Source: an uncultured Dysgonomonas sp.
GTDB lineage: Bacteria > Bacteroidota > Bacteroidia > Bacteroidales > Dysgonomonadaceae
DNA: 64,000 nt
Direction of reading: 5' to 3'
Assembly (NCBI RefSeq): GCF_900079725.1
Contig: NZ_LT599032.1
Location: 2,254,253 to 2,318,252, forward strand
Part shown: piece by piece, positions 1 through 64,000 of the stretch
Layout: each line of letters begins with the position of its first letter
How positions within the stretch are numbered: position 1 is the first letter of the stretch
Made by a program: the position numbers and the translations under genes
The notes under the pieces: generated by a model
Databases searched by the model: none
Told to the model about the DNA's origin: nothing
What the model saw: only the letters and a program-made list of their open reading frames with translations

Positions 1-705
1 TCTATGATGGTAATGACATTCGATGCAGGGGAAGAATTGAGCAGAATACTGAATGACAAAGAGAGTGAAAAACTTTGCCAATCGGCTTTAAAGAAACTAA
101 GAAAATATGTACCGGACATAACTTCGTCCAAACAGGCAGCTTCCCTGCTAAGCCTATCCGGGCTTATCGCACCAAAGAAAGCAAATGATGAAGTATTGGC
201 ACAAAACGGAGTGCATGGTATGTCTACCTTCTATGGCTACTATATGCTGAATGCCCGTGCAAAAGCAGGCGATTATAAAGGTGCGATAGATAACATACGT
301 GAATATTGGGGTGCTATGCTCGACCTTGGAGCAACCTCGTTCTGGGAAGATTTCGATATAGACTGGATGAAAAATGCAGCACGGATTGACGAGGTCGTAC
401 CCGAAGGAAAAGTAAATGTTCACGCCTCTTATGGGGGATATTGCTATAAAGGATATCGCCATAGTTTTTGTCATGGCTGGGCTTCGGGTCCTACTACATG
501 GCTTAGTAGACATGTACTGGGGGTAGAACCTTTAGAAGCCGGATGCAAAAAGGTACGGATTACCCCTAATCTGGGAGATTTGGAATGGGCAGAAGGTGCT
601 TTTCCTACTCCGCATGGGATCATAGAGATAAAACATACAAAACAAGCCGATGGGAAAATCAAATCGGAAATTAAGGCTCCTGAAGGAGTCGTTGTGGTGA
701 AGTAA
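1..705 (+). CDS. alpha-L-rhamnosidase-like glycoside hydrolase (GH78 type), C-terminal fragment
   Basis: This is the 3' end of a gene that begins before the window; the frame is open from base 1. The roughly 234 residues match the end of GH78 alpha-L-rhamnosidases: the last part of the (alpha/alpha)6 barrel, with GATSFWEDFDIDW around residues 110-122 and HGWASGPTTWLSRHVLG around 158-174, followed by the small beta-sandwich domain with ITPNLGDLEWAEGAFPTPHG. These enzymes remove terminal L-rhamnose from plant glycans in the periplasm or at the surface. The catalytic residues and any signal peptide lie upstream and cannot be judged. No neighbouring glycan gene is visible on the right, because the dcw cluster follows. 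The family call rests on C-terminal motifs only. Confidence 0.8.
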   Translation, partial: SMMVMTFDAGEELSRILNDKESEKLCQSALKKLRKYVPDITSSKQAASLLSLSGLIAPKKANDEVLAQNGVHGMSTFYGYYMLNARAKAGDYKGAIDNIREYWGAMLDLGATSFWEDFDIDWMKNAARIDEVVPEGKVNVHASYGGYCYKGYRHSFCHGWASGPTTWLSRHVLGVEPLEAGCKKVRITPNLGDLEWAEGAFPTPHGIIEIKHTKQADGKIKSEIKAPEGVVVVK

Positions 706-921
706 AACAAATCCTGCTATACAAAATAGTTTCACTTTATACCGCACACACCATTTTTAACAACAACTTTATTTTTAACTTATATCTACTGGACTTGTAT
801 TCCTTTTAGGCTATCCAAAAAGGAATATGGGTTATTTTGTGTTTGTATATATCCTAAAAGAATAGTACATTTAATACAAATGTATAATTAATATTATTTA
901 TAAATATCACCTAAAAAGAAC

Positions 922-1020
922 TGTTGACAACTTGTTTACAACCTGTTGACAAAGTATTACAAGTCAAACATTATCAAGTCAATATATATGTTGAAAACTT
1001 ATGAACATGGTTGTTAAAAA
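922..1020 (+). repeat. phased DnaA-box-like 9-mers
   Basis: TGTTGACAA occurs at 922-930 and 944-952, with the variant TGTTTACAA exactly between them at 933-941. The three start 11 bp apart, about one helical turn. Related 9-mers follow at 989-997 (TGTTGAAAA) and 1012-1020 (TGTTAAAAA). Against the reverse-complemented E. coli DnaA box TGTGGATAA they match at 6 to 7 of 9 positions. The phasing suggests cooperative protein binding. Whether the protein is DnaA, and whether the site is an origin or an operator, is inference. Confidence 0.45.
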
Positions 1021-1037
1021 CTTTTAGTCAATTTTAA

Positions 1038-1067
1038 GTGGGGAAATGTGGGGAAAAGTGTATAATT
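1038..1067 (+). promoter_or_regulatory. MraZ box (direct repeats of GTGGGGAAA, 10-bp period)
   Basis: GTGGGGAAAT at 1038-1047 is followed directly by GTGGGGAAAA at 1048-1057 and a degenerate third unit starting GTG at 1058. Known MraZ operators consist of TGGGN repeats with 5-bp spacers, so the period and core match. The position just upstream of mraZ fits autoregulation of the dcw operon. Confidence 0.75.
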
Positions 1068-1071
1068 TTCA

Positions 1072-1080
1072 TACCTTTAC
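1072..1080 (+). promoter_or_regulatory. candidate -7 element of the dcw promoter
   Basis: TACCTTTAC matches the Bacteroidota -7 consensus TAnnTTTG at all but the last position. A -33 TTTG would be expected near 1048, but that place is taken by the second MraZ repeat. Start of transcription would be near 1086, giving a leader of about 30 nt before mraZ. Confidence 0.5.
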
Positions 1081-1116
1081 GTCGCATATTGTATATAGTT
1101 AAAATTCAAAGTGTTA

Positions 1117-1578
1117 ATGATTCAATTTTTGGGTAATATAGAAGCGAAAATCGACGCGAAGGGGAGGGTCTTTGTGCCGGCTGCCTTCAGGAAGATTCTT
1201 CAATCTTCTACCCAGAATACATTGATACTCAGAAAAGATCTGTTTCAGGATTGTCTTGTCCTCTATCCCGTGGAAGTATGGGAAGAAGAGGTAGCAAAAT
1301 TACGTTCGCGCTTAAGCAGATGGGATCGAGAGCAACAAGCTCTTTTCAGGCAGTTTGTTGTTGATGCCGAGCGTCTCGATATAGATACGAACGGACGCAT
1401 CCTGATATCGAAGCGATATTGCCAGATGGTAAGCATCCTATCCGATGTTAGATTCTTAGGGGTAGATAATACAATTGAGATATGGGCAAAAGAAGGGCTG
1501 GAAAAGACGCTTATTCCGGCAGATGATTTCAGTTCCCGTATACAGACATTAATGAACAACGACTCACAATACGACTAA
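1117..1578 (+). CDS. mraZ: transcriptional regulator MraZ
   Basis: MraZ is the AbrB-like DNA-binding protein that opens most dcw clusters and controls them by binding TGGGN repeats. The 153-residue protein begins MIQFLGNIEAKIDAKGRVFV, the usual N-terminus, and carries two swapped-hairpin MraZ repeats; the second is seen as DIDTNGRILISKRY in the middle of the protein. A GTG at 1111 lies in frame, but the ATG at 1117 gives the N-terminus common in Bacteroidota, so I chose it. It is followed after 2 bp by rsmH. The repeat at 1038-1067 is its probable own operator. Confidence 0.95.
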   Translation: MIQFLGNIEAKIDAKGRVFVPAAFRKILQSSTQNTLILRKDLFQDCLVLYPVEVWEEEVAKLRSRLSRWDREQQALFRQFVVDAERLDIDTNGRILISKRYCQMVSILSDVRFLGVDNTIEIWAKEGLEKTLIPADDFSSRIQTLMNNDSQYD

Positions 1579-1580
1579 TC

Positions 1581-2492
1581 ATGACTGAGATATACCATAC
1601 ACCTGCACTGCTCCACGAAAGTGTGGACGGTATGAATATTCGTACCGAGAGTATTTGTGTAGACGTAACATTCGGCGGTGGCGGACATTCGAAGGAGATC
1701 CTTTCCCGCCTCGGCAACAAGGGACATCTGTATGCTTTCGATCAGGATGAAGACGCTATCAACAATATACAGGAGGATAGTAAATTCACGTTCATCCGGA
1801 GCAATTTCCGCTTCCTAAAGAACTTTATTAAATATCACGGCGTAGAAGAAGTGGACGCTATTCTTGCCGATTTGGGCGTGTCATCACATCATTTCGATGC
1901 CGAAGACCGTGGATTTTCTTTCCGTTTCGAAGATAGTGATCTGGATATGCGCATGAATCAGAAAGCCGGGAAAACGGCAGCACAAGTGCTGAATATATAC
2001 ACCGAAGAGCAGCTGGCAGATGTCTTTTACTTATATGGTGAGCTTAAGCAGTCGAGGCGCATTGCGTCTGCGATTGTAAAGACTCGGAAAGAAAAACCTT
2101 ACAGGAAAGTAAGTGACTTGCTGGATACGCTGAATTCCTTTGTCGGGAGAGGCGAAAAAGAAAAGAAAGTTTTGGCTCAAGCCTTTCAGGCACTTCGCAT
2201 AGAGGTGAATGAAGAGATGGAAACTCTGAAAGAAATGCTTGAACAGGCTCTTGACATATTGAAACCGGGCGGTCGTTTGGTCGTTATCACCTATCATTCT
2301 TTGGAAGACAGGCTTGTGAAGAACTTCTTTAAGACAGGTAACTTTGAAGGGAAAGTGGAAAAAGACTTCTTCGGGAACTTTGAAACGCCATTCAAATTGA
2401 TAAACAATAAAGTAATTGTGCCTTCACGGGAAGAAGAGGAAAGAAACCCGCGTTCGAGAAGCGCTAAACTAAGGATAGCAGAGAAAATTTGA
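1581..2492 (+). CDS. rsmH: 16S rRNA (cytosine1402-N4)-methyltransferase RsmH
   Basis: RsmH (MraW) methylates N4 of C1402 in the decoding centre of 16S rRNA with S-adenosylmethionine. The 303-residue protein has the SAM-binding glycine stretch VDVTFGGGGHSKEIL near residue 30, the core motif ADLGVSSHHFD near residue 95, and KPGGRLVVITYHSLEDR near residue 230. The C-terminal RNPRSRSAKLRIAEK is typical. Length is normal. It begins 2 bp after mraZ and ends 34 bp before the preferred ftsL start, so it belongs to the same operon. Confidence 0.96.
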   Translation: MTEIYHTPALLHESVDGMNIRTESICVDVTFGGGGHSKEILSRLGNKGHLYAFDQDEDAINNIQEDSKFTFIRSNFRFLKNFIKYHGVEEVDAILADLGVSSHHFDAEDRGFSFRFEDSDLDMRMNQKAGKTAAQVLNIYTEEQLADVFYLYGELKQSRRIASAIVKTRKEKPYRKVSDLLDTLNSFVGRGEKEKKVLAQAFQALRIEVNEEMETLKEMLEQALDILKPGGRLVVITYHSLEDRLVKNFFKTGNFEGKVEKDFFGNFETPFKLINNKVIVPSREEEERNPRSRSAKLRIAEKI

Positions 2493-2526
2493 GTTGTTAA
2501 TAAATTACATAGGACTTGTAATAGAA

Positions 2527-2853
2527 ATGAAAGCGAAAGATATAAAAAAGAAAGTGATGTATATTCTGGGAGGGACAGTTCTTACAGAGGACTTCTTCTG
2601 GAAGAATGCACGTTTCATTATCACTGTTTTTGTTATTCTCGTCTTATATATAAGCAACAGATACAGTTGTATAGAAAAGAGGTCTCAGATAGAGTCGTTG
2701 CAGCATGAACTGAAAGATGCGAAATTCGAATCATTGACTATTGCGGCACAGTTGATGGGAGTGAGCCGTGAGTCGAAAGTAGAGTCTTTGATCCAGCAGA
2801 ACGGAGTAGACTTGCAGCAAACCAAAGAGCCTATTTATAAAATTAAGAAATAG
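2527..2853 (+). CDS. ftsL: FtsL-like division protein
   Basis: A small bitopic membrane protein of 108 residues: a basic N-terminus, one membrane segment (FIITVFVILVLYISNRY, about residues 28-44) and a periplasmic coiled-coil with IESLQHELKDAKFESL. Size, topology and position between rsmH and ftsI identify it as FtsL, which joins FtsB and FtsQ to recruit FtsW and FtsI. The sequence itself is weakly conserved, so the call rests largely on context. A TTG at 2494, two bases after rsmH, lies in frame, but the ATG at 2527 gives the better N-terminus. Confidence 0.8.
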   Translation: MKAKDIKKKVMYILGGTVLTEDFFWKNARFIITVFVILVLYISNRYSCIEKRSQIESLQHELKDAKFESLTIAAQLMGVSRESKVESLIQQNGVDLQQTKEPIYKIKK

Positions 2854-2877
2854 AAGAGACTTTCTCGGAAAAAGGAT

Positions 2878-5085
2878 ATGGCAAAGAAATCAGAAGGAAC
2901 GATGAAGAATGTAGCAGTCAGCCGTTATGGTTGGATTGTCTTTTTCATGTCTTTCGTGTTTATAGCAATTATTGTTTGCATTTTCAAAATCAAATATGCG
3001 GAAGGGCCCGAATGGCGCGAGCTTGGCAAACAGGAAACTGTAAAAAAAGACCGGGAGATACGTCCCAACCGCGGAAATATATATGCCGATGACGGCCGTC
3101 TGCTTGCAACCAGTGAACCCTTGTATGGCGTATATGTCGACTTCATGTCGGAGGGTATAAAGAAAGATACGTTGATGAAATACGTAACCCCTCTGTCTCA
3201 GGAGTTAGCGAAAAAATTTCCGGATAGAAATGCCGCTCAATACAAAAAGATAATATTAGATGGCTGGGCACTTAGCCGCAAAGAACTGGACGAACTGGAG
3301 CGCAACCGGAAAAGTGGTTCCAACAAGAAGGTAAAAGTAAGAAGCCGTTATGTAAGAATTATTCGCCCCGATATAAATTATGTCGACCTGAAAGAACTGA
3401 AAACATTTCCGTTCTTTAATCAGCGCAGCAACAGGAGCGGTCTTTTCACCGAAGAAAAGACAATGCGTCTGAAACCTTTCGGCCGATTGGCTGGACGGAC
3501 CGTAGGCTCTATCTTTAAAGATTTTGAAGACGGGGGGGCGAGTGGACTGGAGTTGAAATATGATTCAATACTCAAAGGTGTGCCCGGGTTGAAAACACGT
3601 GAGCGTGTGCAAGGCCGCTGGATAGACGTAGTATTGGAAGAACCTGTCGATGGCTGGGATATAAAGACCACACTGAATGTGGATATTCAGGATATGGCAG
3701 AAAAAGCCCTTTACGGCAAACTGGCTGAAACAAAAGCCGAATCAGGTGTAGCCATTGTAATGGAAGTAGCTACCGGCGAAATAAAAGCGATAACCAATCT
3801 CGACAGGGTATCGGAAGGAGTATATGCCGAAGGAAACCCGAATGCATTCTCGTGGATGTCCGAACCGGGTTCCACATTCAAGACCGTATCGGTGATGGTA
3901 GCCCTCGAAGACGGGGTAGTTACACCAAATGACTCTGTGCGTGTCGGCAATGGGCTTTTCGAATATAAAGGGCGTGTTGTGCGCGACCACTACTGGCGTA
4001 CAGGGGGACGCAAAGAGTTTATGACTATTACCGAAGGGATGTATATTTCTTCCAATGTTGTTATGACTAAAATGATTCTGAAGGGCTATGAAAATAATCC
4101 TCAGAAATATGCACAACATATCCGTGATTTAGGTATTACAAAGAAAATAGAATGGGACGTACCTCTGAAGGGTATAGAAGGCACATCCATAGTCCGCATG
4201 CCGGATGATAAGGCAAATCCGTGGTCAAAAACGACTCTGGCATGGATGTCGTTCGGTTATGAGACACAGATTCCGCCTATCTACATGCTGATGTTTTACA
4301 ATGGGATAGCCAATAACGGGAAAATGATAAAGCCTTTCCTTACCAAAGCCTTTATGAAAGATGGCAAGGTGAAAGAAGAATTCGAAACGGAAGTTATCAA
4401 TCCGGCGTTATGCTCCGAGAAGACATTAGGAGAGGTGAGGGAAATGCTCAGAGGGGTAGTGTCTGACGGTCTGGGAAAAGCAGCCGGTTCTCAACTTTTC
4501 CAATCGGCAGGTAAGACAGGTACGGCAATGATTGCATCTCGGGGAGGATACGAAGGTTATTATGTTTCGTTCTGTGGATATTTCCCCGCAGAAGACCCAA
4601 AATATACATGTTTTGTTGGGATACGCAGGCCGCAGGGTTCTCCGTCGGGAGGGCTTATGGCTGGATCGGTATTTAAGTCTATAGCCGAAGGCATTTATAC
4701 TAAACACTTAGTGTCGACTCCTCTACCTGCTCCGAAAGATACTGTAAACTCATTGATTCCTGTAGTTAAGGGAGGATTGCTTAAGAATACAGAATATGTA
4801 TTGAAAAAGCTAGACCAGAATTATACGTTTTCGGGTAGTAATATCGATTGGATAAAGACGAAGAGCGACTCTCTGTCAGGAGGAATTATATTGGAAGATA
4901 ATACTTCCGTAAAACAAGGCCTTGTTCCTAACGTTATAGGTATGGGGGCACGTGATGCAGTATATCTATTGGAGAATGCCGGACTTAGAGTCAACCTGAC
5001 GGGAGAGGGAAAAGTGAAGCGGCAATCTATCCCTGCCGGAAGCCGGATAGTAAAAGGCGGTGGTATTACAATAGAATTGAATTAA
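2878..5085 (+). CDS. ftsI: penicillin-binding protein FtsI (PBP3) with C-terminal PASTA domain
   Basis: FtsI is the septal peptidoglycan transpeptidase partner of FtsW. The 735-residue protein has an N-terminal membrane anchor (about residues 18-38), a dimerisation domain starting near REIRPNRGNIYADDG, and a transpeptidase domain with all three active-site motifs: S332-T-F-K335, S391-S-N393 and K546-T-G-T549. The last 60 or so residues form one PASTA domain (VPNVIGMGARDAVYLLENAG). Bacteroidota FtsI commonly carries such a domain. It lies 24 bp after ftsL. A 106-bp AT-rich gap follows before murE. Confidence 0.95.
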   Translation: MAKKSEGTMKNVAVSRYGWIVFFMSFVFIAIIVCIFKIKYAEGPEWRELGKQETVKKDREIRPNRGNIYADDGRLLATSEPLYGVYVDFMSEGIKKDTLMKYVTPLSQELAKKFPDRNAAQYKKIILDGWALSRKELDELERNRKSGSNKKVKVRSRYVRIIRPDINYVDLKELKTFPFFNQRSNRSGLFTEEKTMRLKPFGRLAGRTVGSIFKDFEDGGASGLELKYDSILKGVPGLKTRERVQGRWIDVVLEEPVDGWDIKTTLNVDIQDMAEKALYGKLAETKAESGVAIVMEVATGEIKAITNLDRVSEGVYAEGNPNAFSWMSEPGSTFKTVSVMVALEDGVVTPNDSVRVGNGLFEYKGRVVRDHYWRTGGRKEFMTITEGMYISSNVVMTKMILKGYENNPQKYAQHIRDLGITKKIEWDVPLKGIEGTSIVRMPDDKANPWSKTTLAWMSFGYETQIPPIYMLMFYNGIANNGKMIKPFLTKAFMKDGKVKEEFETEVINPALCSEKTLGEVREMLRGVVSDGLGKAAGSQLFQSAGKTGTAMIASRGGYEGYYVSFCGYFPAEDPKYTCFVGIRRPQGSPSGGLMAGSVFKSIAEGIYTKHLVSTPLPAPKDTVNSLIPVVKGGLLKNTEYVLKKLDQNYTFSGSNIDWIKTKSDSLSGGIILEDNTSVKQGLVPNVIGMGARDAVYLLENAGLRVNLTGEGKVKRQSIPAGSRIVKGGGITIELN

Positions 5086-5191
5086 GGTCGCAGACCTGTT
5101 TGTTACTTGATTAAGTTTATAAGCAATAGGCAGTTAAGCTGGTTAATAATATTATTAAGTACTTTCTTTTACTTAAATAAAGAATACAGAT

Positions 5192-6643
5192 ATGAAATTA
5201 AAGGATTTATTAAAAGGCATAGATGTAGTTGAAATAAAAGGAGATGAAAATCTTGAAATAACAGCTATTCAGACCGACTCACGTAAAGCAATCGCCGGTT
5301 CGGCCTTTATTGCCCTGAAAGGGGTACAGGTAGACGGACACCAATATATTAACAATGCCCTTGATTTAGGAGCTAAAGTTGTAATCCACCAGGAGAAAGT
5401 AGATACTTCGAGAGAAGGAATTACTTATGTAAAAATAAAGGACAGTGCAGATGCAGCCGGTAAAATTGCCACCCTATGGTATGGAGACCCTTCTGCCAAA
5501 CTGAAACTGGTGGGAGTTACCGGAACGAATGGCAAGACTACTACAGCCACATTATTATATGAGATGTTCCGTAAACTGGGGTATAAAGTAGGATTACTAT
5601 CCACAGTAGCTAACTATATCGATGGCACGGTATATCATGCCACACATACTACGCCTGATCCGCTGTCGCTGAATGAGATGCTGGCAAAGATGGTAGATGC
5701 TGGCTGCGAATATGCTTTCATGGAAGTGAGCTCGCATGCGATACATCAGAAACGTATCAGTGGATTGAAGTTCGATGGTGGTATCTTTACCAATATCACG
5801 CAGGATCATCTCGACTATCACAAAACGATGGCTGAGTACCTGAAAGCCAAAAAGATGTTTTTCGACAATTTGCCCGAAACTGCTTTTGCCCTTACCAACG
5901 CCGATGACAAGAACGGAGCGGTAATGCTTCAGAATACAAAAGCGAAGAAATATACTTATTCGGTAAAAACGCTGGCCGATTTTAAAGCTAAGATTATAGA
6001 GAAGCACTTCGACGGCACAGCTGTCGAATTCAATAATAAGGAATTGCAGGTGCAGTTTGTCGGTGTGTTCAATGTGTATAATTTATTAGCAGTGTATGGA
6101 GCAACCGTTCTGCTAGGGCAGGACCCGGATGAGGCATTGCTTATCCTGAGTACATTAAAACCGGTATCGGGACGTTTCGAGACATTACGCTCGCCTGAAA
6201 ACTATACAGCGATTGTTGATTATGCGCATACACCCGATGCTTTAACGAATGTGTTGGAAGCCATCCACGAAGTATTGGAAGGTAACGGGCGTGTGATTAC
6301 GGTAGTGGGTTGTGGAGGCAACAGGGATAAGACCAAACGTCCGATTATGGCACGTGAGGCTGTACGCCTGAGCGATCAGGTGATACTTACATCCGACAAT
6401 CCGCGATTCGAAGAGCCACAGGCTATTATCAACGATATGGCTGACGGGCTGAACAGTCAGCAAATGAAGAAAACACTATTGATCGTAGAGCGTGAACAAG
6501 CGATTAAAACAGCTTGCACATTGGCCAAAGAGGGCGATGTAATCCTCATTGCAGGTAAAGGCCATGAAGATTATCAGGATGTGAAAGGAGTGAAACATCA
6601 CTTCGATGATAGAGAAGTAGTAAGAAATATTTTTGGAGAATAA
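5192..6643 (+). CDS. murE: UDP-MurNAc-L-Ala-D-Glu--meso-diaminopimelate ligase MurE
   Basis: MurE adds the third residue to the peptidoglycan stem peptide using ATP. The 483-residue protein has the three Mur ligase domains. The P-loop is G111-TNGKTTT-118, and the carbamylated-lysine region follows. The motif D402-N-P-R405 is the known signature of the enzymes that use meso-diaminopimelate rather than lysine, which predicts DAP-type peptidoglycan here. It is preceded by 106 bp without an obvious terminator and followed after 18 bp by mraY. Confidence 0.96.
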
Positions 6644-6661
6644 AAAAATCAGAAGGAGCAA

Positions 6662-7924
6662 ATGTTATATTATCTATTCGACTATTTAGACCAGTTAGAT
6701 TTCCCGGGAGCGGGGATGTTCAGGTATGTCTCGTTCCGTGCAGCCATGGCACTGGTATTATCATTATTGATATCCACTATCATAGGGCGTCGTATCATCG
6801 ACAAGCTGCAAAAGCTGCAAATCGGAGAAATAGTCCGCAATCTGGGACTGGAAGGACAATTGAGCAAAAAAGGAACGCCTACAATGGGAGGAATTATCAT
6901 TATCATCTCCATACTTGTACCCGTTTTGCTTTTGGCCCGTTTAGACAATATATATATCATTCTGATGCTTATTACAACCGTTTGGTTGGGAGTTCTTGGC
7001 TTTTTGGACGATTATATCAAGGTATTCAAAAAGGATAAAGAAGGACTGCATGGTAAGTTTAAAATAATTGCCCAGATAGGTCTGGGACTTATCGTTGGCA
7101 TGACGCTTTACCTGAGTCCTGACGTTATTATCCGTGAAAATATAGAATTTCGTAATCAGGATAATGTCATAGAACGGGTCAGTTATACTGCCGAAGGAGC
7201 GAAGTCTACACAGACTACCATCCCTTTCATGAAGAATAACAACCTAGACTATGAAGACCTTGTCTCTTTCATGGGTGACTATGCTGAACCTGCTGCCTGG
7301 ATATTGTTTGTAACGATTGTTATATTCATTGTAACGGCTGTATCGAACGGTGCAAATCTGACCGATGGGCTCGATGGGCTTGCGGCCGGTAGTTCGGCAA
7401 TAATAGGGGTCACTTTGGGGATACTTGCATATGTATCCGGACACATTGAGTTTGCCTCCTATCTGAATATAATGTTTATTCCGGGTAGTCAGGAGCTCGT
7501 TATATTTGCCTCAGCATTTATCGGGGCTACAGTTGGTTTCTTATGGTACAATGCATTTCCCGCACAGGTATTCATGGGAGATACGGGTAGCTTAACGCTG
7601 GGGGGTATAATCGGGGTTTTCGCGGTGGTTATCCATAAAGAATTATTGCTGCCTATATTATGTGGTATCTTTATGGTGGAGAGCCTCTCGGTAATGATAC
7701 AGGTATTTTATTTTAAACTGACCAAGAAGAAATACGGTGAAGGACGCCGTGTATTTAAAATGACACCTCTGCATCATCATTTCCAGAAGGCCGGAAATTC
7801 AGGCATACAGGCTTTATTCCAAAAACCGATAGGGGCTGTACCGGAATCGAAAATTGTGGTACGTTTCTGGATTATAGGAATTATCCTGGCTGTACTTACA
7901 TTAGCAACATTGAAAATGCGATAA
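6662..7924 (+). CDS. mraY: phospho-MurNAc-pentapeptide transferase MraY
   Basis: MraY moves phospho-MurNAc-pentapeptide from UDP to undecaprenyl phosphate, forming lipid I in the inner membrane. The 420-residue protein has about ten membrane segments, the conserved [11 protein letters not shown] near residue 80, [12 protein letters not shown] with D235, and the cytoplasmic L-H371-H-H373 motif near the C-terminus. An extra loop at about 155-205 makes it longer than the 360-residue E. coli protein; this is usual in Bacteroidota. It lies in the dcw operon between murE and murD. Confidence 0.96.
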
Positions 7925-7929
7925 TATGC

Positions 7930-7999
7930 AATTTCAAAATTTCAAGATTAAGTCTTGAACAAAAATCTTGAAATTTGAAATCTTGAAATCCTGAAATTA
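7930..7999. repeat. imperfect inverted and tandem repeat in the mraY-murD spacer
   Basis: The 83-bp spacer is built almost wholly from the words TTTCAA, TCAAGAT and CTTGAAAT. The arm at 7930-7949 pairs with 7964-7981 with one base skipped, giving a stem-loop, and two more partial copies of CTTGAAATC follow. No T-run follows, so a terminator is unlikely. It could be a processing or pausing site, or a remnant of local duplication. Confidence 0.5.
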
Positions 8000-8007
8000 A
8001 AGAATAT

Positions 8008-9342
8008 ATGAACAAGATAATCATACTGGGAGGAGGCGAAAGCGGAGTTGGTTCGGCCATACTTGCACAAGCAAAAGGATTCGATGTTTTTTTGTCGGAT
8101 AATGGTCCTTTGCAGGACAAGTATAAAGCAGAACTGGAGCAATACGGTATTCCTTACGAAGAAAAGGGTCATACTGAAGAGCTGGTACTCGCCGCAACCG
8201 AAATCATAAAAAGTCCGGGTATTCCTAATTATGCTCCTCTTGTTCACAAAGCCATAGAAAAAGGTATTCCCGTTCTTTCCGAAATGGAATTCGCCAAACG
8301 TTATACGACTGCCAAAATGATTTGTATAACAGGGAGTAATGGCAAAACGACCACTACCAGCCTGATATATCATATACTGAAATCGGCGGGGCTGAATGTA
8401 GGGCTGGGAGGAAATATCGGGAGGAGTTTTGCCCGTCAGGTCGCGGAAGAAAATTATGATTATTACGTGTTGGAACTAAGTAGTTTCCAGCTCGAAAACA
8501 TGTATTCTTTCAAAGCTGACATCGCCATCTTACTGAATATCACGCCTGACCATCTGGACAGATACGACCACGATATACAGAAATACATAGACGCTAAGAT
8601 GCGTATCGTACAGAACCAGACCGAGGCCGACGCTTTCATATTTTGGGAAGAAGACCCTATTGTAAGTAAAGAAATTAAGAAACTGGTATCTAAAGGTAAA
8701 CAATATACATTCGCCGAACACAAGGTTGGCAATGCAGTCGCTTACCTGAATGATCATGAAATAGATATTAACACTCCTAATTCCGCATTTATTATGGAAC
8801 AGGATTTATTAGCTCTGGAAGGTACACACAACCTCTACAATTCGCTTGCTTCAGGTATTGCCGCTAAGTTGCTGGATATAACTGACGAAAACCTTCGCCA
8901 TTCTCTCAGCGACTTTCAGGGAGTAGAGCATCGTCTCGAGAAGGTAGCTAAGGTGAAGGGTGTCCAGTTTATAAATGATTCGAAGGCTACCAATGTGAAT
9001 TCATGCTGGTATGCTTTGCAGAGTATGAAAACAAAAGTAGTTTTGATACTTGGGGGAACGGATAAAGGAAATGATTATGCCGAGATAGAACAGCTGGTAA
9101 AGGACAAAGCGCGCGCCCTTGTATTTCTGGGTGTGGACAATAGCAAGCTGCATAAGTTCTTTGATGGTAAAATAGAAAAGATACAAGATACATCATCGAT
9201 GAAAGATGCTGTAGAAAAAGCTTACGCATTGGCTGAAGAGGGAGATACAGTATTGCTATCACCTTGTTGTGCCAGCTTCGACCTCTTTAAGAATTACGAA
9301 GACAGAGGTAACCAATTTAAAGAATATGTCAGAAAATTGTAA
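8008..9342 (+). CDS. murD: UDP-MurNAc-L-alanine--D-glutamate ligase MurD
   Basis: MurD adds D-glutamate to UDP-MurNAc-L-alanine in the cytoplasm. The 444-residue protein starts with a Rossmann-like UMAG-binding domain (IIILGGGESGVGSA), has the ATP P-loop G109-SNGKTTT-116, the ALNITPDHLDRY-type motif as LLNITPDHLDRYD, and the C-terminal domain with VVLILGGTDKGNDY. The ATG at 8008 follows the repetitive spacer. ftsW starts 6 bp after its stop, so the two are co-transcribed. Confidence 0.96.
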   Translation: MNKIIILGGGESGVGSAILAQAKGFDVFLSDNGPLQDKYKAELEQYGIPYEEKGHTEELVLAATEIIKSPGIPNYAPLVHKAIEKGIPVLSEMEFAKRYTTAKMICITGSNGKTTTTSLIYHILKSAGLNVGLGGNIGRSFARQVAEENYDYYVLELSSFQLENMYSFKADIAILLNITPDHLDRYDHDIQKYIDAKMRIVQNQTEADAFIFWEEDPIVSKEIKKLVSKGKQYTFAEHKVGNAVAYLNDHEIDINTPNSAFIMEQDLLALEGTHNLYNSLASGIAAKLLDITDENLRHSLSDFQGVEHRLEKVAKVKGVQFINDSKATNVNSCWYALQSMKTKVVLILGGTDKGNDYAEIEQLVKDKARALVFLGVDNSKLHKFFDGKIEKIQDTSSMKDAVEKAYALAEEGDTVLLSPCCASFDLFKNYEDRGNQFKEYVRKL

Positions 9343-9348
9343 TTAGAT

Positions 9349-10599
9349 ATGGAATTCAATTTTTTAGGAAGGGCATTTAAAGGTGATAAGGTAATATGGT
9401 GCATATTTATAGCATTGTGTATTATCTCTTTGCTTGAAGTCTTTAGTGCTACAAGTACAATTGCCTACCGTCAGCAAAGCCATTGGGCTCCGATACTCCG
9501 TCATGCTGCATTCTTGCTGATCGGGTTTGCTGTGGTTATGTTTTTGCAAAGGGTGCCTACCCGCTTTTTCTCCATCTTATTACTGGGCTTACCCATTTCG
9601 GCCATACTGCTCATCTTCACTATGTTTATGGGGCAGGACGTGAATGGTGCGCAACGCTGGCTGGGAGTAGGTGCATTTACGATACAGCCATCTGAGTTTG
9701 CAAAGATATCGGCTATCGGCTTTATCGCTTTCTTCCTTAGTAAAATGAAGCCGGAAAATGAGACGTGGATTTTTAAGACATTGATTATAGGGATAGTTGT
9801 CATTTGCGCATTGATTGCCCCTGAGAACTTATCTACTGCATGTCTTCTCTTTGGGGTATCCGTACTCATGCTATGGATCGGACAGGTGCAATTTAAGCGG
9901 CTATTGAAGGTCGGTTTAGGCGGTGCGGCTTTGGTCGGGCTTGTGTTACTTTGTATAACTTTATTACCCGATAAAGTTGTTAAGGACTACTTTCCTGATC
10001 GTCTTACCACATGGAAAAACCGTATAGAAAGGCACTCCGGCGAACAGGAAGGAATCTCTATCCACGATAGAAAAGAAGACGGGACAATTGCCTATAAAAT
10101 CACAGACGACAACTATCAGGTATCGCATGCTAAAATAGCGATTGCAAACGGAGGTGTTATCGGGCTTCCCGGCAGTGGTGTAGAGCGGGATTTTCTGCCG
10201 CAGGCGTATTCCGACTTTATTTTTGCAATCGTTCTTGAAGAGATGGGTTTGCTCGGCGGATTATTTGTACTCCTTTTATATGTCGCATTAATGATCCGGT
10301 GCGGAGTACTTGCATCGAAATGCGAAAAGAAATTTCCCCGCTACCTCATTCTGGGGGCAGGGCTTATACTTACAATACAGGCTTTGGCTAATATGGCCGT
10401 TGCAGTCAATCTTATACCCGTAACAGGGCAGCCATTACCATTGGTCAGCCGGGGAGGAACTTCTACAATTATTACTTGCGCTTATTTCGGGATTATTTTG
10501 GCTTGTTCTTCAAAACTGAACGATTCAGATCATGAAGATGTAGACGAAAGCATTGCGAATGTGGATTTTGAAACTTTTGATGAAGCAAATAGAATATGA
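9349..10599 (+). CDS. ftsW: SEDS glycosyltransferase FtsW
   Basis: FtsW polymerises lipid II into glycan strands at the septum together with FtsI. The 416-residue protein has about ten membrane segments and typical SEDS motifs: NGAQRWLGVGAFTIQPSEFAK near residues 100-120, AIANGGVIGLPGSGV near 265, the extracellular FIFAIVLEEMGLLGG near 295, and TGQPLPLVSRGGTS near 365. The C-terminus is an acidic cytoplasmic tail. Its stop overlaps the murG start by 4 bp (ATGA), which suggests translational coupling. Confidence 0.95.
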   Translation: MEFNFLGRAFKGDKVIWCIFIALCIISLLEVFSATSTIAYRQQSHWAPILRHAAFLLIGFAVVMFLQRVPTRFFSILLLGLPISAILLIFTMFMGQDVNGAQRWLGVGAFTIQPSEFAKISAIGFIAFFLSKMKPENETWIFKTLIIGIVVICALIAPENLSTACLLFGVSVLMLWIGQVQFKRLLKVGLGGAALVGLVLLCITLLPDKVVKDYFPDRLTTWKNRIERHSGEQEGISIHDRKEDGTIAYKITDDNYQVSHAKIAIANGGVIGLPGSGVERDFLPQAYSDFIFAIVLEEMGLLGGLFVLLLYVALMIRCGVLASKCEKKFPRYLILGAGLILTIQALANMAVAVNLIPVTGQPLPLVSRGGTSTIITCAYFGIILACSSKLNDSDHEDVDESIANVDFETFDEANRI

Positions 10600-11708
10600 A
10601 ACAGCTAAAAGTAATAATAAGCGGTGGGGGCACAGGAGGGCATATATTCCCTGCTATAGCTATTGCCAACACGATAAAAGGGCGTTATCCTGATGCTGAA
10701 ATCCTCTTTGTAGGAGCTACCGGTCGTATGGAAATGGAGAAAGTTCCTGCAGCCGGATATGAAATTATCGGTCTGGAAATATCTGGTCTTAACAGGAAAA
10801 ATATCTTTAAGAATATATCTACCGTATTGAAATTCCAGAAGAGCTTAATAAAAGCGAAACGGATACTCAAGGATTTCCGGCCCGATGTCGTAATAGGTGT
10901 GGGAGGCTATGCGAGTGGTCCCGTGCTATACAAAGCGAATGCGTTGAAAATACCGACGCTTATTCAGGAACAGAATTCCTATGCCGGGGTTACAAATAAA
11001 TTCTTGTCAAAGAAGGCTTCTGTAGTATGTGTTGCATACGAAGGGATGGAACGTTTCTTCCCTAAAAGCAAAATAGTAATGACTGGCAATCCATGCCGTC
11101 AGGAGTTACTATCTGCTACTATTACCAAGCAAGAAGCAAATAAGGAATTTAACCTCGATCCGAACAAAAAAACAATCCTGCTCATAGGAGGAAGCTTAGG
11201 TTCGAGGATGATGAATAAAAGTATTCTGTCGGGAATTGATGAACTGGCTAAGTCTGATGTACAATTGCTTTGGCAATGCGGAAAACTCTATTCGTTCGAA
11301 ATGAATATGGATTTATCCAGTAAAGGTAGTCCTGAAAATATACATATCCATGAATTTATATCGCGGATGGATTTGGCCTATAAAGCAGCTGATCTGGTTA
11401 TTTCCCGTGCGGGGGCAAGCTCTATCTCCGAACTTAGCCTGCTCGGAAAGCCTGTGATATTAGTACCTTCGCCGAATGTATCGGAAGATCATCAGACAAA
11501 GAATGCGATGGCGCTGGTAAACAAAAATGCAGCTATTCTGATCAGGGATGATGAAGCAATCGAAAAACTTGTACCTGTGGCATTAGACGTAATACAGGAT
11601 AAAGAAAAACTTAGCATTTTATCAGAGAATATTCTGAAAATGGCACAACCCGATTCTGCCAACCGTATTGTGGATGAGGTTATTAAATTGGTAAAGGAAA
11701 ATGAATAA
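10596..11708 (+). CDS. murG: UDP-GlcNAc transferase MurG
   Basis: MurG adds GlcNAc to lipid I to make lipid II on the inner face of the membrane. The 370-residue protein has the N-terminal glycine loop ISGGGTGGHIFPAIAIA, VIGVGGYASGPVLYKA near residue 105, and the second glycine loop LLIGGSLGSRMMN near residue 200. The UDP-GlcNAc site is seen in ISRAGASSISELSLLGKPVILVP-type sequence at about 270. It overlaps ftsW by 4 bp and murC by 8 bp, so all three are tightly coupled. Confidence 0.96.
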   Translation: MKQLKVIISGGGTGGHIFPAIAIANTIKGRYPDAEILFVGATGRMEMEKVPAAGYEIIGLEISGLNRKNIFKNISTVLKFQKSLIKAKRILKDFRPDVVIGVGGYASGPVLYKANALKIPTLIQEQNSYAGVTNKFLSKKASVVCVAYEGMERFFPKSKIVMTGNPCRQELLSATITKQEANKEFNLDPNKKTILLIGGSLGSRMMNKSILSGIDELAKSDVQLLWQCGKLYSFEMNMDLSSKGSPENIHIHEFISRMDLAYKAADLVISRAGASSISELSLLGKPVILVPSPNVSEDHQTKNAMALVNKNAAILIRDDEAIEKLVPVALDVIQDKEKLSILSENILKMAQPDSANRIVDEVIKLVKENE

Positions 11709-13071
11709 TATACAATCTATATATTTTATAGGAATAGGCGGTATAGGCATGAGCAATCTGGCGCGTTACTTTATGTCGAAAGGCAAAAAGGTTGCCGGAT
11801 ATGACCGTACCGAAACTTCTCTAACAAAAGATCTGGTTACCGAAGGCGCTGAAATCCATTATACTGATGATGTAAAGCTTATACCGGGCTATTGTAAAGA
11901 TAAAGGAAGTACACTGGTTGTATATACACCTGCCGTACCGGCTGAGAATGAAGAAGTCAGATATTTTCAGCAGAACGGATTTACTATACAGAAAAGGGCA
12001 CAGGTATTAGGCATAATCACAAAATCCAGTAAAGCTCTCTGTTGCGCAGGTACACATGGAAAGACTACGACTTCCAGTATGCTGGCACACATTCTTAAGC
12101 AGTCGCATCTCGATTGTAATGCCTTTCTGGGCGGTATATTGAAAAATTATGGCAGTAACCTGATGCTTTCCGATAAAAGCGAATTTACGGTGGTGGAAGC
12201 GGATGAGTACGACCGTTCTTTCCACTGGCTTCATCCTTATATGGCGCTGGTAACTTCTGTCGATCCCGACCATCTGGATATATATGGTACAGAGGAGGAT
12301 TATCTGAAAAGCTTTGAGAAGTTTACAAGCCTTATCCAGCCCGGAGGGGCATTGGTGATGAAGCACAATATAAAACTTTCGCCAAAAACAGGAAAAGATG
12401 TGCGGGTATATACTTATTCGATGGATAAAGGAGATTTTCATGCACAGAATATAAAAATAGGAAATGGCGAGATCCGGTTCGATTTTGTAACACCGAAGGA
12501 AACAATTGACAACATACAGCTCGGTGTACCCGTAAAAATAAATATAGAAAACGGCATTGGTTCCATGGCTCTGGCATGGCTTAACGGAGCCACTGCCAAC
12601 GAACTACGGCATGGTATGGCCACCTTTATGGGAGCAAAGCGTCGTTTCGATTTTTTGCTGAAAACAGATAAGATAGTGATGATAGACGATTACGCGCACC
12701 ATCCGGAAGAACTGGCCGCTAGTATAACATCTGTCAAGGAATTATATCCCGACCGTAAGCTGACTGGTATTTTTCAGCCGCATCTGTATACGCGGACGCG
12801 AGATTTTGCCTCTGAATTTGCAAAGAGTCTGTCTTTATTGGACGAGCTAGTCCTGCTGGATATTTATCCGGCAAGGGAAAAGCCGATAGAAGGAGTGACT
12901 TCGAAGATTATTTTCGATAAAGTCACATGTCCTAAAACATTGTGCAGCAAAGAGGAATTATTACCTTTATTGGAAAATAAGAATGATATAGAAGTTCTGC
13001 TCACTGTAGGGGCAGGAGACATCGACCAGCTATTAGGTCCTATAAAGGATATATTGGAACAAAAAATATAA
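11701..13071 (+). CDS. murC: UDP-N-acetylmuramate--L-alanine ligase MurC
   Basis: MurC adds L-alanine to UDP-MurNAc, the first step of stem-peptide synthesis. The 456-residue protein has the N-terminal IGIGGIGMSNLARYF motif, the P-loop G117-T-H-G-K121-T-T-T, VVEADEYDRSFHWLHP near residue 165, and IDDYAHHPEEL near 330. It starts inside murG (8-bp overlap). Downstream the operon is interrupted by a stem-loop and the transposase element before ftsQ. Confidence 0.96.
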   Translation: MNNIQSIYFIGIGGIGMSNLARYFMSKGKKVAGYDRTETSLTKDLVTEGAEIHYTDDVKLIPGYCKDKGSTLVVYTPAVPAENEEVRYFQQNGFTIQKRAQVLGIITKSSKALCCAGTHGKTTTSSMLAHILKQSHLDCNAFLGGILKNYGSNLMLSDKSEFTVVEADEYDRSFHWLHPYMALVTSVDPDHLDIYGTEEDYLKSFEKFTSLIQPGGALVMKHNIKLSPKTGKDVRVYTYSMDKGDFHAQNIKIGNGEIRFDFVTPKETIDNIQLGVPVKINIENGIGSMALAWLNGATANELRHGMATFMGAKRRFDFLLKTDKIVMIDDYAHHPEELAASITSVKELYPDRKLTGIFQPHLYTRTRDFASEFAKSLSLLDELVLLDIYPAREKPIEGVTSKIIFDKVTCPKTLCSKEELLPLLENKNDIEVLLTVGAGDIDQLLGPIKDILEQKI

Positions 13072-13084
13072 TGGTGAAAAGAAG

Positions 13085-13132
13085 AATCAATAGCTTTTCG
13101 CTTTCGGTCGAGGCTGTTGTATTCTATTGATT
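13085..13132. repeat. 9-bp inverted repeat between murC and the transposase element
   Basis: AATCAATAG at 13085-13093 is the exact reverse complement of CTATTGATT at 13124-13132, with 30 bases between. The right arm ends directly at the proposed left end of the transposase element (13133). It could be a transcript-processing stem-loop after murC or part of the insertion target. There is no T-run, so it is not a standard terminator. Confidence 0.45.
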
Positions 13133-13682
13133 AATTGCCCCCACTTTTAAGTGGAGGGTATGTAGGAATAGATAAAAATGGCTTTAGCCAAAACTGAGAT
13201 TAAAATGTCTTATCTTAAAGTATATATTCATTGTGTATGGAGTACGAAAAATAGGATTCCGTATCTTAACTCAATTGAATTAAGACAAAAAGTATGGCAT
13301 CATATTAAAGAAAATGCGATAACGAAAGATATTTTTATAGATTCTATTTCCGGTTATTCAGATCATTGTCATTGTATAATATCACTTGGTATAGATCAAA
13401 CAATTCAAAAAGTGATGCAACTAATTAAAGGAGAATCCTCTTTTTGGATAAATAAGTCTAAGCTAATTAATCAAAAATTTGAATGGCAAGACGAATATTT
13501 TGCATTGTCTATTTCAGAATCAATGATTGGTAGGGTGAGAGAATATGTGTTGAATCAAGAAGTACATCATCGTAAAAAAACTTTTCAGGAAGAGTTTGAT
13601 GAGTTTATCAAGAAGTATAATTTCGACTAAAGTCATTTTATATATTACATTTGAGAACCTCCAGCTAAAGCAGGAGGCAATT
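13133..13682 (+). mobile_element. IS200/REP-transposase-like element with terminal hairpins
   Basis: The stretch starts AATTGCC and ends GGCAATT. Its two ends are inverted copies of each other: the first 27 bases match the reverse complement of the last 27 at 20 positions. Each end forms a hairpin: the left one has CCACTT (13141-13146) pairing with AAGTGG (13149-13154), the right one CCTCC (13658-13662) with GGAGG (13673-13677). The differences lie mostly in the inner stem and loop, and both versions still pair. A third palindrome, GGCTTTAGCC, is at 13180-13189. Subterminal hairpins around a Y1 transposase gene are the hallmark of IS200/IS605 and REP elements. No target duplication is expected or seen. 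Exact ends are inference. Confidence 0.6.
13208..13630 (+). CDS. IS200-like Y1 (HUH) transposase, REP-associated type
   Basis: The 140-residue protein has the fold signature of TnpA-type HUH transposases: the metal-binding H54-C55-H56 pair on a strand, WQDEYFALSIS near residue 94, and the candidate nucleophile Y114 in REYVLNQEVHH. Such enzymes cut and join single-stranded DNA at hairpins. The gene is intact. An earlier ATG at 13178 lies in frame but sits within a palindrome at 13180-13189, and the N-terminus from 13208 (MSYLKVYIHCVW) is the usual one. It is more AT-rich than its neighbours, which fits transfer. It lies between murC and ftsQ in the same direction, so it need not block operon transcription. 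Confidence 0.85.
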   Translation, partial: SYLKVYIHCVWSTKNRIPYLNSIELRQKVWHHIKENAITKDIFIDSISGYSDHCHCIISLGIDQTIQKVMQLIKGESSFWINKSKLINQKFEWQDEYFALSISESMIGRVREYVLNQEVHHRKKTFQEEFDEFIKKYNFD

Positions 13683-13702
13683 GAAAACAAGGAACAAAAA
13701 AT

Positions 13703-14437
13703 ATGAAAAAAGCATTAGTCATTATCGGAATTTGTATGCTTGCAGGCTATCTCATTTTTTCGGTTTTCTACTTTCAGGGGAAACCAAAGGATGGCGTATG
13801 CTCCAAGTTTGAAGTCGAGGTAAAGAATGGTACTGATGACGAGCAGTTTGTAGAAACAGAAGATATAGCGCAATATGTGAAAGAAAAAGGGCTGGATCCG
13901 ACAGGCAAACAAATAAAAGACATCAACACAAACGCAATCGAAGAGGCTATATTGACAAATCAACTTGTAAAAAAGGCTGATGTATTTGTTACCAATAATG
14001 GAGCTATCAAAGCGTCTATAGAAGAACGTAAACCCGTACTGAGGGTTATGTCCGGCACAGGAGAAAATTACTATATCGACAATGAAGGACGTAAGATGCC
14101 TCTGTCGAGACGTTTCACCGCATACCTTCCCATTGCCACCGGAGCAATAAAAGAAGACTTTGCAAAGACCGACTTATACAAATTTGCACTATTTTTGCAT
14201 AATGATAAGTTCTGGAACGCACAAATTGAGCAAATTGTGGTCCTACCTAATCAGGATATAAAATTAATACCCCGTGTGGGTGATCACCAGATTATTTTGG
14301 GAAACCTATATGGATATAAAGAAAGGCTGGATAAACTCTTGGCTTTTTATGAAAACGGACTTAACGAAACGGGATGGAACAAGTATTCCGTTATTAATTT
14401 GAAGTTTGACAAACAAGTTGTCTGTACAAAACGTTAA
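13703..14437 (+). CDS. ftsQ: cell division protein FtsQ
   Basis: FtsQ is the bitopic scaffold that holds FtsL and FtsB at the divisome. The 244-residue protein has a short cytoplasmic end, one membrane segment (about residues 5-24), and a periplasmic part with a POTRA-like region (FVETEDIAQYVKEKGLDPTG onwards) and the FtsQ domain (NYYIDNEGRKMPLSRRFTAYLPI). Sequence conservation is low; position before ftsA and ftsZ confirms the call. The start lies 21 bp after the right end of the transposase element, so the insertion sits directly at its leader. Confidence 0.88.
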   Translation: MKKALVIIGICMLAGYLIFSVFYFQGKPKDGVCSKFEVEVKNGTDDEQFVETEDIAQYVKEKGLDPTGKQIKDINTNAIEEAILTNQLVKKADVFVTNNGAIKASIEERKPVLRVMSGTGENYYIDNEGRKMPLSRRFTAYLPIATGAIKEDFAKTDLYKFALFLHNDKFWNAQIEQIVVLPNQDIKLIPRVGDHQIILGNLYGYKERLDKLLAFYENGLNETGWNKYSVINLKFDKQVVCTKR

Positions 14438-14495
14438 ATGAAGAATAGATATTTTGCCGGTTTTATCCAAACCGGTTTATAAAGATAGGAATTAT

Positions 14496-15827
14496 ATGGA
14501 GCAATCAGGATTTATAGTAGGCATCGACTTAGGTACATCCAAGATAATTGGAGTAGTAGGTCGTAAGAACGAGCAGGGAGTGATTTCCATTCTTGCATCG
14601 GAAAGTATTCCTTCCGATTCGTGTGTAAAATACGGTGTAATATACAATATAGACGAAGCGGCAGGTAAGATTAAGAAACTTATCAACTTGCTCGAGAACA
14701 AAACAGGAAAGAAAATAGGGAAAGCGTATGTATCGGTTGCCGGAAAATCACTTCGGGCAATAGAGCATAAAGAAACCAAATTATTGGATGGAACAACGCC
14801 TATCACTTTTGCTTTGTTGGATAATCTGGAACAACAGGCGAAGCTAAATAAACCTGAGTTTTTTACTAACTACAGTGTTCTTGCTCCCGAATACTATCTG
14901 GACGGAAACTATGAAGAAGACCCTATAGATAAAATAGGCTCTACTCTCGACGGTCATTACCGTCTGGTTATAGGCCGCCCGAATATAAAGACCAATCTGG
15001 CAAAAAGTATAACCGAGAAAGCCCAGATAGAAATTGCAGGCTACATAGTAGGACCTGTTGCTGCCGGAGCGCTGGTACTTGACGAACACGACAGGCAGGC
15101 GGGATGCGCCCTAGTCGATTTTGGGGCAAGTACTACAACTCTTTCCATATACAAAGGCGGTTTGTTGCGGTTCATGTCAGTCATACCATTTGGCGGGCGT
15201 ACTATAACGAAAGACGTACAGGAGCTTGGCTTCGTTTTCGAATCTGCAGAGACTTACAAAATCCGTTACGGAAAATTAGGAAAAGAGAAGAATAAGGCAG
15301 CTGCAGACGTTTCTCCCGATGTAGATTTAAGAGAACTGAACAAAGTGATACAACTCCGTCAGGATGAAATTATACTGAATGTTATCAATCAGATAAAACT
15401 ATCAGGATATGCAGATGAACTGGATGCAGGTATTATCATGATAGGTGGAGCGTCTCAGATGAACGGCCTGGTCGATTACCTTGCCGAAAAATCACAACTT
15501 CCGGTAAAACGTGCAGTAGCAAAACGCGTATACATAAACAATGCAGCCGAATTGCTTCAGAATCCTTTATATACACAGGCATTGAGTCTGTTGCTTTTTG
15601 CAAATGAAAATTGCGAGAAGAAAGAAGTTGTGATGCCTAAGGTAGAACCTGTAATTGCTCCCACTCCGACCCTTACCCCTCCTGTTGAAGAGGAAGAAGA
15701 ACCGGAGGAAGATACAAAGAAAAATAAAAAGCACAAGAAGCAAAAAGACGGCAAACAAACAACTTTGTTTGGCTTTTTTGAAAAAATACAGAACTTCGGA
15801 GGAACAATGTTCAACGACGAAGAGTAA
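14496..15827 (+). CDS. ftsA: cell division protein FtsA
   Basis: FtsA is the actin-like ATPase that ties FtsZ to the membrane. The 443-residue protein starts MEQSGFIVGIDLGTSKI with the phosphate-1 motif, continues with VSVAGKSLRAIEHK (1C domain), GCALVDFGASTTTLSIY (phosphate 2) and GIIMIGGASQMNGL (adenosine motif). A charged, proline-rich linker with a lysine run precedes the C-terminal amphipathic helix (TLFGFFEKIQNFGGTMF), the membrane anchor. A TTG at 14454 is in frame, but the ATG at 14496 gives the normal N-terminus. Confidence 0.95.
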   Translation: MEQSGFIVGIDLGTSKIIGVVGRKNEQGVISILASESIPSDSCVKYGVIYNIDEAAGKIKKLINLLENKTGKKIGKAYVSVAGKSLRAIEHKETKLLDGTTPITFALLDNLEQQAKLNKPEFFTNYSVLAPEYYLDGNYEEDPIDKIGSTLDGHYRLVIGRPNIKTNLAKSITEKAQIEIAGYIVGPVAAGALVLDEHDRQAGCALVDFGASTTTLSIYKGGLLRFMSVIPFGGRTITKDVQELGFVFESAETYKIRYGKLGKEKNKAAADVSPDVDLRELNKVIQLRQDEIILNVINQIKLSGYADELDAGIIMIGGASQMNGLVDYLAEKSQLPVKRAVAKRVYINNAAELLQNPLYTQALSLLLFANENCEKKEVVMPKVEPVIAPTPTLTPPVEEEEEPEEDTKKNKKHKKQKDGKQTTLFGFFEKIQNFGGTMFNDEE

Positions 15828-15838
15828 ATGCAGTAATA

Positions 15839-15893
15839 AGTAAAATAAATATAAGCTAACAGCTATCAGCTAAAAATAAACAACCTCTAAAAT
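15839..15893. repeat. short-word repeat spacer between ftsA and ftsZ
   Basis: The spacer contains AGCTA three times in 19 bases (AGCTAACAGCTATCAGCTA) in an AT-rich setting. I see no promoter or terminator that meets the consensus. Similar word-like spacers occur at 7930-7999, 20947-21000 and 29860-29935. Confidence 0.4.
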
Positions 15894-17186
15894 ATGGATG
15901 AAAAAATACTTGATTTCCAGTTTCCAAAGAAAACCCAAACTATAATAAAAGTAATTGGTGTAGGAGGTGGCGGTGGTAACGCCGTGAATCATATGTACAA
16001 CGAAGGAATACACGATGTATCGTTTGCATTGTGTAACACAGATAATCAGGCTCTTTGCGAATCTCCTGTAGAAACCCGTGTCCAGCTGGGACGGAAAACA
16101 ACGGAAGGCCTTGGAGCGGGCAACCGTCCGGAAGTAGCCAAAGCTGCGGCGGAAGAAAGTCGCGACGATCTGGAAAGACTGCTTAACGACGGTACCAGAA
16201 TGGCCTTCATCACTGCCGGTATGGGAGGTGGCACAGGTACAGGTGCAGCACCTGTAGTAGCACGTATTGCCAAAGATATGGGAATCCTTACAGTAGGAAT
16301 TGTGACTATTCCGTTTGTTTTCGAAGGCCGTAAAAAGATAATACAGGCTCTTCGCGGCGTTGAAGATATAGCGAAGAATGTAGACGCATTGCTCGTTATC
16401 AACAATGAGCGACTGATAGATATATATGCGGACCTTACTATTCCGAATGCCTTTGCAAAAGCGGATGATACATTGACTATCGCGGCAAAAGGCATCGCTG
16501 AAATAATCACCGTACACGGTCATATCAATCTTGACTTTGCCGATGTGAAAACAATACTCAAAGATGGCGGGGTTGCCATCATGAGTAGCGGATACGGTGA
16601 AGGTGAAAGCCGTGTGGAAGATGCGATTGTAAACGCGCTACACTCTCCGTTGTTGAATAACAATGATGTATTTGATGCCAAGAAAATATTATTCAATATA
16701 TATTCAAGCGACGAGAATCCTCTTATTGTAGAAGAGATGGAAGCTGTAGCTAATTTTATGAAACGCTTCGGCCCAGAAATCGAAGTAATCTGGGGTACAG
16801 CTACCGATAAGAAACTGGGAGAAAAAGTGAAGATAACTCTCCTTGCTACAGGATTTGGTATGTCCAGCATTCCGGGTATAGATGAGCATTACCGCGAAAT
16901 GACAGAAGAGGAGGAGATGCTCGAAGAAGAACGTATAAGGACAGAGGAAGAAGAAAAACGCCGCATTAACGAGATGATAGAAAAGCACTACGGAAAAGAC
17001 GGTGTGCAGACAATGGCGGTAAGAACATCTTTCTTTACCCCAAAGCCGATTATCTTATCTACGGAAGAACTGGATAATGACCGCATTGTGGATGCGCTGG
17101 AAAATACTCCTGTATTTAAGCGTGACGATAAATTTAATCCGGGAGAATATAAGCCCGAAGCAAAGAAACCGGGGGAACTATTCTGA
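15894..17186 (+). CDS. ftsZ: cell division GTPase FtsZ
   Basis: FtsZ is the tubulin-like GTPase that forms the division ring. The 430-residue protein has VIGVGGGGGNAVNHMY near residue 22, the GTP signature G111-GGTGTG-117, and the NLDFADVKTILKDGG T7-loop region near 215. A long charged linker rich in glutamate follows (about 330-365), then a segment ENTPVFKR resembling the FtsA-binding C-terminal peptide. Some 20 residues follow that segment, so the peptide is not at the very end. It starts 66 bp after ftsA. Confidence 0.96.
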   Translation: MDEKILDFQFPKKTQTIIKVIGVGGGGGNAVNHMYNEGIHDVSFALCNTDNQALCESPVETRVQLGRKTTEGLGAGNRPEVAKAAAEESRDDLERLLNDGTRMAFITAGMGGGTGTGAAPVVARIAKDMGILTVGIVTIPFVFEGRKKIIQALRGVEDIAKNVDALLVINNERLIDIYADLTIPNAFAKADDTLTIAAKGIAEIITVHGHINLDFADVKTILKDGGVAIMSSGYGEGESRVEDAIVNALHSPLLNNNDVFDAKKILFNIYSSDENPLIVEEMEAVANFMKRFGPEIEVIWGTATDKKLGEKVKITLLATGFGMSSIPGIDEHYREMTEEEEMLEEERIRTEEEEKRRINEMIEKHYGKDGVQTMAVRTSFFTPKPIILSTEELDNDRIVDALENTPVFKRDDKFNPGEYKPEAKKPGELF

Positions 17187-17252
17187 TTCGATAGTGTTAC
17201 ATTTGACCCTTTCTGTTACTTAATAAAACAATATAATAAAAAACATATAACC

Positions 17253-17705
17253 ATGAACTTATTCGATCAAGTTAGTGAAGGAATAAAAGATGCAATGCGT
17301 GCGAAAGATAAAGTAAGACTGGAAGCATTGCGTGGTGTCAAAAAAGAATTCATAGAGGCCAAAACTGCAAAAGGGGCTAATGATGAACTTTCCGACGAAG
17401 CGGCTATCCAGATACTTCAGAAGATGGCTAAGCAACGTCGCGACAGTGCTGCTATCTATACCACACAGAACCGTGCAGACCTTGCCGAAAACGAACTGGC
17501 AGAACTGGCAGTTATAGAAGCATTTCTCCCTAAACAATTATCGCAGGACGAACTGGATACTAAAATCGGTGAAATCATCGCTCAGGTTGGAGCAACTTCA
17601 CCTGCCGATATGGGCAAAGTAATGGGTGTAGCTACAAAGGCATTAGCAGGAGTTGCAGCAGGTAAAGCTATTTCCGAGACGGTTAAGAAGCTATTGAGCA
17701 AATAA
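17253..17705 (+). CDS. YqeY-like protein (GatB/YqeY domain)
   Basis: A 150-residue helical protein of the YqeY family, which shares a C-terminal domain with the GatB subunit of Asp/Glu-tRNA amidotransferase. Seen motifs are MRAKDKVRLEALRGVKKEF near the start, QKMAKQRRDSAAIY in the middle, and FLPKQLSQDEL with ADMGKVMGVATKALAG near the end. The last part resembles the tRNA-binding helical bundle. Its exact role is not established. It commonly follows ftsZ in Bacteroidales and closes the dcw operon here, with an intrinsic terminator 30 bp downstream. Confidence 0.88.
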   Translation: MNLFDQVSEGIKDAMRAKDKVRLEALRGVKKEFIEAKTAKGANDELSDEAAIQILQKMAKQRRDSAAIYTTQNRADLAENELAELAVIEAFLPKQLSQDELDTKIGEIIAQVGATSPADMGKVMGVATKALAGVAAGKAISETVKKLLSK

Positions 17706-17735
17706 AATAGATGGGGATAATCTATACAATATAAG

Positions 17736-17765
17736 AGCAGGGTGTAATAAACATCCTGCTTTTTC
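17736..17765 (+). terminator. intrinsic terminator of the dcw operon
   Basis: AGCAGG (17736-17741) pairs with CCTGCT (17755-17760). The stem extends inward by four more pairs (GTGT with ACAT, one of them G-U) around the loop AATAA. A run of five T, starting with the last base of the stem, follows at once. It stands 30 bp after the yqeY-like gene. Confidence 0.88.
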
Positions 17766-17847
17766 GTTTTTATATTGCGTTTTAAATCTGTAAAATCAGA
17801 ATATTTATATTATACTTGTATAGCCTAATCTAAAAAATGTACTGACT

Positions 17848-18336
17848 ATGAAATTGAAAATTTCCCTGTATTTATTAATTTCTTTCCTATTCCTTTTGAA
17901 TACAGCGATGAGCTGTGATGAAAAAGAGGGTGGAGAGCCTAAAGCCGTAACCATAAAGGCTATAGAACTTTATAATATCAACAATGAAGGTCAGGGGCCA
18001 GTTATTTCTGATGAACCTATAAAAAAAGAAGCCTACATGATCGGTATCCGCTATTTGATTGAAGAGAATGAAGAAACAACAGGACTTTACTATAGAGTAA
18101 GCGATAATATCAAGTCGGAACAAATAGTATCTAATGTGGATATAGGAGAAGAATATCCTGCCGGGAGTGATATATCCGGTTTGTTTACAAAGACTTCATA
18201 TACTTCAATACTGCTGGACAACGCTTTTGTTTTAAAGAAATCAATCCCTGCCGGAACTTATTCTTTTAAAGTGATTTTAACGACTAAGGAAGACAAAGTG
18301 ATGGAGGCCAGTACCAATCTGATAGAATTATATTAA
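17848..18336 (+). CDS. lipoprotein of unknown function
   Basis: The 162-residue protein has an N-terminal signal with a hydrophobic core and a plausible lipobox ending at C23 (TAMSC), followed by acidic residues, so it should be an envelope lipoprotein. The rest looks like a small all-beta domain with alternating polar and hydrophobic strands (IPAGTYSFKVILTTKEDK near the end). I do not recognise a named family. The next gene starts 2 bp after its stop, so the two form a pair; the partner is a predicted beta-barrel. The terminator at 17736 separates them from the dcw operon. Confidence 0.7.
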   Translation: MKLKISLYLLISFLFLLNTAMSCDEKEGGEPKAVTIKAIELYNINNEGQGPVISDEPIKKEAYMIGIRYLIEENEETTGLYYRVSDNIKSEQIVSNVDIGEEYPAGSDISGLFTKTSYTSILLDNAFVLKKSIPAGTYSFKVILTTKEDKVMEASTNLIELY

Positions 18337-18338
18337 TA

Positions 18339-19097
18339 ATGAAGAAGATGTTATTTTTCATCATGGGTCTGATTGTGTTTTCGAGTAGCCATGCGCAGGA
18401 AAAGAAATTTTGGTTGGATTTTGAGGTAGAACAAACCTTCGGATTGAATCAGTGGTTCGACAATGAGGATATAAATAAAGGATTGAGGAAAAACAGGACG
18501 ACAGATTTGAAAAGCAGAATAAATTTTCTAATATCCCGAAATATAGGCGTTTATTCTGATCTTTCGATATCGTTATATTCTTATAATAAGGATTATAAGA
18601 GTGCTAATTACCTTAACGAATTTGATCTTAATTCCTATTATCTCAGCAGTGACTATTTTAGTGAAAGTGACGATAATCCAGGTGCTAAACTGACAATCGG
18701 TGCATTCTACAAATTCAGGTTCAAAAAATTTGACCTTGTCCCTCACTTGGGTTTTGGCTTGGAAGATCTGTATGTTCCATCAGCAAGTTACACGGTGAAA
18801 GAACATAATTCAAATGCAATGTATAATGTAAGATATATCTGGCTTCCTGATGATGATAATTTTGTATCTGACAAGAATATAATAACAGCCCTTCAACTTA
18901 CATCGTCTTATAAATTAACTAATACAACCAGTCTTACACTGGGAATAAACTACCGTCTTCGATTGACTAAACCCAAATTCAAAGCAGTAACTACAGACTA
19001 TTATGATGGCTCAGTCGTGGACGAAATAGAAATAAAAGGGAAGAACATGCATTCCTTAGGCATCAGTCTGGGTGTCTCTTTTGGATGGGGAAAATAA
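18339..19097 (+). CDS. predicted outer-membrane beta-barrel protein of unknown function
   Basis: The 252-residue protein has a signal peptide with a likely cleavage after SSHA, followed by QEKKFWLDFEVEQTFG. The body is rich in aromatic residues and strand-like patterns: KLTIGAFYKFRFKKFDL, LTLGINYRLRLTKPKF and a C-terminal LGISLGVSFGWGK. This fits a small outer-membrane barrel of 8 to 10 strands. It follows the lipoprotein gene by 2 bp and converges on mutL with only 12 bp between the two stops and no clear terminator, so the transcripts may overlap. Confidence 0.65.
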   Translation: MKKMLFFIMGLIVFSSSHAQEKKFWLDFEVEQTFGLNQWFDNEDINKGLRKNRTTDLKSRINFLISRNIGVYSDLSISLYSYNKDYKSANYLNEFDLNSYYLSSDYFSESDDNPGAKLTIGAFYKFRFKKFDLVPHLGFGLEDLYVPSASYTVKEHNSNAMYNVRYIWLPDDDNFVSDKNIITALQLTSSYKLTNTTSLTLGINYRLRLTKPKFKAVTTDYYDGSVVDEIEIKGKNMHSLGISLGVSFGWGK

Positions 19098-19109
19098 AAA
19101 TACTCTTTA

Positions 19110-20945
19110 TTACCGGAACATTTTCTCTATCACATCATCTTCCAGTAATGAAATAATTGTCTTACCATCGGGAGTATGCTTATGCGCAGGCGATGCAAAC
19201 AGTTGGTCTACAATCTTATTCATCTCCTCGTCGGATAATTTATGCCCATAAGGAATAGATGCCGCATTGGCCATCGACAAGGCAAGGGATTCCTGTATTT
19301 CTTCTTTTACATCGCTTCCGCTGTCTACACTCCGGCTTATCATATTATGTACAAGCTGCACAGGATCTACGTTCGTGATTTCGGAAGGTGTTCCGTTTAT
19401 TGCATAGGCATTGTTGCCAAGATGGCTCAAATCGAATCCTACAGCTTCCAGATCATCCATCAGATAAGGGATCATCGCCGCTTCGGAAGGCGACAACTCT
19501 ATTATATCGGGAAACAAAGCCCGCTGCGAGATACCTCTCTTCTGACGAATCTGAGCGATAAACTGGTCAAAAAGGATACGGACATGTGCCCGGTGCTGGT
19601 CTATGAGCATCAAACCCGATTTTACAGAAGTCAGTATGTATTTATTTTTATATTGGTAATGGACTACCATTTCCGCGCTTACAGAAGGGGTATTCGTCTC
19701 CGGATTGGAGGAATGGCTGAATATATTCACATCCGGCTCTATATCTATGCTCGAACTACCCTTATCTTTTTCAAATCCCTCATAGAATTTTTCCCAGTCT
19801 ACATTCTGGCGCTGGTAACCGGAGTTTGACGAAGGGCTTTTGAAAGGGTTGTATGACGGGTTTATATTCACACGTGGCTGACTTACATTCTTCGACGGGT
19901 CGTGTATTGGTATATCTATGGCATCTGTTGTATCGAAATCGATAGTAGGCACCTCATTGAATTTACCTAATGCTTCTTTTACAGCAGCCGAAAGTATCTG
20001 CCATATAGGCTGTTCGTTTTCGAACTTTATTTCGGTCTTTGTAGGATGTATATTCACATCGATAGAGTCCGGCTCAACATCGAAATAGATAAAATAGTTA
20101 GGGTTCTCACCCGATGGTATTAGCGGCTCGAATGCGGCTGTCACCGCCTTGTTGAAATACGGATGACGCATATAACGTCCATTCACGAAGAAATACTGCA
20201 AGGCTCTTGTTTTGCGGGCCGATTCGGGTTTTCCTACAAATCCTTTTATCTTTACCAGAGAAGTATCTATATCGATGGATATGAGTTGCTGGTTGAAATT
20301 CTTTCCTACCACATTTACAACTCGCTGACGCAGATTGCATGCAGGATAGCGGAGAACTTCAATATCGTTGTCGGTGAAAGAGAATTCTATCTCGGGGTTA
20401 ACCAATACTATCCGTTCCAGCTCGGTCAGTATATTTCTCCGTTCGGTATCATTCGATTTAAGAAACTTACGGCGGGCAGGTACATTGAAAAAGATATTCT
20501 TCACCGAAAAATTACTTCCTTTGGGGCAGGCAATACACTCCTGAGCTTCAACCCTCGAACCCGAAATCTGGAGTAAAGTGCCCAGTTCGTCTTCTTCCCT
20601 GCGAGTCTTTACTTCTACCTGCGCAATAGCAGCGATGGAGGGCAACGCCTCTCCACGAAACCCCATTGTATGTAGAGCGAACAGATCATCAGCCGACCTT
20701 ATTTTCGAAGTTGCGTGACGTTCAAAAGCCATACGCACATCGGTAGCGGACATACCTTTACCGTTGTCGATGACCTGAACTAATGTACGTCCGGCATCCT
20801 TGATGATAAGTTGTATAGTGTCGGCCCCTGCATCAATAGCATTTTCGACCAGTTCTTTTACTACGGATGAAGGTCGTTGAATGACCTCTCCGGCAGCTAT
20901 CTGATTGGCTATGGAATCGGGTAAAAGATGTATTATATCGCTCAT
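19110..20945 (-). CDS. mutL: DNA mismatch repair protein MutL
   Basis: MutL couples MutS mismatch recognition to later repair steps. The 611-residue protein has an N-terminal GHKL ATPase with E/N motif [19 protein letters not shown], and [15 protein letters not shown], then a transducer domain, a serine-rich linker (about 350-420) and a C-terminal dimerisation domain. The metal-binding endonuclease motif DQHAxxExxxxE is replaced by D449[11 protein letters not shown]460, and the usual CPHGRP near the end is read as HTPDGKTII. It therefore looks endonuclease-deficient, unlike most MutL proteins of bacteria without MutH. It heads the minus-strand row that continues away from the dcw cluster. Confidence 0.95.
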
Positions 20946-20946
20946 A

Positions 20947-21002
20947 TCCTGTATGTCAGTTAACAGTCAACAGTTAGCAATCAACAATTAACTACTTATA
21001 AC
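20947..21002. repeat. short-word repeat spacer between mutL and the OstA-like gene
   Basis: The spacer is built from variants of CAGTTAACAGTCAACAGT and CAATCAACAATTAACT, giving both direct and inverted similarity over about 45 bases. No consensus promoter or terminator is evident. The pattern is like other spacers in this window. Confidence 0.4.
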
Positions 21003-21029
21003 TCGTAATTTATAATTTAATAATGGTCT

Positions 21030-22937
21030 TTATTCTTCTCTGTCAAATACTGCCGGACGTTTAGGCCGTACATCTCCGGCTTTTTTAGGAGCTTTCCTGA
21101 ATATATCGTCTTTATCTAATGGTCTTATATAGTCGTACCAGTAAAAATCCTTTAGTCTCAATTGCTCAGGAGTTATCAGATGGAAAGGGGTTGTTTTTCC
21201 TACAGGCTTGGGCCATACAACTAACTTTTCGAACTGTCCGTCGTTCATAAAAATCTGAAGGTAACTACCCTCGAGCCAGTTAAGTACTCCATTTAATGTA
21301 CCATCCCGTTCTTCCGGATAGGCAATCGTTTCTACGTTTCCTTCAGCCAAGACTCGTTTTACTTTCTTATTTTCGAAGAAGATCTTCATCGAACGGCTTT
21401 TCAGCTGATTGAAGTGTATAGAATCTTTTTCTTCGATAGAGAAACTATACTGCTTAACATGCATCCGGTCGATGGTGCTATCATTCATAAATATATCTAT
21501 TGTATCTCCCGACAACTGCCTGTTGGTATTCCACAATATAGGGTCGCGATACATATGGATAATAGAATCCTTAGAGTTGAACTGTAAGGAATCGCATACA
21601 CCCTGCATATCGGAACGATAAAACCTTACTCCATAATAAGCCTTTATCATACGGAACTCTTTTTTTGTAGTATCCACAGCTTGTAACGCAGACGTTGTAT
21701 AAAGCGGCATTGTGTCTGCCGGAAGTCCCATATCTACCCGTGCCGAATCGTTTTGGAAACGGTCGATGATGTGCAAAGAATCCCTGGCCAGAGAATCCAA
21801 AATCAGGGGTTCGGGTTTTATCAGAGAATCTGTTGCAATAGGTTTTATCTTAGGAATATGGGTACTGTCTATGATGGTCAGCAGTTTCAATGTATCGGCA
21901 TGTATATACAAGCTGTCCCCCTGCGAATATTCGATACAATAAGCGGAATCGGTAGCTAACGCCGAATTGTTAAGTTCGTTATAATAGCCATAATTACCGA
22001 TAAGGATTATTTTCTTTACAGTATCCTGTAAGAACATATTACCGAATACTTCTCCATAACCCAGTGTCTTATAATAATAGATAGAATCACCTCTCAGGTA
22101 ACGATTCCCTTCTTTATTCATTACTGTTGATTGATCGAGGAGGAGTGATTTTTCTGTTTCCGTATTGTACCATCCGTTGCTGGTATATATGACCCCACTG
22201 TCGGAAACTATTTCGGTCGGTGTGGTGAAAATCGCTACTTTCTCGTTCGTATTGTATTTCAGCTTGTCCGAATAAAGCGTGAAATTCGGATTCTTCAAGA
22301 TTACGCTATCCTTGAATGTGGCAATCCGGATATTGGGTTCATATTGCCCCCAGAAAGAGGTCAATTCGTTGAGCGAATCTACAAGCATACCACCGTCGAA
22401 ATAATAACCGAGATTCATAGTCCGGTCATAATTAAGACTATCGGTAAACAATGTTATCGGATTTCGCTTATTTTTTGGTGAATGTTCCAGATTGACATTT
22501 TCACGGACTTTCACCAATTTCGTATTCCCGTCATAATGCATATATCTTCCGTTCAGGAAAAGGGTATCGCCTTGTTCCATACGAACATTACTGAATGCCT
22601 CGAACGAATTCTGCTTCTCATTCCAGTAAGCACTATCGCAGTAAAGATAAGCTCCGTCGTGCAAGAATATAACACTGTCTTTTAGTACTTGCGGTTCAAA
22701 ATCAGGCCGTCTTATCAGTCTTTTCGAATTGACCAACTCAATCACTTTGACTCCGCCTTTACTTGCAGGCTGCGGCTTCACAGGGTCCTGCGGTTTTTTG
22801 GGAACCTGTGTAATATCCAACTTCACCTGTGGCGACAACATCGACTGAGCCGAAGCATAAAGAGCAATGAGGCACAGAACACTCACCAGAGGTATCCTAT
22901 GCCTTTGCATCGCATATTTTATAAGTTTATTAAACAC
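21030..22937 (-). CDS. OstA/LptA-like lipopolysaccharide export protein
   Basis: The 635-residue protein has an N-terminal signal (about residues 14-31) and two regions of OstA-like beta-taco repeats. The first, about 60-330, has KDSVIFLHDGAYLYCDSAYWN, QGDTLFLNGRYMHYDG and LYSDKLKYNTNEKVAIF-type strands. The second, about 420-560, has YYGVRFYRSDMQGVCDSLQF and RVLAEGNVETIAYPEE. This fold carries lipopolysaccharide across the periplasm in the LptA/LptD systems. Bacteroidota have this long form. It starts 3 bp after the surA-like gene, so the two are one transcript. Its length suggests a bridging or scaffolding version, which is inference. Confidence 0.8.
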   Translation of the reverse strand: MFNKLIKYAMQRHRIPLVSVLCLIALYASAQSMLSPQVKLDITQVPKKPQDPVKPQPASKGGVKVIELVNSKRLIRRPDFEPQVLKDSVIFLHDGAYLYCDSAYWNEKQNSFEAFSNVRMEQGDTLFLNGRYMHYDGNTKLVKVRENVNLEHSPKNKRNPITLFTDSLNYDRTMNLGYYFDGGMLVDSLNELTSFWGQYEPNIRIATFKDSVILKNPNFTLYSDKLKYNTNEKVAIFTTPTEIVSDSGVIYTSNGWYNTETEKSLLLDQSTVMNKEGNRYLRGDSIYYYKTLGYGEVFGNMFLQDTVKKIILIGNYGYYNELNNSALATDSAYCIEYSQGDSLYIHADTLKLLTIIDSTHIPKIKPIATDSLIKPEPLILDSLARDSLHIIDRFQNDSARVDMGLPADTMPLYTTSALQAVDTTKKEFRMIKAYYGVRFYRSDMQGVCDSLQFNSKDSIIHMYRDPILWNTNRQLSGDTIDIFMNDSTIDRMHVKQYSFSIEEKDSIHFNQLKSRSMKIFFENKKVKRVLAEGNVETIAYPEERDGTLNGVLNWLEGSYLQIFMNDGQFEKLVVWPKPVGKTTPFHLITPEQLRLKDFYWYDYIRPLDKDDIFRKAPKKAGDVRPKRPAVFDREE

Positions 22938-22940
22938 GTT

Positions 22941-24338
22941 TTATTTAGCCTTATTAGTAGTATCATCTTTGAGCCATCCGGAATATTGGAAATCACAATT
23001 CCGCCAGTTTTCATCTATGAAAACATATGTACCCTTAATTTTAGTCTGAAGCCATTTACGGAGTATATCTTCTTGTTTATGCGCTTCTACTATTTCTTTC
23101 AGGGCCTGATAGTCATCGGATACATTAGCTACATGCCCTTCGGTACGGCTTCTGAGTTTTACGATGGCTACTACTTCTTTCCCGTTATCTGTCTTCATTC
23201 TGAACGGAGCCGATACTTCTCCTACTTTCAACTTATCCACAGCGATAGCTACAGCCGGAGGAAGTTCTTCTTTCAGGAAGCGTGGTGTACCATAGTTTGC
23301 ACTTTCCTTACGGTTAACCATTAATCCGTTATTCTTTCGGGTATCTTTGTCGAATGATAGCACCGTTGCATCTTCGAATGTAAACTTGTTTTGTTTTATA
23401 TCCTTGGTGATGGAATCCATTTTAGCGATTGCTTTTTCGAATTCAGCTTCCGGCACTTTCGGACGAAGCAGGATATGACGCACGTTTATCAGGTCACCTC
23501 TGCGTTCGATCAACTGGATAATATGGAACCCGTACTCGGTTTCTACTATATTCGATACTTTTTTAGGATCATTCAGCGAGAAAGCCATATTGGAGAACTC
23601 TGTAACCCAACTGGCACGTCCGCTGAATCCGGTTTCCCCACCGTTCTGCGCAGAACCATCTTCAGAGTACATAATTGCCAGTGTGGAGAAGCTTTCTCCT
23701 GCATTTACCCTGTTGGTAAAATCCCTCAGGCGTTCTTTTACTTTATCTATCTCGGCCAATGGAACTATGGGTTCATTTGTAATTATCTGTACTTCTACAG
23801 TAGTAGGTATATATGGTAAGCTATCCTGTGGCAATTGCGCATAATACCGTCTTACCTCCGATGGAGTCAGGCTACTCTTTTTCCCTACCAGTTTTTTCTT
23901 CACTTCCGATACCAGATAGCCATTCCGGATTTCTTCTCTCCATTCTTCGCGCAACTGACTCATCGAAGCTTGAAGATATTCTTCTACTTTTTCTTTGGAA
24001 CCTAAATTAGCAATAACCATGTTTTCCTGACGGGTTACTCCTCTGGATACCTCTGCTGTAGGCACATCTATACTGTCTATCTTGGCCTGGTCCAGAAACA
24101 GTTTTTGTACAGCCAACTGTTCGGGTATCAGACAATACGGATCGCCTTCGATACGGTCGCCCCTCGACAGCATCATCTGCCGGGCCTTTTCTACATCCGA
24201 TTTTAGTATAGCTTCGTCTCCTACTACCCAGATTATCTGGTCGATGATATTATCCTGAGCCTTACAAAAAAGCCCCGAACTTAATAGTATTGCTAATAAA
24301 ATAAATTTTCCGGCCTGTTTTACCATTTGTATGTTCAA
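22941..24338 (-). CDS. periplasmic peptidyl-prolyl isomerase, SurA-like
   Basis: The 465-residue protein has a signal peptide, a SurA N-terminal helical domain (IIDQIIWVVGDEAILKSDVE onwards) and two parvulin-type isomerase domains. The first has FSTLAIMYSEDGSAQNGGE and ETEYGFHIIQLIERRGD, the second INVRHILLRPKVPE onwards. SurA guides outer-membrane proteins to the BAM complex. It is the last of three chaperone genes in a row (25271, 24408, 22941) and precedes the OstA-like gene, which points to a module for outer-membrane assembly. Confidence 0.9.
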   Translation of the reverse strand: MNIQMVKQAGKFILLAILLSSGLFCKAQDNIIDQIIWVVGDEAILKSDVEKARQMMLSRGDRIEGDPYCLIPEQLAVQKLFLDQAKIDSIDVPTAEVSRGVTRQENMVIANLGSKEKVEEYLQASMSQLREEWREEIRNGYLVSEVKKKLVGKKSSLTPSEVRRYYAQLPQDSLPYIPTTVEVQIITNEPIVPLAEIDKVKERLRDFTNRVNAGESFSTLAIMYSEDGSAQNGGETGFSGRASWVTEFSNMAFSLNDPKKVSNIVETEYGFHIIQLIERRGDLINVRHILLRPKVPEAEFEKAIAKMDSITKDIKQNKFTFEDATVLSFDKDTRKNNGLMVNRKESANYGTPRFLKEELPPAVAIAVDKLKVGEVSAPFRMKTDNGKEVVAIVKLRSRTEGHVANVSDDYQALKEIVEAHKQEDILRKWLQTKIKGTYVFIDENWRNCDFQYSGWLKDDTTNKAK

Positions 24339-24407
24339 TTAAAAAATCGCGTAAATATAGTGATAATGTATTACTTTTTCTCTTAACGTAAAAAAAGAAG
24401 TTATATT

Positions 24408-25274
24408 CTATTTATTATAAAACTTAATTTCTTCATCCGAAACGGCTTTGTCATACAAGTCTTTTTTCACCTGCTGCAAATAATCAGCCTTCTTTTGTTC
24501 CATATACATTTCGGATAGTTGCCCTTTGACATAGTCATACGGGGCTTCGCTTCCGGTCAGTTCGTACTCTTTGATATTCAATAGATATACAAAAGATGAG
24601 TCGCGCAATTCCAGATTCTTATTCCTCTGAAGAAATATTTTTTCATCAGTAACGGCAGGTGGCATATTCTCCAGTACATCTACCAGCCCCACCCATTTGT
24701 CATAAAAATATTCGTAGGCCACTGCATTCTGTAATGTGTTCTTTTCAATATTTTCTATCGCAGCATCATTTTCCTGTTTATACCATTTCTGAAAATTAGC
24801 CAGTTGTTTTGAATTTACAGGAATTTTCAGATACAGCCCCTTAATAATATTGTCTTCCAGTTTGAATTTGTCCTTATTCTGCTCATAGTACGCCTTGAGT
24901 TCATTTTCCGAAACGGATTTTGAAAAATGCTCTTTCAGCAATTGTTCCTGATATGAACTTGTTATCAGCGACTTTTTGTAGCTTTCTACCAATTCATCTA
25001 TATCCTTCTTGTTTACAATATTTTGCAGGGCCTTATTATATATCAGCTGGTCGTTTATCCACATATCGATATAAGACTTGACTGCGGCAGTGCTGTCTTC
25101 GGCTGACAATCCGACAGGAATAACTTCGTCCAGGTCGGCTTGATAGAGTGTTTTGTCTCCCACTGTAACAATCGGATTTAAAGCCCGGTCAGCATCAGCT
25201 GCCCCGCTTCCACTACAAGAGAACGCTACGAAAACCGTAAAAAACAGATATAAGCAGATAAGTATCTCTTTCAT
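24408..25274 (-). CDS. SurA/PpiD-like chaperone lipoprotein
   Basis: The 288-residue protein has a lipoprotein signal (lipobox FVAFSC, C20) followed by a small linker and a SurA_N-like helical domain: VGDKTLYQADLDEVIPVGL, then SYIDMWINDQLIYNKAL, and ENELKAYYEQNKDKFKLED. I see no complete parvulin domain with the usual GG-F-H motifs, so it may act as a chaperone rather than an isomerase. Its first 4 bases overlap the end of the 671-residue chaperone gene upstream, so translation is coupled. Confidence 0.75.
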   Translation of the reverse strand: MKEILICLYLFFTVFVAFSCSGSGAADADRALNPIVTVGDKTLYQADLDEVIPVGLSAEDSTAAVKSYIDMWINDQLIYNKALQNIVNKKDIDELVESYKKSLITSSYQEQLLKEHFSKSVSENELKAYYEQNKDKFKLEDNIIKGLYLKIPVNSKQLANFQKWYKQENDAAIENIEKNTLQNAVAYEYFYDKWVGLVDVLENMPPAVTDEKIFLQRNKNLELRDSSFVYLLNIKEYELTGSEAPYDYVKGQLSEMYMEQKKADYLQQVKKDLYDKAVSDEEIKFYNK

Positions 25275-27286
25275 TGTTTCAAATTTAATGCAGGCTTGTT
25301 AATATCTACTTTGTATTTATTTTGGAGGAAAGTTGCCCAATCTTTTTCGAGTTTTTCCTGATAATCCAGCTCTACTGCATAACGGACATCTGTATAATCC
25401 TCAGGTGAATCTATGAACTTTCCGGTCACAAAGAAATACGGATATCCTGTGAATGGGGGAGGTACCACACCTTCATATATTTTATTATCTACATATGCGT
25501 TGCCACCTCTTATCCATAGTCCCGGCTCTATTTTGACTTGTATGGAATCCTTGTTCAGCGTGTCATCTATCTCTTTGATAAAAGTTTCGCGGGATTTTGT
25601 CTTTTTAGAGGCAGCTTCGGCTTTCTTTAGGATATACTCACTCTTTGCGTATATCACCATACCTTTATATTTAGGGCCATCCAATGAATATTTCACTTTG
25701 TTTTTGTCGAAGCAGGCTGCTAAGCCTTCCGCATCTGTCTTTGAGCGCTCCCACACATTTTTATTTTGTACGTCATAATATAACAGACCGTCGGAAAACT
25801 CATTCACTATGCGGGCAAAGTCAGGAAATCTTTTGTCCAGCGTATTTTCTTCATAATCGGATAGCAAAAGTGCCTGAAACCCTTCGAAATATTCGTTGAG
25901 TATATCCGACGACAGACTATAAGGAGAGGCTTCTTCAATCTGCATGATTGTAATGTCATTCGTATCTTTAATCCTTTCTTTTTGCCTGTAATTGATATAC
26001 TTGGCAAATTCACGAACCGGATATGCCCTTTGTCCGTCTATATCGAACAGAATATCGTCACCGTTCTTTATCATTTTCAGGAACACGGAATCACGAGGAG
26101 ATACAGTTTCTGTTATTTCATATAATTTGGAGTAAGCCTCTTCATTGACAGTGACATTAAAATGGCTTTTCAGCCTGCGTCTTTTCTCGTCACTAAGTTC
26201 CTGTACCTTATCACTTCTGAGAATTCTTTCGCGTAGCTGTTTTTTCATTACATCAAGACTCTCTGTCGGTATTTTCCTTAATAACCTTATGATATGGTAG
26301 CCATAGTTCGACATCACCGGCTTACTTATATCTCCGGCCTTTTCCAGATTGAAAGCCGCCATAGTAAAATCCATCGGCAGATTCGAATCCAGTTTTATGA
26401 TGCCAAAGTAGCATCCGTTAGTTCCCATTTTGTGAACTTTGGAAAATAAGTCGCAAAGAGACTGGTAATCTGCCGGAGACTTAATGTTTTCATACTCTCT
26501 CCACGCAACCTTACCCACACTGTCTATCTGCTGTTGTGACGGAGGCAGATGTGAGAAGTTAAATACGACTTGTTCTATTTCTACGGCTCCCATTGCGGGG
26601 CGCCTGTTCAGTACTTGCACAATGTGGTATCCCCGGGCTGCACGTATAGGCATACTTACCTCGTTTAGCGGCAGGCTGTAGATGGCATCTTCTACTTTGG
26701 CTGCAAACATGAAAGGAGATACCCAGCCTATATACCCGTTGCGGGATTCGGCGCGGGGATAGAACACCGCACCCGAACGTGGGGTACTCAGTTCCGCTCC
26801 GGTGAATCCGTCTTTCATTATTTTAACCCTGGCTTCCATTGCCTTCTTATACATCTTCAGAGTATCGGCAGGCAATACTATTTCTTTATTGTCGAACGGG
26901 AACATAACATGGTTAATCTCCACATTTTCCTGCATCCGCTTATACATTTTCTCTATATATTCGTCTTCATAGTCAGTATTATTCATATATTGCTGAGCCA
27001 TCTGCGACCTGTAGGATGATAACTGTCGCCGGTAAGAGGCTGTTGTATCTAACTGCTGGGCTTTAGCTTCAGTTACATTCAGCTTAAAGTTTATATATGA
27101 ATTTACGAAGTCAGCAAAGTCCTGTTTGTTTTCGGCACTGGCATTTCCCTTTTTGTAGGCGTATTCAACCTCTGACTTATACACAGGTACTCCATCTATT
27201 GTGAATACAACAGTATTGTCCTGTTGTGCAAGTATACCTAATGTTGTAAGTAGTGCGAAGAATAATAAAGAGTGCTTTTTTATCAT
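25271..27286 (-). CDS. periplasmic peptidyl-prolyl isomerase, PpiD/SurA-like, 671 residues
   Basis: The protein has a signal peptide ending near LGILAQ, a SurA_N-like start (VVFTIDGVPVYKSEVEYAYKK) and two parvulin-type regions: one around residues 110-230 with LPLNEVSMPIRAARGYHIVQVLNRR, one around 240-345 with DISKPVMSNYGYHIIRLLRK. A long C-terminal part of about 300 residues has no domain I can name. It is the first gene of the chaperone row and overlaps the next by 4 bp. A role in outer-membrane protein folding fits signal, domains and neighbours. Confidence 0.85.
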   Translation of the reverse strand: MIKKHSLLFFALLTTLGILAQQDNTVVFTIDGVPVYKSEVEYAYKKGNASAENKQDFADFVNSYINFKLNVTEAKAQQLDTTASYRRQLSSYRSQMAQQYMNNTDYEDEYIEKMYKRMQENVEINHVMFPFDNKEIVLPADTLKMYKKAMEARVKIMKDGFTGAELSTPRSGAVFYPRAESRNGYIGWVSPFMFAAKVEDAIYSLPLNEVSMPIRAARGYHIVQVLNRRPAMGAVEIEQVVFNFSHLPPSQQQIDSVGKVAWREYENIKSPADYQSLCDLFSKVHKMGTNGCYFGIIKLDSNLPMDFTMAAFNLEKAGDISKPVMSNYGYHIIRLLRKIPTESLDVMKKQLRERILRSDKVQELSDEKRRRLKSHFNVTVNEEAYSKLYEITETVSPRDSVFLKMIKNGDDILFDIDGQRAYPVREFAKYINYRQKERIKDTNDITIMQIEEASPYSLSSDILNEYFEGFQALLLSDYEENTLDKRFPDFARIVNEFSDGLLYYDVQNKNVWERSKTDAEGLAACFDKNKVKYSLDGPKYKGMVIYAKSEYILKKAEAASKKTKSRETFIKEIDDTLNKDSIQVKIEPGLWIRGGNAYVDNKIYEGVVPPPFTGYPYFFVTGKFIDSPEDYTDVRYAVELDYQEKLEKDWATFLQNKYKVDINKPALNLKQ

Positions 27287-27364
27287 ATAAGTAAGCTATG
27301 TAATAATAAACCAGAGGCAAAGATACAAGAAATATAGGCTCATAATGTTTTAAAATATTCTAAA

Positions 27365-27398
27365 ATAAAAACTCTGTATGTTTTTTCAACATACAGAG
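27365..27398 (-). terminator. intrinsic terminator of guaB
   Basis: An 11-bp perfect stem joins 27372-27382 and 27388-27398 around a 5-base loop. Read on the minus strand it is followed by a T-run, and it stands 33 bp after the guaB stop. This separates guaB from the chaperone genes. Confidence 0.9.
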
Positions 27399-27431
27399 CC
27401 TTAATTTATTTCAGAATTTATACGATCGTAT

Positions 27432-28928
<1,497 letters not shown>

Positions 28929-28938
28929 TTATTGCGTG

Positions 28939-28946
28939 CAAATATA
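28939..28946 (-). promoter_or_regulatory. candidate -7 element of guaB
   Basis: On the minus strand TATATTTG is a full match to TAnnTTTG and lies 32 bp before the guaB start. A TTTG stands upstream with a spacer of only 12 bp, shorter than the usual 19 to 20, so the -33 part is uncertain. Confidence 0.45.
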
Positions 28947-29058
28947 GTCATTTTTTGCCAAACGGAGTTTCTTTTTGATTAAAAAAGATGCTGATTTGCC
29001 AAAAGTTTTTAGACACGGCTGAAAATTTAACAATTAAGCGTTAATTCAGTCTGATTTG

Positions 29059-29712
29059 TTAATCCGCCAATATTCTACCGGAATGTTTCAATATGAATTG
29101 TTTTATTGTTTCATCTATTGATTTATCAGAAACATAGTCTGGAGCATGTGCCTTAAGTTGGTTGAAAACTGTAGTGTATTCTTCTGTATTTTTGAAAGAC
29201 TGATATTGTTTTTTCTTAAAGTTGTTCAGTTCTTTTTTGTTTAATTTCTTTTCCTTTATTATGATTCCATCTTTTATTTCCAGAAGTATATAGTTTTTGG
29301 GACTATCTCCGTTTTTAAAACCTTCTTCGGGGACTTCTCCTGCAAGCATCAGACCCGACACCCATTCTGCTTTTGTCCGGGTTGTATTTGGGAACAGTGA
29401 AGGATATGCATTCTCTCTTTTTATTTGCAAATCCTCCATATAATATTTTTGTATTGCTGTTACATAAAGCTCATTGTTTTCGATCTGGAACGTCCCTATA
29501 TAACCTTGTCTCGGCCCGGTAGACACAATCACTTCTCCATCAGGAGTAGTCTCTGTGTGATCCGCTTTGTTAACGAAGAAATGCGATAGGAATTTACTTT
29601 CTATAATACTGTATTCTTTTCCATTATATAGTAACTTATCGGGAGTATATACACTGGCCGACAGATTAGAGTATACTGCCAACAGGAGGATGAGCAAAAG
29701 CTGTTTTTTCAT
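29059..29712 (-). CDS. secreted protein of unknown function
   Basis: The 217-residue protein has a clear N-terminal signal peptide (MKKQLLLILLLAVYSNLSAS) and no lipobox. The mature part has strand-like segments early (KLLYNGKEYSIIESKFLSHF) and a lysine-rich helical part late (KEKKLNKKELNNFKKKQY). I do not recognise a family. It stands alone between guaB and a spacer with repeat remnants; no operon partner is visible. Periplasmic location is inferred from the signal alone. Confidence 0.6.
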   Translation of the reverse strand: MKKQLLLILLLAVYSNLSASVYTPDKLLYNGKEYSIIESKFLSHFFVNKADHTETTPDGEVIVSTGPRQGYIGTFQIENNELYVTAIQKYYMEDLQIKRENAYPSLFPNTTRTKAEWVSGLMLAGEVPEEGFKNGDSPKNYILLEIKDGIIIKEKKLNKKELNNFKKKQYQSFKNTEEYTTVFNQLKAHAPDYVSDKSIDETIKQFILKHSGRILAD

Positions 29713-30009
29713 TGAGGATGCCGGTTAATAGTAAAAAATGTATGGGTTCAAAATTAGATATTTATTTCGAAATCATAGTGTAGAATGCTTTATTTTTATC
29801 ATTTCAGAATTCAGTTATCTACATGCGGAAACTGATAGCCATAGCTCTTTGACCGAATGGAATAAGTAGCAAGTAATGAGTAGTAAGTTGAAAGTTATAT
29901 GAGATACGAGTAGACAAGATACGAGATACAAGTGACTGTTCACCGACGAGATGCTTCGCTCTGCTAAGCAAGACAAGCTAATTATTAATTGCTTTCAGTG
30001 TTACCTTTT
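29713..30009. other. gene-free spacer with word repeats and a half-copy of the dispersed palindrome
   Basis: 29860-29935 is made of overlapping variants of AGTAGCAAGTAATGAG and GAGATACGAGTAGACAAG. 29946-29978 resembles the right half of the dispersed palindrome at 51235-51304: both read ACGAGATG, two variable positions later GCTCTG, and end with GACAA. The left half is missing. No coding signal is seen. Confidence 0.5.
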
Positions 30010-31053
30010 CTATTCGTTATCCTTCCATTTATTATCAGGGATAGATTTGTATCGTCCCCAGAATCTATAACGGGTTAATGAGGAATATGAAACGAGCTTT
30101 CCAATCCATTTTATCATGAGCAGGAGATGCTGCAATCTATACAGGGCGAACAGTAACAACATGAAGACAGATGTGAAAACGGCTGATTTTATAAAGCCGG
30201 ATTGGATATTGGTTGAGATAAAATAGTGTATAAGATAAGATGAAGCAAATGATGCAGCCAATGAGACAATCAGAAACAATCCGTGTGCGGTCTCAATTGC
30301 TTTCTTGGGGCATTCGTTCATACATTTCATACAGCTTTCGCACTTAGATGTCCAAAATGGGTGGTTGTTTACGCTTTTGATAGCTTTCACAGGACATTTC
30401 TTTATACATAAGCCACAGTTATCACAATCGGGAGAAGCATAGAACGACTTTGCAAGGGCAAAACGTCCAACTAAATAATAGGCTAACGCAACAGGAGATA
30501 TAAGAATGTCTTGTACGATGTCCTTATCGGAGACAAAGTTCGGTTTGTCTGCTAATATCTTCAGGCAGTGTTTTTCGAGGCGGCTATAGTTTTTCTGATG
30601 CAGAAACTTTACCGACTTGTCACTCAATGCCGGATGAATGGATAGCCAGTTTGAAGGCATATCAAAAGGAATTTGCCCTGTGATATGGTATCCTTTTTGT
30701 TTAAGGATGAAGAAGGAGACCATAAAGGCTATCCCTGTAAGACCGGGAGTAACGAGGCGTCCAATCCTGAGTCCGGCCCGGGTATTCATCAATACCACCT
30801 TGTTTTGTCCTTTCGGAAAACGACGGATGAAATCGAGGGTTATCTTAGGATAATTAAAGCCGTGGATGGGGGATATGATTACAATCAAAGTCTGCGCTTC
30901 CGGCTCCTGTAGATGAGTGTCAGCTTTTGTGATATCTGTAAGCCGGCAATCGATATTGCTTTTAGCTGCAAACTCAGAAAACCACAGTGCTACTCGTCGG
31001 GCATTACCTGTACCCGAAAAGTAAAACACATGTGCTTTCCTGAGTTTGTCCAT
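30010..31053 (-). CDS. EFR1-type ferredoxin: flavodoxin-like domain plus two [4Fe-4S] clusters and membrane helices
   Basis: The 347-residue protein starts with a flavodoxin-like FMN-binding fold (VFYFSGTGNARRVALWF, then ISPIHGFNYPKITLDFI). A bacterial ferredoxin domain near residues 210-255 has two full cluster motifs, CDNCGLCIKKCP and CESCMKCMNECP. The C-terminal part has two membrane segments, about 258-275 and 285-310. This layout is known as the EFR1 family; its partners are not established. It follows the TlpA-like gene by 11 bp, so the two are likely co-transcribed and may share redox chemistry. Confidence 0.85.
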   Translation of the reverse strand: MDKLRKAHVFYFSGTGNARRVALWFSEFAAKSNIDCRLTDITKADTHLQEPEAQTLIVIISPIHGFNYPKITLDFIRRFPKGQNKVVLMNTRAGLRIGRLVTPGLTGIAFMVSFFILKQKGYHITGQIPFDMPSNWLSIHPALSDKSVKFLHQKNYSRLEKHCLKILADKPNFVSDKDIVQDILISPVALAYYLVGRFALAKSFYASPDCDNCGLCIKKCPVKAIKSVNNHPFWTSKCESCMKCMNECPKKAIETAHGLFLIVSLAASFASSYLIHYFISTNIQSGFIKSAVFTSVFMLLLFALYRLQHLLLMIKWIGKLVSYSSLTRYRFWGRYKSIPDNKWKDNE

Positions 31054-31064
31054 GACAGGGATAA

Positions 31065-32297
31065 TTATTTTTCTGCGAGGAGTTCGTCTATTACTTTGTT
31101 GAAGTCTTGTTTGAACTCTTCGTAAAACAACCCTGTAGCCGGCCCGTTGAAGCCGGTATGTATCTTTCGGACTTTGCCCTTCTTGTCGATAAAAATGGTA
31201 GTAGGGTAGCCCATAATTTTGCTTACCTGAGGCAGGGCTTTGGCCGTTGCATCATCACCCAGCTTGCCTGCGAATAAGATATCATATGTGGTATCATAGC
31301 GTTTTACCAGACGCGAAAGAACGGTCTTTACGTATTCAGGATCGTCTTTCCGCTCAAAGGACAAGCCTATGATCTCCACGCCGCGATCTTTGTTTTCTTT
31401 ATACCAAGGTGAAAGATATTCCATCTCGTCGAGGCAGTTAGGACACCAGCTGCCAAGTATGGAGATAATGACTACTTTATCCTTGAATTTAGGATCAGAC
31501 AACGACACTTTATTACCTTCAATATCGGGGAAGGTAAAGTCGAGACGGTCGAATCCTTTTTTCATGTATGCAAGGCTGTAAGGGTCGGCTAGTGCCGCTT
31601 CGGCATTGCGCTTCCCGATTAGTTTAGTTACGCCTCTTGTGGTGTAAAACTCTCCTGTGAAATTATCGTTACCTTCAAACTTGCCCTTGATCAGGTAGGG
31701 GCTTAATCCGGCAAAGGCAGAGAATTGGAAGCCATCGTTTGTCAATGCTCCTTCAAGGTAGCGAAGGTCTCCGGCATTGGTAAGGATGGAGCCCGTAAGG
31801 ATCTCTCCGGCTTGATTGAAGATACCGACGTTGCGAGCTGTATCGCCTTTCTGGCTTATAAATTGTATATCCCATTTTCCTGCAAGAGAGGCTGTCGCCG
31901 GAGCTGCTGCTTTTTCGAAACGGGGAGCGTCTGTTTTCACAGCGGAGAAAGGCACACCTTCATCGCCACCTTCGATAAAGAGTTTTATAAATCGCCCATC
32001 GAATTTTCCGTCACTGATGACACCTCTTAGTTCAGCATCATAAGCTTCGATGGGGATGATAACTGTATCAGAGGAATAGCGTACACCCTTGAGTGGTACA
32101 CGTTCGGCTCCGTTAACCAGATATACTGTCGCCGAATCTGTCGCCGTATTTACTACATCGAAAAGGAATGGGAACTTCTGATCAGAAACGGAGAACTCGC
32201 CGCGCCATTTGCCGTCGGTCAGTTTGTTATTTACTTCCTTGTTGCACGAGGCCAGAGAGATGAGCCCGGCCAGGCTTGCTATCATATATTTTTCCAT
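31065..32297 (-). CDS. TlpA-like thioredoxin-fold lipoprotein
   Basis: The 410-residue protein has a lipoprotein signal with C18 (LISLASC), a DUF4369-like beta domain in its first half (LTDGKWRGEFSVSDQKFPF) and a thioredoxin domain of the AhpC/TlpA group at about 260-405 with the redox pair C285-P-N-C288 in GSWCPNCLDEMEYL. Such lipoproteins reduce or exchange disulfides in the periplasm. It lies 121 bp after the SusD-like gene and 11 bp before the EFR1 gene. Confidence 0.88.
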   Translation of the reverse strand: MEKYMIASLAGLISLASCNKEVNNKLTDGKWRGEFSVSDQKFPFLFDVVNTATDSATVYLVNGAERVPLKGVRYSSDTVIIPIEAYDAELRGVISDGKFDGRFIKLFIEGGDEGVPFSAVKTDAPRFEKAAAPATASLAGKWDIQFISQKGDTARNVGIFNQAGEILTGSILTNAGDLRYLEGALTNDGFQFSAFAGLSPYLIKGKFEGNDNFTGEFYTTRGVTKLIGKRNAEAALADPYSLAYMKKGFDRLDFTFPDIEGNKVSLSDPKFKDKVVIISILGSWCPNCLDEMEYLSPWYKENKDRGVEIIGLSFERKDDPEYVKTVLSRLVKRYDTTYDILFAGKLGDDATAKALPQVSKIMGYPTTIFIDKKGKVRKIHTGFNGPATGLFYEEFKQDFNKVIDELLAEK

Positions 32298-32418
32298 ACG
32301 CTAAAAAAGTTAGTCCTGACCATCTTTGCCTTGTCTGAATTTGTGGTAGATCTTATGGGAGTAATTACACCACATCTTCGCGACAATGACAAAGAATGTA
32401 TCAGGACAAAAATACATA

Positions 32419-33960
32419 CTAGTTTCTAAATATCCATGGCTTTGTTTCTATTTTGTCATTGCCTTGTACTGACAATGCCTGTTGATAGTTAGCCTTATTC
32501 ACATTTTGTTCTTTAGTAGGATAATACAAGCGGCTTGGAACTCCCCCATCACCGAAGAGAGGATCGAAGCGATATGTTACTGCTCTGGTTTCTATTTCGC
32601 CCTCGAATACAACATCACCTTCCTGTATGAGGAAATCGGGAAACCCTGTCCGGCGGTATTCGCTCCATGCTTCCAGTCCTTGCATATATAATGCGATATA
32701 TTTCTGGGTTAAGACATTCTTCTGGTTAGCCGCAGGCAGTTTAGACAGGTAGTCTGTAACTTTGTCGGCCGCGACACCCCATTTTTCAAGCGAGGCTTGT
32801 ACTCCTGCCTGATAATCGTTTTGACTCCAGTTATTGTATTCGGAAATCAGGAAGGCAACTTCAGCATATTCCATCAGAACTTCGGCGTAATTGGCCGCAT
32901 TGATTGCAGCACCCGGTAAGCTCACATCATTAGCGGAAAACTTACCTGCCTGATCATTTGCCAATCCGTATGGTAGACCTACATAAGTATTCGTTGTGGT
33001 AGTCGGTAATGCGTATGCAGACAAGCGCGGGTCGGCTACAGGAAGTACCGGATTACTGCCTTTTAGCAGGTCGACAAGGATATGAGAAACAGCAAAATCT
33101 TTCCGGTTCGCTGTTACAGTGGCCCTATAGAGAGGTGCCTCATTCGGAGATGTGGCAGAATATTTGAAAGCAGCATTGTCGGAGTTACCAGTAAATACTC
33201 CTTTATTCAATGCATCTTCAAAATGGGATTTATACAATGTATTGTTCTTCTCTTTCAGGCGGGTGGCAAAACGCAGACGGAGCGAATTGGCAAATTTCGC
33301 CCATTTGGCATTACTACCTGCGTAAATAATATCAGCCTTGCCGAATGTAGTCTCCCCCTGATACTTAATAAGGGTATCTCCGGCCGCTTTTAGTTCGCTC
33401 AACAGGTCAGTATAGATTTTTTCCTGTGCTGCATACGCCGGAGTGATATTCTCCGGATTTTGTTGTAATGCCTGAAAATCGGCATCTTTAGTGCCATACG
33501 ACTGGTAAGGAATGTTACCGAATACATCTGTCAATGCATAGAAAGCATAACTCTTGAGTACGCGGCTGATGGCTATCTGGGTTGCATTGCGTCCTACGCC
33601 ATTTGCAGTGGCCACGTCTTTTGTGGCAGGGTCGGTATTCAGTTTGATTATTTCCTCCAGATTATTCAATGTCTTATAGAGTCCTTTCCAGTAATCGTCT
33701 GAATAACTGAAAGGAATATCGTAACGCGACTGTGTTGTATACGTATTCTGTGCAAAATACTGAACAAACAACATAGAGCCTCTCAATGATACTTGTTCGC
33801 TGCGTAGGTTATCGACAAGTAATTTCTCGGAAGAAGTGATTAAGGATGTAGTAGGCACGGACGATGGACGGTTAGGGTCCTCATTGATATCATCTACGCA
33901 TGATGTGGATAATAGCAATGATGTGAAAGCACCTAATATATATAGCTTATTTATTTTCAT
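32419..33960 (-). CDS. SusD/RagB-family outer-membrane lipoprotein
   Basis: The 513-residue protein has a lipoprotein signal with C21 (LLLSTSC) followed by VDDINEDPNRPSSVPT, the start typical of the SusD-like subgroup of nutrient-binding lipoproteins. Helical TPR-like pairs (YWKGLYKTLNNLEEIIKLN and others) make up the body. SusD caps the SusC barrel as a lid and binds the substrate. The gene lies 109 bp after its SusC partner. No glycoside hydrolase is next to it, so the substrate cannot be inferred; peptide or other ligands are possible. Confidence 0.9.
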   Translation of the reverse strand: MKINKLYILGAFTSLLLSTSCVDDINEDPNRPSSVPTTSLITSSEKLLVDNLRSEQVSLRGSMLFVQYFAQNTYTTQSRYDIPFSYSDDYWKGLYKTLNNLEEIIKLNTDPATKDVATANGVGRNATQIAISRVLKSYAFYALTDVFGNIPYQSYGTKDADFQALQQNPENITPAYAAQEKIYTDLLSELKAAGDTLIKYQGETTFGKADIIYAGSNAKWAKFANSLRLRFATRLKEKNNTLYKSHFEDALNKGVFTGNSDNAAFKYSATSPNEAPLYRATVTANRKDFAVSHILVDLLKGSNPVLPVADPRLSAYALPTTTTNTYVGLPYGLANDQAGKFSANDVSLPGAAINAANYAEVLMEYAEVAFLISEYNNWSQNDYQAGVQASLEKWGVAADKVTDYLSKLPAANQKNVLTQKYIALYMQGLEAWSEYRRTGFPDFLIQEGDVVFEGEIETRAVTYRFDPLFGDGGVPSRLYYPTKEQNVNKANYQQALSVQGNDKIETKPWIFRN

Positions 33961-34069
33961 AATCGTTTTATTGTATTTTAGCTAAAATAGAGTATTTGAT
34001 AATATATTGTTCCAATATAACTGCCTGTTATTTTTTGAGCTTAGTAAAGTAATAAACAGGTCTGCGACC

Positions 34070-37000
34070 TTAAAATTTGAAACCAAGGTTTAGTCCGTAT
34101 GTTACCGGAGTAGGGATATTACCACCTTCTATACCCTGTACATTGCCGCTACTGTTTGTCAATTCCGGGTCTATATCTTTACTCTTTGTATAAATATTCC
34201 ATAGATTGCGAGCATAGGCTGTTACACTAACACTTTCGATTCTCCATTTGGGCAATCTGAAAGTGTAACCAAATGTTAATTCTCTCAGTTTGATGAATGT
34301 TGCATCGAATACAGTATAAGCTGTTGGCCCATTGTATTGGTTTTGTGCCCATGCCTGAGCGGTTATGTTCTTAGAGTTCTGAGCTGTATTACTTACGCTA
34401 TATGTACCATCGGAGTTGAATACTACATCTCCTGTAACACCATCAAGGACAGTGCCTGTTTCACGGATATTATCAGCAGCCGTTGATTTCAGTATACCGG
34501 AATACATCCCCACTTTGTAGGTCTGGGAGAAGAACTTGCCTCCTACCCGCGAGTCGATAAGGAAACCAAACGTGAAGTCTTTATATCTTAGCTGATTCTG
34601 AAAGCTCCACAAGAAGTCAGGCAATACACTGCCTAGCGGAACAAACTGATCTGTACGCATATATACACCGTCTTTATCCACTACCTTTTGTCCGTCGGGC
34701 GCATACACAAAGTCATAGCCCATTATCTGTCCGTAACTATCTCCTTCTTTTGCTACCAGTGACACTAACGTGTTGCTCAGCTGGAGAGTATTTACAGCTT
34801 CGGAAAGTTTGATAATCTTATTGCTGTTCTTAGAAAAGTTTGCAATTGCTGTCCAATCCCAGTCTCTTTGCCTGATAGGGTTCACTGTCAATGTAGCCTC
34901 TATACCTTTGTTATTAATCTTTCCTGCATTAATCAGCTTGTAACTATATCCGAAAGCATCGGAAGTAGGTAGTGAAATAATCTGATTGCGGCTGTTGTTA
35001 TTATAATAGGTAACATCGAGTCCTAATAAGTTATTGAACAGTTGTAATTGTAAGCCGGCTTCCCACGAAGATGTTATTTCCGGCTTCAGTTCCGGATTGT
35101 TCAACTTTTCAGGGAGGCTATAAACGATATTTCCATCGAATGAATTGAGGGCTTCATAAGTCTTATACAATTGATAAGGGTCTGTATCATTACCCACCTG
35201 AGCCCAACCTAAACGTACCTTAGCAAATGACAACCATTTTTGCTCTTTCAACGCCGGCAGTTCGGTCAGAATAAAAGACGATGTGAGAGATGGATAAAGG
35301 AATGAGTTATCATCTTCGGGCAATGTTGACGACCAGTCGTTACGTAATGTACCATCTAAATACAACATGCTTTTCCATCCATAAGAGAAACTACCATAGA
35401 TAGACGATATGGCTTTTTTATAGAGTCCGGTTGATGGGTTCACAATAATAGAAGCAGCATTATTCAGACTATAATATTCAGGAATAGCAAGTCCTCCGGA
35501 CGTTTGAATATCGCTTACTCGCCTGTTGCGTCTCATATAGTTTGCACCAACATTTGCCACCAGTGAGTGATCTCCCCAGCGGTTGTTGGTCGTAGCCAGA
35601 AATTCATAGTTAAATTCATCAAACTTTTGTGAATATTCCTGATACTGAGACTGTGAGCGGGAATAATAAGCAATCCTATCCTGAGAATTATATTGATAGA
35701 CATCCCCGTTGACCCTTCCTGTCAGGCTAAGCCATGTAGTAGGGGTTACCGTCAGTCCTACATTTCCATAAAAACGATCCCTGTTTTCTTTCAGGTAACT
35801 TTCATATGCCGACCAGTACGGGTTATCTATATATTTTGTTTTTTCTCCGGCAGCAGTATTATCCCAGCTTGTCCTGTTCCACGCACGAGGAGTCCCGTCG
35901 GCTCTTTTATATTCTTTCAACTTTTGATAGTCGACCTGTACTTGCCCCCATTGGTAGGCCTCGAGCATGATGTTACGGTTCGAGGCTCCCGTCCATGGAC
36001 GGCCTGTCGATTTATTGTTTATATAATTTACGTTTCCAAAGAATGATACAAGAGAGCCTTTGGTACTACCCGATATATTTATAGAGTTACGTCCTAAAGA
36101 CGAATTCGGAATAGTTCCTTTTACATTCTTGTTCGTAACCGATACACGAAAAGTACCCGCTGCCGTATTCTTTGACAGGGCAATATTATTTGTGTTCGAT
36201 ACCCCTGTACGGAAATAGTCCTCCACATCGTGCTTCGGATAAACCCATGGTTGCGGATTCAAATAGTCAGCTGTATATTCAGGATCGAGGTTGTACCAGT
36301 GTAATACAGGTGTTCCGTCCAGTTTTGGACCCCAGCTTTCATCAGCCGCATAATCCACTATATTATATTCCTTTCCGTCGATAGTCGCCTTTTGGAAAGT
36401 GGTGCTGTATCCCCCGCCATATAACTTTTGGCGTTCTGGGAGTCTGACTACTTTTTCGAACTCAATACCGGTATTCACCTGTATATCTATGCGATCATCG
36501 CTTCTATCTCCTTTTTTCGTAGTGATGAGAATTACTCCGTTAGCCGCACGTGTGCCATAAAGGGCTGCTGCCGACGGGCCTTTCAGTACGCTAATATCCG
36601 CGATGTCGTCAGGGTTGATATCCTGAATTGTACTACCCACATCTTTTCCTGCACTACCATTTATAGTAGCAGATGTATTCATATCTGTGTTATCCAAAGG
36701 AACTCCATCTATTATGTATAATGGCTGGTTGTTTCCCGTAATAGAGTTTATACCCCGCAAAGTTACCCTGGACGATCCACCCATATTCCCTCCGCTGGAA
36801 ATAACCTGTAATCCGGCTATCTTACCCGACAATGCACTTAAAGCATTGGTCGGTCTTGTTTCCAATGCCTGACCGGATACTCCCTGAACAGCATAACCGA
36901 GTGCTTTCTTTTCACGGGGAATGTTTAGTGATGTGATAACTACTTCGTCGAGTTCCGTAGCCTGTTCTTTCAGTACTACATTTATAGATGCATTTGTCAA

Positions 37001-37267
37001 TACTTTTGCTTCATGTGTCTCGAAACCTAAAAAGGAGAAGACTATAGTTTCATTTCTCTGTGCGGAAATGGAATAATAACCATCTTCGTTGGTCAGTGTA
37101 CCAGTCCTAAGATTACCTTTAATCTGAACAGTAACCCCCGGGAGCTCCAAGCCTGTAGCATCGGTTACACGTCCTTTGATGACAAACTCTTCATTTATCT
37201 GTGCAGAAAGTAGTATTGTAAAGACATTTAACAATAGTAATAATTTTATTTTTCTCAATTCTAACAT
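34070..37267 (-). CDS. SusC/RagA-family TonB-linked outer-membrane transporter
   Basis: The 1065-residue protein has a signal peptide, an N-terminal carboxypeptidase-like beta domain (IKGRVTDATGLELPGVTVQIKG-type, about 28-110), a TonB-box region with ELDEVVIT, a plug domain with LSALSGKIAGLQVISSGG and PLYIIDGVPLDN, and a long 22-strand barrel ending in a terminal aromatic (GLNLGFKF). These proteins import ligands with energy from TonB. It heads the row SusC-SusD-TlpA-EFR1. A promoter is seen at 37343-37350 on this strand. Confidence 0.94.
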   Translation of the reverse strand: MLELRKIKLLLLLNVFTILLSAQINEEFVIKGRVTDATGLELPGVTVQIKGNLRTGTLTNEDGYYSISAQRNETIVFSFLGFETHEAKVLTNASINVVLKEQATELDEVVITSLNIPREKKALGYAVQGVSGQALETRPTNALSALSGKIAGLQVISSGGNMGGSSRVTLRGINSITGNNQPLYIIDGVPLDNTDMNTSATINGSAGKDVGSTIQDINPDDIADISVLKGPSAAALYGTRAANGVILITTKKGDRSDDRIDIQVNTGIEFEKVVRLPERQKLYGGGYSTTFQKATIDGKEYNIVDYAADESWGPKLDGTPVLHWYNLDPEYTADYLNPQPWVYPKHDVEDYFRTGVSNTNNIALSKNTAAGTFRVSVTNKNVKGTIPNSSLGRNSINISGSTKGSLVSFFGNVNYINNKSTGRPWTGASNRNIMLEAYQWGQVQVDYQKLKEYKRADGTPRAWNRTSWDNTAAGEKTKYIDNPYWSAYESYLKENRDRFYGNVGLTVTPTTWLSLTGRVNGDVYQYNSQDRIAYYSRSQSQYQEYSQKFDEFNYEFLATTNNRWGDHSLVANVGANYMRRNRRVSDIQTSGGLAIPEYYSLNNAASIIVNPSTGLYKKAISSIYGSFSYGWKSMLYLDGTLRNDWSSTLPEDDNSFLYPSLTSSFILTELPALKEQKWLSFAKVRLGWAQVGNDTDPYQLYKTYEALNSFDGNIVYSLPEKLNNPELKPEITSSWEAGLQLQLFNNLLGLDVTYYNNNSRNQIISLPTSDAFGYSYKLINAGKINNKGIEATLTVNPIRQRDWDWTAIANFSKNSNKIIKLSEAVNTLQLSNTLVSLVAKEGDSYGQIMGYDFVYAPDGQKVVDKDGVYMRTDQFVPLGSVLPDFLWSFQNQLRYKDFTFGFLIDSRVGGKFFSQTYKVGMYSGILKSTAADNIRETGTVLDGVTGDVVFNSDGTYSVSNTAQNSKNITAQAWAQNQYNGPTAYTVFDATFIKLRELTFGYTFRLPKWRIESVSVTAYARNLWNIYTKSKDIDPELTNSSGNVQGIEGGNIPTPVTYGLNLGFKF

Positions 37268-37644
37268 AGTTTTTGTAGTTTACTCAAACATTTTTATAGA
37301 TGTAATAAATATCTCACCGTTAAAAACAGATAATATTTATCACAAAAGTATAACGACTATATTGTCTGTGAAATCCCTTTTATGTGGTATTTATATACCT
37401 AAAACATGGTATTGCAGCGTTCGTTTGTCTATTTTGGACCCCCAAAGGGGGTCCTTTCCTAAATATTTATTTCTTTTAATCAATCGTTAAACATCGAATT
37501 CTCAATTCAACATATCAAAGGAAGAGAGGCCGGAAGGTATGATTATAGGCTTCGCATTATAGATAAAATTTTCTAAATTCGCTTACATATTTTGTTCTTC
37601 ATCTTCATTATACTTACATTTGCAACCACAGAACCAATTGATTT
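37268..37644. promoter_or_regulatory. divergent control region between the SusC gene and the Gfo/Idh/MocA gene
   Basis: 377 bases hold outward promoters on both sides. On the minus strand TACTTTTG at 37343-37350 fits the -7 consensus. On the plus strand a full promoter is at 37591-37622. Between them a perfect 8-bp stem (GGACCCCC at 37436-37443, GGGGGTCC at 37447-37454, loop AAA) stands out from the AT-rich background. Confidence 0.6.
37591..37622 (+). promoter_or_regulatory. Bacteroidota-type promoter of the 37645 gene
   Basis: TTTG at 37591-37594 and TACATTTG at 37615-37622 are separated by 20 bp, a full match to the sigma-ABfr consensus. The ATG follows 22 bp after the -7 element, so the leader is only about 15 nt. 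Confidence 0.8.
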
Positions 37645-38655
37645 ATGACATTAAGTAGCTCACAGCCTAAAATCCGTTTCGGAGTGATAGGCACTAATTT
37701 CATTGTAGACAAAGTCCTGGAAGGTGCGAGTTTTGATTCCCGCTTCGAATTGACAGCGATATACTCCCGCACACAGGAAAAAGCCGATGAATTTGCGCGT
37801 AAGCACAATGTTCCACACACATTTACCTCATTGGAAGCAATGGCTGCAAGCGGGCTAATCGATGCCGTATATATTGCCTCTCCCAACTCATTGCATGCTT
37901 CGCAGAGCATTTTGTTTATGCAGCACGGAAAGCATGTTTTGTGTGAAAAACCTTTTGCGTCCAATACTAAAGAAGTGAAAGGAATGATAGCTGCATCGCG
38001 AAAGAATAATGTTACATTGATGGAGGCTATGAAACCCAGCCTTACTCCCAATTTTAAAGCACTGAAAAATCATATCAGCGAGATAGGGACTATCAGAAGG
38101 TATTTTTCCTGTTATTGCCAGTATTCATCACGTTACGATAAACTAAAAGAAGGAGTTGTGCTGAATGCTTTCGATCCTACACTTTCAAATGGTGCCGTAA
38201 TGGATCTGGGAGTATACACTATATTTCCGATGGTAGCCTTATTTGGCCGTCCTCTGAAAATAAGTGCCACCGGGCTGAAACTATCTACAGGAGCAGACGG
38301 ACAAGGTGCTGTGAATCTCGAATATGAGGGGATGAATGCTACCGTACTTTATTCCAAAATTGCCGATTCGGCCTTACCGACAGAGATACAGGGTGAAGAT
38401 GGAACAATAACGGCGGATAGGATAAATATTATAGGCAAAGTCTCACTTAAAAACAGAAACGGAGAAGAAAAGATAATAAGTTCTACGGATGTAATACATG
38501 AATATTATTACGAAGTGGCCGAATTCATTAATTTGATCCAGGAAGGAAAACGCGAGTCGGAAATTAATAGCCATGAAAACTCACTTATAACCATAGAAAT
38601 AGTAGATGAAATAAGAAAACAGCTAGGAGTTAAATATCCTGCTGATGACAAATGA
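37645..38655 (+). CDS. cytoplasmic Gfo/Idh/MocA-family oxidoreductase
   Basis: The 336-residue protein lacks a signal peptide. It has an N-terminal Rossmann fold (IRFGVIGTNFIVDKVLEGA), the conserved GKHVLCEKPFASNTKEV with the catalytic-lysine region near residue 97, and a C-terminal alpha/beta domain with VMDLGVYTIFPMVALFG near 190. Members oxidise or reduce sugars and similar polyols with NAD(P). It has its own promoter and is separated by 338 bp from the DoxX row; it may act on a product imported from the periplasm, which is inference. Confidence 0.88.
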   Translation: MTLSSSQPKIRFGVIGTNFIVDKVLEGASFDSRFELTAIYSRTQEKADEFARKHNVPHTFTSLEAMAASGLIDAVYIASPNSLHASQSILFMQHGKHVLCEKPFASNTKEVKGMIAASRKNNVTLMEAMKPSLTPNFKALKNHISEIGTIRRYFSCYCQYSSRYDKLKEGVVLNAFDPTLSNGAVMDLGVYTIFPMVALFGRPLKISATGLKLSTGADGQGAVNLEYEGMNATVLYSKIADSALPTEIQGEDGTITADRINIIGKVSLKNRNGEEKIISSTDVIHEYYYEVAEFINLIQEGKRESEINSHENSLITIEIVDEIRKQLGVKYPADDK

Positions 38656-38993
38656 GTATACATTTGTGCCAAATATCTGGCATTTGTTTTTGTAAAAGTC
38701 AGATTAGTATGATTTTAATTTTTTTAGAAAACTTTTTTTAACAATAATAAATTATTATTCACTCAAAATATTCATAGCTTTATTCCGCATTTAATAAGTA
38801 AGATTTCATGGACTGTTGAATTTGCCCATGCAGGGAATTGAACTTACTGTGAACAAGAGCCTTAAGAAGAATAAAACCATGTTATACTTTGATTATTATT
38901 GCATCAAGAGATTAGTGTGTAAATTTTATTGCGAAAATAAAATCTAAATTTTAAACAATATTAAACGAAACAATTTATTTATTAACTTAATCC
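38656..38993. other. gene-free region before the DoxX gene
   Basis: A weak terminator-like stem TGCCA/TGGCA (38667-38671 and 38678-38682) with a T-rich tail follows the oxidoreductase gene. A second stem, ATTTTATT pairing with AATAAAAT, lies at about 38922-38942. No -7 element with correct spacing is seen, though TATACTTTG at about 38883 is close to consensus. The rest is AT-rich without recognisable content. Confidence 0.4.
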
Positions 38994-39482
38994 ATGAACG
39001 AACAGACATCTTACTCACGCGCCCAGACGTTTTGGCTGGTAGTACTACGGCTACTAATCGGATGGCATTTCTTATACGAGGGAATCGTAAAAATTCTAAA
39101 TTCGGGCTGGTCAGCCTATCCTTACCTGATGGACTCTCAGGGATTTTTTGCCGAATACTTTCATAATTTAGCCGCAGACCCGGGATTTTTAGCGGTATCC
39201 AACTATATTAATATATATGGATTAACACTAATCGGATTAGGACTAATATTAGGATGTTTCTCACGCGCTGCTTCTATCGGAGGTATCGTATTTCTTGCAC
39301 TATACTATCTTTCACACCCACCTTTTATCGGAGCCACTTATATGATGCCTACCGAGGGCTCTTATCTTTGGATAGATAAAAATATGATTGAAATAGGAGC
39401 ATTGATGGTGCTGTTCTATTTTCCTACCTCCCAAATTATTGGTTTGGACCGATACATCAATAAATTATTTAAACGCAAATAA
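38994..39482 (+). CDS. DoxX-family membrane protein
   Basis: The 162-residue protein has four membrane segments typical of DoxX: FWLVVLRLLIGWHFLYEGIVK near the start, a middle helix with YGLTLIGLGLILGCFSRAASI, then GGIVFLALYYLSH, and a last one with IEIGALMVLFYF. DoxX/DoxD relatives serve as membrane subunits of quinone-linked oxidoreductases, but many members have no known role. It is the first gene of the row that includes two Tat-type oxidoreductases, 20 bp upstream of the first. I infer that it could pass electrons from those enzymes to the quinone pool. Confidence 0.85.
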   Translation: MNEQTSYSRAQTFWLVVLRLLIGWHFLYEGIVKILNSGWSAYPYLMDSQGFFAEYFHNLAADPGFLAVSNYINIYGLTLIGLGLILGCFSRAASIGGIVFLALYYLSHPPFIGATYMMPTEGSYLWIDKNMIEIGALMVLFYFPTSQIIGLDRYINKLFKRK

Positions 39483-39502
39483 AGCTAACATACTATAAAA
39501 TT

Positions 39503-41200
39503 ATGACACCCGAAGACAGAATTGTCCCTGAGGATAACGATAAGAAGAACGATAAAAAAGCATCCGATAATAATCCGTTACCGGAATCCCAAGGTAGGCG
39601 TAATGCCCTCAAAGCACTGGCAACGACTCCTGTTTTAGGAGCTTTGGCATATGGTGTATACAAAAAACAAAAATATACCAAGACCCTCAATGATGTAAGT
39701 GATGTATTTAAGCTAAGTAGTGAAACGGCGTCGATACCCGATTTGAAACCTAACGGAGAGCAAATCCGTATAGGCGTGATCGGCTACGGAGGAAGAGGAA
39801 AATACTTACTTCGTGCTGCCGGATTTGCCACACCCCAGCATCTGCAAGGGTGGATAGATGATGCCAAGAAAAATAAAAAAGATACCCGATATAAAGATTT
39901 TAAAGAACAGGAAGACCTGAATATTGTATTTGCCGGAATATGTGATATCTTCGATACATTCGCGGAAGAAGGTATGGCTGCCGGAGCAAACATTTACAGA
40001 GAAGGAGTCGGAGGTAAAATGGGAACTGCTCCAAAGCGTTACCGCCACTATAAAGAGATGCTTGCCGATAAGGATATAGATGCTGTTATCATTGCAACGC
40101 CCGACCACTGGCACAGTACCATGGTGATGGATGCTGCTAAAGCCGGAAAGCATGTATATGTAGAAAAACCTCTCTCGTGGACAGTGCCTGAAACATATAT
40201 GGTAAGGGACATTGTCAAGGAAACAGGAATTGTTTTTCAGCTGGGTCACCAGGGACGTCAGATAGACTGTTACCACAAAGCAAAAGAGATAATAGACAAA
40301 GGACTTTTAGGACCAATCAGCCTGATTGAGGTATGTACAAACAGGAATGATCCTAACGGTGCATGGGTATATGACATCCATCCGGATGCCAACCCTCAGA
40401 CCATAGACTGGAAACAGTACCAAGGAGATCCTGATAGGATAAAAGAATACATGGATTATATGACTAAATATAATCTGCTTAAGTATGTAGGCCCTGAAAC
40501 CAGGGATAAATTCAGCCTCGAACGTTTCTTCCGCTGGCGTTGCTGGTGGGATTACAGCACAGGACTTAGCGGAGACTTGCTGACACATGAATATGATGCT
40601 ATCAATCAACTCATGGGAGTAGGTATCCCTCACTCTGCTACATCGTCGGGTGGCGTATACTTCTTCAAAGATGGACGAACCGTTCCGGATGTACTGCAAA
40701 CCACATTCGAATTTCCTGAAAAGAACCTGACAATGCTCTATAGTGCCACTTTGTCCAGCAGCCGCAACAGAGGTAAAGTAATTATGGGACACGATGCATC
40801 GATGGAAGTAGGCGATACACTGACTGTGAAAATAGACAGTGGTTCTACCAGATATAAAGAAAAACTCGAAAAAGGGATTATCAAACCCGATGTGCCATTT
40901 TATACATATGTTCCCGGGAAAAACAATGTGGACGCAATAACATCTGCAACCGAAATGTATTTTGCCCAACGCGGACTATTATATTCTTATCTGGGAGGAA
41001 AACGTTACGATACGACCTTCCTTCATGTCAGGGAATGGATCGAATGTATCCGCAACCGGAATAATAAACCGTCTTGTGATATAAATGCAGCCTTCGAAGA
41101 AGCAATTACAGCACATATGGGAACACGTGCTTATCTTGAAGGGCGTACCATGTACTGGGATAAAGACAAAGAAGAAATCGTCAGAGGAGAATTTAGCTGA
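39503..41200 (+). CDS. Gfo/Idh/MocA-family oxidoreductase with internal twin-arginine segment
   Basis: The 565-residue protein begins with a charged, hydrophilic stretch of about 31 residues, then R32-R33-NALKALATTPVLGALAYG, which reads as a twin-arginine signal or anchor. The Rossmann domain follows (IRIGVIGYGGRGKYLLRAAG), with IIATPDHWHSTMVMDAAKAG and GKHVYVEKPLSWTV, the sugar-oxidoreductase signature. The C-terminal domain has RWRCWWDYSTGLSGDLLTHE. It resembles the glycoside 3-dehydrogenases of the 3-keto-glycoside pathway. Export while holding a tightly bound cofactor would explain a Tat route. No clear signal-peptidase site is seen, so it may stay membrane-anchored. Confidence 0.85.
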   Translation: MTPEDRIVPEDNDKKNDKKASDNNPLPESQGRRNALKALATTPVLGALAYGVYKKQKYTKTLNDVSDVFKLSSETASIPDLKPNGEQIRIGVIGYGGRGKYLLRAAGFATPQHLQGWIDDAKKNKKDTRYKDFKEQEDLNIVFAGICDIFDTFAEEGMAAGANIYREGVGGKMGTAPKRYRHYKEMLADKDIDAVIIATPDHWHSTMVMDAAKAGKHVYVEKPLSWTVPETYMVRDIVKETGIVFQLGHQGRQIDCYHKAKEIIDKGLLGPISLIEVCTNRNDPNGAWVYDIHPDANPQTIDWKQYQGDPDRIKEYMDYMTKYNLLKYVGPETRDKFSLERFFRWRCWWDYSTGLSGDLLTHEYDAINQLMGVGIPHSATSSGGVYFFKDGRTVPDVLQTTFEFPEKNLTMLYSATLSSSRNRGKVIMGHDASMEVGDTLTVKIDSGSTRYKEKLEKGIIKPDVPFYTYVPGKNNVDAITSATEMYFAQRGLLYSYLGGKRYDTTFLHVREWIECIRNRNNKPSCDINAAFEEAITAHMGTRAYLEGRTMYWDKDKEEIVRGEFS

Positions 41201-41270
41201 CAATCAAAATTTTAAAGGACATTAAATCTATAATAATTAACAATTATTACACCTAAAAACAGAAAAACTT

Positions 41271-42743
41271 ATGGCATCAGACATTTCAAGGAGAAAATTC
41301 CTGAGTACCGGAGCTAAAGCTGCTATCGGTCTGACAATTATCCCAAGCACCGTTTTGGGTAAAAACTTCGGGCATGTTGCACCGAGCGACAAATTGAACA
41401 TTGCCGCTGTGGGTATCGGAGGTATGGGACATGCTAATATTAAGCAAGTAGAAAAAACAGAAAACATCGTAGCTCTTTGCGACGTGGACTGGAGATATGC
41501 CAAAGGCGTATTCGACAGATTCCCTGATGCAAAAAAATACTGGGATTTCCGCAAGATGTATGACGAAATGGGCAAATCCATCGATGCGGTTATTGTAGCT
41601 ACGGCCGACCATACACATGCTATTGTTTCTGCAGATGCAATGACAATGGGCAAACACGTTTATTGCCAGAAACCATTGACTCATACAGTATATGAGTCTC
41701 GCTTACTTACCAATCTTGCTAAAAAACATAAGGTAGCAACACAGATGGGTAACCAAGGATCTTCTGCCGAAGGAGTTAACCTTGTTTGCGAATGGATATG
41801 GAATGGTGAGATCGGCGAAATTACAAAAGTAGAAGCCTTTACAGACCGTCCGATATGGCCACAAGGATTAAATGCTCCCGAAAAGGTAGATAAAATACCG
41901 AAGACATTAGATTGGGACTTGTTTACAGGACCAGCTAAAATGCGCCCTTACAATGCACTATATACTCCTTGGAACTGGCGTGGCTGGTGGGATTATGGTA
42001 CAGGAGCATTAGGTGATATGGCTTGTCATATCCTACACCCTGTATTTAAAGGCTTGAAATTGGGTTATCCTACAAGCGCACAGGGATCTTCTACCATGTT
42101 GTTGCAAGACTGCGCACCTCAGGCACAGTATGTGAAACTTGTATTCCCGGCTCGCGACAATATGCCGAAGGTATCTATGCCGGAAGTTGAAGTACACTGG
42201 TATGATGGTGGTTTGAAACCAAATATGCCTGCAGGATGGCCACAAGGAAAAAACATGAATGATGCAGGTGGCGGTGTTATTTTCCACGGAACAAAAGATA
42301 CATTGATCTGCGGATGTTATGGAGTGAACCCATGGTTGCTTTCGGGTCGTAAGCCTAATGCGCCTAAAGTTTGCCGCCGCGTAGAAACTTCTCATGAAAT
42401 GGACTGGGTACGTGCTTGTAAAGAAGATGCTTCCAGCCGTGTGTTAACTGCTTCTGACTTTAGCGAGGCAGGACCTTTCAACGAAATGGTAGTAATGGGT
42501 GTGCTTGCTGTACGCTTGCAAAACCTGAATAAGGAACTACTTTGGGATGGACAGAATATGAAATTTACAAATATTAATCCTAACGAAGAGATCCGTATTC
42601 TGAAGAAAGACGACTTCAAGATTGTCGATGGCGACCCTAAATTCAATAAAATTTGGACTGATCCTATCAATGCACAAGAATTTGCACAAGAATTGATCAA
42701 ACATAATTATCGTGATGGCTGGAAACTGCCGGATATGCCATAA
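41271..42743 (+). CDS. Tat-exported Gfo/Idh/MocA-family oxidoreductase
   Basis: The 490-residue protein has a clear Tat signal: S6-R-R-K-F-L11 followed by STGAKAAIGLTIIPSTVLG. The Rossmann motif is LNIAAVGIGGMGHANIKQVE, and the family signature is ATADHTHAIVSADAMTMGKH with CQKPLTHTVYESR. The C-terminal part has NWRGWWDYGTGALGDMACHI, close to the GFO_IDH_MocA C-terminal type found with DUF1080 proteins. Likely a periplasmic sugar or glycoside dehydrogenase. It follows the 565-residue paralogue by 70 bp; two such genes in a row suggest a heteromer or two successive oxidations. Confidence 0.9.
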   Translation: MASDISRRKFLSTGAKAAIGLTIIPSTVLGKNFGHVAPSDKLNIAAVGIGGMGHANIKQVEKTENIVALCDVDWRYAKGVFDRFPDAKKYWDFRKMYDEMGKSIDAVIVATADHTHAIVSADAMTMGKHVYCQKPLTHTVYESRLLTNLAKKHKVATQMGNQGSSAEGVNLVCEWIWNGEIGEITKVEAFTDRPIWPQGLNAPEKVDKIPKTLDWDLFTGPAKMRPYNALYTPWNWRGWWDYGTGALGDMACHILHPVFKGLKLGYPTSAQGSSTMLLQDCAPQAQYVKLVFPARDNMPKVSMPEVEVHWYDGGLKPNMPAGWPQGKNMNDAGGGVIFHGTKDTLICGCYGVNPWLLSGRKPNAPKVCRRVETSHEMDWVRACKEDASSRVLTASDFSEAGPFNEMVVMGVLAVRLQNLNKELLWDGQNMKFTNINPNEEIRILKKDDFKIVDGDPKFNKIWTDPINAQEFAQELIKHNYRDGWKLPDMP

Positions 42744-42775
42744 TGCAGAATTGTTAAATTAAACCGTATAAAGAA

Positions 42776-43660
42776 ATGAAGAAAATTGTTTACAGTCTAG
42801 GTTGTCTTATGATAGCAGGAGCAATGATTGCTTGCGGAGGCGCCAAAAAAGATGCACAAAATGCAGGTGAAAATGCAGATTCTGTTAAAACAGCAGAAAA
42901 TACTGCACCTCAGTACACTGTAGTAGAAAAACCGCTTGTAGATCTTTCAAAGTTTGCGAAAGACAAAGATGGTTTTATCACTATTTTCGATGGTAAAACA
43001 TTCGAAGGATGGCGCGGTTATGGAAAAGATGCCGTTCCGGGTAAATGGACTATCGACCAGGGTGCTATCAAATTCAACGGAACAGGTGGTGGCGAAGCTC
43101 AGGATAAAGAAGGCGGAGATATCATCTTTGCACATAAGTTCAAAAACTTTGAGTTGACTTTCGATTGGAAAGTAGCCAAAGGCAGCAACTCCGGAGTATT
43201 CTTCCTGGCTCAGGAAATTGAAACAACAAATGATAAAGGTGAAAAGAGAATGGAACCTATCTATATCTCATCTCCTGAATATCAGATATTGGACAATGCC
43301 AATCATCCTGATGCAAAAATGGGTAAAGACAACAATCGTCAATCAGCATCTCTTTATGATATGATTCCTGCCGTACCTCAAAACTCTAAACCTTTTGGAG
43401 AGTGGAACACAGGTAAAATTATGGTATATAAAGGAACTGTTGTTCACGGGCAAAATGGAGAAAACGTAGTTGAGTACCATTTGTGGACCCCTCAATGGAC
43501 AGAATTGTTGCAGGCAAGTAAATTCAGTCAGGAAAAATGGCCTTTGGCTTTCGAATTGCTGAACAATCTTGGTGGAGCTAACAGAGAAGGTTATATCGGA
43601 TTCCAGGATCATGGAGATGACGTTTGGTTCCGCAACATCAAAATTAAGATCCTTGATTAA
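42776..43660 (+). CDS. DUF1080 lipoprotein, probable 3-keto-glycoside lyase/hydrolase
   Basis: The 294-residue protein has a lipoprotein signal with C20 (AMIACGG), an asparagine- and alanine-rich linker, and a DUF1080 concanavalin-like beta-sandwich: FITIFDGKTFEGWRGYG, GDIIFAHKFKNFELTFDWKV, SNSGVFFLAQE and a C-terminal GYIGFQDHGDDVWFRNIKI. DUF1080 members have been shown to cleave 3-keto-glycosides, by hydrolysis or as 1,2-lyases. Position after two oxidoreductase genes fits that role. A strong terminator stands 35 bp downstream. Confidence 0.88.
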   Translation: MKKIVYSLGCLMIAGAMIACGGAKKDAQNAGENADSVKTAENTAPQYTVVEKPLVDLSKFAKDKDGFITIFDGKTFEGWRGYGKDAVPGKWTIDQGAIKFNGTGGGEAQDKEGGDIIFAHKFKNFELTFDWKVAKGSNSGVFFLAQEIETTNDKGEKRMEPIYISSPEYQILDNANHPDAKMGKDNNRQSASLYDMIPAVPQNSKPFGEWNTGKIMVYKGTVVHGQNGENVVEYHLWTPQWTELLQASKFSQEKWPLAFELLNNLGGANREGYIGFQDHGDDVWFRNIKIKILD

Positions 43661-43695
43661 TCAGTCAGGTAACTAATTTTTTCTATTACAATAAT

Positions 43696-43740
43696 GCCAA
43701 ATCCATCGAAAGGACTATCCTTTCATGGATTTGGCTTTTA
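43696..43740 (+). terminator. strong intrinsic terminator inside the cluster
   Basis: GCCAAATCCAT (43696-43706) pairs with ATGGATTTGGC (43725-43735), and GAAAGG (43708-43713) with CCTTTC (43719-43724), giving 17 pairs with one bulged C and a 5-base loop. TTTT follows. It lies between the DUF1080 gene and the isomerase gene and should lower downstream expression. Confidence 0.85.
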
Positions 43741-43760
43741 AAAAAAGAATCTTAATCAAC

Positions 43761-44645
43761 ATGAAAATAACAACATTTTTTATAGCTGCCCTCCTACTGA
43801 TGATCTCTTGCTCTCCAAAAGCAGAAACTACAGATCAACAGGCACCTCCAAAGAAAGATATAGCATTGCAACTATATTCTTTAAGAGACGATATATCTAA
43901 AGATTATGCCGGGACAATAAAGAAAGCCGGAGAAATGGGATTTACCGCTGTGGAAGCCGCGAACTATAGCGATGGCAAATTCTATGGAAAAGCGCCCGAA
44001 GAATTTAAAGCCGATATAGAAGCTGCGGGAATGAAAGTATTGTCTTCTCATACAGGCAAAGGGCTTAATGAAAAAGAACTCGCTTCGAAAGATTTTACAG
44101 AAGCCTTGAAATGGTGGGATCAGTGTATTGCCGCGCACAAGGCTGCCGGGATGAAATATATTGTGACTCCGTGGATGGATGTACCTAAAACACTGAAAGA
44201 CCTGCAAACATATTGTGAATACTACAATGAGATAGGAAAAAAGTGTAAAGAGAACGGAATGATGTACGGATATCATAATCATGCACATGAATTCCAAAAA
44301 GTGGAAGATATAGTGATGTATGACTATATGATAGAAAATACTAATCCTGAATACGTCTTCTTCGAAATGGATGTATATTGGGTTGTAAGAGGTGGACAAA
44401 GTCCTGTGGATTACTTCAATAAATATAAAAATCGCTTTGCTCTACTGCATATCAAGGACAACAAAGAACTTGGTCAGAGCGGTATGGTAGGTTTCGATGC
44501 TATCTTCAAAAATACAGATGCAGCAGGCACAAAACACCTGGTTGTAGAAGTAGAGAAATATAACTTTACTCCCGAAGAAAGCGTGAAAAAGAGTTTGGAA
44601 TACTTACTGAATTGCCCGTTGGTAAAAGAAAGTTACGATAAATAA
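43761..44645 (+). CDS. sugar phosphate isomerase/epimerase-like lipoprotein
   Basis: The 294-residue protein has a lipoprotein signal with C17 (LLLMISC) and an AP-endonuclease-2-type TIM barrel: IALQLYSLRDDISKDYAGT, MGFTAVEAANYSDG, YGYHNHAHEFQKVED with the metal-binding histidines, FFEMDVYWVVRGGQ and HLVVEVEKYNFTPEE. A lipid anchor puts it in the periplasm, which is odd for a phosphate-sugar enzyme but fits the hydratase step of the 3-keto-glycoside pathway. An ATG at 43725 is in frame but lies inside the terminator stem, so 43761 is the better start. Confidence 0.88.
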   Translation: MKITTFFIAALLLMISCSPKAETTDQQAPPKKDIALQLYSLRDDISKDYAGTIKKAGEMGFTAVEAANYSDGKFYGKAPEEFKADIEAAGMKVLSSHTGKGLNEKELASKDFTEALKWWDQCIAAHKAAGMKYIVTPWMDVPKTLKDLQTYCEYYNEIGKKCKENGMMYGYHNHAHEFQKVEDIVMYDYMIENTNPEYVFFEMDVYWVVRGGQSPVDYFNKYKNRFALLHIKDNKELGQSGMVGFDAIFKNTDAAGTKHLVVEVEKYNFTPEESVKKSLEYLLNCPLVKESYDK

Positions 44646-44653
44646 AATATAAA

Positions 44654-44688
44654 AATGAGCAGGAACAAACAACTTCCTGCTCATTTTC
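44654..44688 (+). terminator. intrinsic terminator between the isomerase-like gene and apbE
   Basis: AATGAGCAGGAA (44654-44665) and TTCCTGCTCATT (44674-44685) form a perfect 12-bp stem with an 8-base loop, followed by TT. It stands 8 bp after the isomerase stop and 10 bp before the apbE ATG. Confidence 0.85.
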
Positions 44689-44697
44689 CAAATAAGC

Positions 44698-45660
44698 ATG
44701 AATGCAGTAATGGCCGACAACGGTACTTTCTACTACAGCATACAAGGAACTGCGGAAGGTACAAGTTACAATATTATTTATCAGGACGATGAAGATCGCG
44801 ATTTTCAGCCCGAAATAGAGTCATTACTCGCCGATTTTGAAAAGTCGATGTCTGTATATGATGAAACATCCCTTATTTCGCGTATCAACAGGAATGAAGA
44901 TATAGAAACAGACTACTATTTTGAAACGGTTTTCAACAGGGCAAAAGAGATAAGCCTGCAAACAGAAGGCACATTCGATATCTCTGCCGAGCCATTATTC
45001 AGAGCATGGGGCTTTAGTTCCCAAGAAAAAAATATTCCCGACAAAGACAAAGTCAGTGCCTTGAAGGAATGTATCGGGATGGACAAAATAAAGATAGAAA
45101 ACAGACGCGTTATAAAAACAAATCCGAATATAGTACTAAATGCCAATGCTATAGCAAAAGGATATTCGGCTGATATAGTCGCCGACTTTCTGGATAAGCA
45201 CGGATGTTTGAATTATCTGGTCGAAATAGGTGGAGAAATACGCCTCAAAGGAGAGAATACATCTGGAGAAGCATGGAGGATCGGGATCGACCGTCCGGCG
45301 GAGGATAATCCTATACCGGGACAGGATTTGCAGGTCATTCTGCAAATTACGGACAGAGGACTGGCTACATCCGGCAATTACCGTCAGTTTTATATTCAGG
45401 ACGGACAAAAGATTACACATACCATAAATCCGGCAACAGGTTATCCGGTAACTCACAATCTACTATCAACCACAGTCATAGCCAAAGATGCGATTACAGC
45501 TGACGCCTTTGCCACGGCATTCTTAGTGGTGGGCATCGAAAAAGCATTAGAGTGGGTACAGAAATTTGCCGATATGGATGCCCTGTTTATCTGCGACGAG
45601 GAGGGAGAATATAAGGTGTATTATACTCCCGGAATAGAAGAAAATCTTATCCCGGCATAA
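44698..45660 (+). CDS. apbE: ApbE-like FAD:protein FMN transferase without export signal
   Basis: ApbE links FMN covalently to threonine or serine in target proteins using FAD. The 320-residue protein has YDETSLISRINRNE, TFDISAEPLFRAWGF, VLNANAIAKGYSADIVADFL, the glycine turn YLVEIGGEIRLKG, HTINPATGYPV and the metal-binding DAITADAFATAFLVVG region. Normal ApbE proteins carry a lipoprotein or Sec signal; here the protein starts directly at the catalytic fold, and an in-frame stop at 44656 rules out an upstream signal from this frame. It may act in the cytoplasm, or the signal was lost. tatA follows 140 bp downstream. Confidence 0.88.
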   Translation: MNAVMADNGTFYYSIQGTAEGTSYNIIYQDDEDRDFQPEIESLLADFEKSMSVYDETSLISRINRNEDIETDYYFETVFNRAKEISLQTEGTFDISAEPLFRAWGFSSQEKNIPDKDKVSALKECIGMDKIKIENRRVIKTNPNIVLNANAIAKGYSADIVADFLDKHGCLNYLVEIGGEIRLKGENTSGEAWRIGIDRPAEDNPIPGQDLQVILQITDRGLATSGNYRQFYIQDGQKITHTINPATGYPVTHNLLSTTVIAKDAITADAFATAFLVVGIEKALEWVQKFADMDALFICDEEGEYKVYYTPGIEENLIPA

Positions 45661-45718
45661 ATGTGGTAGAAGATAGAATCAAGAATAGTTAAAAAAGAAA
45701 TAAATATCCATTTCATCC

Positions 45719-45731
45719 CGTCTACTAGACG
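45719..45731. repeat. short palindrome upstream of tatA
   Basis: CGTCTACTAGACG is a 5-bp inverted repeat with a 3-base centre, 70 bp before tatA. It might be a small operator; nothing else supports that. Confidence 0.25.
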
Positions 45732-45800
45732 TTATTTATGTTATTTTTACTGATGAATGGAGTATAGCCATATTTACATTAATATTTAAACTTAGAAAAC

Positions 45801-45998
45801 ATGAAAACACTTTTGTTTTTAGGAAACCTGGGGACAGGAGAAATCATCATCATAGCTATAGTCGTACTATTACTTTTTGGTGGACGTAAAATACCTGAAC
45901 TAATGAAAGGCCTTGGTAAAGGAATCAAAAACTTCAAAGAAGGCGTAAAAGGTATTGAAGACGATATAGAAGGAAACGACACAACTAAAAAAGATTGA
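45801..45998 (+). CDS. tatA: twin-arginine translocase subunit TatA
   Basis: TatA forms the size-adapting pore for folded proteins. The 65-residue protein has the short membrane helix ([18 protein letters not shown]), the F-G hinge, and the amphipathic helix [19 protein letters not shown], then an acidic tail. Length is normal for a TatA/E type. tatC follows after 14 bp. The Tat-type oxidoreductase genes lie 3 to 6 kb upstream on the same strand. Confidence 0.95.
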
Positions 45999-46012
45999 GA
46001 TAGTACTTTTCT

Positions 46013-46876
46013 ATGGAAGAGAACAATGAAGGAATGACCTTTTGGGATCATTTAGAGGAACTTCGATGGACATTAATACGGTCTATCATCGCTTTATTTG
46101 TGTTTGCTATTCTGGGCTTTGCGGTTATGCCATACATTTATGATACATGGATAATGGGGCCTACGCGTGCCGACTTTGTCCTGTACAAATATCTGTGTTA
46201 TGCTACATCAGCTGTACCTTTCTTGCCCGACTTTTGTGATGATACATTTCATATCAAGATTATAAACTATAATCTTACATCACAGTTTTTCAGGCACATG
46301 ACCACATCATTCTGGTTGGCACTAATACTTACATTCCCTTATCTGATATTTGAGATCTGGCGATTTGTTAGCCCTGCCTTATATTCTAACGAGAAGAAAA
46401 GTATCCGATGGGTATTCCTGTTCGGAACTATTATGTTCTTCATCGGATGCTCAGTGGGCTACTTTCTGGTTTTCCCAATGACATTCCGCTTCTTATCTAC
46501 TTATCAGCTAAGTGAGATGATAGAGAATACTATCTCCCTCGATTCATATATGGATAACTTCCTGATGCTGATATTTATTATGGGGATTGTCTTTGAGTTG
46601 CCACTTGTATCGTGGTTATTATCGCAGTTGGGGCTATTGAACAGATCGTTCTTCAAGAAGTTCAGGCGTCATGCTATAGTAGGTCTCTTGGTATTGTCTG
46701 CTGTTATTACACCTTCGGGCGATCCGTTTACATTATCGGTAGTCTTTATACCGCTTTACCTGCTGTTCGAGTTGAGCCGTTTTATGGTAAAACCGGCACC
46801 TAAAGAGACGGACGAGGACGACGATGATGAAGAGGAGGAGGAGGAAGAAGAGGAATCTCCTCAATTATCGGTATAG
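46013..46876 (+). CDS. tatC: twin-arginine translocase subunit TatC
   Basis: TatC is the receptor for twin-arginine signals. The 287-residue protein starts with MTFWDHLEELRWTLIRSI, the conserved N-terminal motif, and has six membrane segments. The FPYLIFEIWRFVSPALYSNEKK loop and the late segments with ITPSGDPFTLSVVFIPLYLLFEL match the family. A loop of about 40 residues after the first helix is longer than in E. coli. The C-terminus is extremely acidic, with about 20 aspartate and glutamate residues. A terminator follows 28 bp after the stop. Confidence 0.95.
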   Translation: MEENNEGMTFWDHLEELRWTLIRSIIALFVFAILGFAVMPYIYDTWIMGPTRADFVLYKYLCYATSAVPFLPDFCDDTFHIKIINYNLTSQFFRHMTTSFWLALILTFPYLIFEIWRFVSPALYSNEKKSIRWVFLFGTIMFFIGCSVGYFLVFPMTFRFLSTYQLSEMIENTISLDSYMDNFLMLIFIMGIVFELPLVSWLLSQLGLLNRSFFKKFRRHAIVGLLVLSAVITPSGDPFTLSVVFIPLYLLFELSRFMVKPAPKETDEDDDDEEEEEEEEESPQLSV

Positions 46877-46904
46877 AATAATAAACACAATCTGATATAG
46901 TTAA

Positions 46905-46935
46905 GCGCATACCTGAAATTCAGGTATGCGCTTTT
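46905..46935 (+). terminator. intrinsic terminator after tatC
   Basis: GCGCATACCTG (46905-46915) pairs perfectly with CAGGTATGCGC (46921-46931) around AAATT, followed by TTTT. Confidence 0.92.
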
Positions 46936-46973
46936 CATTTTCATTAGATGAATTACACGGTCAAATCCTCAAA

Positions 46974-47005
46974 TTTGGCTGTCTTGATAAATGTTACTAC
47001 CTTTG
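46974..47005 (+). promoter_or_regulatory. consensus Bacteroidota promoter of the RNA-repair operon
   Basis: TTTG at 46974-46977 and TACCTTTG at 46998-47005 with a 20-bp spacer fit the consensus fully. Transcription should start near 47012, leaving a leader of about 140 nt. Confidence 0.82.
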
Positions 47006-47062
47006 TACAAATTATTTATAACTATTTCATACGGAATGTCATGTAATTGTTTAGCATACATA

Positions 47063-47113
47063 GCGGGAGTCTTCCCGCATCTTTCAAGGCTGTAAAGTGA
47101 ATTTACGGGCCTT
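47063..47113 (+). promoter_or_regulatory. two stem-loops in the leader of the RNA-repair operon
   Basis: Stem 1: GCGGGA (47063-47068) with TCCCGC (47073-47078), loop GTCT. Stem 2: AAGGC (47086-47090) and GTAAA (47092-47096) pair with TTTAC (47102-47106) and GCCTT (47109-47113) across a small internal loop. Neither has a T-run, so they are not plain terminators. They may control stability or translation of the ligase mRNA. Confidence 0.55.
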
Positions 47114-47153
47114 GTCTGCTATTGTATTCTAAAAACTTAAAAACAATTACATT

Positions 47154-47858
47154 ATGTTATCACAAAAATATGGTCGTACATATCATTTTCCGTTTTCACC
47201 CGGAACTACCAGTGACGACCGGATAAACCATACATACCGGGACGATATCCAACAGATAAAAATCCTTGTGCATACAGAAAAACTGGATGGAGAGAATAAC
47301 TGCCTCAACCGGTTCGGTGTCTTTGCTCGTTCACATGCGGCACCGACCACTTCGCCCTGGACAAACCAGCTACGCGAACGATGGGAATTAATAAAGCGAG
47401 ACTTAGGTGATATAGAACTGTTTGGCGAAAATCTGTATGCAATACACTCTATCGAATACAAGCGGATAGAGTCTTATTACTACGTGTTTGCAGTGCGATG
47501 CCTCGATAAATGGTTGTCGTGGGACGAAGTGAAATTCTATGCTGCGATGTTCGATTTCCCTACTGTCCCTGAATTGGATATTCAGCAGGTAAAGAGCCTA
47601 CCTGACAATAGACTCGAACAGCAGATATTGGCTTGGGCACAGCTACCGAGTGTATTCGGTTCCATCGATACACAAACCGGCGAAGATTGTACACGTGAAG
47701 GAATTGTCACCCGTAATGCGGGTGAATACCTTATCGGCGACTTCTCTCACAATGTATTCAAATATGTCCGTAAAGGGCATGTAAAAACAGGAGAACACTG
47801 GACCCGTAACTGGAAACGTGCACGTTTGGTTTGGGAAAGGCTAGTAATTAACAAATAA
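47154..47858 (+). CDS. RNA ligase (Rnl2-like nucleotidyltransferase)
   Basis: ATP-dependent RNA ligases seal 3'-OH and 5'-phosphate ends. The 234-residue protein has all core motifs: motif I with nucleophile K43 in E-K43-LDGEN, motif III in LFGENLYAIHSI, motif IV in TREGIVTRN and motif V in FKYVRKGHV. It lacks an obvious extra C-terminal domain, so it is a minimal ligase. The HD-Pnk gene starts 5 bp after its stop. Together they should heal and seal broken RNA. The ATG is preceded by an A-rich leader. Confidence 0.9.
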   Translation: MLSQKYGRTYHFPFSPGTTSDDRINHTYRDDIQQIKILVHTEKLDGENNCLNRFGVFARSHAAPTTSPWTNQLRERWELIKRDLGDIELFGENLYAIHSIEYKRIESYYYVFAVRCLDKWLSWDEVKFYAAMFDFPTVPELDIQQVKSLPDNRLEQQILAWAQLPSVFGSIDTQTGEDCTREGIVTRNAGEYLIGDFSHNVFKYVRKGHVKTGEHWTRNWKRARLVWERLVINK

Positions 47859-47863
47859 AATAT

Positions 47864-48979
47864 ATGATTATGACTTGGAAATTAACACAAAATAAAGACT
47901 GGCAATCGCTCGAAAAACAATTTTCGTGGGTTGCGGATATGAAAAATGTAATACAACACAAAAGTCATCATGCCGAGGGGAATGTAGCCATCCACACGCA
48001 AATGGTACTTGATGAATTGACAAAGATACCCCGGTATGAAACATTATCCGAACAGGAGCAGGAGATATTGTGGGCAGCCGCACTGATGCACGATGTGGAA
48101 AAACGTTCTACTTCGCAGGATGAAGGTAATGGGAATATCTCGGCTAGCGGACATGCCCGCAGGGGAGAATATACTGCACGGAATATCCTGTTCAAGGATG
48201 TCCCTACGCCTTTTGACATCCGCGAAAAAGTAGTTTCACTGGTTCGTTTTCATGGTTTGCCTCTGTGGCTGATGGAAAAATTGGAACCGGCCAAAAAGAT
48301 TCATGCAGTATCGCTGAGAGCTAATACCCGTCAGCTAAAAATGTTGGCCGAGGCTGATGCCCGGGGTAGAATCTGCAAGGATGGAGAAGCGTTAATTGAA
48401 TCATTAGACTTATTTGAAATGTTCTGTAAAGATGAAAGTTGCTGGGATAAGGCGCTGGAGTTTCCGACGGCAAGTGCCCGATACGAATATTTCAATACAA
48501 TAGATGGTTATATCGGTTATATTCCCTACGATGATTTCAAATGTGAAGTCACGATACTATCCGGATTGCCGGGAATGGGAAAAGACCATTACATACAATC
48601 ATTGAAACCGGATATCCCGGTCATCAGTCTCGATGCTATCCGCCGTAAGCACAAATACAGTCCGACGGACAGATCAGCAACGGGTCGTGTAGTACAGGAA
48701 GCGAAAGAACAGGCACGTGTATATTTACGAAAAAAACAGGACTTCGTATGGAATGCTACCAATATTACACGCTTGATGCGTCAGCAACTTGTCGATTTAT
48801 TTACACTGTATGGCGCAAAAGTAAGGATAGTGTATGTGGAAAAACCGTATGATGTGTGGCGCAATCAGAACCGTAACCGTGAATTCCAGTTGCCTGAAAA
48901 TGTACTGGACAAGATGTTGCTGAAGCTCGAAATACCCCAGTTGATAGAAGCCCATGAGGTAGAGTATATGGTTGAATAA
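47864..48979 (+). CDS. HD-Pnk: HD phosphoesterase fused to 5'-OH polynucleotide kinase
   Basis: The 371-residue protein matches the HD-Pnk type known from Runella slithyformis, with the same length. The N-terminal HD domain has H44, H76-D77 (ALMHDVEK) and later HARRGEYTARNIL; it removes 2',3'-cyclic or 3'-phosphate ends. The C-terminal kinase has the P-loop G234-LPGMGKD-241, SLDAIRRKH and RNQNRNREFQLPENVLDKM, and phosphorylates 5'-OH ends. The products are the ends its ligase partner uses. ATG 47870 is an alternative start two codons later. Confidence 0.92.
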   Translation: MIMTWKLTQNKDWQSLEKQFSWVADMKNVIQHKSHHAEGNVAIHTQMVLDELTKIPRYETLSEQEQEILWAAALMHDVEKRSTSQDEGNGNISASGHARRGEYTARNILFKDVPTPFDIREKVVSLVRFHGLPLWLMEKLEPAKKIHAVSLRANTRQLKMLAEADARGRICKDGEALIESLDLFEMFCKDESCWDKALEFPTASARYEYFNTIDGYIGYIPYDDFKCEVTILSGLPGMGKDHYIQSLKPDIPVISLDAIRRKHKYSPTDRSATGRVVQEAKEQARVYLRKKQDFVWNATNITRLMRQQLVDLFTLYGAKVRIVYVEKPYDVWRNQNRNREFQLPENVLDKMLLKLEIPQLIEAHEVEYMVE

Positions 48980-49043
48980 TAAACCTTTTCAGCAGTATAC
49001 ATGTTTATAAATAAGGTATTAATATATTCAAAAATAATAGATT

Positions 49044-49421
49044 ATGTATAAATTAATGGTAAGCCTACTTGCAATGGCTTTATTTTTAGGTTCCTGCGGT
49101 AGTTCAAAAAACACGGAAAAGTTGACTGTAGCCTCCAAGCAGGGTGATTGTGTAGGAGTAGCACCAATGAAATGCCTTTTGGTAAAAAAAGACGGCCAGG
49201 CAGACTGGGAATTCTTTTATAGCAATATAGAGGGTTTCGTTTATGAACCCGGATACGAATATGTATTGGAAGTAAAAGTCGAAAAAGTAGAGCATCCTGC
49301 AGCAGATCAGTCTTCGTTAAAGTATACTTTGGTAAAAGAAGTTTCTAAAGAGGAGAAAACATCGGATAAGCTCCCCGATATGCCAACCGGAGATGATTTA
49401 CAGCCCGAACCTGTGGAGTAA
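49044..49421 (+). CDS. DUF4377-like lipoprotein
   Basis: The 125-residue protein has a lipoprotein signal with C18 (LFLGSCGSS). The body matches the DUF4377 pattern: CVGVAPMKCLLVKKDG, WEFFYSNIEGFVYEPGYEY and HPAADQSSLKYTLVKEVSK. The role is unknown; the domain is often found in small envelope proteins related to heat-shock HslJ. A proline- and acid-rich tail ends the protein. It stands 64 bp after HD-Pnk, perhaps on the same transcript, and is closed by a terminator. Confidence 0.78.
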   Translation: MYKLMVSLLAMALFLGSCGSSKNTEKLTVASKQGDCVGVAPMKCLLVKKDGQADWEFFYSNIEGFVYEPGYEYVLEVKVEKVEHPAADQSSLKYTLVKEVSKEEKTSDKLPDMPTGDDLQPEPVE

Positions 49422-49447
49422 ATCAATATCTCTTTGATTATATAGAT

Positions 49448-49480
49448 AAAGGACGGTTTTATTTAACCGTCCTTTATTTT
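49448..49480 (+). terminator. intrinsic terminator after the DUF4377 gene
   Basis: AAAGGACGGTT (49448-49458) pairs with AACCGTCCTTT (49465-49475) around a 6-base loop, followed by ATTTT. Confidence 0.92.
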
Positions 49481-49682
49481 ATTATTTAAGTGAATCAGTA
49501 GTTGGATATTAATGTTCAATTACATTAGTCGTTTTTGAGTCGTCTACACTCCTCGATTGTTAATTCGAGACTCGGCATAATCAAAATAAATTTTGCTTCT
49601 GCTCTCGCTACTTAAAACGTTCTATTTTTTAACGCATAGAGACTATCTTAATTTAAATTAGAGGTTTTTAGCTCATTACTGC

Positions 49683-50140
49683 CGCGCCCTCCCGGGCTTG
49701 TCCTTCCTTTTGGCATTGCCCAAAAGGAAGCAAAAAGCTAGCGCTAAGTTCCTCGGCGACCCAAAACCGTTTTGACGGCTGAATCAAACACACGGGCTAT
49801 TGCCCCGTTTGATTCTACGCCGTCTGCAACGGATTGGGTACCCCGCCTGCGTCACTAATGCGCAAGGGCTGACGCACGTGAGGCTAAAGCATGAAGAGCC
49901 TCTGCCCTGTCGCCGCATCGCGGTAACGGCCTCGTCCCGCAGGCGGGGCACCCAATCCGTAAAGCGGAGGTGTAGGGCAAAATAGGATAGCTGCTATACA
50001 CGGCTGATAATCCGGCTAGAGATGATTCCGTATTATTTTGCCCCACCGGAGTTGCGGTTTTGGGTCGACGGAGGGATGCAGCCTTGATTTTTGTAACTTT
50101 TTATCAAGAAAAAGTTAAGAAAAACAAGCCAGCTGGCGCG
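49683..50140. ncRNA. large multi-branched structured element (candidate ncRNA or structured repeat)
   Basis: GC-rich insert in AT-rich flanks. Outer pairing: CGCGCC (49683-49688) with GGCGCG (50135-50140), GGCTTG (49695-49700) with CAAGCC (50125-50130). Terminal hairpins: 49703-49713 with 49720-49730 (11 bp) and 50095-50102 with 50109-50116 (8 bp). Closing stem: CGACCCAAAACCG (49757-49769) with 50055-50067, 13 perfect pairs, extended by CCTC (49751-49754) with GAGG (50071-50074). It encloses three helices: A, 49774-49779 with 49819-49824 and 49782-49789 with 49807-49814; B, 49829-49851 with 49938-49960 (22 of 23 pairs), topped by 49880-49885 with 49897-49902; C, 49975-49984 with 50034-50043 plus GGTG (49969-49972) with CACC (50044-50047). 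I do not recognise a named RNA class. Strand and transcription are unknown. Confidence 0.55.
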
Positions 50141-50280
50141 TTAGAAAAAATAGAATATTTAATCCCAACGACTAATCCATAAAACTTTATGTTAAAAAAG
50201 ACAATCATTTCCAACTGCATTTATCTATACTGAAAAACAATTGATGAAATCGTCTAGACTTTTTATTTTCATATCTTTTT

Positions 50281-50342
50281 GTCATGCTGACGATAGGAAA
50301 CATCTCGTTTCTCAAGAGATTTTTCACTCCGTTCAAAATGAC
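50281..50342. repeat. dispersed palindromic repeat, copy A
   Basis: GTCAT (50281-50285) pairs with ATGAC (50338-50342), and GAAA plus ATCTC (50297-50306) pair with GAGAT plus TTTC (50316-50325). The sequence resembles copy B at 51235-51304. Such GTCAT...ATGAC palindromes with an ATCTC/GAGAT core are common between genes in Bacteroidota. Confidence 0.7.
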
Positions 50343-50420
50343 AAAGAGGGTATTTGTCTCATAATGTTACCAGATTCAAAAAAGTATAGACGACTTCGAT
50401 AATAAAAAATTTTTAATCTT

Positions 50421-51089
50421 ATGGCAAAGTATAACGAGAGTGTAGCAGAAACGATTGTTTCGCTGATAGAGGATGATTTTTGTTCGGTAGCGGAAATTTG
50501 CAGGGTGACGGGTATCAGCCGAAAGACTTTCTACTGCTGGAAAGAGACTGTGCCGGGTTTGGCTAAAGAAATATTCGACGCGGAATGCAGGCGTGAAGAC
50601 AGGATCAGGCAAATGTTATATTCATCCCTTAAAAAGAGGCTGGACGGGCATATGATGGTAGAAGAGAAAGAAACATTCCTGCCGGACGAACTTGAACCGG
50701 AAAAACTGGTTCTACAATCGAAAGTTATCCGCAGGAAATATTGCCTGCCAGACCTGAAAACAATTAAACTGTTACTGGACAGGCAGGATAGAATTGCTCT
50801 TTCCAAAAAGAATGAGGAAGATATCCCAGAGGAGATGGATATACATATTATCGACACAACTACTCCAACTGATATCGAAAATGAAATAACTGAACACATC
50901 GAGGAAAGCGAGATTGTTCCGGCAGAGGAAAAAGAAAGCCTTGTTGATGACCCCGAAGAAGCTGAAGCAAAGATAATGCTTGACAGGCTGTACAGGCTCA
51001 AGGCTGAACGGATACGCACGATAAAAGCGAGTAATAACCATCCTATATTCAGCCCGGCAGGAAAGAGAGGAAAGAAACGGAGAAAATAA
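50421..51089 (+). CDS. HTH protein resembling phage terminase small subunits
   Basis: The 222-residue protein has an N-terminal helix-turn-helix (VSLIEDDFCSVAEICRVTG followed by ISRKTFYCWKE) as in phBC6A51-type terminase small subunits and transposase HTH domains, then a helical part with charged pairs. A long acidic stretch covers about residues 135-180 (IEESEIVPAEEKESLVDD), and the C-terminus is basic (GKRGKKRRK). No terminase large subunit or other phage gene is near. It lies alone between two copies of the dispersed palindrome. DNA binding is likely; the actual role is unknown. Confidence 0.55.
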   Translation: MAKYNESVAETIVSLIEDDFCSVAEICRVTGISRKTFYCWKETVPGLAKEIFDAECRREDRIRQMLYSSLKKRLDGHMMVEEKETFLPDELEPEKLVLQSKVIRRKYCLPDLKTIKLLLDRQDRIALSKKNEEDIPEEMDIHIIDTTTPTDIENEITEHIEESEIVPAEEKESLVDDPEEAEAKIMLDRLYRLKAERIRTIKASNNHPIFSPAGKRGKKRRK

Positions 51090-51423
51090 GTATTATATGT
51101 TACTTGTGTCACCTTTTTTTAACAAAAAAGATTAACGAATGAAATACAAAGGAAGCAATGAAAAAATATTAGTCATTTCTGTTGTAGAAGGTTGTCCCAA
51201 AAGTTAATTTACTTTATTAAAGTATTGCTCTCTCTGTCATCCTGAGTGCAACGAAGGATCTCAACTCTCCAGAAACGAGATGTTTGGCTCTGTTCAACAT
51301 GACAAAAAGATATGGAAAAATATTTTTCAAAAAAATCGCCTTAATTATTGTATTTATAAAAATAATCAATACATTTGCGTGTACTATTATACTATTACAC
51401 TATTATATTTTAATCTAATTAAT
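51090..51423. other. gene-free region before the ABC transporter operon
   Basis: 334 bases hold the dispersed palindrome copy B (51235-51304) and then a very AT-rich stretch (51310-51423) directly before the ABC gene, likely its promoter area. No element fitting the -33/-7 consensus with correct spacing stands out. Confidence 0.5.
51235..51304. repeat. dispersed palindromic repeat, copy B
   Basis: TGTCAT (51235-51240) pairs with ATGACA (51299-51304), and ATCTC (51258-51262) with GAGAT (51277-51281). The arm reading GAGATGTTTGGCTCTGTTCA also matches the half-copy near 29948. The frame opened by an ATG at 51280 is part of this repeat and not a real N-terminus. Confidence 0.7.
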
Positions 51424-52254
51424 ATGATATCAATGCGTAATGTTACCTTCGGGTATAAGAAAAAGCTAATATTCAATGATTTTTCAATCTCGATAGAGAA
51501 AGGAAAAGTTTGCGGATTGTTAGGAAAAAACGGAGCAGGCAAATCGACCATGTTGTATTTGCTTACAGGCCTCCTAAGCCCTAAAAAGGGTAAAGTGGAA
51601 TATAAACGCGAGGATGTGGCAAAGCGTAGGCCTTCCACATTGCAGAATATGTTTATAGTACCCGAAGAATTTGAATTACCGAATATACCACTGAAAAAGT
51701 ATGTAGAGATCAATCGTCCTTTCTATCCTGCCTTTAGTCAGGAGCAACTGGATAAAAATCTGGAGTGCTTCGAAATGGAGGCCGATGTGCATCTGAACGA
51801 ACTTTCTCTTGGTCAAAAGAAAAAGGTCTTTATGAGCTTTGCTTTGGCCGCAAATACTCCCCTACTGCTGATGGATGAGCCTACAAACGGACTCGATATA
51901 CCCGGTAAAAGCCAGTTTCGCAAATTTATAGCATCGGGAATGACCGATGAAAAAACGATCCTGATATCGACACATCAGGTACAGGATGTGGACAAGCTAT
52001 TGGAACAAGTGATTATTCTCGATAATAACAAAGTGCTGATGAATGCTTCAGTATCGAGGATTTGTGAAAAACTCCGCTTTATGGAAAGCTTTAATGAAAA
52101 GGACGTGGCAAGAGCTTTATACGCTTCACCGTCCATACAGGGATATAAGTTAATCCTTGAGAACGAAAATAATGAAGAGACTTCCCTGAATCTGGAAACA
52201 TTGTTCAATGCAACGCTAAGCAATACGGAAAAGATAACAGCAATACTACAATAA
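51424..52254 (+). CDS. ABC transporter ATP-binding protein
   Basis: The 276-residue ATPase has Walker A G34-KNGAGKST-42, the signature L127-SLGQ-131, Walker B LLLMD151-E152 and the switch histidine in ISTHQVQDVDKLL. A longer frame opens at 51280 but its first 48 residues come from a repeat and AT-rich DNA; the ATG at 51424 (MISMRNVTFGYKK) is the natural start. The permease gene follows by 13 bp and a GntR regulator comes third. This is the YtrB-like type linked to envelope stress or export. Confidence 0.9.
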   Translation: MISMRNVTFGYKKKLIFNDFSISIEKGKVCGLLGKNGAGKSTMLYLLTGLLSPKKGKVEYKREDVAKRRPSTLQNMFIVPEEFELPNIPLKKYVEINRPFYPAFSQEQLDKNLECFEMEADVHLNELSLGQKKKVFMSFALAANTPLLLMDEPTNGLDIPGKSQFRKFIASGMTDEKTILISTHQVQDVDKLLEQVIILDNNKVLMNASVSRICEKLRFMESFNEKDVARALYASPSIQGYKLILENENNEETSLNLETLFNATLSNTEKITAILQ

Positions 52255-52267
52255 AATCTGATAAATT

Positions 52268-53104
52268 ATGAATAATACATTTGATATAAACCGATTTGTC
52301 TTGCTGTTAAGGAAAGACATACAGGAAAACTGGAAAAAGTATCTTATCCGCATCCTTACAATTTATGGGGCACTCACACTTGTTACTACATGGAATTCTT
52401 TTCTTACATATTCCGAATTGGAACAGGGATTTGATCGTTTAAAATACCTGAATAGGGATTTGATCGTCTTCACGGCCTTCGTCTTTTTCATATTTGGTTG
52501 TATCAGCGCTTCCTTGACAATGGAGCCGATCAATAGTAAAACAAAACGACTCACATATTTAATGAATCCCTCATCATCTTTTGAAAAATACGTTTCCCGC
52601 TGGCTTATTATGACAATCGGCTACATCGTTGTTTTCTTCATCCTGTTCTGGTTGTCAGACGCTACGCGGGTAATGATATGTTCTATCCGTTTCCCTGACG
52701 TAGATGTGCAATTTATCCACTTCGATAAATTTATAGGAAAGGACAACTACGACTATGTTTTTAATAACATGACCAGGTTTACATTTTCAGTCGGCCTTTT
52801 CTTCTTTATCCAATCCCTGTTTATTCTGGGGTCGACATTCTGGCCGAAAAACTCGCTGGTAAAAACATTTTCGGCAGGCATCATCACCTTTATCACTTTT
52901 CTTCTGGTGTGCTGGTGCACAATCTCTCTTTTTTTCGAAAACGGCATGGATAATTTTGGAAATGCATTACAACAGAAAACATTTGGTGTTGAGGATTCTA
53001 CTATAGTGGGATATATGGCAGTTGTCTTCATCATCTTCGCTGTGGTAAACTGGATATTAGCATTTTTCAGATTCAGGGAATCTGAGGTAATTAAACGACT
53101 CTAG
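52268..53104 (+). CDS. ABC transporter permease
   Basis: The 278-residue protein has about six membrane segments: LTIYGALTLVTTWNSFL, LIVFTAFVFFIFGCISAS, WLIMTIGYIVVFFILFWLSD, FTFSVGLFFFIQSLFIL, then AGIITFITFLLVCW and VGYMAVVFIIFAVVNWILAF. It sits between the ATPase and GntR genes, which defines it as the permease. The conserved T-M-E-P-I-N-S-K-T-K region near residue 85 is typical of this small permease group in Bacteroidota. The substrate is unknown. Confidence 0.85.
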   Translation: MNNTFDINRFVLLLRKDIQENWKKYLIRILTIYGALTLVTTWNSFLTYSELEQGFDRLKYLNRDLIVFTAFVFFIFGCISASLTMEPINSKTKRLTYLMNPSSSFEKYVSRWLIMTIGYIVVFFILFWLSDATRVMICSIRFPDVDVQFIHFDKFIGKDNYDYVFNNMTRFTFSVGLFFFIQSLFILGSTFWPKNSLVKTFSAGIITFITFLLVCWCTISLFFENGMDNFGNALQQKTFGVEDSTIVGYMAVVFIIFAVVNWILAFFRFRESEVIKRL

Positions 53105-53107
53105 CTT

Positions 53108-53473
53108 ATGAATTTTAAAGAAAATAAAGCAATCTATCTGCAGATAGCCGACCGCATCTGTGATGAGATATTACTCGACAAATATAAGGAAGAAGAAAGG
53201 GTTCCGTCTGTACGCGAATATGCAGCTATTGTGGAAGTCAATTTCAATACCGTTATGCGTACCTTCGATTACCTCCAATCGATGGAGATTATCTACAACA
53301 AGAGAGGGATCGGGTATTTTGTAGCTCCTAAGGCGAAAAACCTGATACTCAAACTGCGTAAAGATACCTTTATGAAGGAAGAAGCTGAGGACTTTTTTAA
53401 ACAAATATATACACTGGATATTCCGATAGAGGATATAGTGGAAATGTATAAAGACTATATTAAGAAACAATAA
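53108..53473 (+). CDS. GntR-family regulator, YtrA subfamily
   Basis: The 121-residue protein is a short GntR type: a winged helix (IYLQIADRICDEILLDKYKEEERVPSVREYA-like, then VNFNTVMRTFDYLQSMEII) plus a small C-terminal helical tail and no large effector domain, as in YtrA. Such regulators control the ABC transporter genes beside them. Here it comes third, 3 bp after the permease, rather than first, so autoregulation would act on the promoter upstream of 51424. Length is normal. Confidence 0.9.
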   Translation: MNFKENKAIYLQIADRICDEILLDKYKEEERVPSVREYAAIVEVNFNTVMRTFDYLQSMEIIYNKRGIGYFVAPKAKNLILKLRKDTFMKEEAEDFFKQIYTLDIPIEDIVEMYKDYIKKQ

Positions 53474-53484
53474 TAATAAAAGAT

Positions 53485-54318
53485 ATGAGACTTACAACCA
53501 AAATAGTATTGGGTATTATAGCCGCGGTATTCTTATCTGCCATAGGTTATATATGCTATCTTTCGTTAAGTTATGACGGAGAGAAGAAAACCGGGCTTAT
53601 ACTAAAGGAAGAAACTGCTGGCATAGATATATCAGGGCAAAAAGTGATCGAGATATATGCAGATACAATACCCATGAAAGATGGCCGGGGGAATAAGGAT
53701 AGGTATTATGTTATCTTCGATGGGCATATCAATATACAACCCGTGACGAACGAAGGAGAAAAAGGTAAACTGGAGATACCGGAACAATTGAAAGAATATC
53801 TGGAGATATCCACATTACATGATAAAACTATACTACGTGTGAAAACCGCAGAATTATTGGCGGATCACTACAAAAACGAAATTCCTTATCCTGCAGCAAT
53901 AAGGGGGCTAAACATCACTGTATATGCAGATTCCTGTGTAGATATAAGAAGCAGGGTAGATGGATTAAGAGCTAATGTGCAAGGATTGAAAGCCGGATCT
54001 ATCAATATAGATATACTGCGTGGAGATTTGAATATAGAGAATTGTGAAGCCGATATAATCACTCCTATAATTAGGGATTGGGGGAGCTTTGTAATGAAGA
54101 ACTCCAAGACAAAGGTATTTAATGCCGATCTCGACTACCTGCAAAACTGGAGAATAGAACAATGTGATATAGATACTGAAAACCTGACAGGAAGTGGAAA
54201 CCATAATATAATATTACCGGCCAGCGAATGCAGGGTAATGAACTGGAATCCAAAGAATGAAAAGGCCTCTCTAAATGTATCATTAGGGTCTGATACGGCA
54301 AGAGTAGTATTTCCATAG
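53485..54318 (+). CDS. membrane-anchored beta-solenoid-like protein of unknown function
   Basis: The 277-residue protein has an N-terminal membrane segment (VLGIIAAVFLSAIGYICYLSL) and a mature part with repeated short strands (LNITVYADSCVDI, AGSINIDILRGDLNIENCEADI, TKVFNADLDYLQNWRIEQCDI) like DUF2807/GIN-type beta-helical domains. I cannot name the family with certainty. It starts 11 bp after the GntR gene and shares the operon with the ABC transporter, so it may be an envelope partner. A terminator follows 8 bp after its stop. Confidence 0.6.
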   Translation: MRLTTKIVLGIIAAVFLSAIGYICYLSLSYDGEKKTGLILKEETAGIDISGQKVIEIYADTIPMKDGRGNKDRYYVIFDGHINIQPVTNEGEKGKLEIPEQLKEYLEISTLHDKTILRVKTAELLADHYKNEIPYPAAIRGLNITVYADSCVDIRSRVDGLRANVQGLKAGSINIDILRGDLNIENCEADIITPIIRDWGSFVMKNSKTKVFNADLDYLQNWRIEQCDIDTENLTGSGNHNIILPASECRVMNWNPKNEKASLNVSLGSDTARVVFP

Positions 54319-54326
54319 TGAAAGTA

Positions 54327-54371
54327 AAAGGAAGAGGCTACGCAATAGTAATCTCTTCCTTTATTATTTTT
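54327..54371 (+). terminator. intrinsic terminator of the GntR-ABC operon
   Basis: AAAGGAAGAG (54327-54336) pairs perfectly with CTCTTCCTTT (54353-54362) around a 16-base loop, followed by ATTATTTTTAT. Confidence 0.85.
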
Positions 54372-54423
54372 ATCCTATGCTAAGACCGGGGGAAGTCCGG
54401 CTATCCAAAACAAAAGAATAGTG

Positions 54424-57400
54424 TCAGGGTTTATTGCGCCCTTCCAAAAAATCGGATGGTAATACTCCATACTGCTTCTGGAAACATTTGGCAAAATACG
54501 ACGGGTTATTAAATCCGACCATATAGCAGACCTCGTTTACGCGGTATTTATTTTCATTCAATAGCTCTGTAGCCCTTTTCAGCCTTACCATCAGCAACAG
54601 CTTGTTCGGGGTGATGCCCGACAGGTTTTTAATCTTGGCAAATAAGCCGGAACTGCTGATATGAAGCTCTTCTGCTAAATGCTCAATAGTGAAATCAACA
54701 TTGGCAATATTCTTTTCTATAATATCGTTTACCTTTGCAAGGAATTCTTCGTCTCCCCTGTTTCCTGCAATGCTTTTCAAAGAGGCAAATGGTGTCTCCG
54801 TAAATTTCTTCAGAAGGTTTCGCCTCGATTCGAGAAGGTTTCTTATCTGCACCGAAAGAAATGAGATCGAAAATGGTTTCTCTACATACGCATCCGCCCC
54901 TATCTCCAGCGCCTCAATCTTGGATGCAATATTGGTCTTGGCGGTCAGCATTATCAAAGGGATATGGTTCCAGAGTAAACTACTCTTTACCTTATTACAG
55001 AATTCTATCCCATCCATATTAGGCATCATTATGTCGCTTATGATCAGGTCCACTTCCTCCTTTTCCAATAATTTTATTCCTTCCATGCCATCATTTGCCA
55101 GAAGTACATTATATACTAGAACCAGATTCTTTTTGATAAACTCCTGCATATCAGGATTATCTTCTACAATCAGGATAGTTTGCCTGTCCTCTTCATGTAA
55201 AGACTCCTTTAAGTTAATATTTGGCAGAGAGGTATTCAGGTCATTTTTCAATACCTCTTCATGCGACTCTCTTTCGGGTTCAATCGTCTGGCCCATGCTT
55301 ATCGTATTCATTGGAAGTGTAATAGACACAGAAAGACCTTTACCCGGTTCGCTTTCTATATCTATACTCCCGTTACAAGCATCTACAATCGTTTTTACCA
55401 GATAAAGCCCCAGTCCTGTTCCGGCTTTGTGGCTACCCGAAATCTGATAGAATGGTTTGAAAATCTTCTCCCTCTCGTTTTCGGATATACCATCTCCATT
55501 ATCTTTTACGCATATGATATATTTATTACCTTCTACATCTGAGCGTAGTGTAAGCTCTATGTAGTCTCTCGTATATTTCGATGCGTTGTTGAGCAGATTA
55601 CTGACCACCTTTGTAAGATTCTCTACATCTATTGCAGTACGAAAGTCCTTATTATCGTATGTATACAGGAATTTAATATGCTTATGCTCTACATAAGATT
55701 TGAAGCGGTCGTACATGTTCAATAAGAATTCATATACATTCTGATCCGATAAAGTAATCTGTATCGTCTCTCTTTCTATCTTCCTGAAATCGAGTAGTTG
55801 GTTTACCAGATTAAGGAGCCTTTGGCTATTACGGTCTATAATATTCAGATCTCCCTTTATATTTTCGGGCAAAGTATCCGAGGTTTCTATAATTTGTTCC
55901 AAAGGCCCTATTATAAGGCTCACAGGGGTGCGTATCTCGTGAGCAATGGAAGTAAAGAAGTTTATTTTAGAATCATAGGCTTCTTTTTCCTGCTCATTCC
56001 TGATTTTCTCTATTCTATCCTTATTCCTTTTTTCATCCCGGTTCCTTATATAAGTGAGAAAAGCTATCAATGCAGCCATAGCCAGCAATATATAAAAGCT
56101 GACAGACCATTTATTCCACCAGAACGGAGGAGTAATTACCAGTTTAATCTTCAGCCCCGTATCGTTCCATATACCATCATTATTTGATGCTTTGACCTTA
56201 AAGTAATATTCGCCCGGAGGTATATTCGTATAAGCTGCCTTACGCACTTTACCTACATAGTTCCAGTGCTTATCGAAACCTTCGAGCATAAAAGCATATT
56301 CATTTTTTTCAGGGGCAAAATAGCTTAGTGCTGTATATTCGAAACTAAAGCCATTTTTATTATAGGGCAATGTTATCTGACGGATACTATCTTCGCCATA
56401 TGATAGGTAATCGTAAAAATTCACAGACTTATTAAACAACTGAAAATCCGTAACCTCTATTAATGGTATAGACCTGTTTATTACAATCTGCTTAGGATAA
56501 AAAGCATTGAATCCGGTTGCTGTTCCCAAATATATTCTGCCGGAAGATGTCTTTATCCCGGACTTTCCTGTAAACTGATCACTCAATAATCCATCACCTT
56601 TTGTAAAAATACGGTATTGGTTGGTTTTAGGATCGAAACTTACCAGCCCTCGGGTAGTGGCTATCCACAAGAAACCATTATCACTGAATATACTACAAAT
56701 TGCATTACTCTGAAAGTTAACCGATACTTGTATAAAAGACTGAGTTACGGCATCATACCGGCACAAACCGCTATTTGTTCCTATCCATAACTGACCGGAC
56801 TCATCGAGACAAAGACAAATAACATCGTTACTTATCAAAGAAGACTTATCCTCCGGATCAAACTGGTATGCATGCCATTGTTTTGTATCCAGATTGTAGG
56901 TATGAATCCCATCCCCAATAGTTGCTATCCAAATGGTATTGCCTACCTGAAGTATATCGAGAATTAAAGTATTCAATTTTTTCATACGTATGAAAGTATC
57001 TGATTTTTTCTCATAGATACTTACCCCCGTTGTAGTCCCAATCCAGAGATTATCACGGGAATCCTTATATAAAGCATATACATTATTAGCATCCAGAGAG
57101 GTCGAATCTGACGGATTGTTATAATAGCACTTAAACTTCTTTGTACGCAGGTCCATCACATTCAGCCCTCCCGAATATGTACCTATCCATAAATTATCAT
57201 CGTATATACACAGAGCATGTACATTGTGATAAGAAAGACTGTTCCTGTTCTTATCGGGCTTATAAGAAATAAAGTTTTCTGTTTTTGTATTGAAGAAGTT
57301 CAGTCCCCCGTCATCCGTCCCTATCCATAGGTTACCGGATATGTCTTCACAAAATGTACTCACAACATTACCACTTATCGAATTTTCGTACCTGTCGTGC

Positions 57401-58467
57401 GTGTAACTTGTAAAATAGTTTCTGTTAGGAGATGCATAATTGATCCCGCCATAATAAGTACCTATCCAAAGCCCGCCTTCCCTATCCTTATATATAGGGT
57501 AAACAAAGCGATTCGATAATACCGGCTCCTTGATATGAGACTCCCTCTTATTACCGATAACAGGCGATATGCTGAAAGAAGTCAATCCGTCATTCGAACC
57601 TATCAACAGCTTCCCCGGCTCATATTCCATCAGGGAATGAATATGGAGTATTTTGTCTACATTCTCAGTGTTCAGATAGTTACCTTTAATTCCGGTTTTC
57701 TTATCTATTTCGAAAAGACCATTAGTCCATGTTCCCAGCCATAGCATACCGAAGGTATCTTCCAACAGTGTATAGCCTCGGAGTTGGCACAACAGATCGG
57801 AGTTGGTATCAGGAAATGCAGGAACAAACTCATCTTTCTTCTTATCTAATTTATATAACTGATATATCGTATTATTAACTAATGCCCATATCGTATTATC
57901 GCGGTCTTTATAAACACAGGTCGTAAAAACCGGCTCCTGTTTGTTTTTCACATATTTATCAAAAGAGTACAACTTTAACATATCTGTATGTCTGTTATAA
58001 AAAAACACTCCCTGCTTAAATGAACTTATCCATATATTCTCATTCTCATCGGATAGAATATTCTGTATCTTATCGTTGAGCGGAATATTCTCCTTCGTTC
58101 TCTTTGTAAAAGGACAAAAGCGGTCGCTTTGGTAATCATAAATAGAGATTCCGGTCTCAGTCCCTACCCACAGTTTTCTGTTTATATCTTCATAAAGACT
58201 GTAGATATAATTGTTCACAATAGATGTGCTATCCCTTGGTATATTCCTGTATGAATGAAAATTATATCCATCGAAACGGTTGAGTCCATCTTCTGTTCCT
58301 ATCCAGATATAACCTCTCGAATCCTGCTCAATAGCGTATACAGTATTCGACGACAGTCCGTTCTCTACAAAGTAATATTTAAAATTCAGCTCAATTCCTG
58401 CAAGCGGAGAAGTAAAAAGAAAAAAACATACTATCACCAGGAATGTCTTTAATATCCGTGTTTTCAT
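54424..58467 (-). CDS. hybrid two-component system regulator (HTCS)
   Basis: The 1347-residue one-protein system has a signal peptide, a periplasmic double beta-propeller of about 14 repeats (units such as YIWIGTEDGLNRFDGYNF and NLWIGTDDGGLNFFN), a Y_Y_Y domain near 690-755, a membrane segment (SFYILLAMAALIAFLTYI), a histidine kinase with H843 in SIAHEIRTP and a GTGLGLYLVK ATP lid, a receiver domain with D1145 in ISDIMMPNMDG, and an AraC-type DNA-binding end (VNEVCYMVGFNNPSYFAKCF). HTCS proteins sense glycan fragments and activate the neighbouring locus. The frame opens 16 codons earlier at 58515, but M17 starts the signal peptide. Confidence 0.95.
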   Translation of the reverse strand: MKTRILKTFLVIVCFFLFTSPLAGIELNFKYYFVENGLSSNTVYAIEQDSRGYIWIGTEDGLNRFDGYNFHSYRNIPRDSTSIVNNYIYSLYEDINRKLWVGTETGISIYDYQSDRFCPFTKRTKENIPLNDKIQNILSDENENIWISSFKQGVFFYNRHTDMLKLYSFDKYVKNKQEPVFTTCVYKDRDNTIWALVNNTIYQLYKLDKKKDEFVPAFPDTNSDLLCQLRGYTLLEDTFGMLWLGTWTNGLFEIDKKTGIKGNYLNTENVDKILHIHSLMEYEPGKLLIGSNDGLTSFSISPVIGNKRESHIKEPVLSNRFVYPIYKDREGGLWIGTYYGGINYASPNRNYFTSYTHDRYENSISGNVVSTFCEDISGNLWIGTDDGGLNFFNTKTENFISYKPDKNRNSLSYHNVHALCIYDDNLWIGTYSGGLNVMDLRTKKFKCYYNNPSDSTSLDANNVYALYKDSRDNLWIGTTTGVSIYEKKSDTFIRMKKLNTLILDILQVGNTIWIATIGDGIHTYNLDTKQWHAYQFDPEDKSSLISNDVICLCLDESGQLWIGTNSGLCRYDAVTQSFIQVSVNFQSNAICSIFSDNGFLWIATTRGLVSFDPKTNQYRIFTKGDGLLSDQFTGKSGIKTSSGRIYLGTATGFNAFYPKQIVINRSIPLIEVTDFQLFNKSVNFYDYLSYGEDSIRQITLPYNKNGFSFEYTALSYFAPEKNEYAFMLEGFDKHWNYVGKVRKAAYTNIPPGEYYFKVKASNNDGIWNDTGLKIKLVITPPFWWNKWSVSFYILLAMAALIAFLTYIRNRDEKRNKDRIEKIRNEQEKEAYDSKINFFTSIAHEIRTPVSLIIGPLEQIIETSDTLPENIKGDLNIIDRNSQRLLNLVNQLLDFRKIERETIQITLSDQNVYEFLLNMYDRFKSYVEHKHIKFLYTYDNKDFRTAIDVENLTKVVSNLLNNASKYTRDYIELTLRSDVEGNKYIICVKDNGDGISENEREKIFKPFYQISGSHKAGTGLGLYLVKTIVDACNGSIDIESEPGKGLSVSITLPMNTISMGQTIEPERESHEEVLKNDLNTSLPNINLKESLHEEDRQTILIVEDNPDMQEFIKKNLVLVYNVLLANDGMEGIKLLEKEEVDLIISDIMMPNMDGIEFCNKVKSSLLWNHIPLIMLTAKTNIASKIEALEIGADAYVEKPFSISFLSVQIRNLLESRRNLLKKFTETPFASLKSIAGNRGDEEFLAKVNDIIEKNIANVDFTIEHLAEELHISSSGLFAKIKNLSGITPNKLLLMVRLKRATELLNENKYRVNEVCYMVGFNNPSYFAKCFQKQYGVLPSDFLEGRNKP

Positions 58468-58743
58468 ATAGTATAAAGGTTTTAAGTGTAAATATCGCAC
58501 TTTTTCCGATAACACAAAATTTCAAAAAGATAGCACAATCCTACAAATGAATATCCAAACAACTGGTTTACTGAAATTTAATCTCAATTATTGCATCATA
58601 GTTAAAATATTAATTTGGATAAATTTCGCATTGTTCTGGAGATTCGTTGCATATGCCTTCAACATATTTTAACGTCTTTTGCAATAGAGGAATTGCCCGC
58701 TTCAATTCTTTGATTATTACCGGAATCTAAAACTTATTATAGT
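58468..58743. other. divergent control region of the polysaccharide locus
   Basis: 276 AT-rich bases separate the HTCS gene from the alpha-galactosidase gene. The HTCS target site is expected here, but I see no clear inverted or direct repeat and no promoter that fits the consensus on both parts. Confidence 0.4.
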
Positions 58744-59985
58744 ATGAAAAGCATTATCACATTCTTTTTATTATTTATAGGTATTTGTAATTTCTCCCTT
58801 GCCCAACAGGAATTCGGGAAACAAGACCAATCAGTCATTTCTGAATTTGACAAACTTGCCCAGACTCCCCCGATGGGATGGAACAGCTGGAATAAATTCG
58901 GTTGCAACGTCAGTGAAAGACTGATTAAAGAGATGGCCGATGCCATTGTTTCATCGGGAATGAAAGATGCCGGCTACGAATATGTGGTGATCGACGATTG
59001 CTGGCAAACCGGACGCGATGAGAACGGAAATATCATAGTAGATAAAGATCACTTTCCCAACGGAATGAAACCGGTTGCCGACTATGTCCACAGTTTAGGC
59101 CTCAAATTCGGGATATACTCCTGTGCAGGGAGCAAAACATGCCAGGGAAGGCCGGGCAGCCGTGGATACCAGTTTCAGGACGCACGCCAATATGCCGGAT
59201 GGGGTGTCGACTACCTCAAATACGACTGGTGCTACAATGAAGGCCAGGATGCTAAAGCCGCCTATAAAACGATGAGCGACGCATTAAAGGCGTGTGGCAG
59301 ACCTATCGTATTCAGCATATGCGAGTGGGGCGAAAACAAACCTTGGGAATGGGGTAAAGGCATAGGCCATCTATGGCGCATTACAGCCGATATACGCGAC
59401 TGTTACGACTGCAAGTTCAACTGGGGTGGAGTAGGCGTCCTGCAAATACTGGACAAGGCTCTAACAATCACCCAATATTCCGGCCCGGGGCACTGGAACG
59501 ACCTGGAAATGCTCGAAATCGGTAATGGAGGACAGACAGAGCATGAATATCGTTCACATTTTGCTATCTGGAGTATGATGTCTGCCCCCTTGATGGCAGG
59601 TAATGATATCCGCAATATGGACGCACTGACAAAGGAAATACTTCTCAACAAAGAGGCTATCGCAATCAATCAGGATAAGCGGGGAAAATCTGCATTCCGC
59701 TTTGTAGAGCTGAATGGAATAGACATACTAGTAAAAGCCCTGTCCGACGGTGATGTAGCATTCTTATTTATCAACCGCAACAATTTTAAGATAGATCTCA
59801 ACTACAACTGGAACTTTGATACTGTATATGACCAAAGTCTCGAAAATGGCTCATTGTATATGAAACGCATGCCGAGAAGAATCAAAAATATATGGACACA
59901 GCAAGATATGGGTACTACTGATACCGCATTAAGCAAAGTATTGGAACCTCATGAAAGCCTGTTTCTAAGACTCAGGAAAATCTAA
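58744..59985 (+). CDS. GH27 alpha-galactosidase
   Basis: The 413-residue enzyme has a signal peptide (MKSIITFFLLFIGICNFSLA) and the GH27 TIM barrel: PPMGWNSWNKFGCNVSE, YVVIDDCWQTGRDENG, LKFGIYSCAGSKTCQGRPGS. The nucleophile is D161 in YLKYDWC and the acid/base D216 in RITADIRD; GPGHWNDLEMLEIGNGG also fits. It releases terminal alpha-D-galactose, for example from galactomannan or raffinose-type sugars. A beta-sandwich end follows. As the first plus-strand gene after the regulator it hints that the locus targets alpha-galactosylated glycans. Confidence 0.95.
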   Translation: MKSIITFFLLFIGICNFSLAQQEFGKQDQSVISEFDKLAQTPPMGWNSWNKFGCNVSERLIKEMADAIVSSGMKDAGYEYVVIDDCWQTGRDENGNIIVDKDHFPNGMKPVADYVHSLGLKFGIYSCAGSKTCQGRPGSRGYQFQDARQYAGWGVDYLKYDWCYNEGQDAKAAYKTMSDALKACGRPIVFSICEWGENKPWEWGKGIGHLWRITADIRDCYDCKFNWGGVGVLQILDKALTITQYSGPGHWNDLEMLEIGNGGQTEHEYRSHFAIWSMMSAPLMAGNDIRNMDALTKEILLNKEAIAINQDKRGKSAFRFVELNGIDILVKALSDGDVAFLFINRNNFKIDLNYNWNFDTVYDQSLENGSLYMKRMPRRIKNIWTQQDMGTTDTALSKVLEPHESLFLRLRKI

Positions 59986-60021
59986 TATAATACCAATGTA
60001 TAACTTTAAAATTATGAAAAC

Positions 60022-61680
60022 ATGAAGATGAAGCATTATTTCCTTGCCATCTTGGCTCTTTTAATGAGCGCTTGCGGTGACCTCATGAACCCAATCCCCA
60101 CAATTGACATAAATCCGGCATTTTCAAATTCCGGGTTTACAAATGCAACAATCATATCCCAGAACGAATCGGATACTTACAAAATGACTTATGCCAGAGT
60201 AAACGGGATATCCAGAGAACTTACAATGAATCTGACAGTTGACGAAAGTGCACTGAGCAAATACAATCAGGAAAATAATACGGATTATAAACTACTTCCT
60301 TCCGATTGTTACACAATGCCAGCAAATGCAAAGTTTGAAGTAAAATCGAAAAATGCAAACTTCGACGTCACCATTTATTCTAAAAAGCTATATGAAGCGG
60401 CCGGCTCCATTGATGCTGCGTCGAAATATGTTTTACCCATAAAAGGTATTACAGACGAAAAAGACGGAGTGGATGCAAATGAGAATAAAAACACAGTTCT
60501 GCTTCATATTAACATGCTTGCTTCAACTGTCACACCCAACATTCCTGAATCACCTGTAAATCTATATTTTGCAAAAGGAAGCGAAGCACAAGAGGAAATA
60601 ACAATAGAGGCTGCGCTAAACTTTACAGGCATTGATGCAAACCTAATCTCGGTTAAGGTCGATGACAAAGCGCCATTACTCGAAAGCGGAGAATACAGCC
60701 TTCTGCCTGCGGCCAATTACAGCTTCGGGAAAGCTATAGTTGCTTCGGATGGTGGTATATCTATCAAAGGTAAAATAAATGCAATAGGCTTATCCGACGA
60801 GAATAAGTATATTTTACCATGTTATTTTTATTCTTCCGATCCTAAATATGCAATCAAACAAGACAGTCCTATATACTATTCTGTCAATGTTGCAGACCTT
60901 GAAGTTTCCATTACGGACGCAAGTGCTACAAAGGCTAAAGAAGCATATTCCAGCATCGCCAGCATTTCAGGCTCTGTAAATGTTACAATAAATACGATGA
61001 TCGGCAGCGATCTCTCTATTAATTTCTCATACGACCCCTCTCTTATTTCGGCATTCAACACTAAAAACAATCAAAACTATCTGACCCTGCCGGAAGGCTC
61101 TGTTGAAATAACAAATGGCAAAATAGAAGCCGGAAACAAAGCAATAAATATTCCGTACAAACTAGATATTTCAAAATTGACACTGGCCGACGGCAAACAT
61201 TATCTGGTGCCTTTGGTAATTCAGGAAGAAGACCTGGAAATGGGTGCTGTAACAGGATCAAAGGTTATCTATCTGGATGTAACAAAGACACTGGTAGGAG
61301 AATATAACCGGGAAGTCATAGTAAATCAAAGAACCCGTAACGTAGGAAATACCATTTGGGAAGCATCGAAATGCCAACGGGCAGGGGATGCTGCATGGGA
61401 CGCTGTAATAGCAACAGCACAATACGGATTTGGCGGTGATGGCGACTGGTATGCCGTATTATTCTCTGTTACCGGCGAAGATATGACAGGAATGGCAAAT
61501 TGTAAAAAGATAAAAATATTCACATTCTTAGAATTAATCGAAGGAGACGGAAGTAATAAGGTAACAGAGAATAAATCGTATTTCAATACCGTAACAGGAG
61601 AAGTATATATCGACTGCTATGTCTACGAAAGCTGGTTTGCCAAATCTTATAAAGAAACTTACTCCTTCAAGAGGAAATAA
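60022..61680 (+). CDS. DUF1735-domain surface lipoprotein (SusE-like position)
   Basis: The 552-residue lipoprotein has a signal with C17 (LALLMSACGD). Two DUF1735-type beta domains follow, about 30-170 and 290-420, each with a phrase like LSKYNQENNTDYKLLPSDCY or ISAFNTKNNQNYLTLPEGSV. The C-terminal region has a DUF4361-like part (TIWEASKCQRAGDAAWDAV to the end). Such proteins bind glycans on the cell surface. It stands between the alpha-galactosidase gene and the SusC gene and is probably co-transcribed with both. ATG 60028 is an equal alternative start. Confidence 0.85.
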   Translation: MKMKHYFLAILALLMSACGDLMNPIPTIDINPAFSNSGFTNATIISQNESDTYKMTYARVNGISRELTMNLTVDESALSKYNQENNTDYKLLPSDCYTMPANAKFEVKSKNANFDVTIYSKKLYEAAGSIDAASKYVLPIKGITDEKDGVDANENKNTVLLHINMLASTVTPNIPESPVNLYFAKGSEAQEEITIEAALNFTGIDANLISVKVDDKAPLLESGEYSLLPAANYSFGKAIVASDGGISIKGKINAIGLSDENKYILPCYFYSSDPKYAIKQDSPIYYSVNVADLEVSITDASATKAKEAYSSIASISGSVNVTINTMIGSDLSINFSYDPSLISAFNTKNNQNYLTLPEGSVEITNGKIEAGNKAINIPYKLDISKLTLADGKHYLVPLVIQEEDLEMGAVTGSKVIYLDVTKTLVGEYNREVIVNQRTRNVGNTIWEASKCQRAGDAAWDAVIATAQYGFGGDGDWYAVLFSVTGEDMTGMANCKKIKIFTFLELIEGDGSNKVTENKSYFNTVTGEVYIDCYVYESWFAKSYKETYSFKRK

Positions 61681-61726
61681 TAGCTATGATTTATATATGG
61701 AAAAGAAAAACCTATAAAATATAAAA

Positions 61727-64000
61727 ATGAAAAACATGAATAAACATCTAAAACTTCATCGAATATCACGTAAAGTTTTGTCTTACGCTTTATTCCTTTG
61801 TTTACTTCCGGTAGCAGCTTATCCGGTAAATACCAAGAACAATGTTTCTTCTCCGGACGAGATCTTGCAAAAGGGAACTGCAATAACCGGAACGGTACAT
61901 GATTCAGGCGGTACGCCTCTTATTGGGGTTAGTGTAACAGAAAAAGGAACTACAAACGGGACATTGACAGACTTAGACGGTAAATTTTCCTTGACTCTGT
62001 CCCGTGACAATGCTGTACTCGTTATTTCATATGTGGGGTTCACTCCTGAAGAAATCGTGGTAGGCAATAACAAGCAGTTTTCAGTAATATTAAAAGAAAA
62101 TATGACCGGGCTGGACGAAGTTATTGTTGTCGGTTACGGATCTCAGAAGAAAGCGACCCTTACCGGCTCTGTTTCACAAGTTGGAGGCGACGATTTAGTA
62201 AAAGTCGCAGCAGCGAACCTTACTAACACACTTGCCGGTAAAACAGCAGGCGTTATCGCCAATGTACGTTCCGGTGAGCCGGGAGAAGACAATGCCAGTA
62301 TCCTGATTAGGGGAAAAGGGACTACCGGAAATACATCCCCTCTCATTATCGTCGACGGAATCGCCGACCGTGGATTTGCACGCCTCAATCCGGAAGATAT
62401 AGAATCCATATCTGTATTGAAAGATGCTTCGGCTGCTATCTACGGAGCCCGTGCGGCAAATGGTGTTATCCTGGTAACTACCAAGCGCGGAAAAGAAGGG
62501 AAAATAAAAGTAAATTATAGCGGTAGCGTTTCTTTCTCTCAACCAACACGTATTCCTGAGATGCTCAATTCATATCAGTATGCTACGTATGTTAACGAAT
62601 ATGACCGCCGTCATGGGCTAACCGAAACTTATTCATCCGATGCCCTCCAGAAATTACAGGACGGTTCCGACCCTATGAATTATGCAAATACCGATTGGTG
62701 GGGATCCGTAGCTAAAGACTGGACTAACAGGACACAACACAGTATCGCCATCAGCGGAGGTTCGGATAAGGTATCTTTCTATACTTCGGCTCAATATATG
62801 TGGCAGGATGCCATATATAAAAACAGCGCACAGGATTACGGGCAATACCAGTTCACGACAAATCTGGATGCAAAAATATCAAGTAAGATACGTTTTAGTA
62901 TGGATATACGCGGACGTAAAGAATCACGTCAACGCGGGGTATATGATACAGACTATCTGTTCGGTTACTTCCTTACTACCAATCCGATGGCTGCCCCATA
63001 TTATCCTAACGGATTACCCCGTGTAGGATATGACGGAGTGACACGCAACGCGGCTGTAATGGTGACAGATGCTCCCGGAACAAATAAATACACATACAAC
63101 ATACTAAACATTAAACCTACACTGCATATCGATCTGGACATTATCACAAAAGGGCTTTATGCAGAGGGTTATGCCGCGCTGGACTATTCTTTCAATAACG
63201 GTAAAACAATAAATCACCCCTACGACCTGTTCGAATACGATCCGGCTACCGATAAATACAATAATATGAGATCGGCTACAGGAGCAATCTCCCTGAATTC
63301 GTGGGCCGACAACTCTGACAGAACAACTATAAACGCCCGTATAGGATACAAAAATACTTTCGGAGACCACAAGATAGATGCTTTTGCTGCTTACGAACAG
63401 TTTAAATATAACTACAACAATGTTTCTGCCTACAGAACCAACTATCTGTCGACAGCAATAATGGAGATATTCGCCGGAAGCGATAATCCCGAGGACATGA
63501 GTAATGGCGGATATGCAGGTGTAGACGCACGTCAAAACTTTTTCGGCCGTGTAAACTATGGTTATAAAGACAAGTATCTGGCAGAAGTGACGATGAGATA
63601 TGATGGCTCTATGAATTTCGCACCGGGCAAACGGTGGGGCTTCTTCCCTGCATTTTCGGCAGGCTGGATAATCTCGGAAGAAAGTTTCTTCGAACCTATC
63701 AAATCTACTGTAAACTTCCTTAAGCTAAAGGGTTCATGGGGTATGATGGGAAATGACAATGTAGGCGCATTCCAATTCCTTTCGCGCTACAAATTCATTG
63801 CATCCGACGATGCAGTAGAGCACAAAGCGGGCGGCGTTATGTTTGGTGATAATGTATATAAGGGATTATTCGAAGCACTGACTAAAAATCCTGATATAAC
63901 ATGGGAAACAGCCAAAACTACGAATGTCGGTTTTTCTGCCCAGTTCCTGAATGGCAAATTCAATTTGGACTTCGATTATTTCTCATCTCGCAGAAGTGAT
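61727..64000 (+). CDS. SusC/RagA-family TonB-linked outer-membrane transporter, partial
   Basis: The gene is open to the window end; 758 codons are present. A signal peptide (SYALFLCLLPVAA region) is followed by a carboxypeptidase-like domain with ITGTVHDSGGTPLIGVSV, a TonB-box region LDEVIVVGYGSQKKATLTGS, a plug with NTLAGKTAGVIANVRSGEPG, LIIVDGIADRGFARL and VLKDASAAIYGARAANGVI, then the start of the barrel. No frameshift is seen. A SusD partner should follow outside the window. It imports the oligosaccharides produced by the locus. Confidence 0.93.
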   Translation, partial: MKNMNKHLKLHRISRKVLSYALFLCLLPVAAYPVNTKNNVSSPDEILQKGTAITGTVHDSGGTPLIGVSVTEKGTTNGTLTDLDGKFSLTLSRDNAVLVISYVGFTPEEIVVGNNKQFSVILKENMTGLDEVIVVGYGSQKKATLTGSVSQVGGDDLVKVAAANLTNTLAGKTAGVIANVRSGEPGEDNASILIRGKGTTGNTSPLIIVDGIADRGFARLNPEDIESISVLKDASAAIYGARAANGVILVTTKRGKEGKIKVNYSGSVSFSQPTRIPEMLNSYQYATYVNEYDRRHGLTETYSSDALQKLQDGSDPMNYANTDWWGSVAKDWTNRTQHSIAISGGSDKVSFYTSAQYMWQDAIYKNSAQDYGQYQFTTNLDAKISSKIRFSMDIRGRKESRQRGVYDTDYLFGYFLTTNPMAAPYYPNGLPRVGYDGVTRNAAVMVTDAPGTNKYTYNILNIKPTLHIDLDIITKGLYAEGYAALDYSFNNGKTINHPYDLFEYDPATDKYNNMRSATGAISLNSWADNSDRTTINARIGYKNTFGDHKIDAFAAYEQFKYNYNNVSAYRTNYLSTAIMEIFAGSDNPEDMSNGGYAGVDARQNFFGRVNYGYKDKYLAEVTMRYDGSMNFAPGKRWGFFPAFSAGWIISEESFFEPIKSTVNFLKLKGSWGMMGNDNVGAFQFLSRYKFIASDDAVEHKAGGVMFGDNVYKGLFEALTKNPDITWETAKTTNVGFSAQFLNGKFNLDFDYFSSRRSD

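Follow-up and report, generated by a model that had tools for sequence, protein, structure and literature searches.

As far as the published accounts describe them, the nearest known kinds of element to the one reported here are MITEs and composite repeats. Porphyromonas gingivalis belongs to the Bacteroidales. Its BrickBuilt MITE is intergenic and multi-copy, with segments reported to have bidirectional promoter activity (PMC4596501), and the element reported here is likewise an intergenic, multi-copy, MITE-like element of the Bacteroidales. In the portions of that account compared, BrickBuilt differs in having 23-nt tandem direct repeats, where the locus studied here has none (0 direct-repeat families within 49600–50250), and in its printed terminal repeats (PMC4596501). 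BOX of Streptococcus pneumoniae is a modular composite repeat of 67–637 bp with terminal repeats, target duplications, and extensive predicted folding, and some copies are expressed (PMC3049150). Our element shares the composite build, terminal repeats, target duplications, and extensive predicted folding, but where BOX strings together boxA, a variable number of boxB, and boxC, it has two homologous outward arms whose types are exchanged, a comparison of descriptions rather than of sequences (PMC3049150). Correia and ERIC are small elements with inverted repeats, giving transcripts that fold and that RNases can cleave; they are shorter, and the passages on them in these papers describe no pair of interchangeable homologous arms (PMC10969869, PMC3049150). 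BIME/REP mosaics, named in PMC3049150, also place palindromic units in intergenic DNA, but the present element has terminal inverted repeats and target duplications and showed no link to a Y1 gene. No paper describing it was found in the literature searched, judged by titles, abstract beginnings, and passages. The element is best filed among the MITEs, as a variant with two interchangeable, outward, structured arms.

The window is a 64,000-nucleotide stretch of the genome of an uncultured Dysgonomonas sp. An initial annotation had reported nested, compatible inverted repeats at 49683–50140 (458 bases), a helix with 22 of 23 pairs, folding beyond chance, no convincing gene, and no match to a named RNA family, all of which held. 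The stretch folds at −216.1 kcal/mol on the + strand, against −154.7 (sd 7.0) for shuffled sequences (z = −8.75), and at −221.3 kcal/mol on the − strand (z = −9.32), with 0 of 100 shuffles as good on either strand. A closing stem (49754–49769 with 50055–50070, 15 of 16 pairs, span 317 bases), a long helix (49829–49851 with 49938–49960, 22 of 23 pairs), a third helix (49972–49984 with 50034–50046, 12 of 13 pairs), and two terminal hairpins (49698–49735 and 50078–50133) were found where the annotation had placed them. No ORF of at least 80 aa overlaps 49683–50140 (ATG, GTG, or TTG starts, table 11). Rfam returned 0 families at gathering score across the window, and a permissive Rfam search of three element loci gave two matches far below threshold (E = 0.34 and 0.84), nothing credible. 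The folded stretch is thus real, but the unit is longer than the limits first drawn for it, extending over roughly 49489–50181 between terminal repeats:

49489–49521, + strand: left terminal inverted repeat, core AATCAGTAGTTGG at 49493–49505; differs from the pattern at 2 positions; homology to the syntenic locus L145 stops at 49483, just ahead of it
49522–49669, + strand: AT-rich spacer from terminal repeat to arm, partly recurring in some other copies (flanks compared by eye)
49670–49863, − strand: X arm, a structured domain read centre-to-end, outer limits approximate; covariance-model match at 49701–49852 on the − strand (E = 8.7e-39, the window copy being among the 40 training sequences)
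49703–49730, − strand: X-arm tip hairpin, with covariation across 50 copies
49755–49851, − strand: B block (49755–49769) paired locally with D block (49829–49851), closing a variable hairpin (49781–49815); the local B:D and hairpin pairs covary
49864–49910, no strand: centre with GCTGACGC at 49868–49875, the joint between arm types, limits approximate; X, Y, and Z matches end here
49911–50140, + strand: Y arm, the same structured domain outward, outer limits approximate; match to the X-trained model at 49937–50119 on the + strand (E = 5.8e-9)
50148–50181, − strand: right terminal inverted repeat, diverged, core at 50165–50177; 6 mismatches to the pattern

Because no matching target duplication is visible by eye and the right end has diverged, the window copy is probably recombinant.

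The family to which this copy belongs occupies about 46 dispersed loci in its own 5.2-Mb genome. Forty-five of the 46 overlap a neighbouring crude ORF (at least 90 aa) by at most 60 bases and are thus intergenic, lying between tandem (28), divergent (11), or convergent (4) genes, with 3 undetermined; a crude scan placed one putative ORF of 90–149 aa inside 7 of the 46. Most elements consist of two homologous structured arms, of types X, Y, Z, and others, which point outward from the centre in several combinations. A model of a single arm type (X), built from 40 of 41 listed X arms with L194 omitted, found two arms in 29 of 40 own-genome loci, the second always divergent, and element halves recur in other combinations among copies. 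In the locus scans, which omitted L151–L153, distances between paired ends range from 55 to 718 bp; the minimal unit, at 504–558 of locus L214 in genome G011, is 55 bp with two exact ends, little else, and no arm. The family is almost confined to one genus, probably Dysgonomonas. Plasmid and phage collections gave no match at E 1e-5, and a Z-arm motif, searched as an exact pattern, had 18 sites in its own genome and 0 in 295 other genomes of the class, a sample in which neither the genus nor the family had a further representative.

Several lines of evidence indicate that these units are mobile. An inverted repeat around ATGCGAATCAGTAGTTGA bounds the elements at both ends, and flank comparison extends it to about ATGCGAATCAGTAGTTGAgTTTTAAyGTT. 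Exact matches to the 13-base core number 119, spread over 16 of 25 genomes of the genus, compared with a single match to the reversed pattern. In 54 candidate end pairs (including 5 loci with two candidates each, four of these overlapping), only a single register gives a match between the outer flanks (z = 6.6, reached by 0 of 500 shuffles), with z between −2.1 and 2.1 in the remaining 12. Sixteen of the 54 pairs agree at 8 or more of 9 positions, compared with 8% of cross pairs. The excess lies in about six AT-rich positions, indicating a target duplication of 5 to 9 bp whose exact size is masked by near-fixed edge positions.

We also fused the flanking sequences of 11 elements and looked for 6 of these junctions in 25 genomes. 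Flanks were contiguous for site 335032–335695 in G019 (92% identity), for 831246–831907 in G004 (about 71%), and for 1210575–1211162 in five genomes (72–74%). Of the seven empty-site junctions aligned, the first (335032–335695) shows agreement at almost every base of the site, with a gap of 4 bases next to it; the remainder are too diverged and show that the flanks adjoin, nothing more. The sites at 831246–831907 and 1210575–1211162 are filled in G019 with elements of the same composition as in the own genome, and site 4009364 had no junction-spanning match among the matches listed from the 25 genomes. In G019 the flanks of site 960905 are separated by 27 kb and those of site 3346604 by 26 kb, each pair on opposite strands, which places the element at a synteny break and suggests rearrangement at elements. 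These separated, opposite-strand flanks of two own-genome elements are at G019:C41 23394–49885 and G019:C42 70439–97741.

The search for copies in relatives that the annotation had proposed therefore yielded both many copies and empty sites, and its suggestion of a structured mobile element mobilised in trans is the best supported reading: copies, terminal repeats, duplications, empty sites, and the lack of an ORF of at least 80 aa in the window copy support it, while "in trans" is inferred because no transposase was found among the families searched. As in MITEs, the elements have terminal inverted repeats, target duplication at the family level, multi-copy intergenic placement, a size below about 1 kb, and, in the window copy, no ORF of at least 80 aa. 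We consider it very likely that the folded stretch belongs to a family of non-autonomous, MITE-like DNA transposons in a single Bacteroidales genus, with arms that probably act as folded outward single strands, most likely RNA.

A transposase would act in trans on units bearing these ends. We sought a parent transposon among the rve and DDE_Tnp_1 proteins of the own genome and in the end pairs of retrieved loci. The own-genome rve transposases comprise five IS3-like and five IS21-like copies, all with other ends, and DDE_Tnp_1 is absent from this genome. A 2.1-kb end pair in G018, considered as an autonomous partner, looks like one element (L205 1901–2574) plus a separate end; that end adjoins a 250-aa ORF. 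The sole PF01797 match in the genome is a Y1_Tnp gene, IS200-like or RAYT-like, at 13178–13630 of the window, which has small inverted repeats of its own and lies between ORFs that we take to be murC and a cell-division gene. The presence of this single gene and the mosaic, palindromic build of the element would fit a repeat of the BIME/REP type, mobilised by a REP-associated tyrosine transposase, but by eye the hairpins flanking the Y1 gene differ from the element, and the elements carry terminal inverted repeats with target duplication, which to our knowledge Y1 enzymes do not make. We therefore rejected REP/RAYT membership and regard this origin as highly improbable.

The initial annotation had described the arms as lying in cloverleaf order, had offered a large non-coding RNA as one possible reading, and had proposed covariation among copies as a check. 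The strong global fold and the lack of an ORF of at least 80 aa are compatible with a single large RNA, as is the closing stem, which keeps 13 to 15 of its 16 pairs in 9 of 10 X–Y copies; in the window copy the global fold (−216) is also more stable than the parts folded separately (−172). The X and Y arms of the window copy share one subtype, which is why the global fold remains the most stable one there; the long stems arise because the two arms carry similar blocks in inverted order. Seven of 9 two-arm X–Y copies show 3 to 8 mismatched or gapped pairs in the 23-pair helix, and the tenth, L019, is gapped there. Of the 39 pairs in the two long-range helices 22 are variable, with a double change in 1 of them (2 cells), whereas across five local helices 18 of 42 pairs vary and 12 show a double change (21 cells). 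Compensatory change is thus seen within arms and barely between them. Together with the recurrence of halves in other combinations and the target duplications, these results run against the cloverleaf, and a single large RNA now seems very doubtful.

The helices within the X arm covary. In 50 copies (53 aligned sequences minus L058, L060, and L174_980), 35 X-arm pairs, fixed from the window sequence with position 96/144 and two others excluded, had 93.4% Watson–Crick cells and double changes in 18 pairs (141 cells), compared with a mean of 39.5 cells in shuffles that do not keep relatedness among copies (0 of 300 reached 141) and 5 to 22 with slid partners. Counts were made on a separate MAFFT alignment, an alternative alignment having put the ACCCAA subtype one column off register. 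For single helices the number of pairs with double changes was matched by shuffles (61 of 300 for B:D, 43 of 300 for the variable hairpin); for the whole set it was not. Whole hairpin arms have been replaced in compensated blocks among copies.

Mismatches in these stems are not symmetrical between strands. In event counts that ignore recombination between copies, mismatches that read as G-U on the outward, centre-to-end strand number 110 against 53 for the other, and unpaired columns, serving as a control, show no bias (258 versus 283 events). In X, Y, and Z arms alike it is the outward strand that is favoured (the Z alignment comprised 38 sequences, 40 minus L164_1542 and L212), the bias in the Y arm alone being weak (28 versus 18 events). 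Wobble is thus better tolerated on the centre-to-end strand of all three arm types. A mutational process without selection, such as templated palindrome correction or conversion between copies, could keep hairpins perfect and would account for the compensated replacement of whole hairpin arms and the exchange of halves, but it offers no explanation for the difference between A-C and G-U that is seen in stems and not in unpaired columns; we judge it distinctly unlikely. Less unlikely, though still disfavoured, is that the arms are DNA-level fold-backs for transposition or recombination, not RNA, with the bias produced when strands whose 3' ends lie at the terminal repeats become exposed as single-stranded DNA. 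The element is mobile, G-T is tolerated in DNA too, the outward strand is favoured in all three arm types, and 2 of 6 tested sites have flanks 26–27 kb apart on opposite strands in G019. Yet no stage of terminal-repeat transposition is known to us at which both outward arms would be exposed, and the armless 55-bp unit with two exact ends indicates that arms may be dispensable for mobility. Because stems are biased and unpaired columns are not, each arm has probably been selected as a folded outward strand, and that strand is, on these sequence patterns, most likely RNA. An RNA role thus survives in a form other than the one first suggested, with each arm by itself looking selected.

If so, the arms would act as folded single strands, either as outward RNAs or as the distal part of read-through transcripts, and would shield, process, or tune neighbouring transcripts. 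Of 119 arm sequences, searched on both strands, 1 contained the full Bacteroidetes-type promoter motif (TTTG-N18-22-TAnnTTTG). A terminator role was set aside, there being no excess of elements between convergent genes (4 of 46); terminator-like sites in 49400–50500 number 3, against 1.3 in shuffles.

The gene beside the window copy (50421–51089) encodes an HTH protein of 222 aa that is similar to the small subunits of phage terminases (PHROG E = 3.7e-6) and has 19 matches in its own genome; 6 of these lie no more than 600 bp from an element copy, and a seventh has a terminal repeat only. Two copies have in common a 979-bp block, 97.5% identical, beginning within the right end of the element, and an HTH-like gene lies beside the element at 2 of 94 loci from other genomes. 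We considered it as the element's own protein; although it adjoins several copies, it is a separate gene family resembling terminase small subunits. Another repeat (GTCATGCTGACGATAGGAAACATC..., 50281–50343) lies between the element and the HTH gene and also upstream of other HTH copies. At 47154–48979, adjacent genes carry RNA ligase (PF09414) and AAA_33 domains; the second gene also has an HD match below threshold, and the two are possibly an RNA repair pair.

Folding in a bacterial MITE is easily read as a passive result of its inverted ends. In this family the fold can be tested independently of those ends, since two homologous arms have been shuffled among dozens of copies and many genomes, and strand-specific wobble, set against the unpaired-column control, suggests selection on the fold itself, in one direction. 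We offer, tentatively, that the cargo of this transposon may be a pair of divergent, interchangeable copies of one structured domain selected as an outward RNA, and that transposition, with arm swapping by recombination between copies, would reshuffle these domains beside host genes. If outward transcripts are real, the family would constitute a natural combinatorial experiment on how the RNA of a mobile repeat affects its neighbours.
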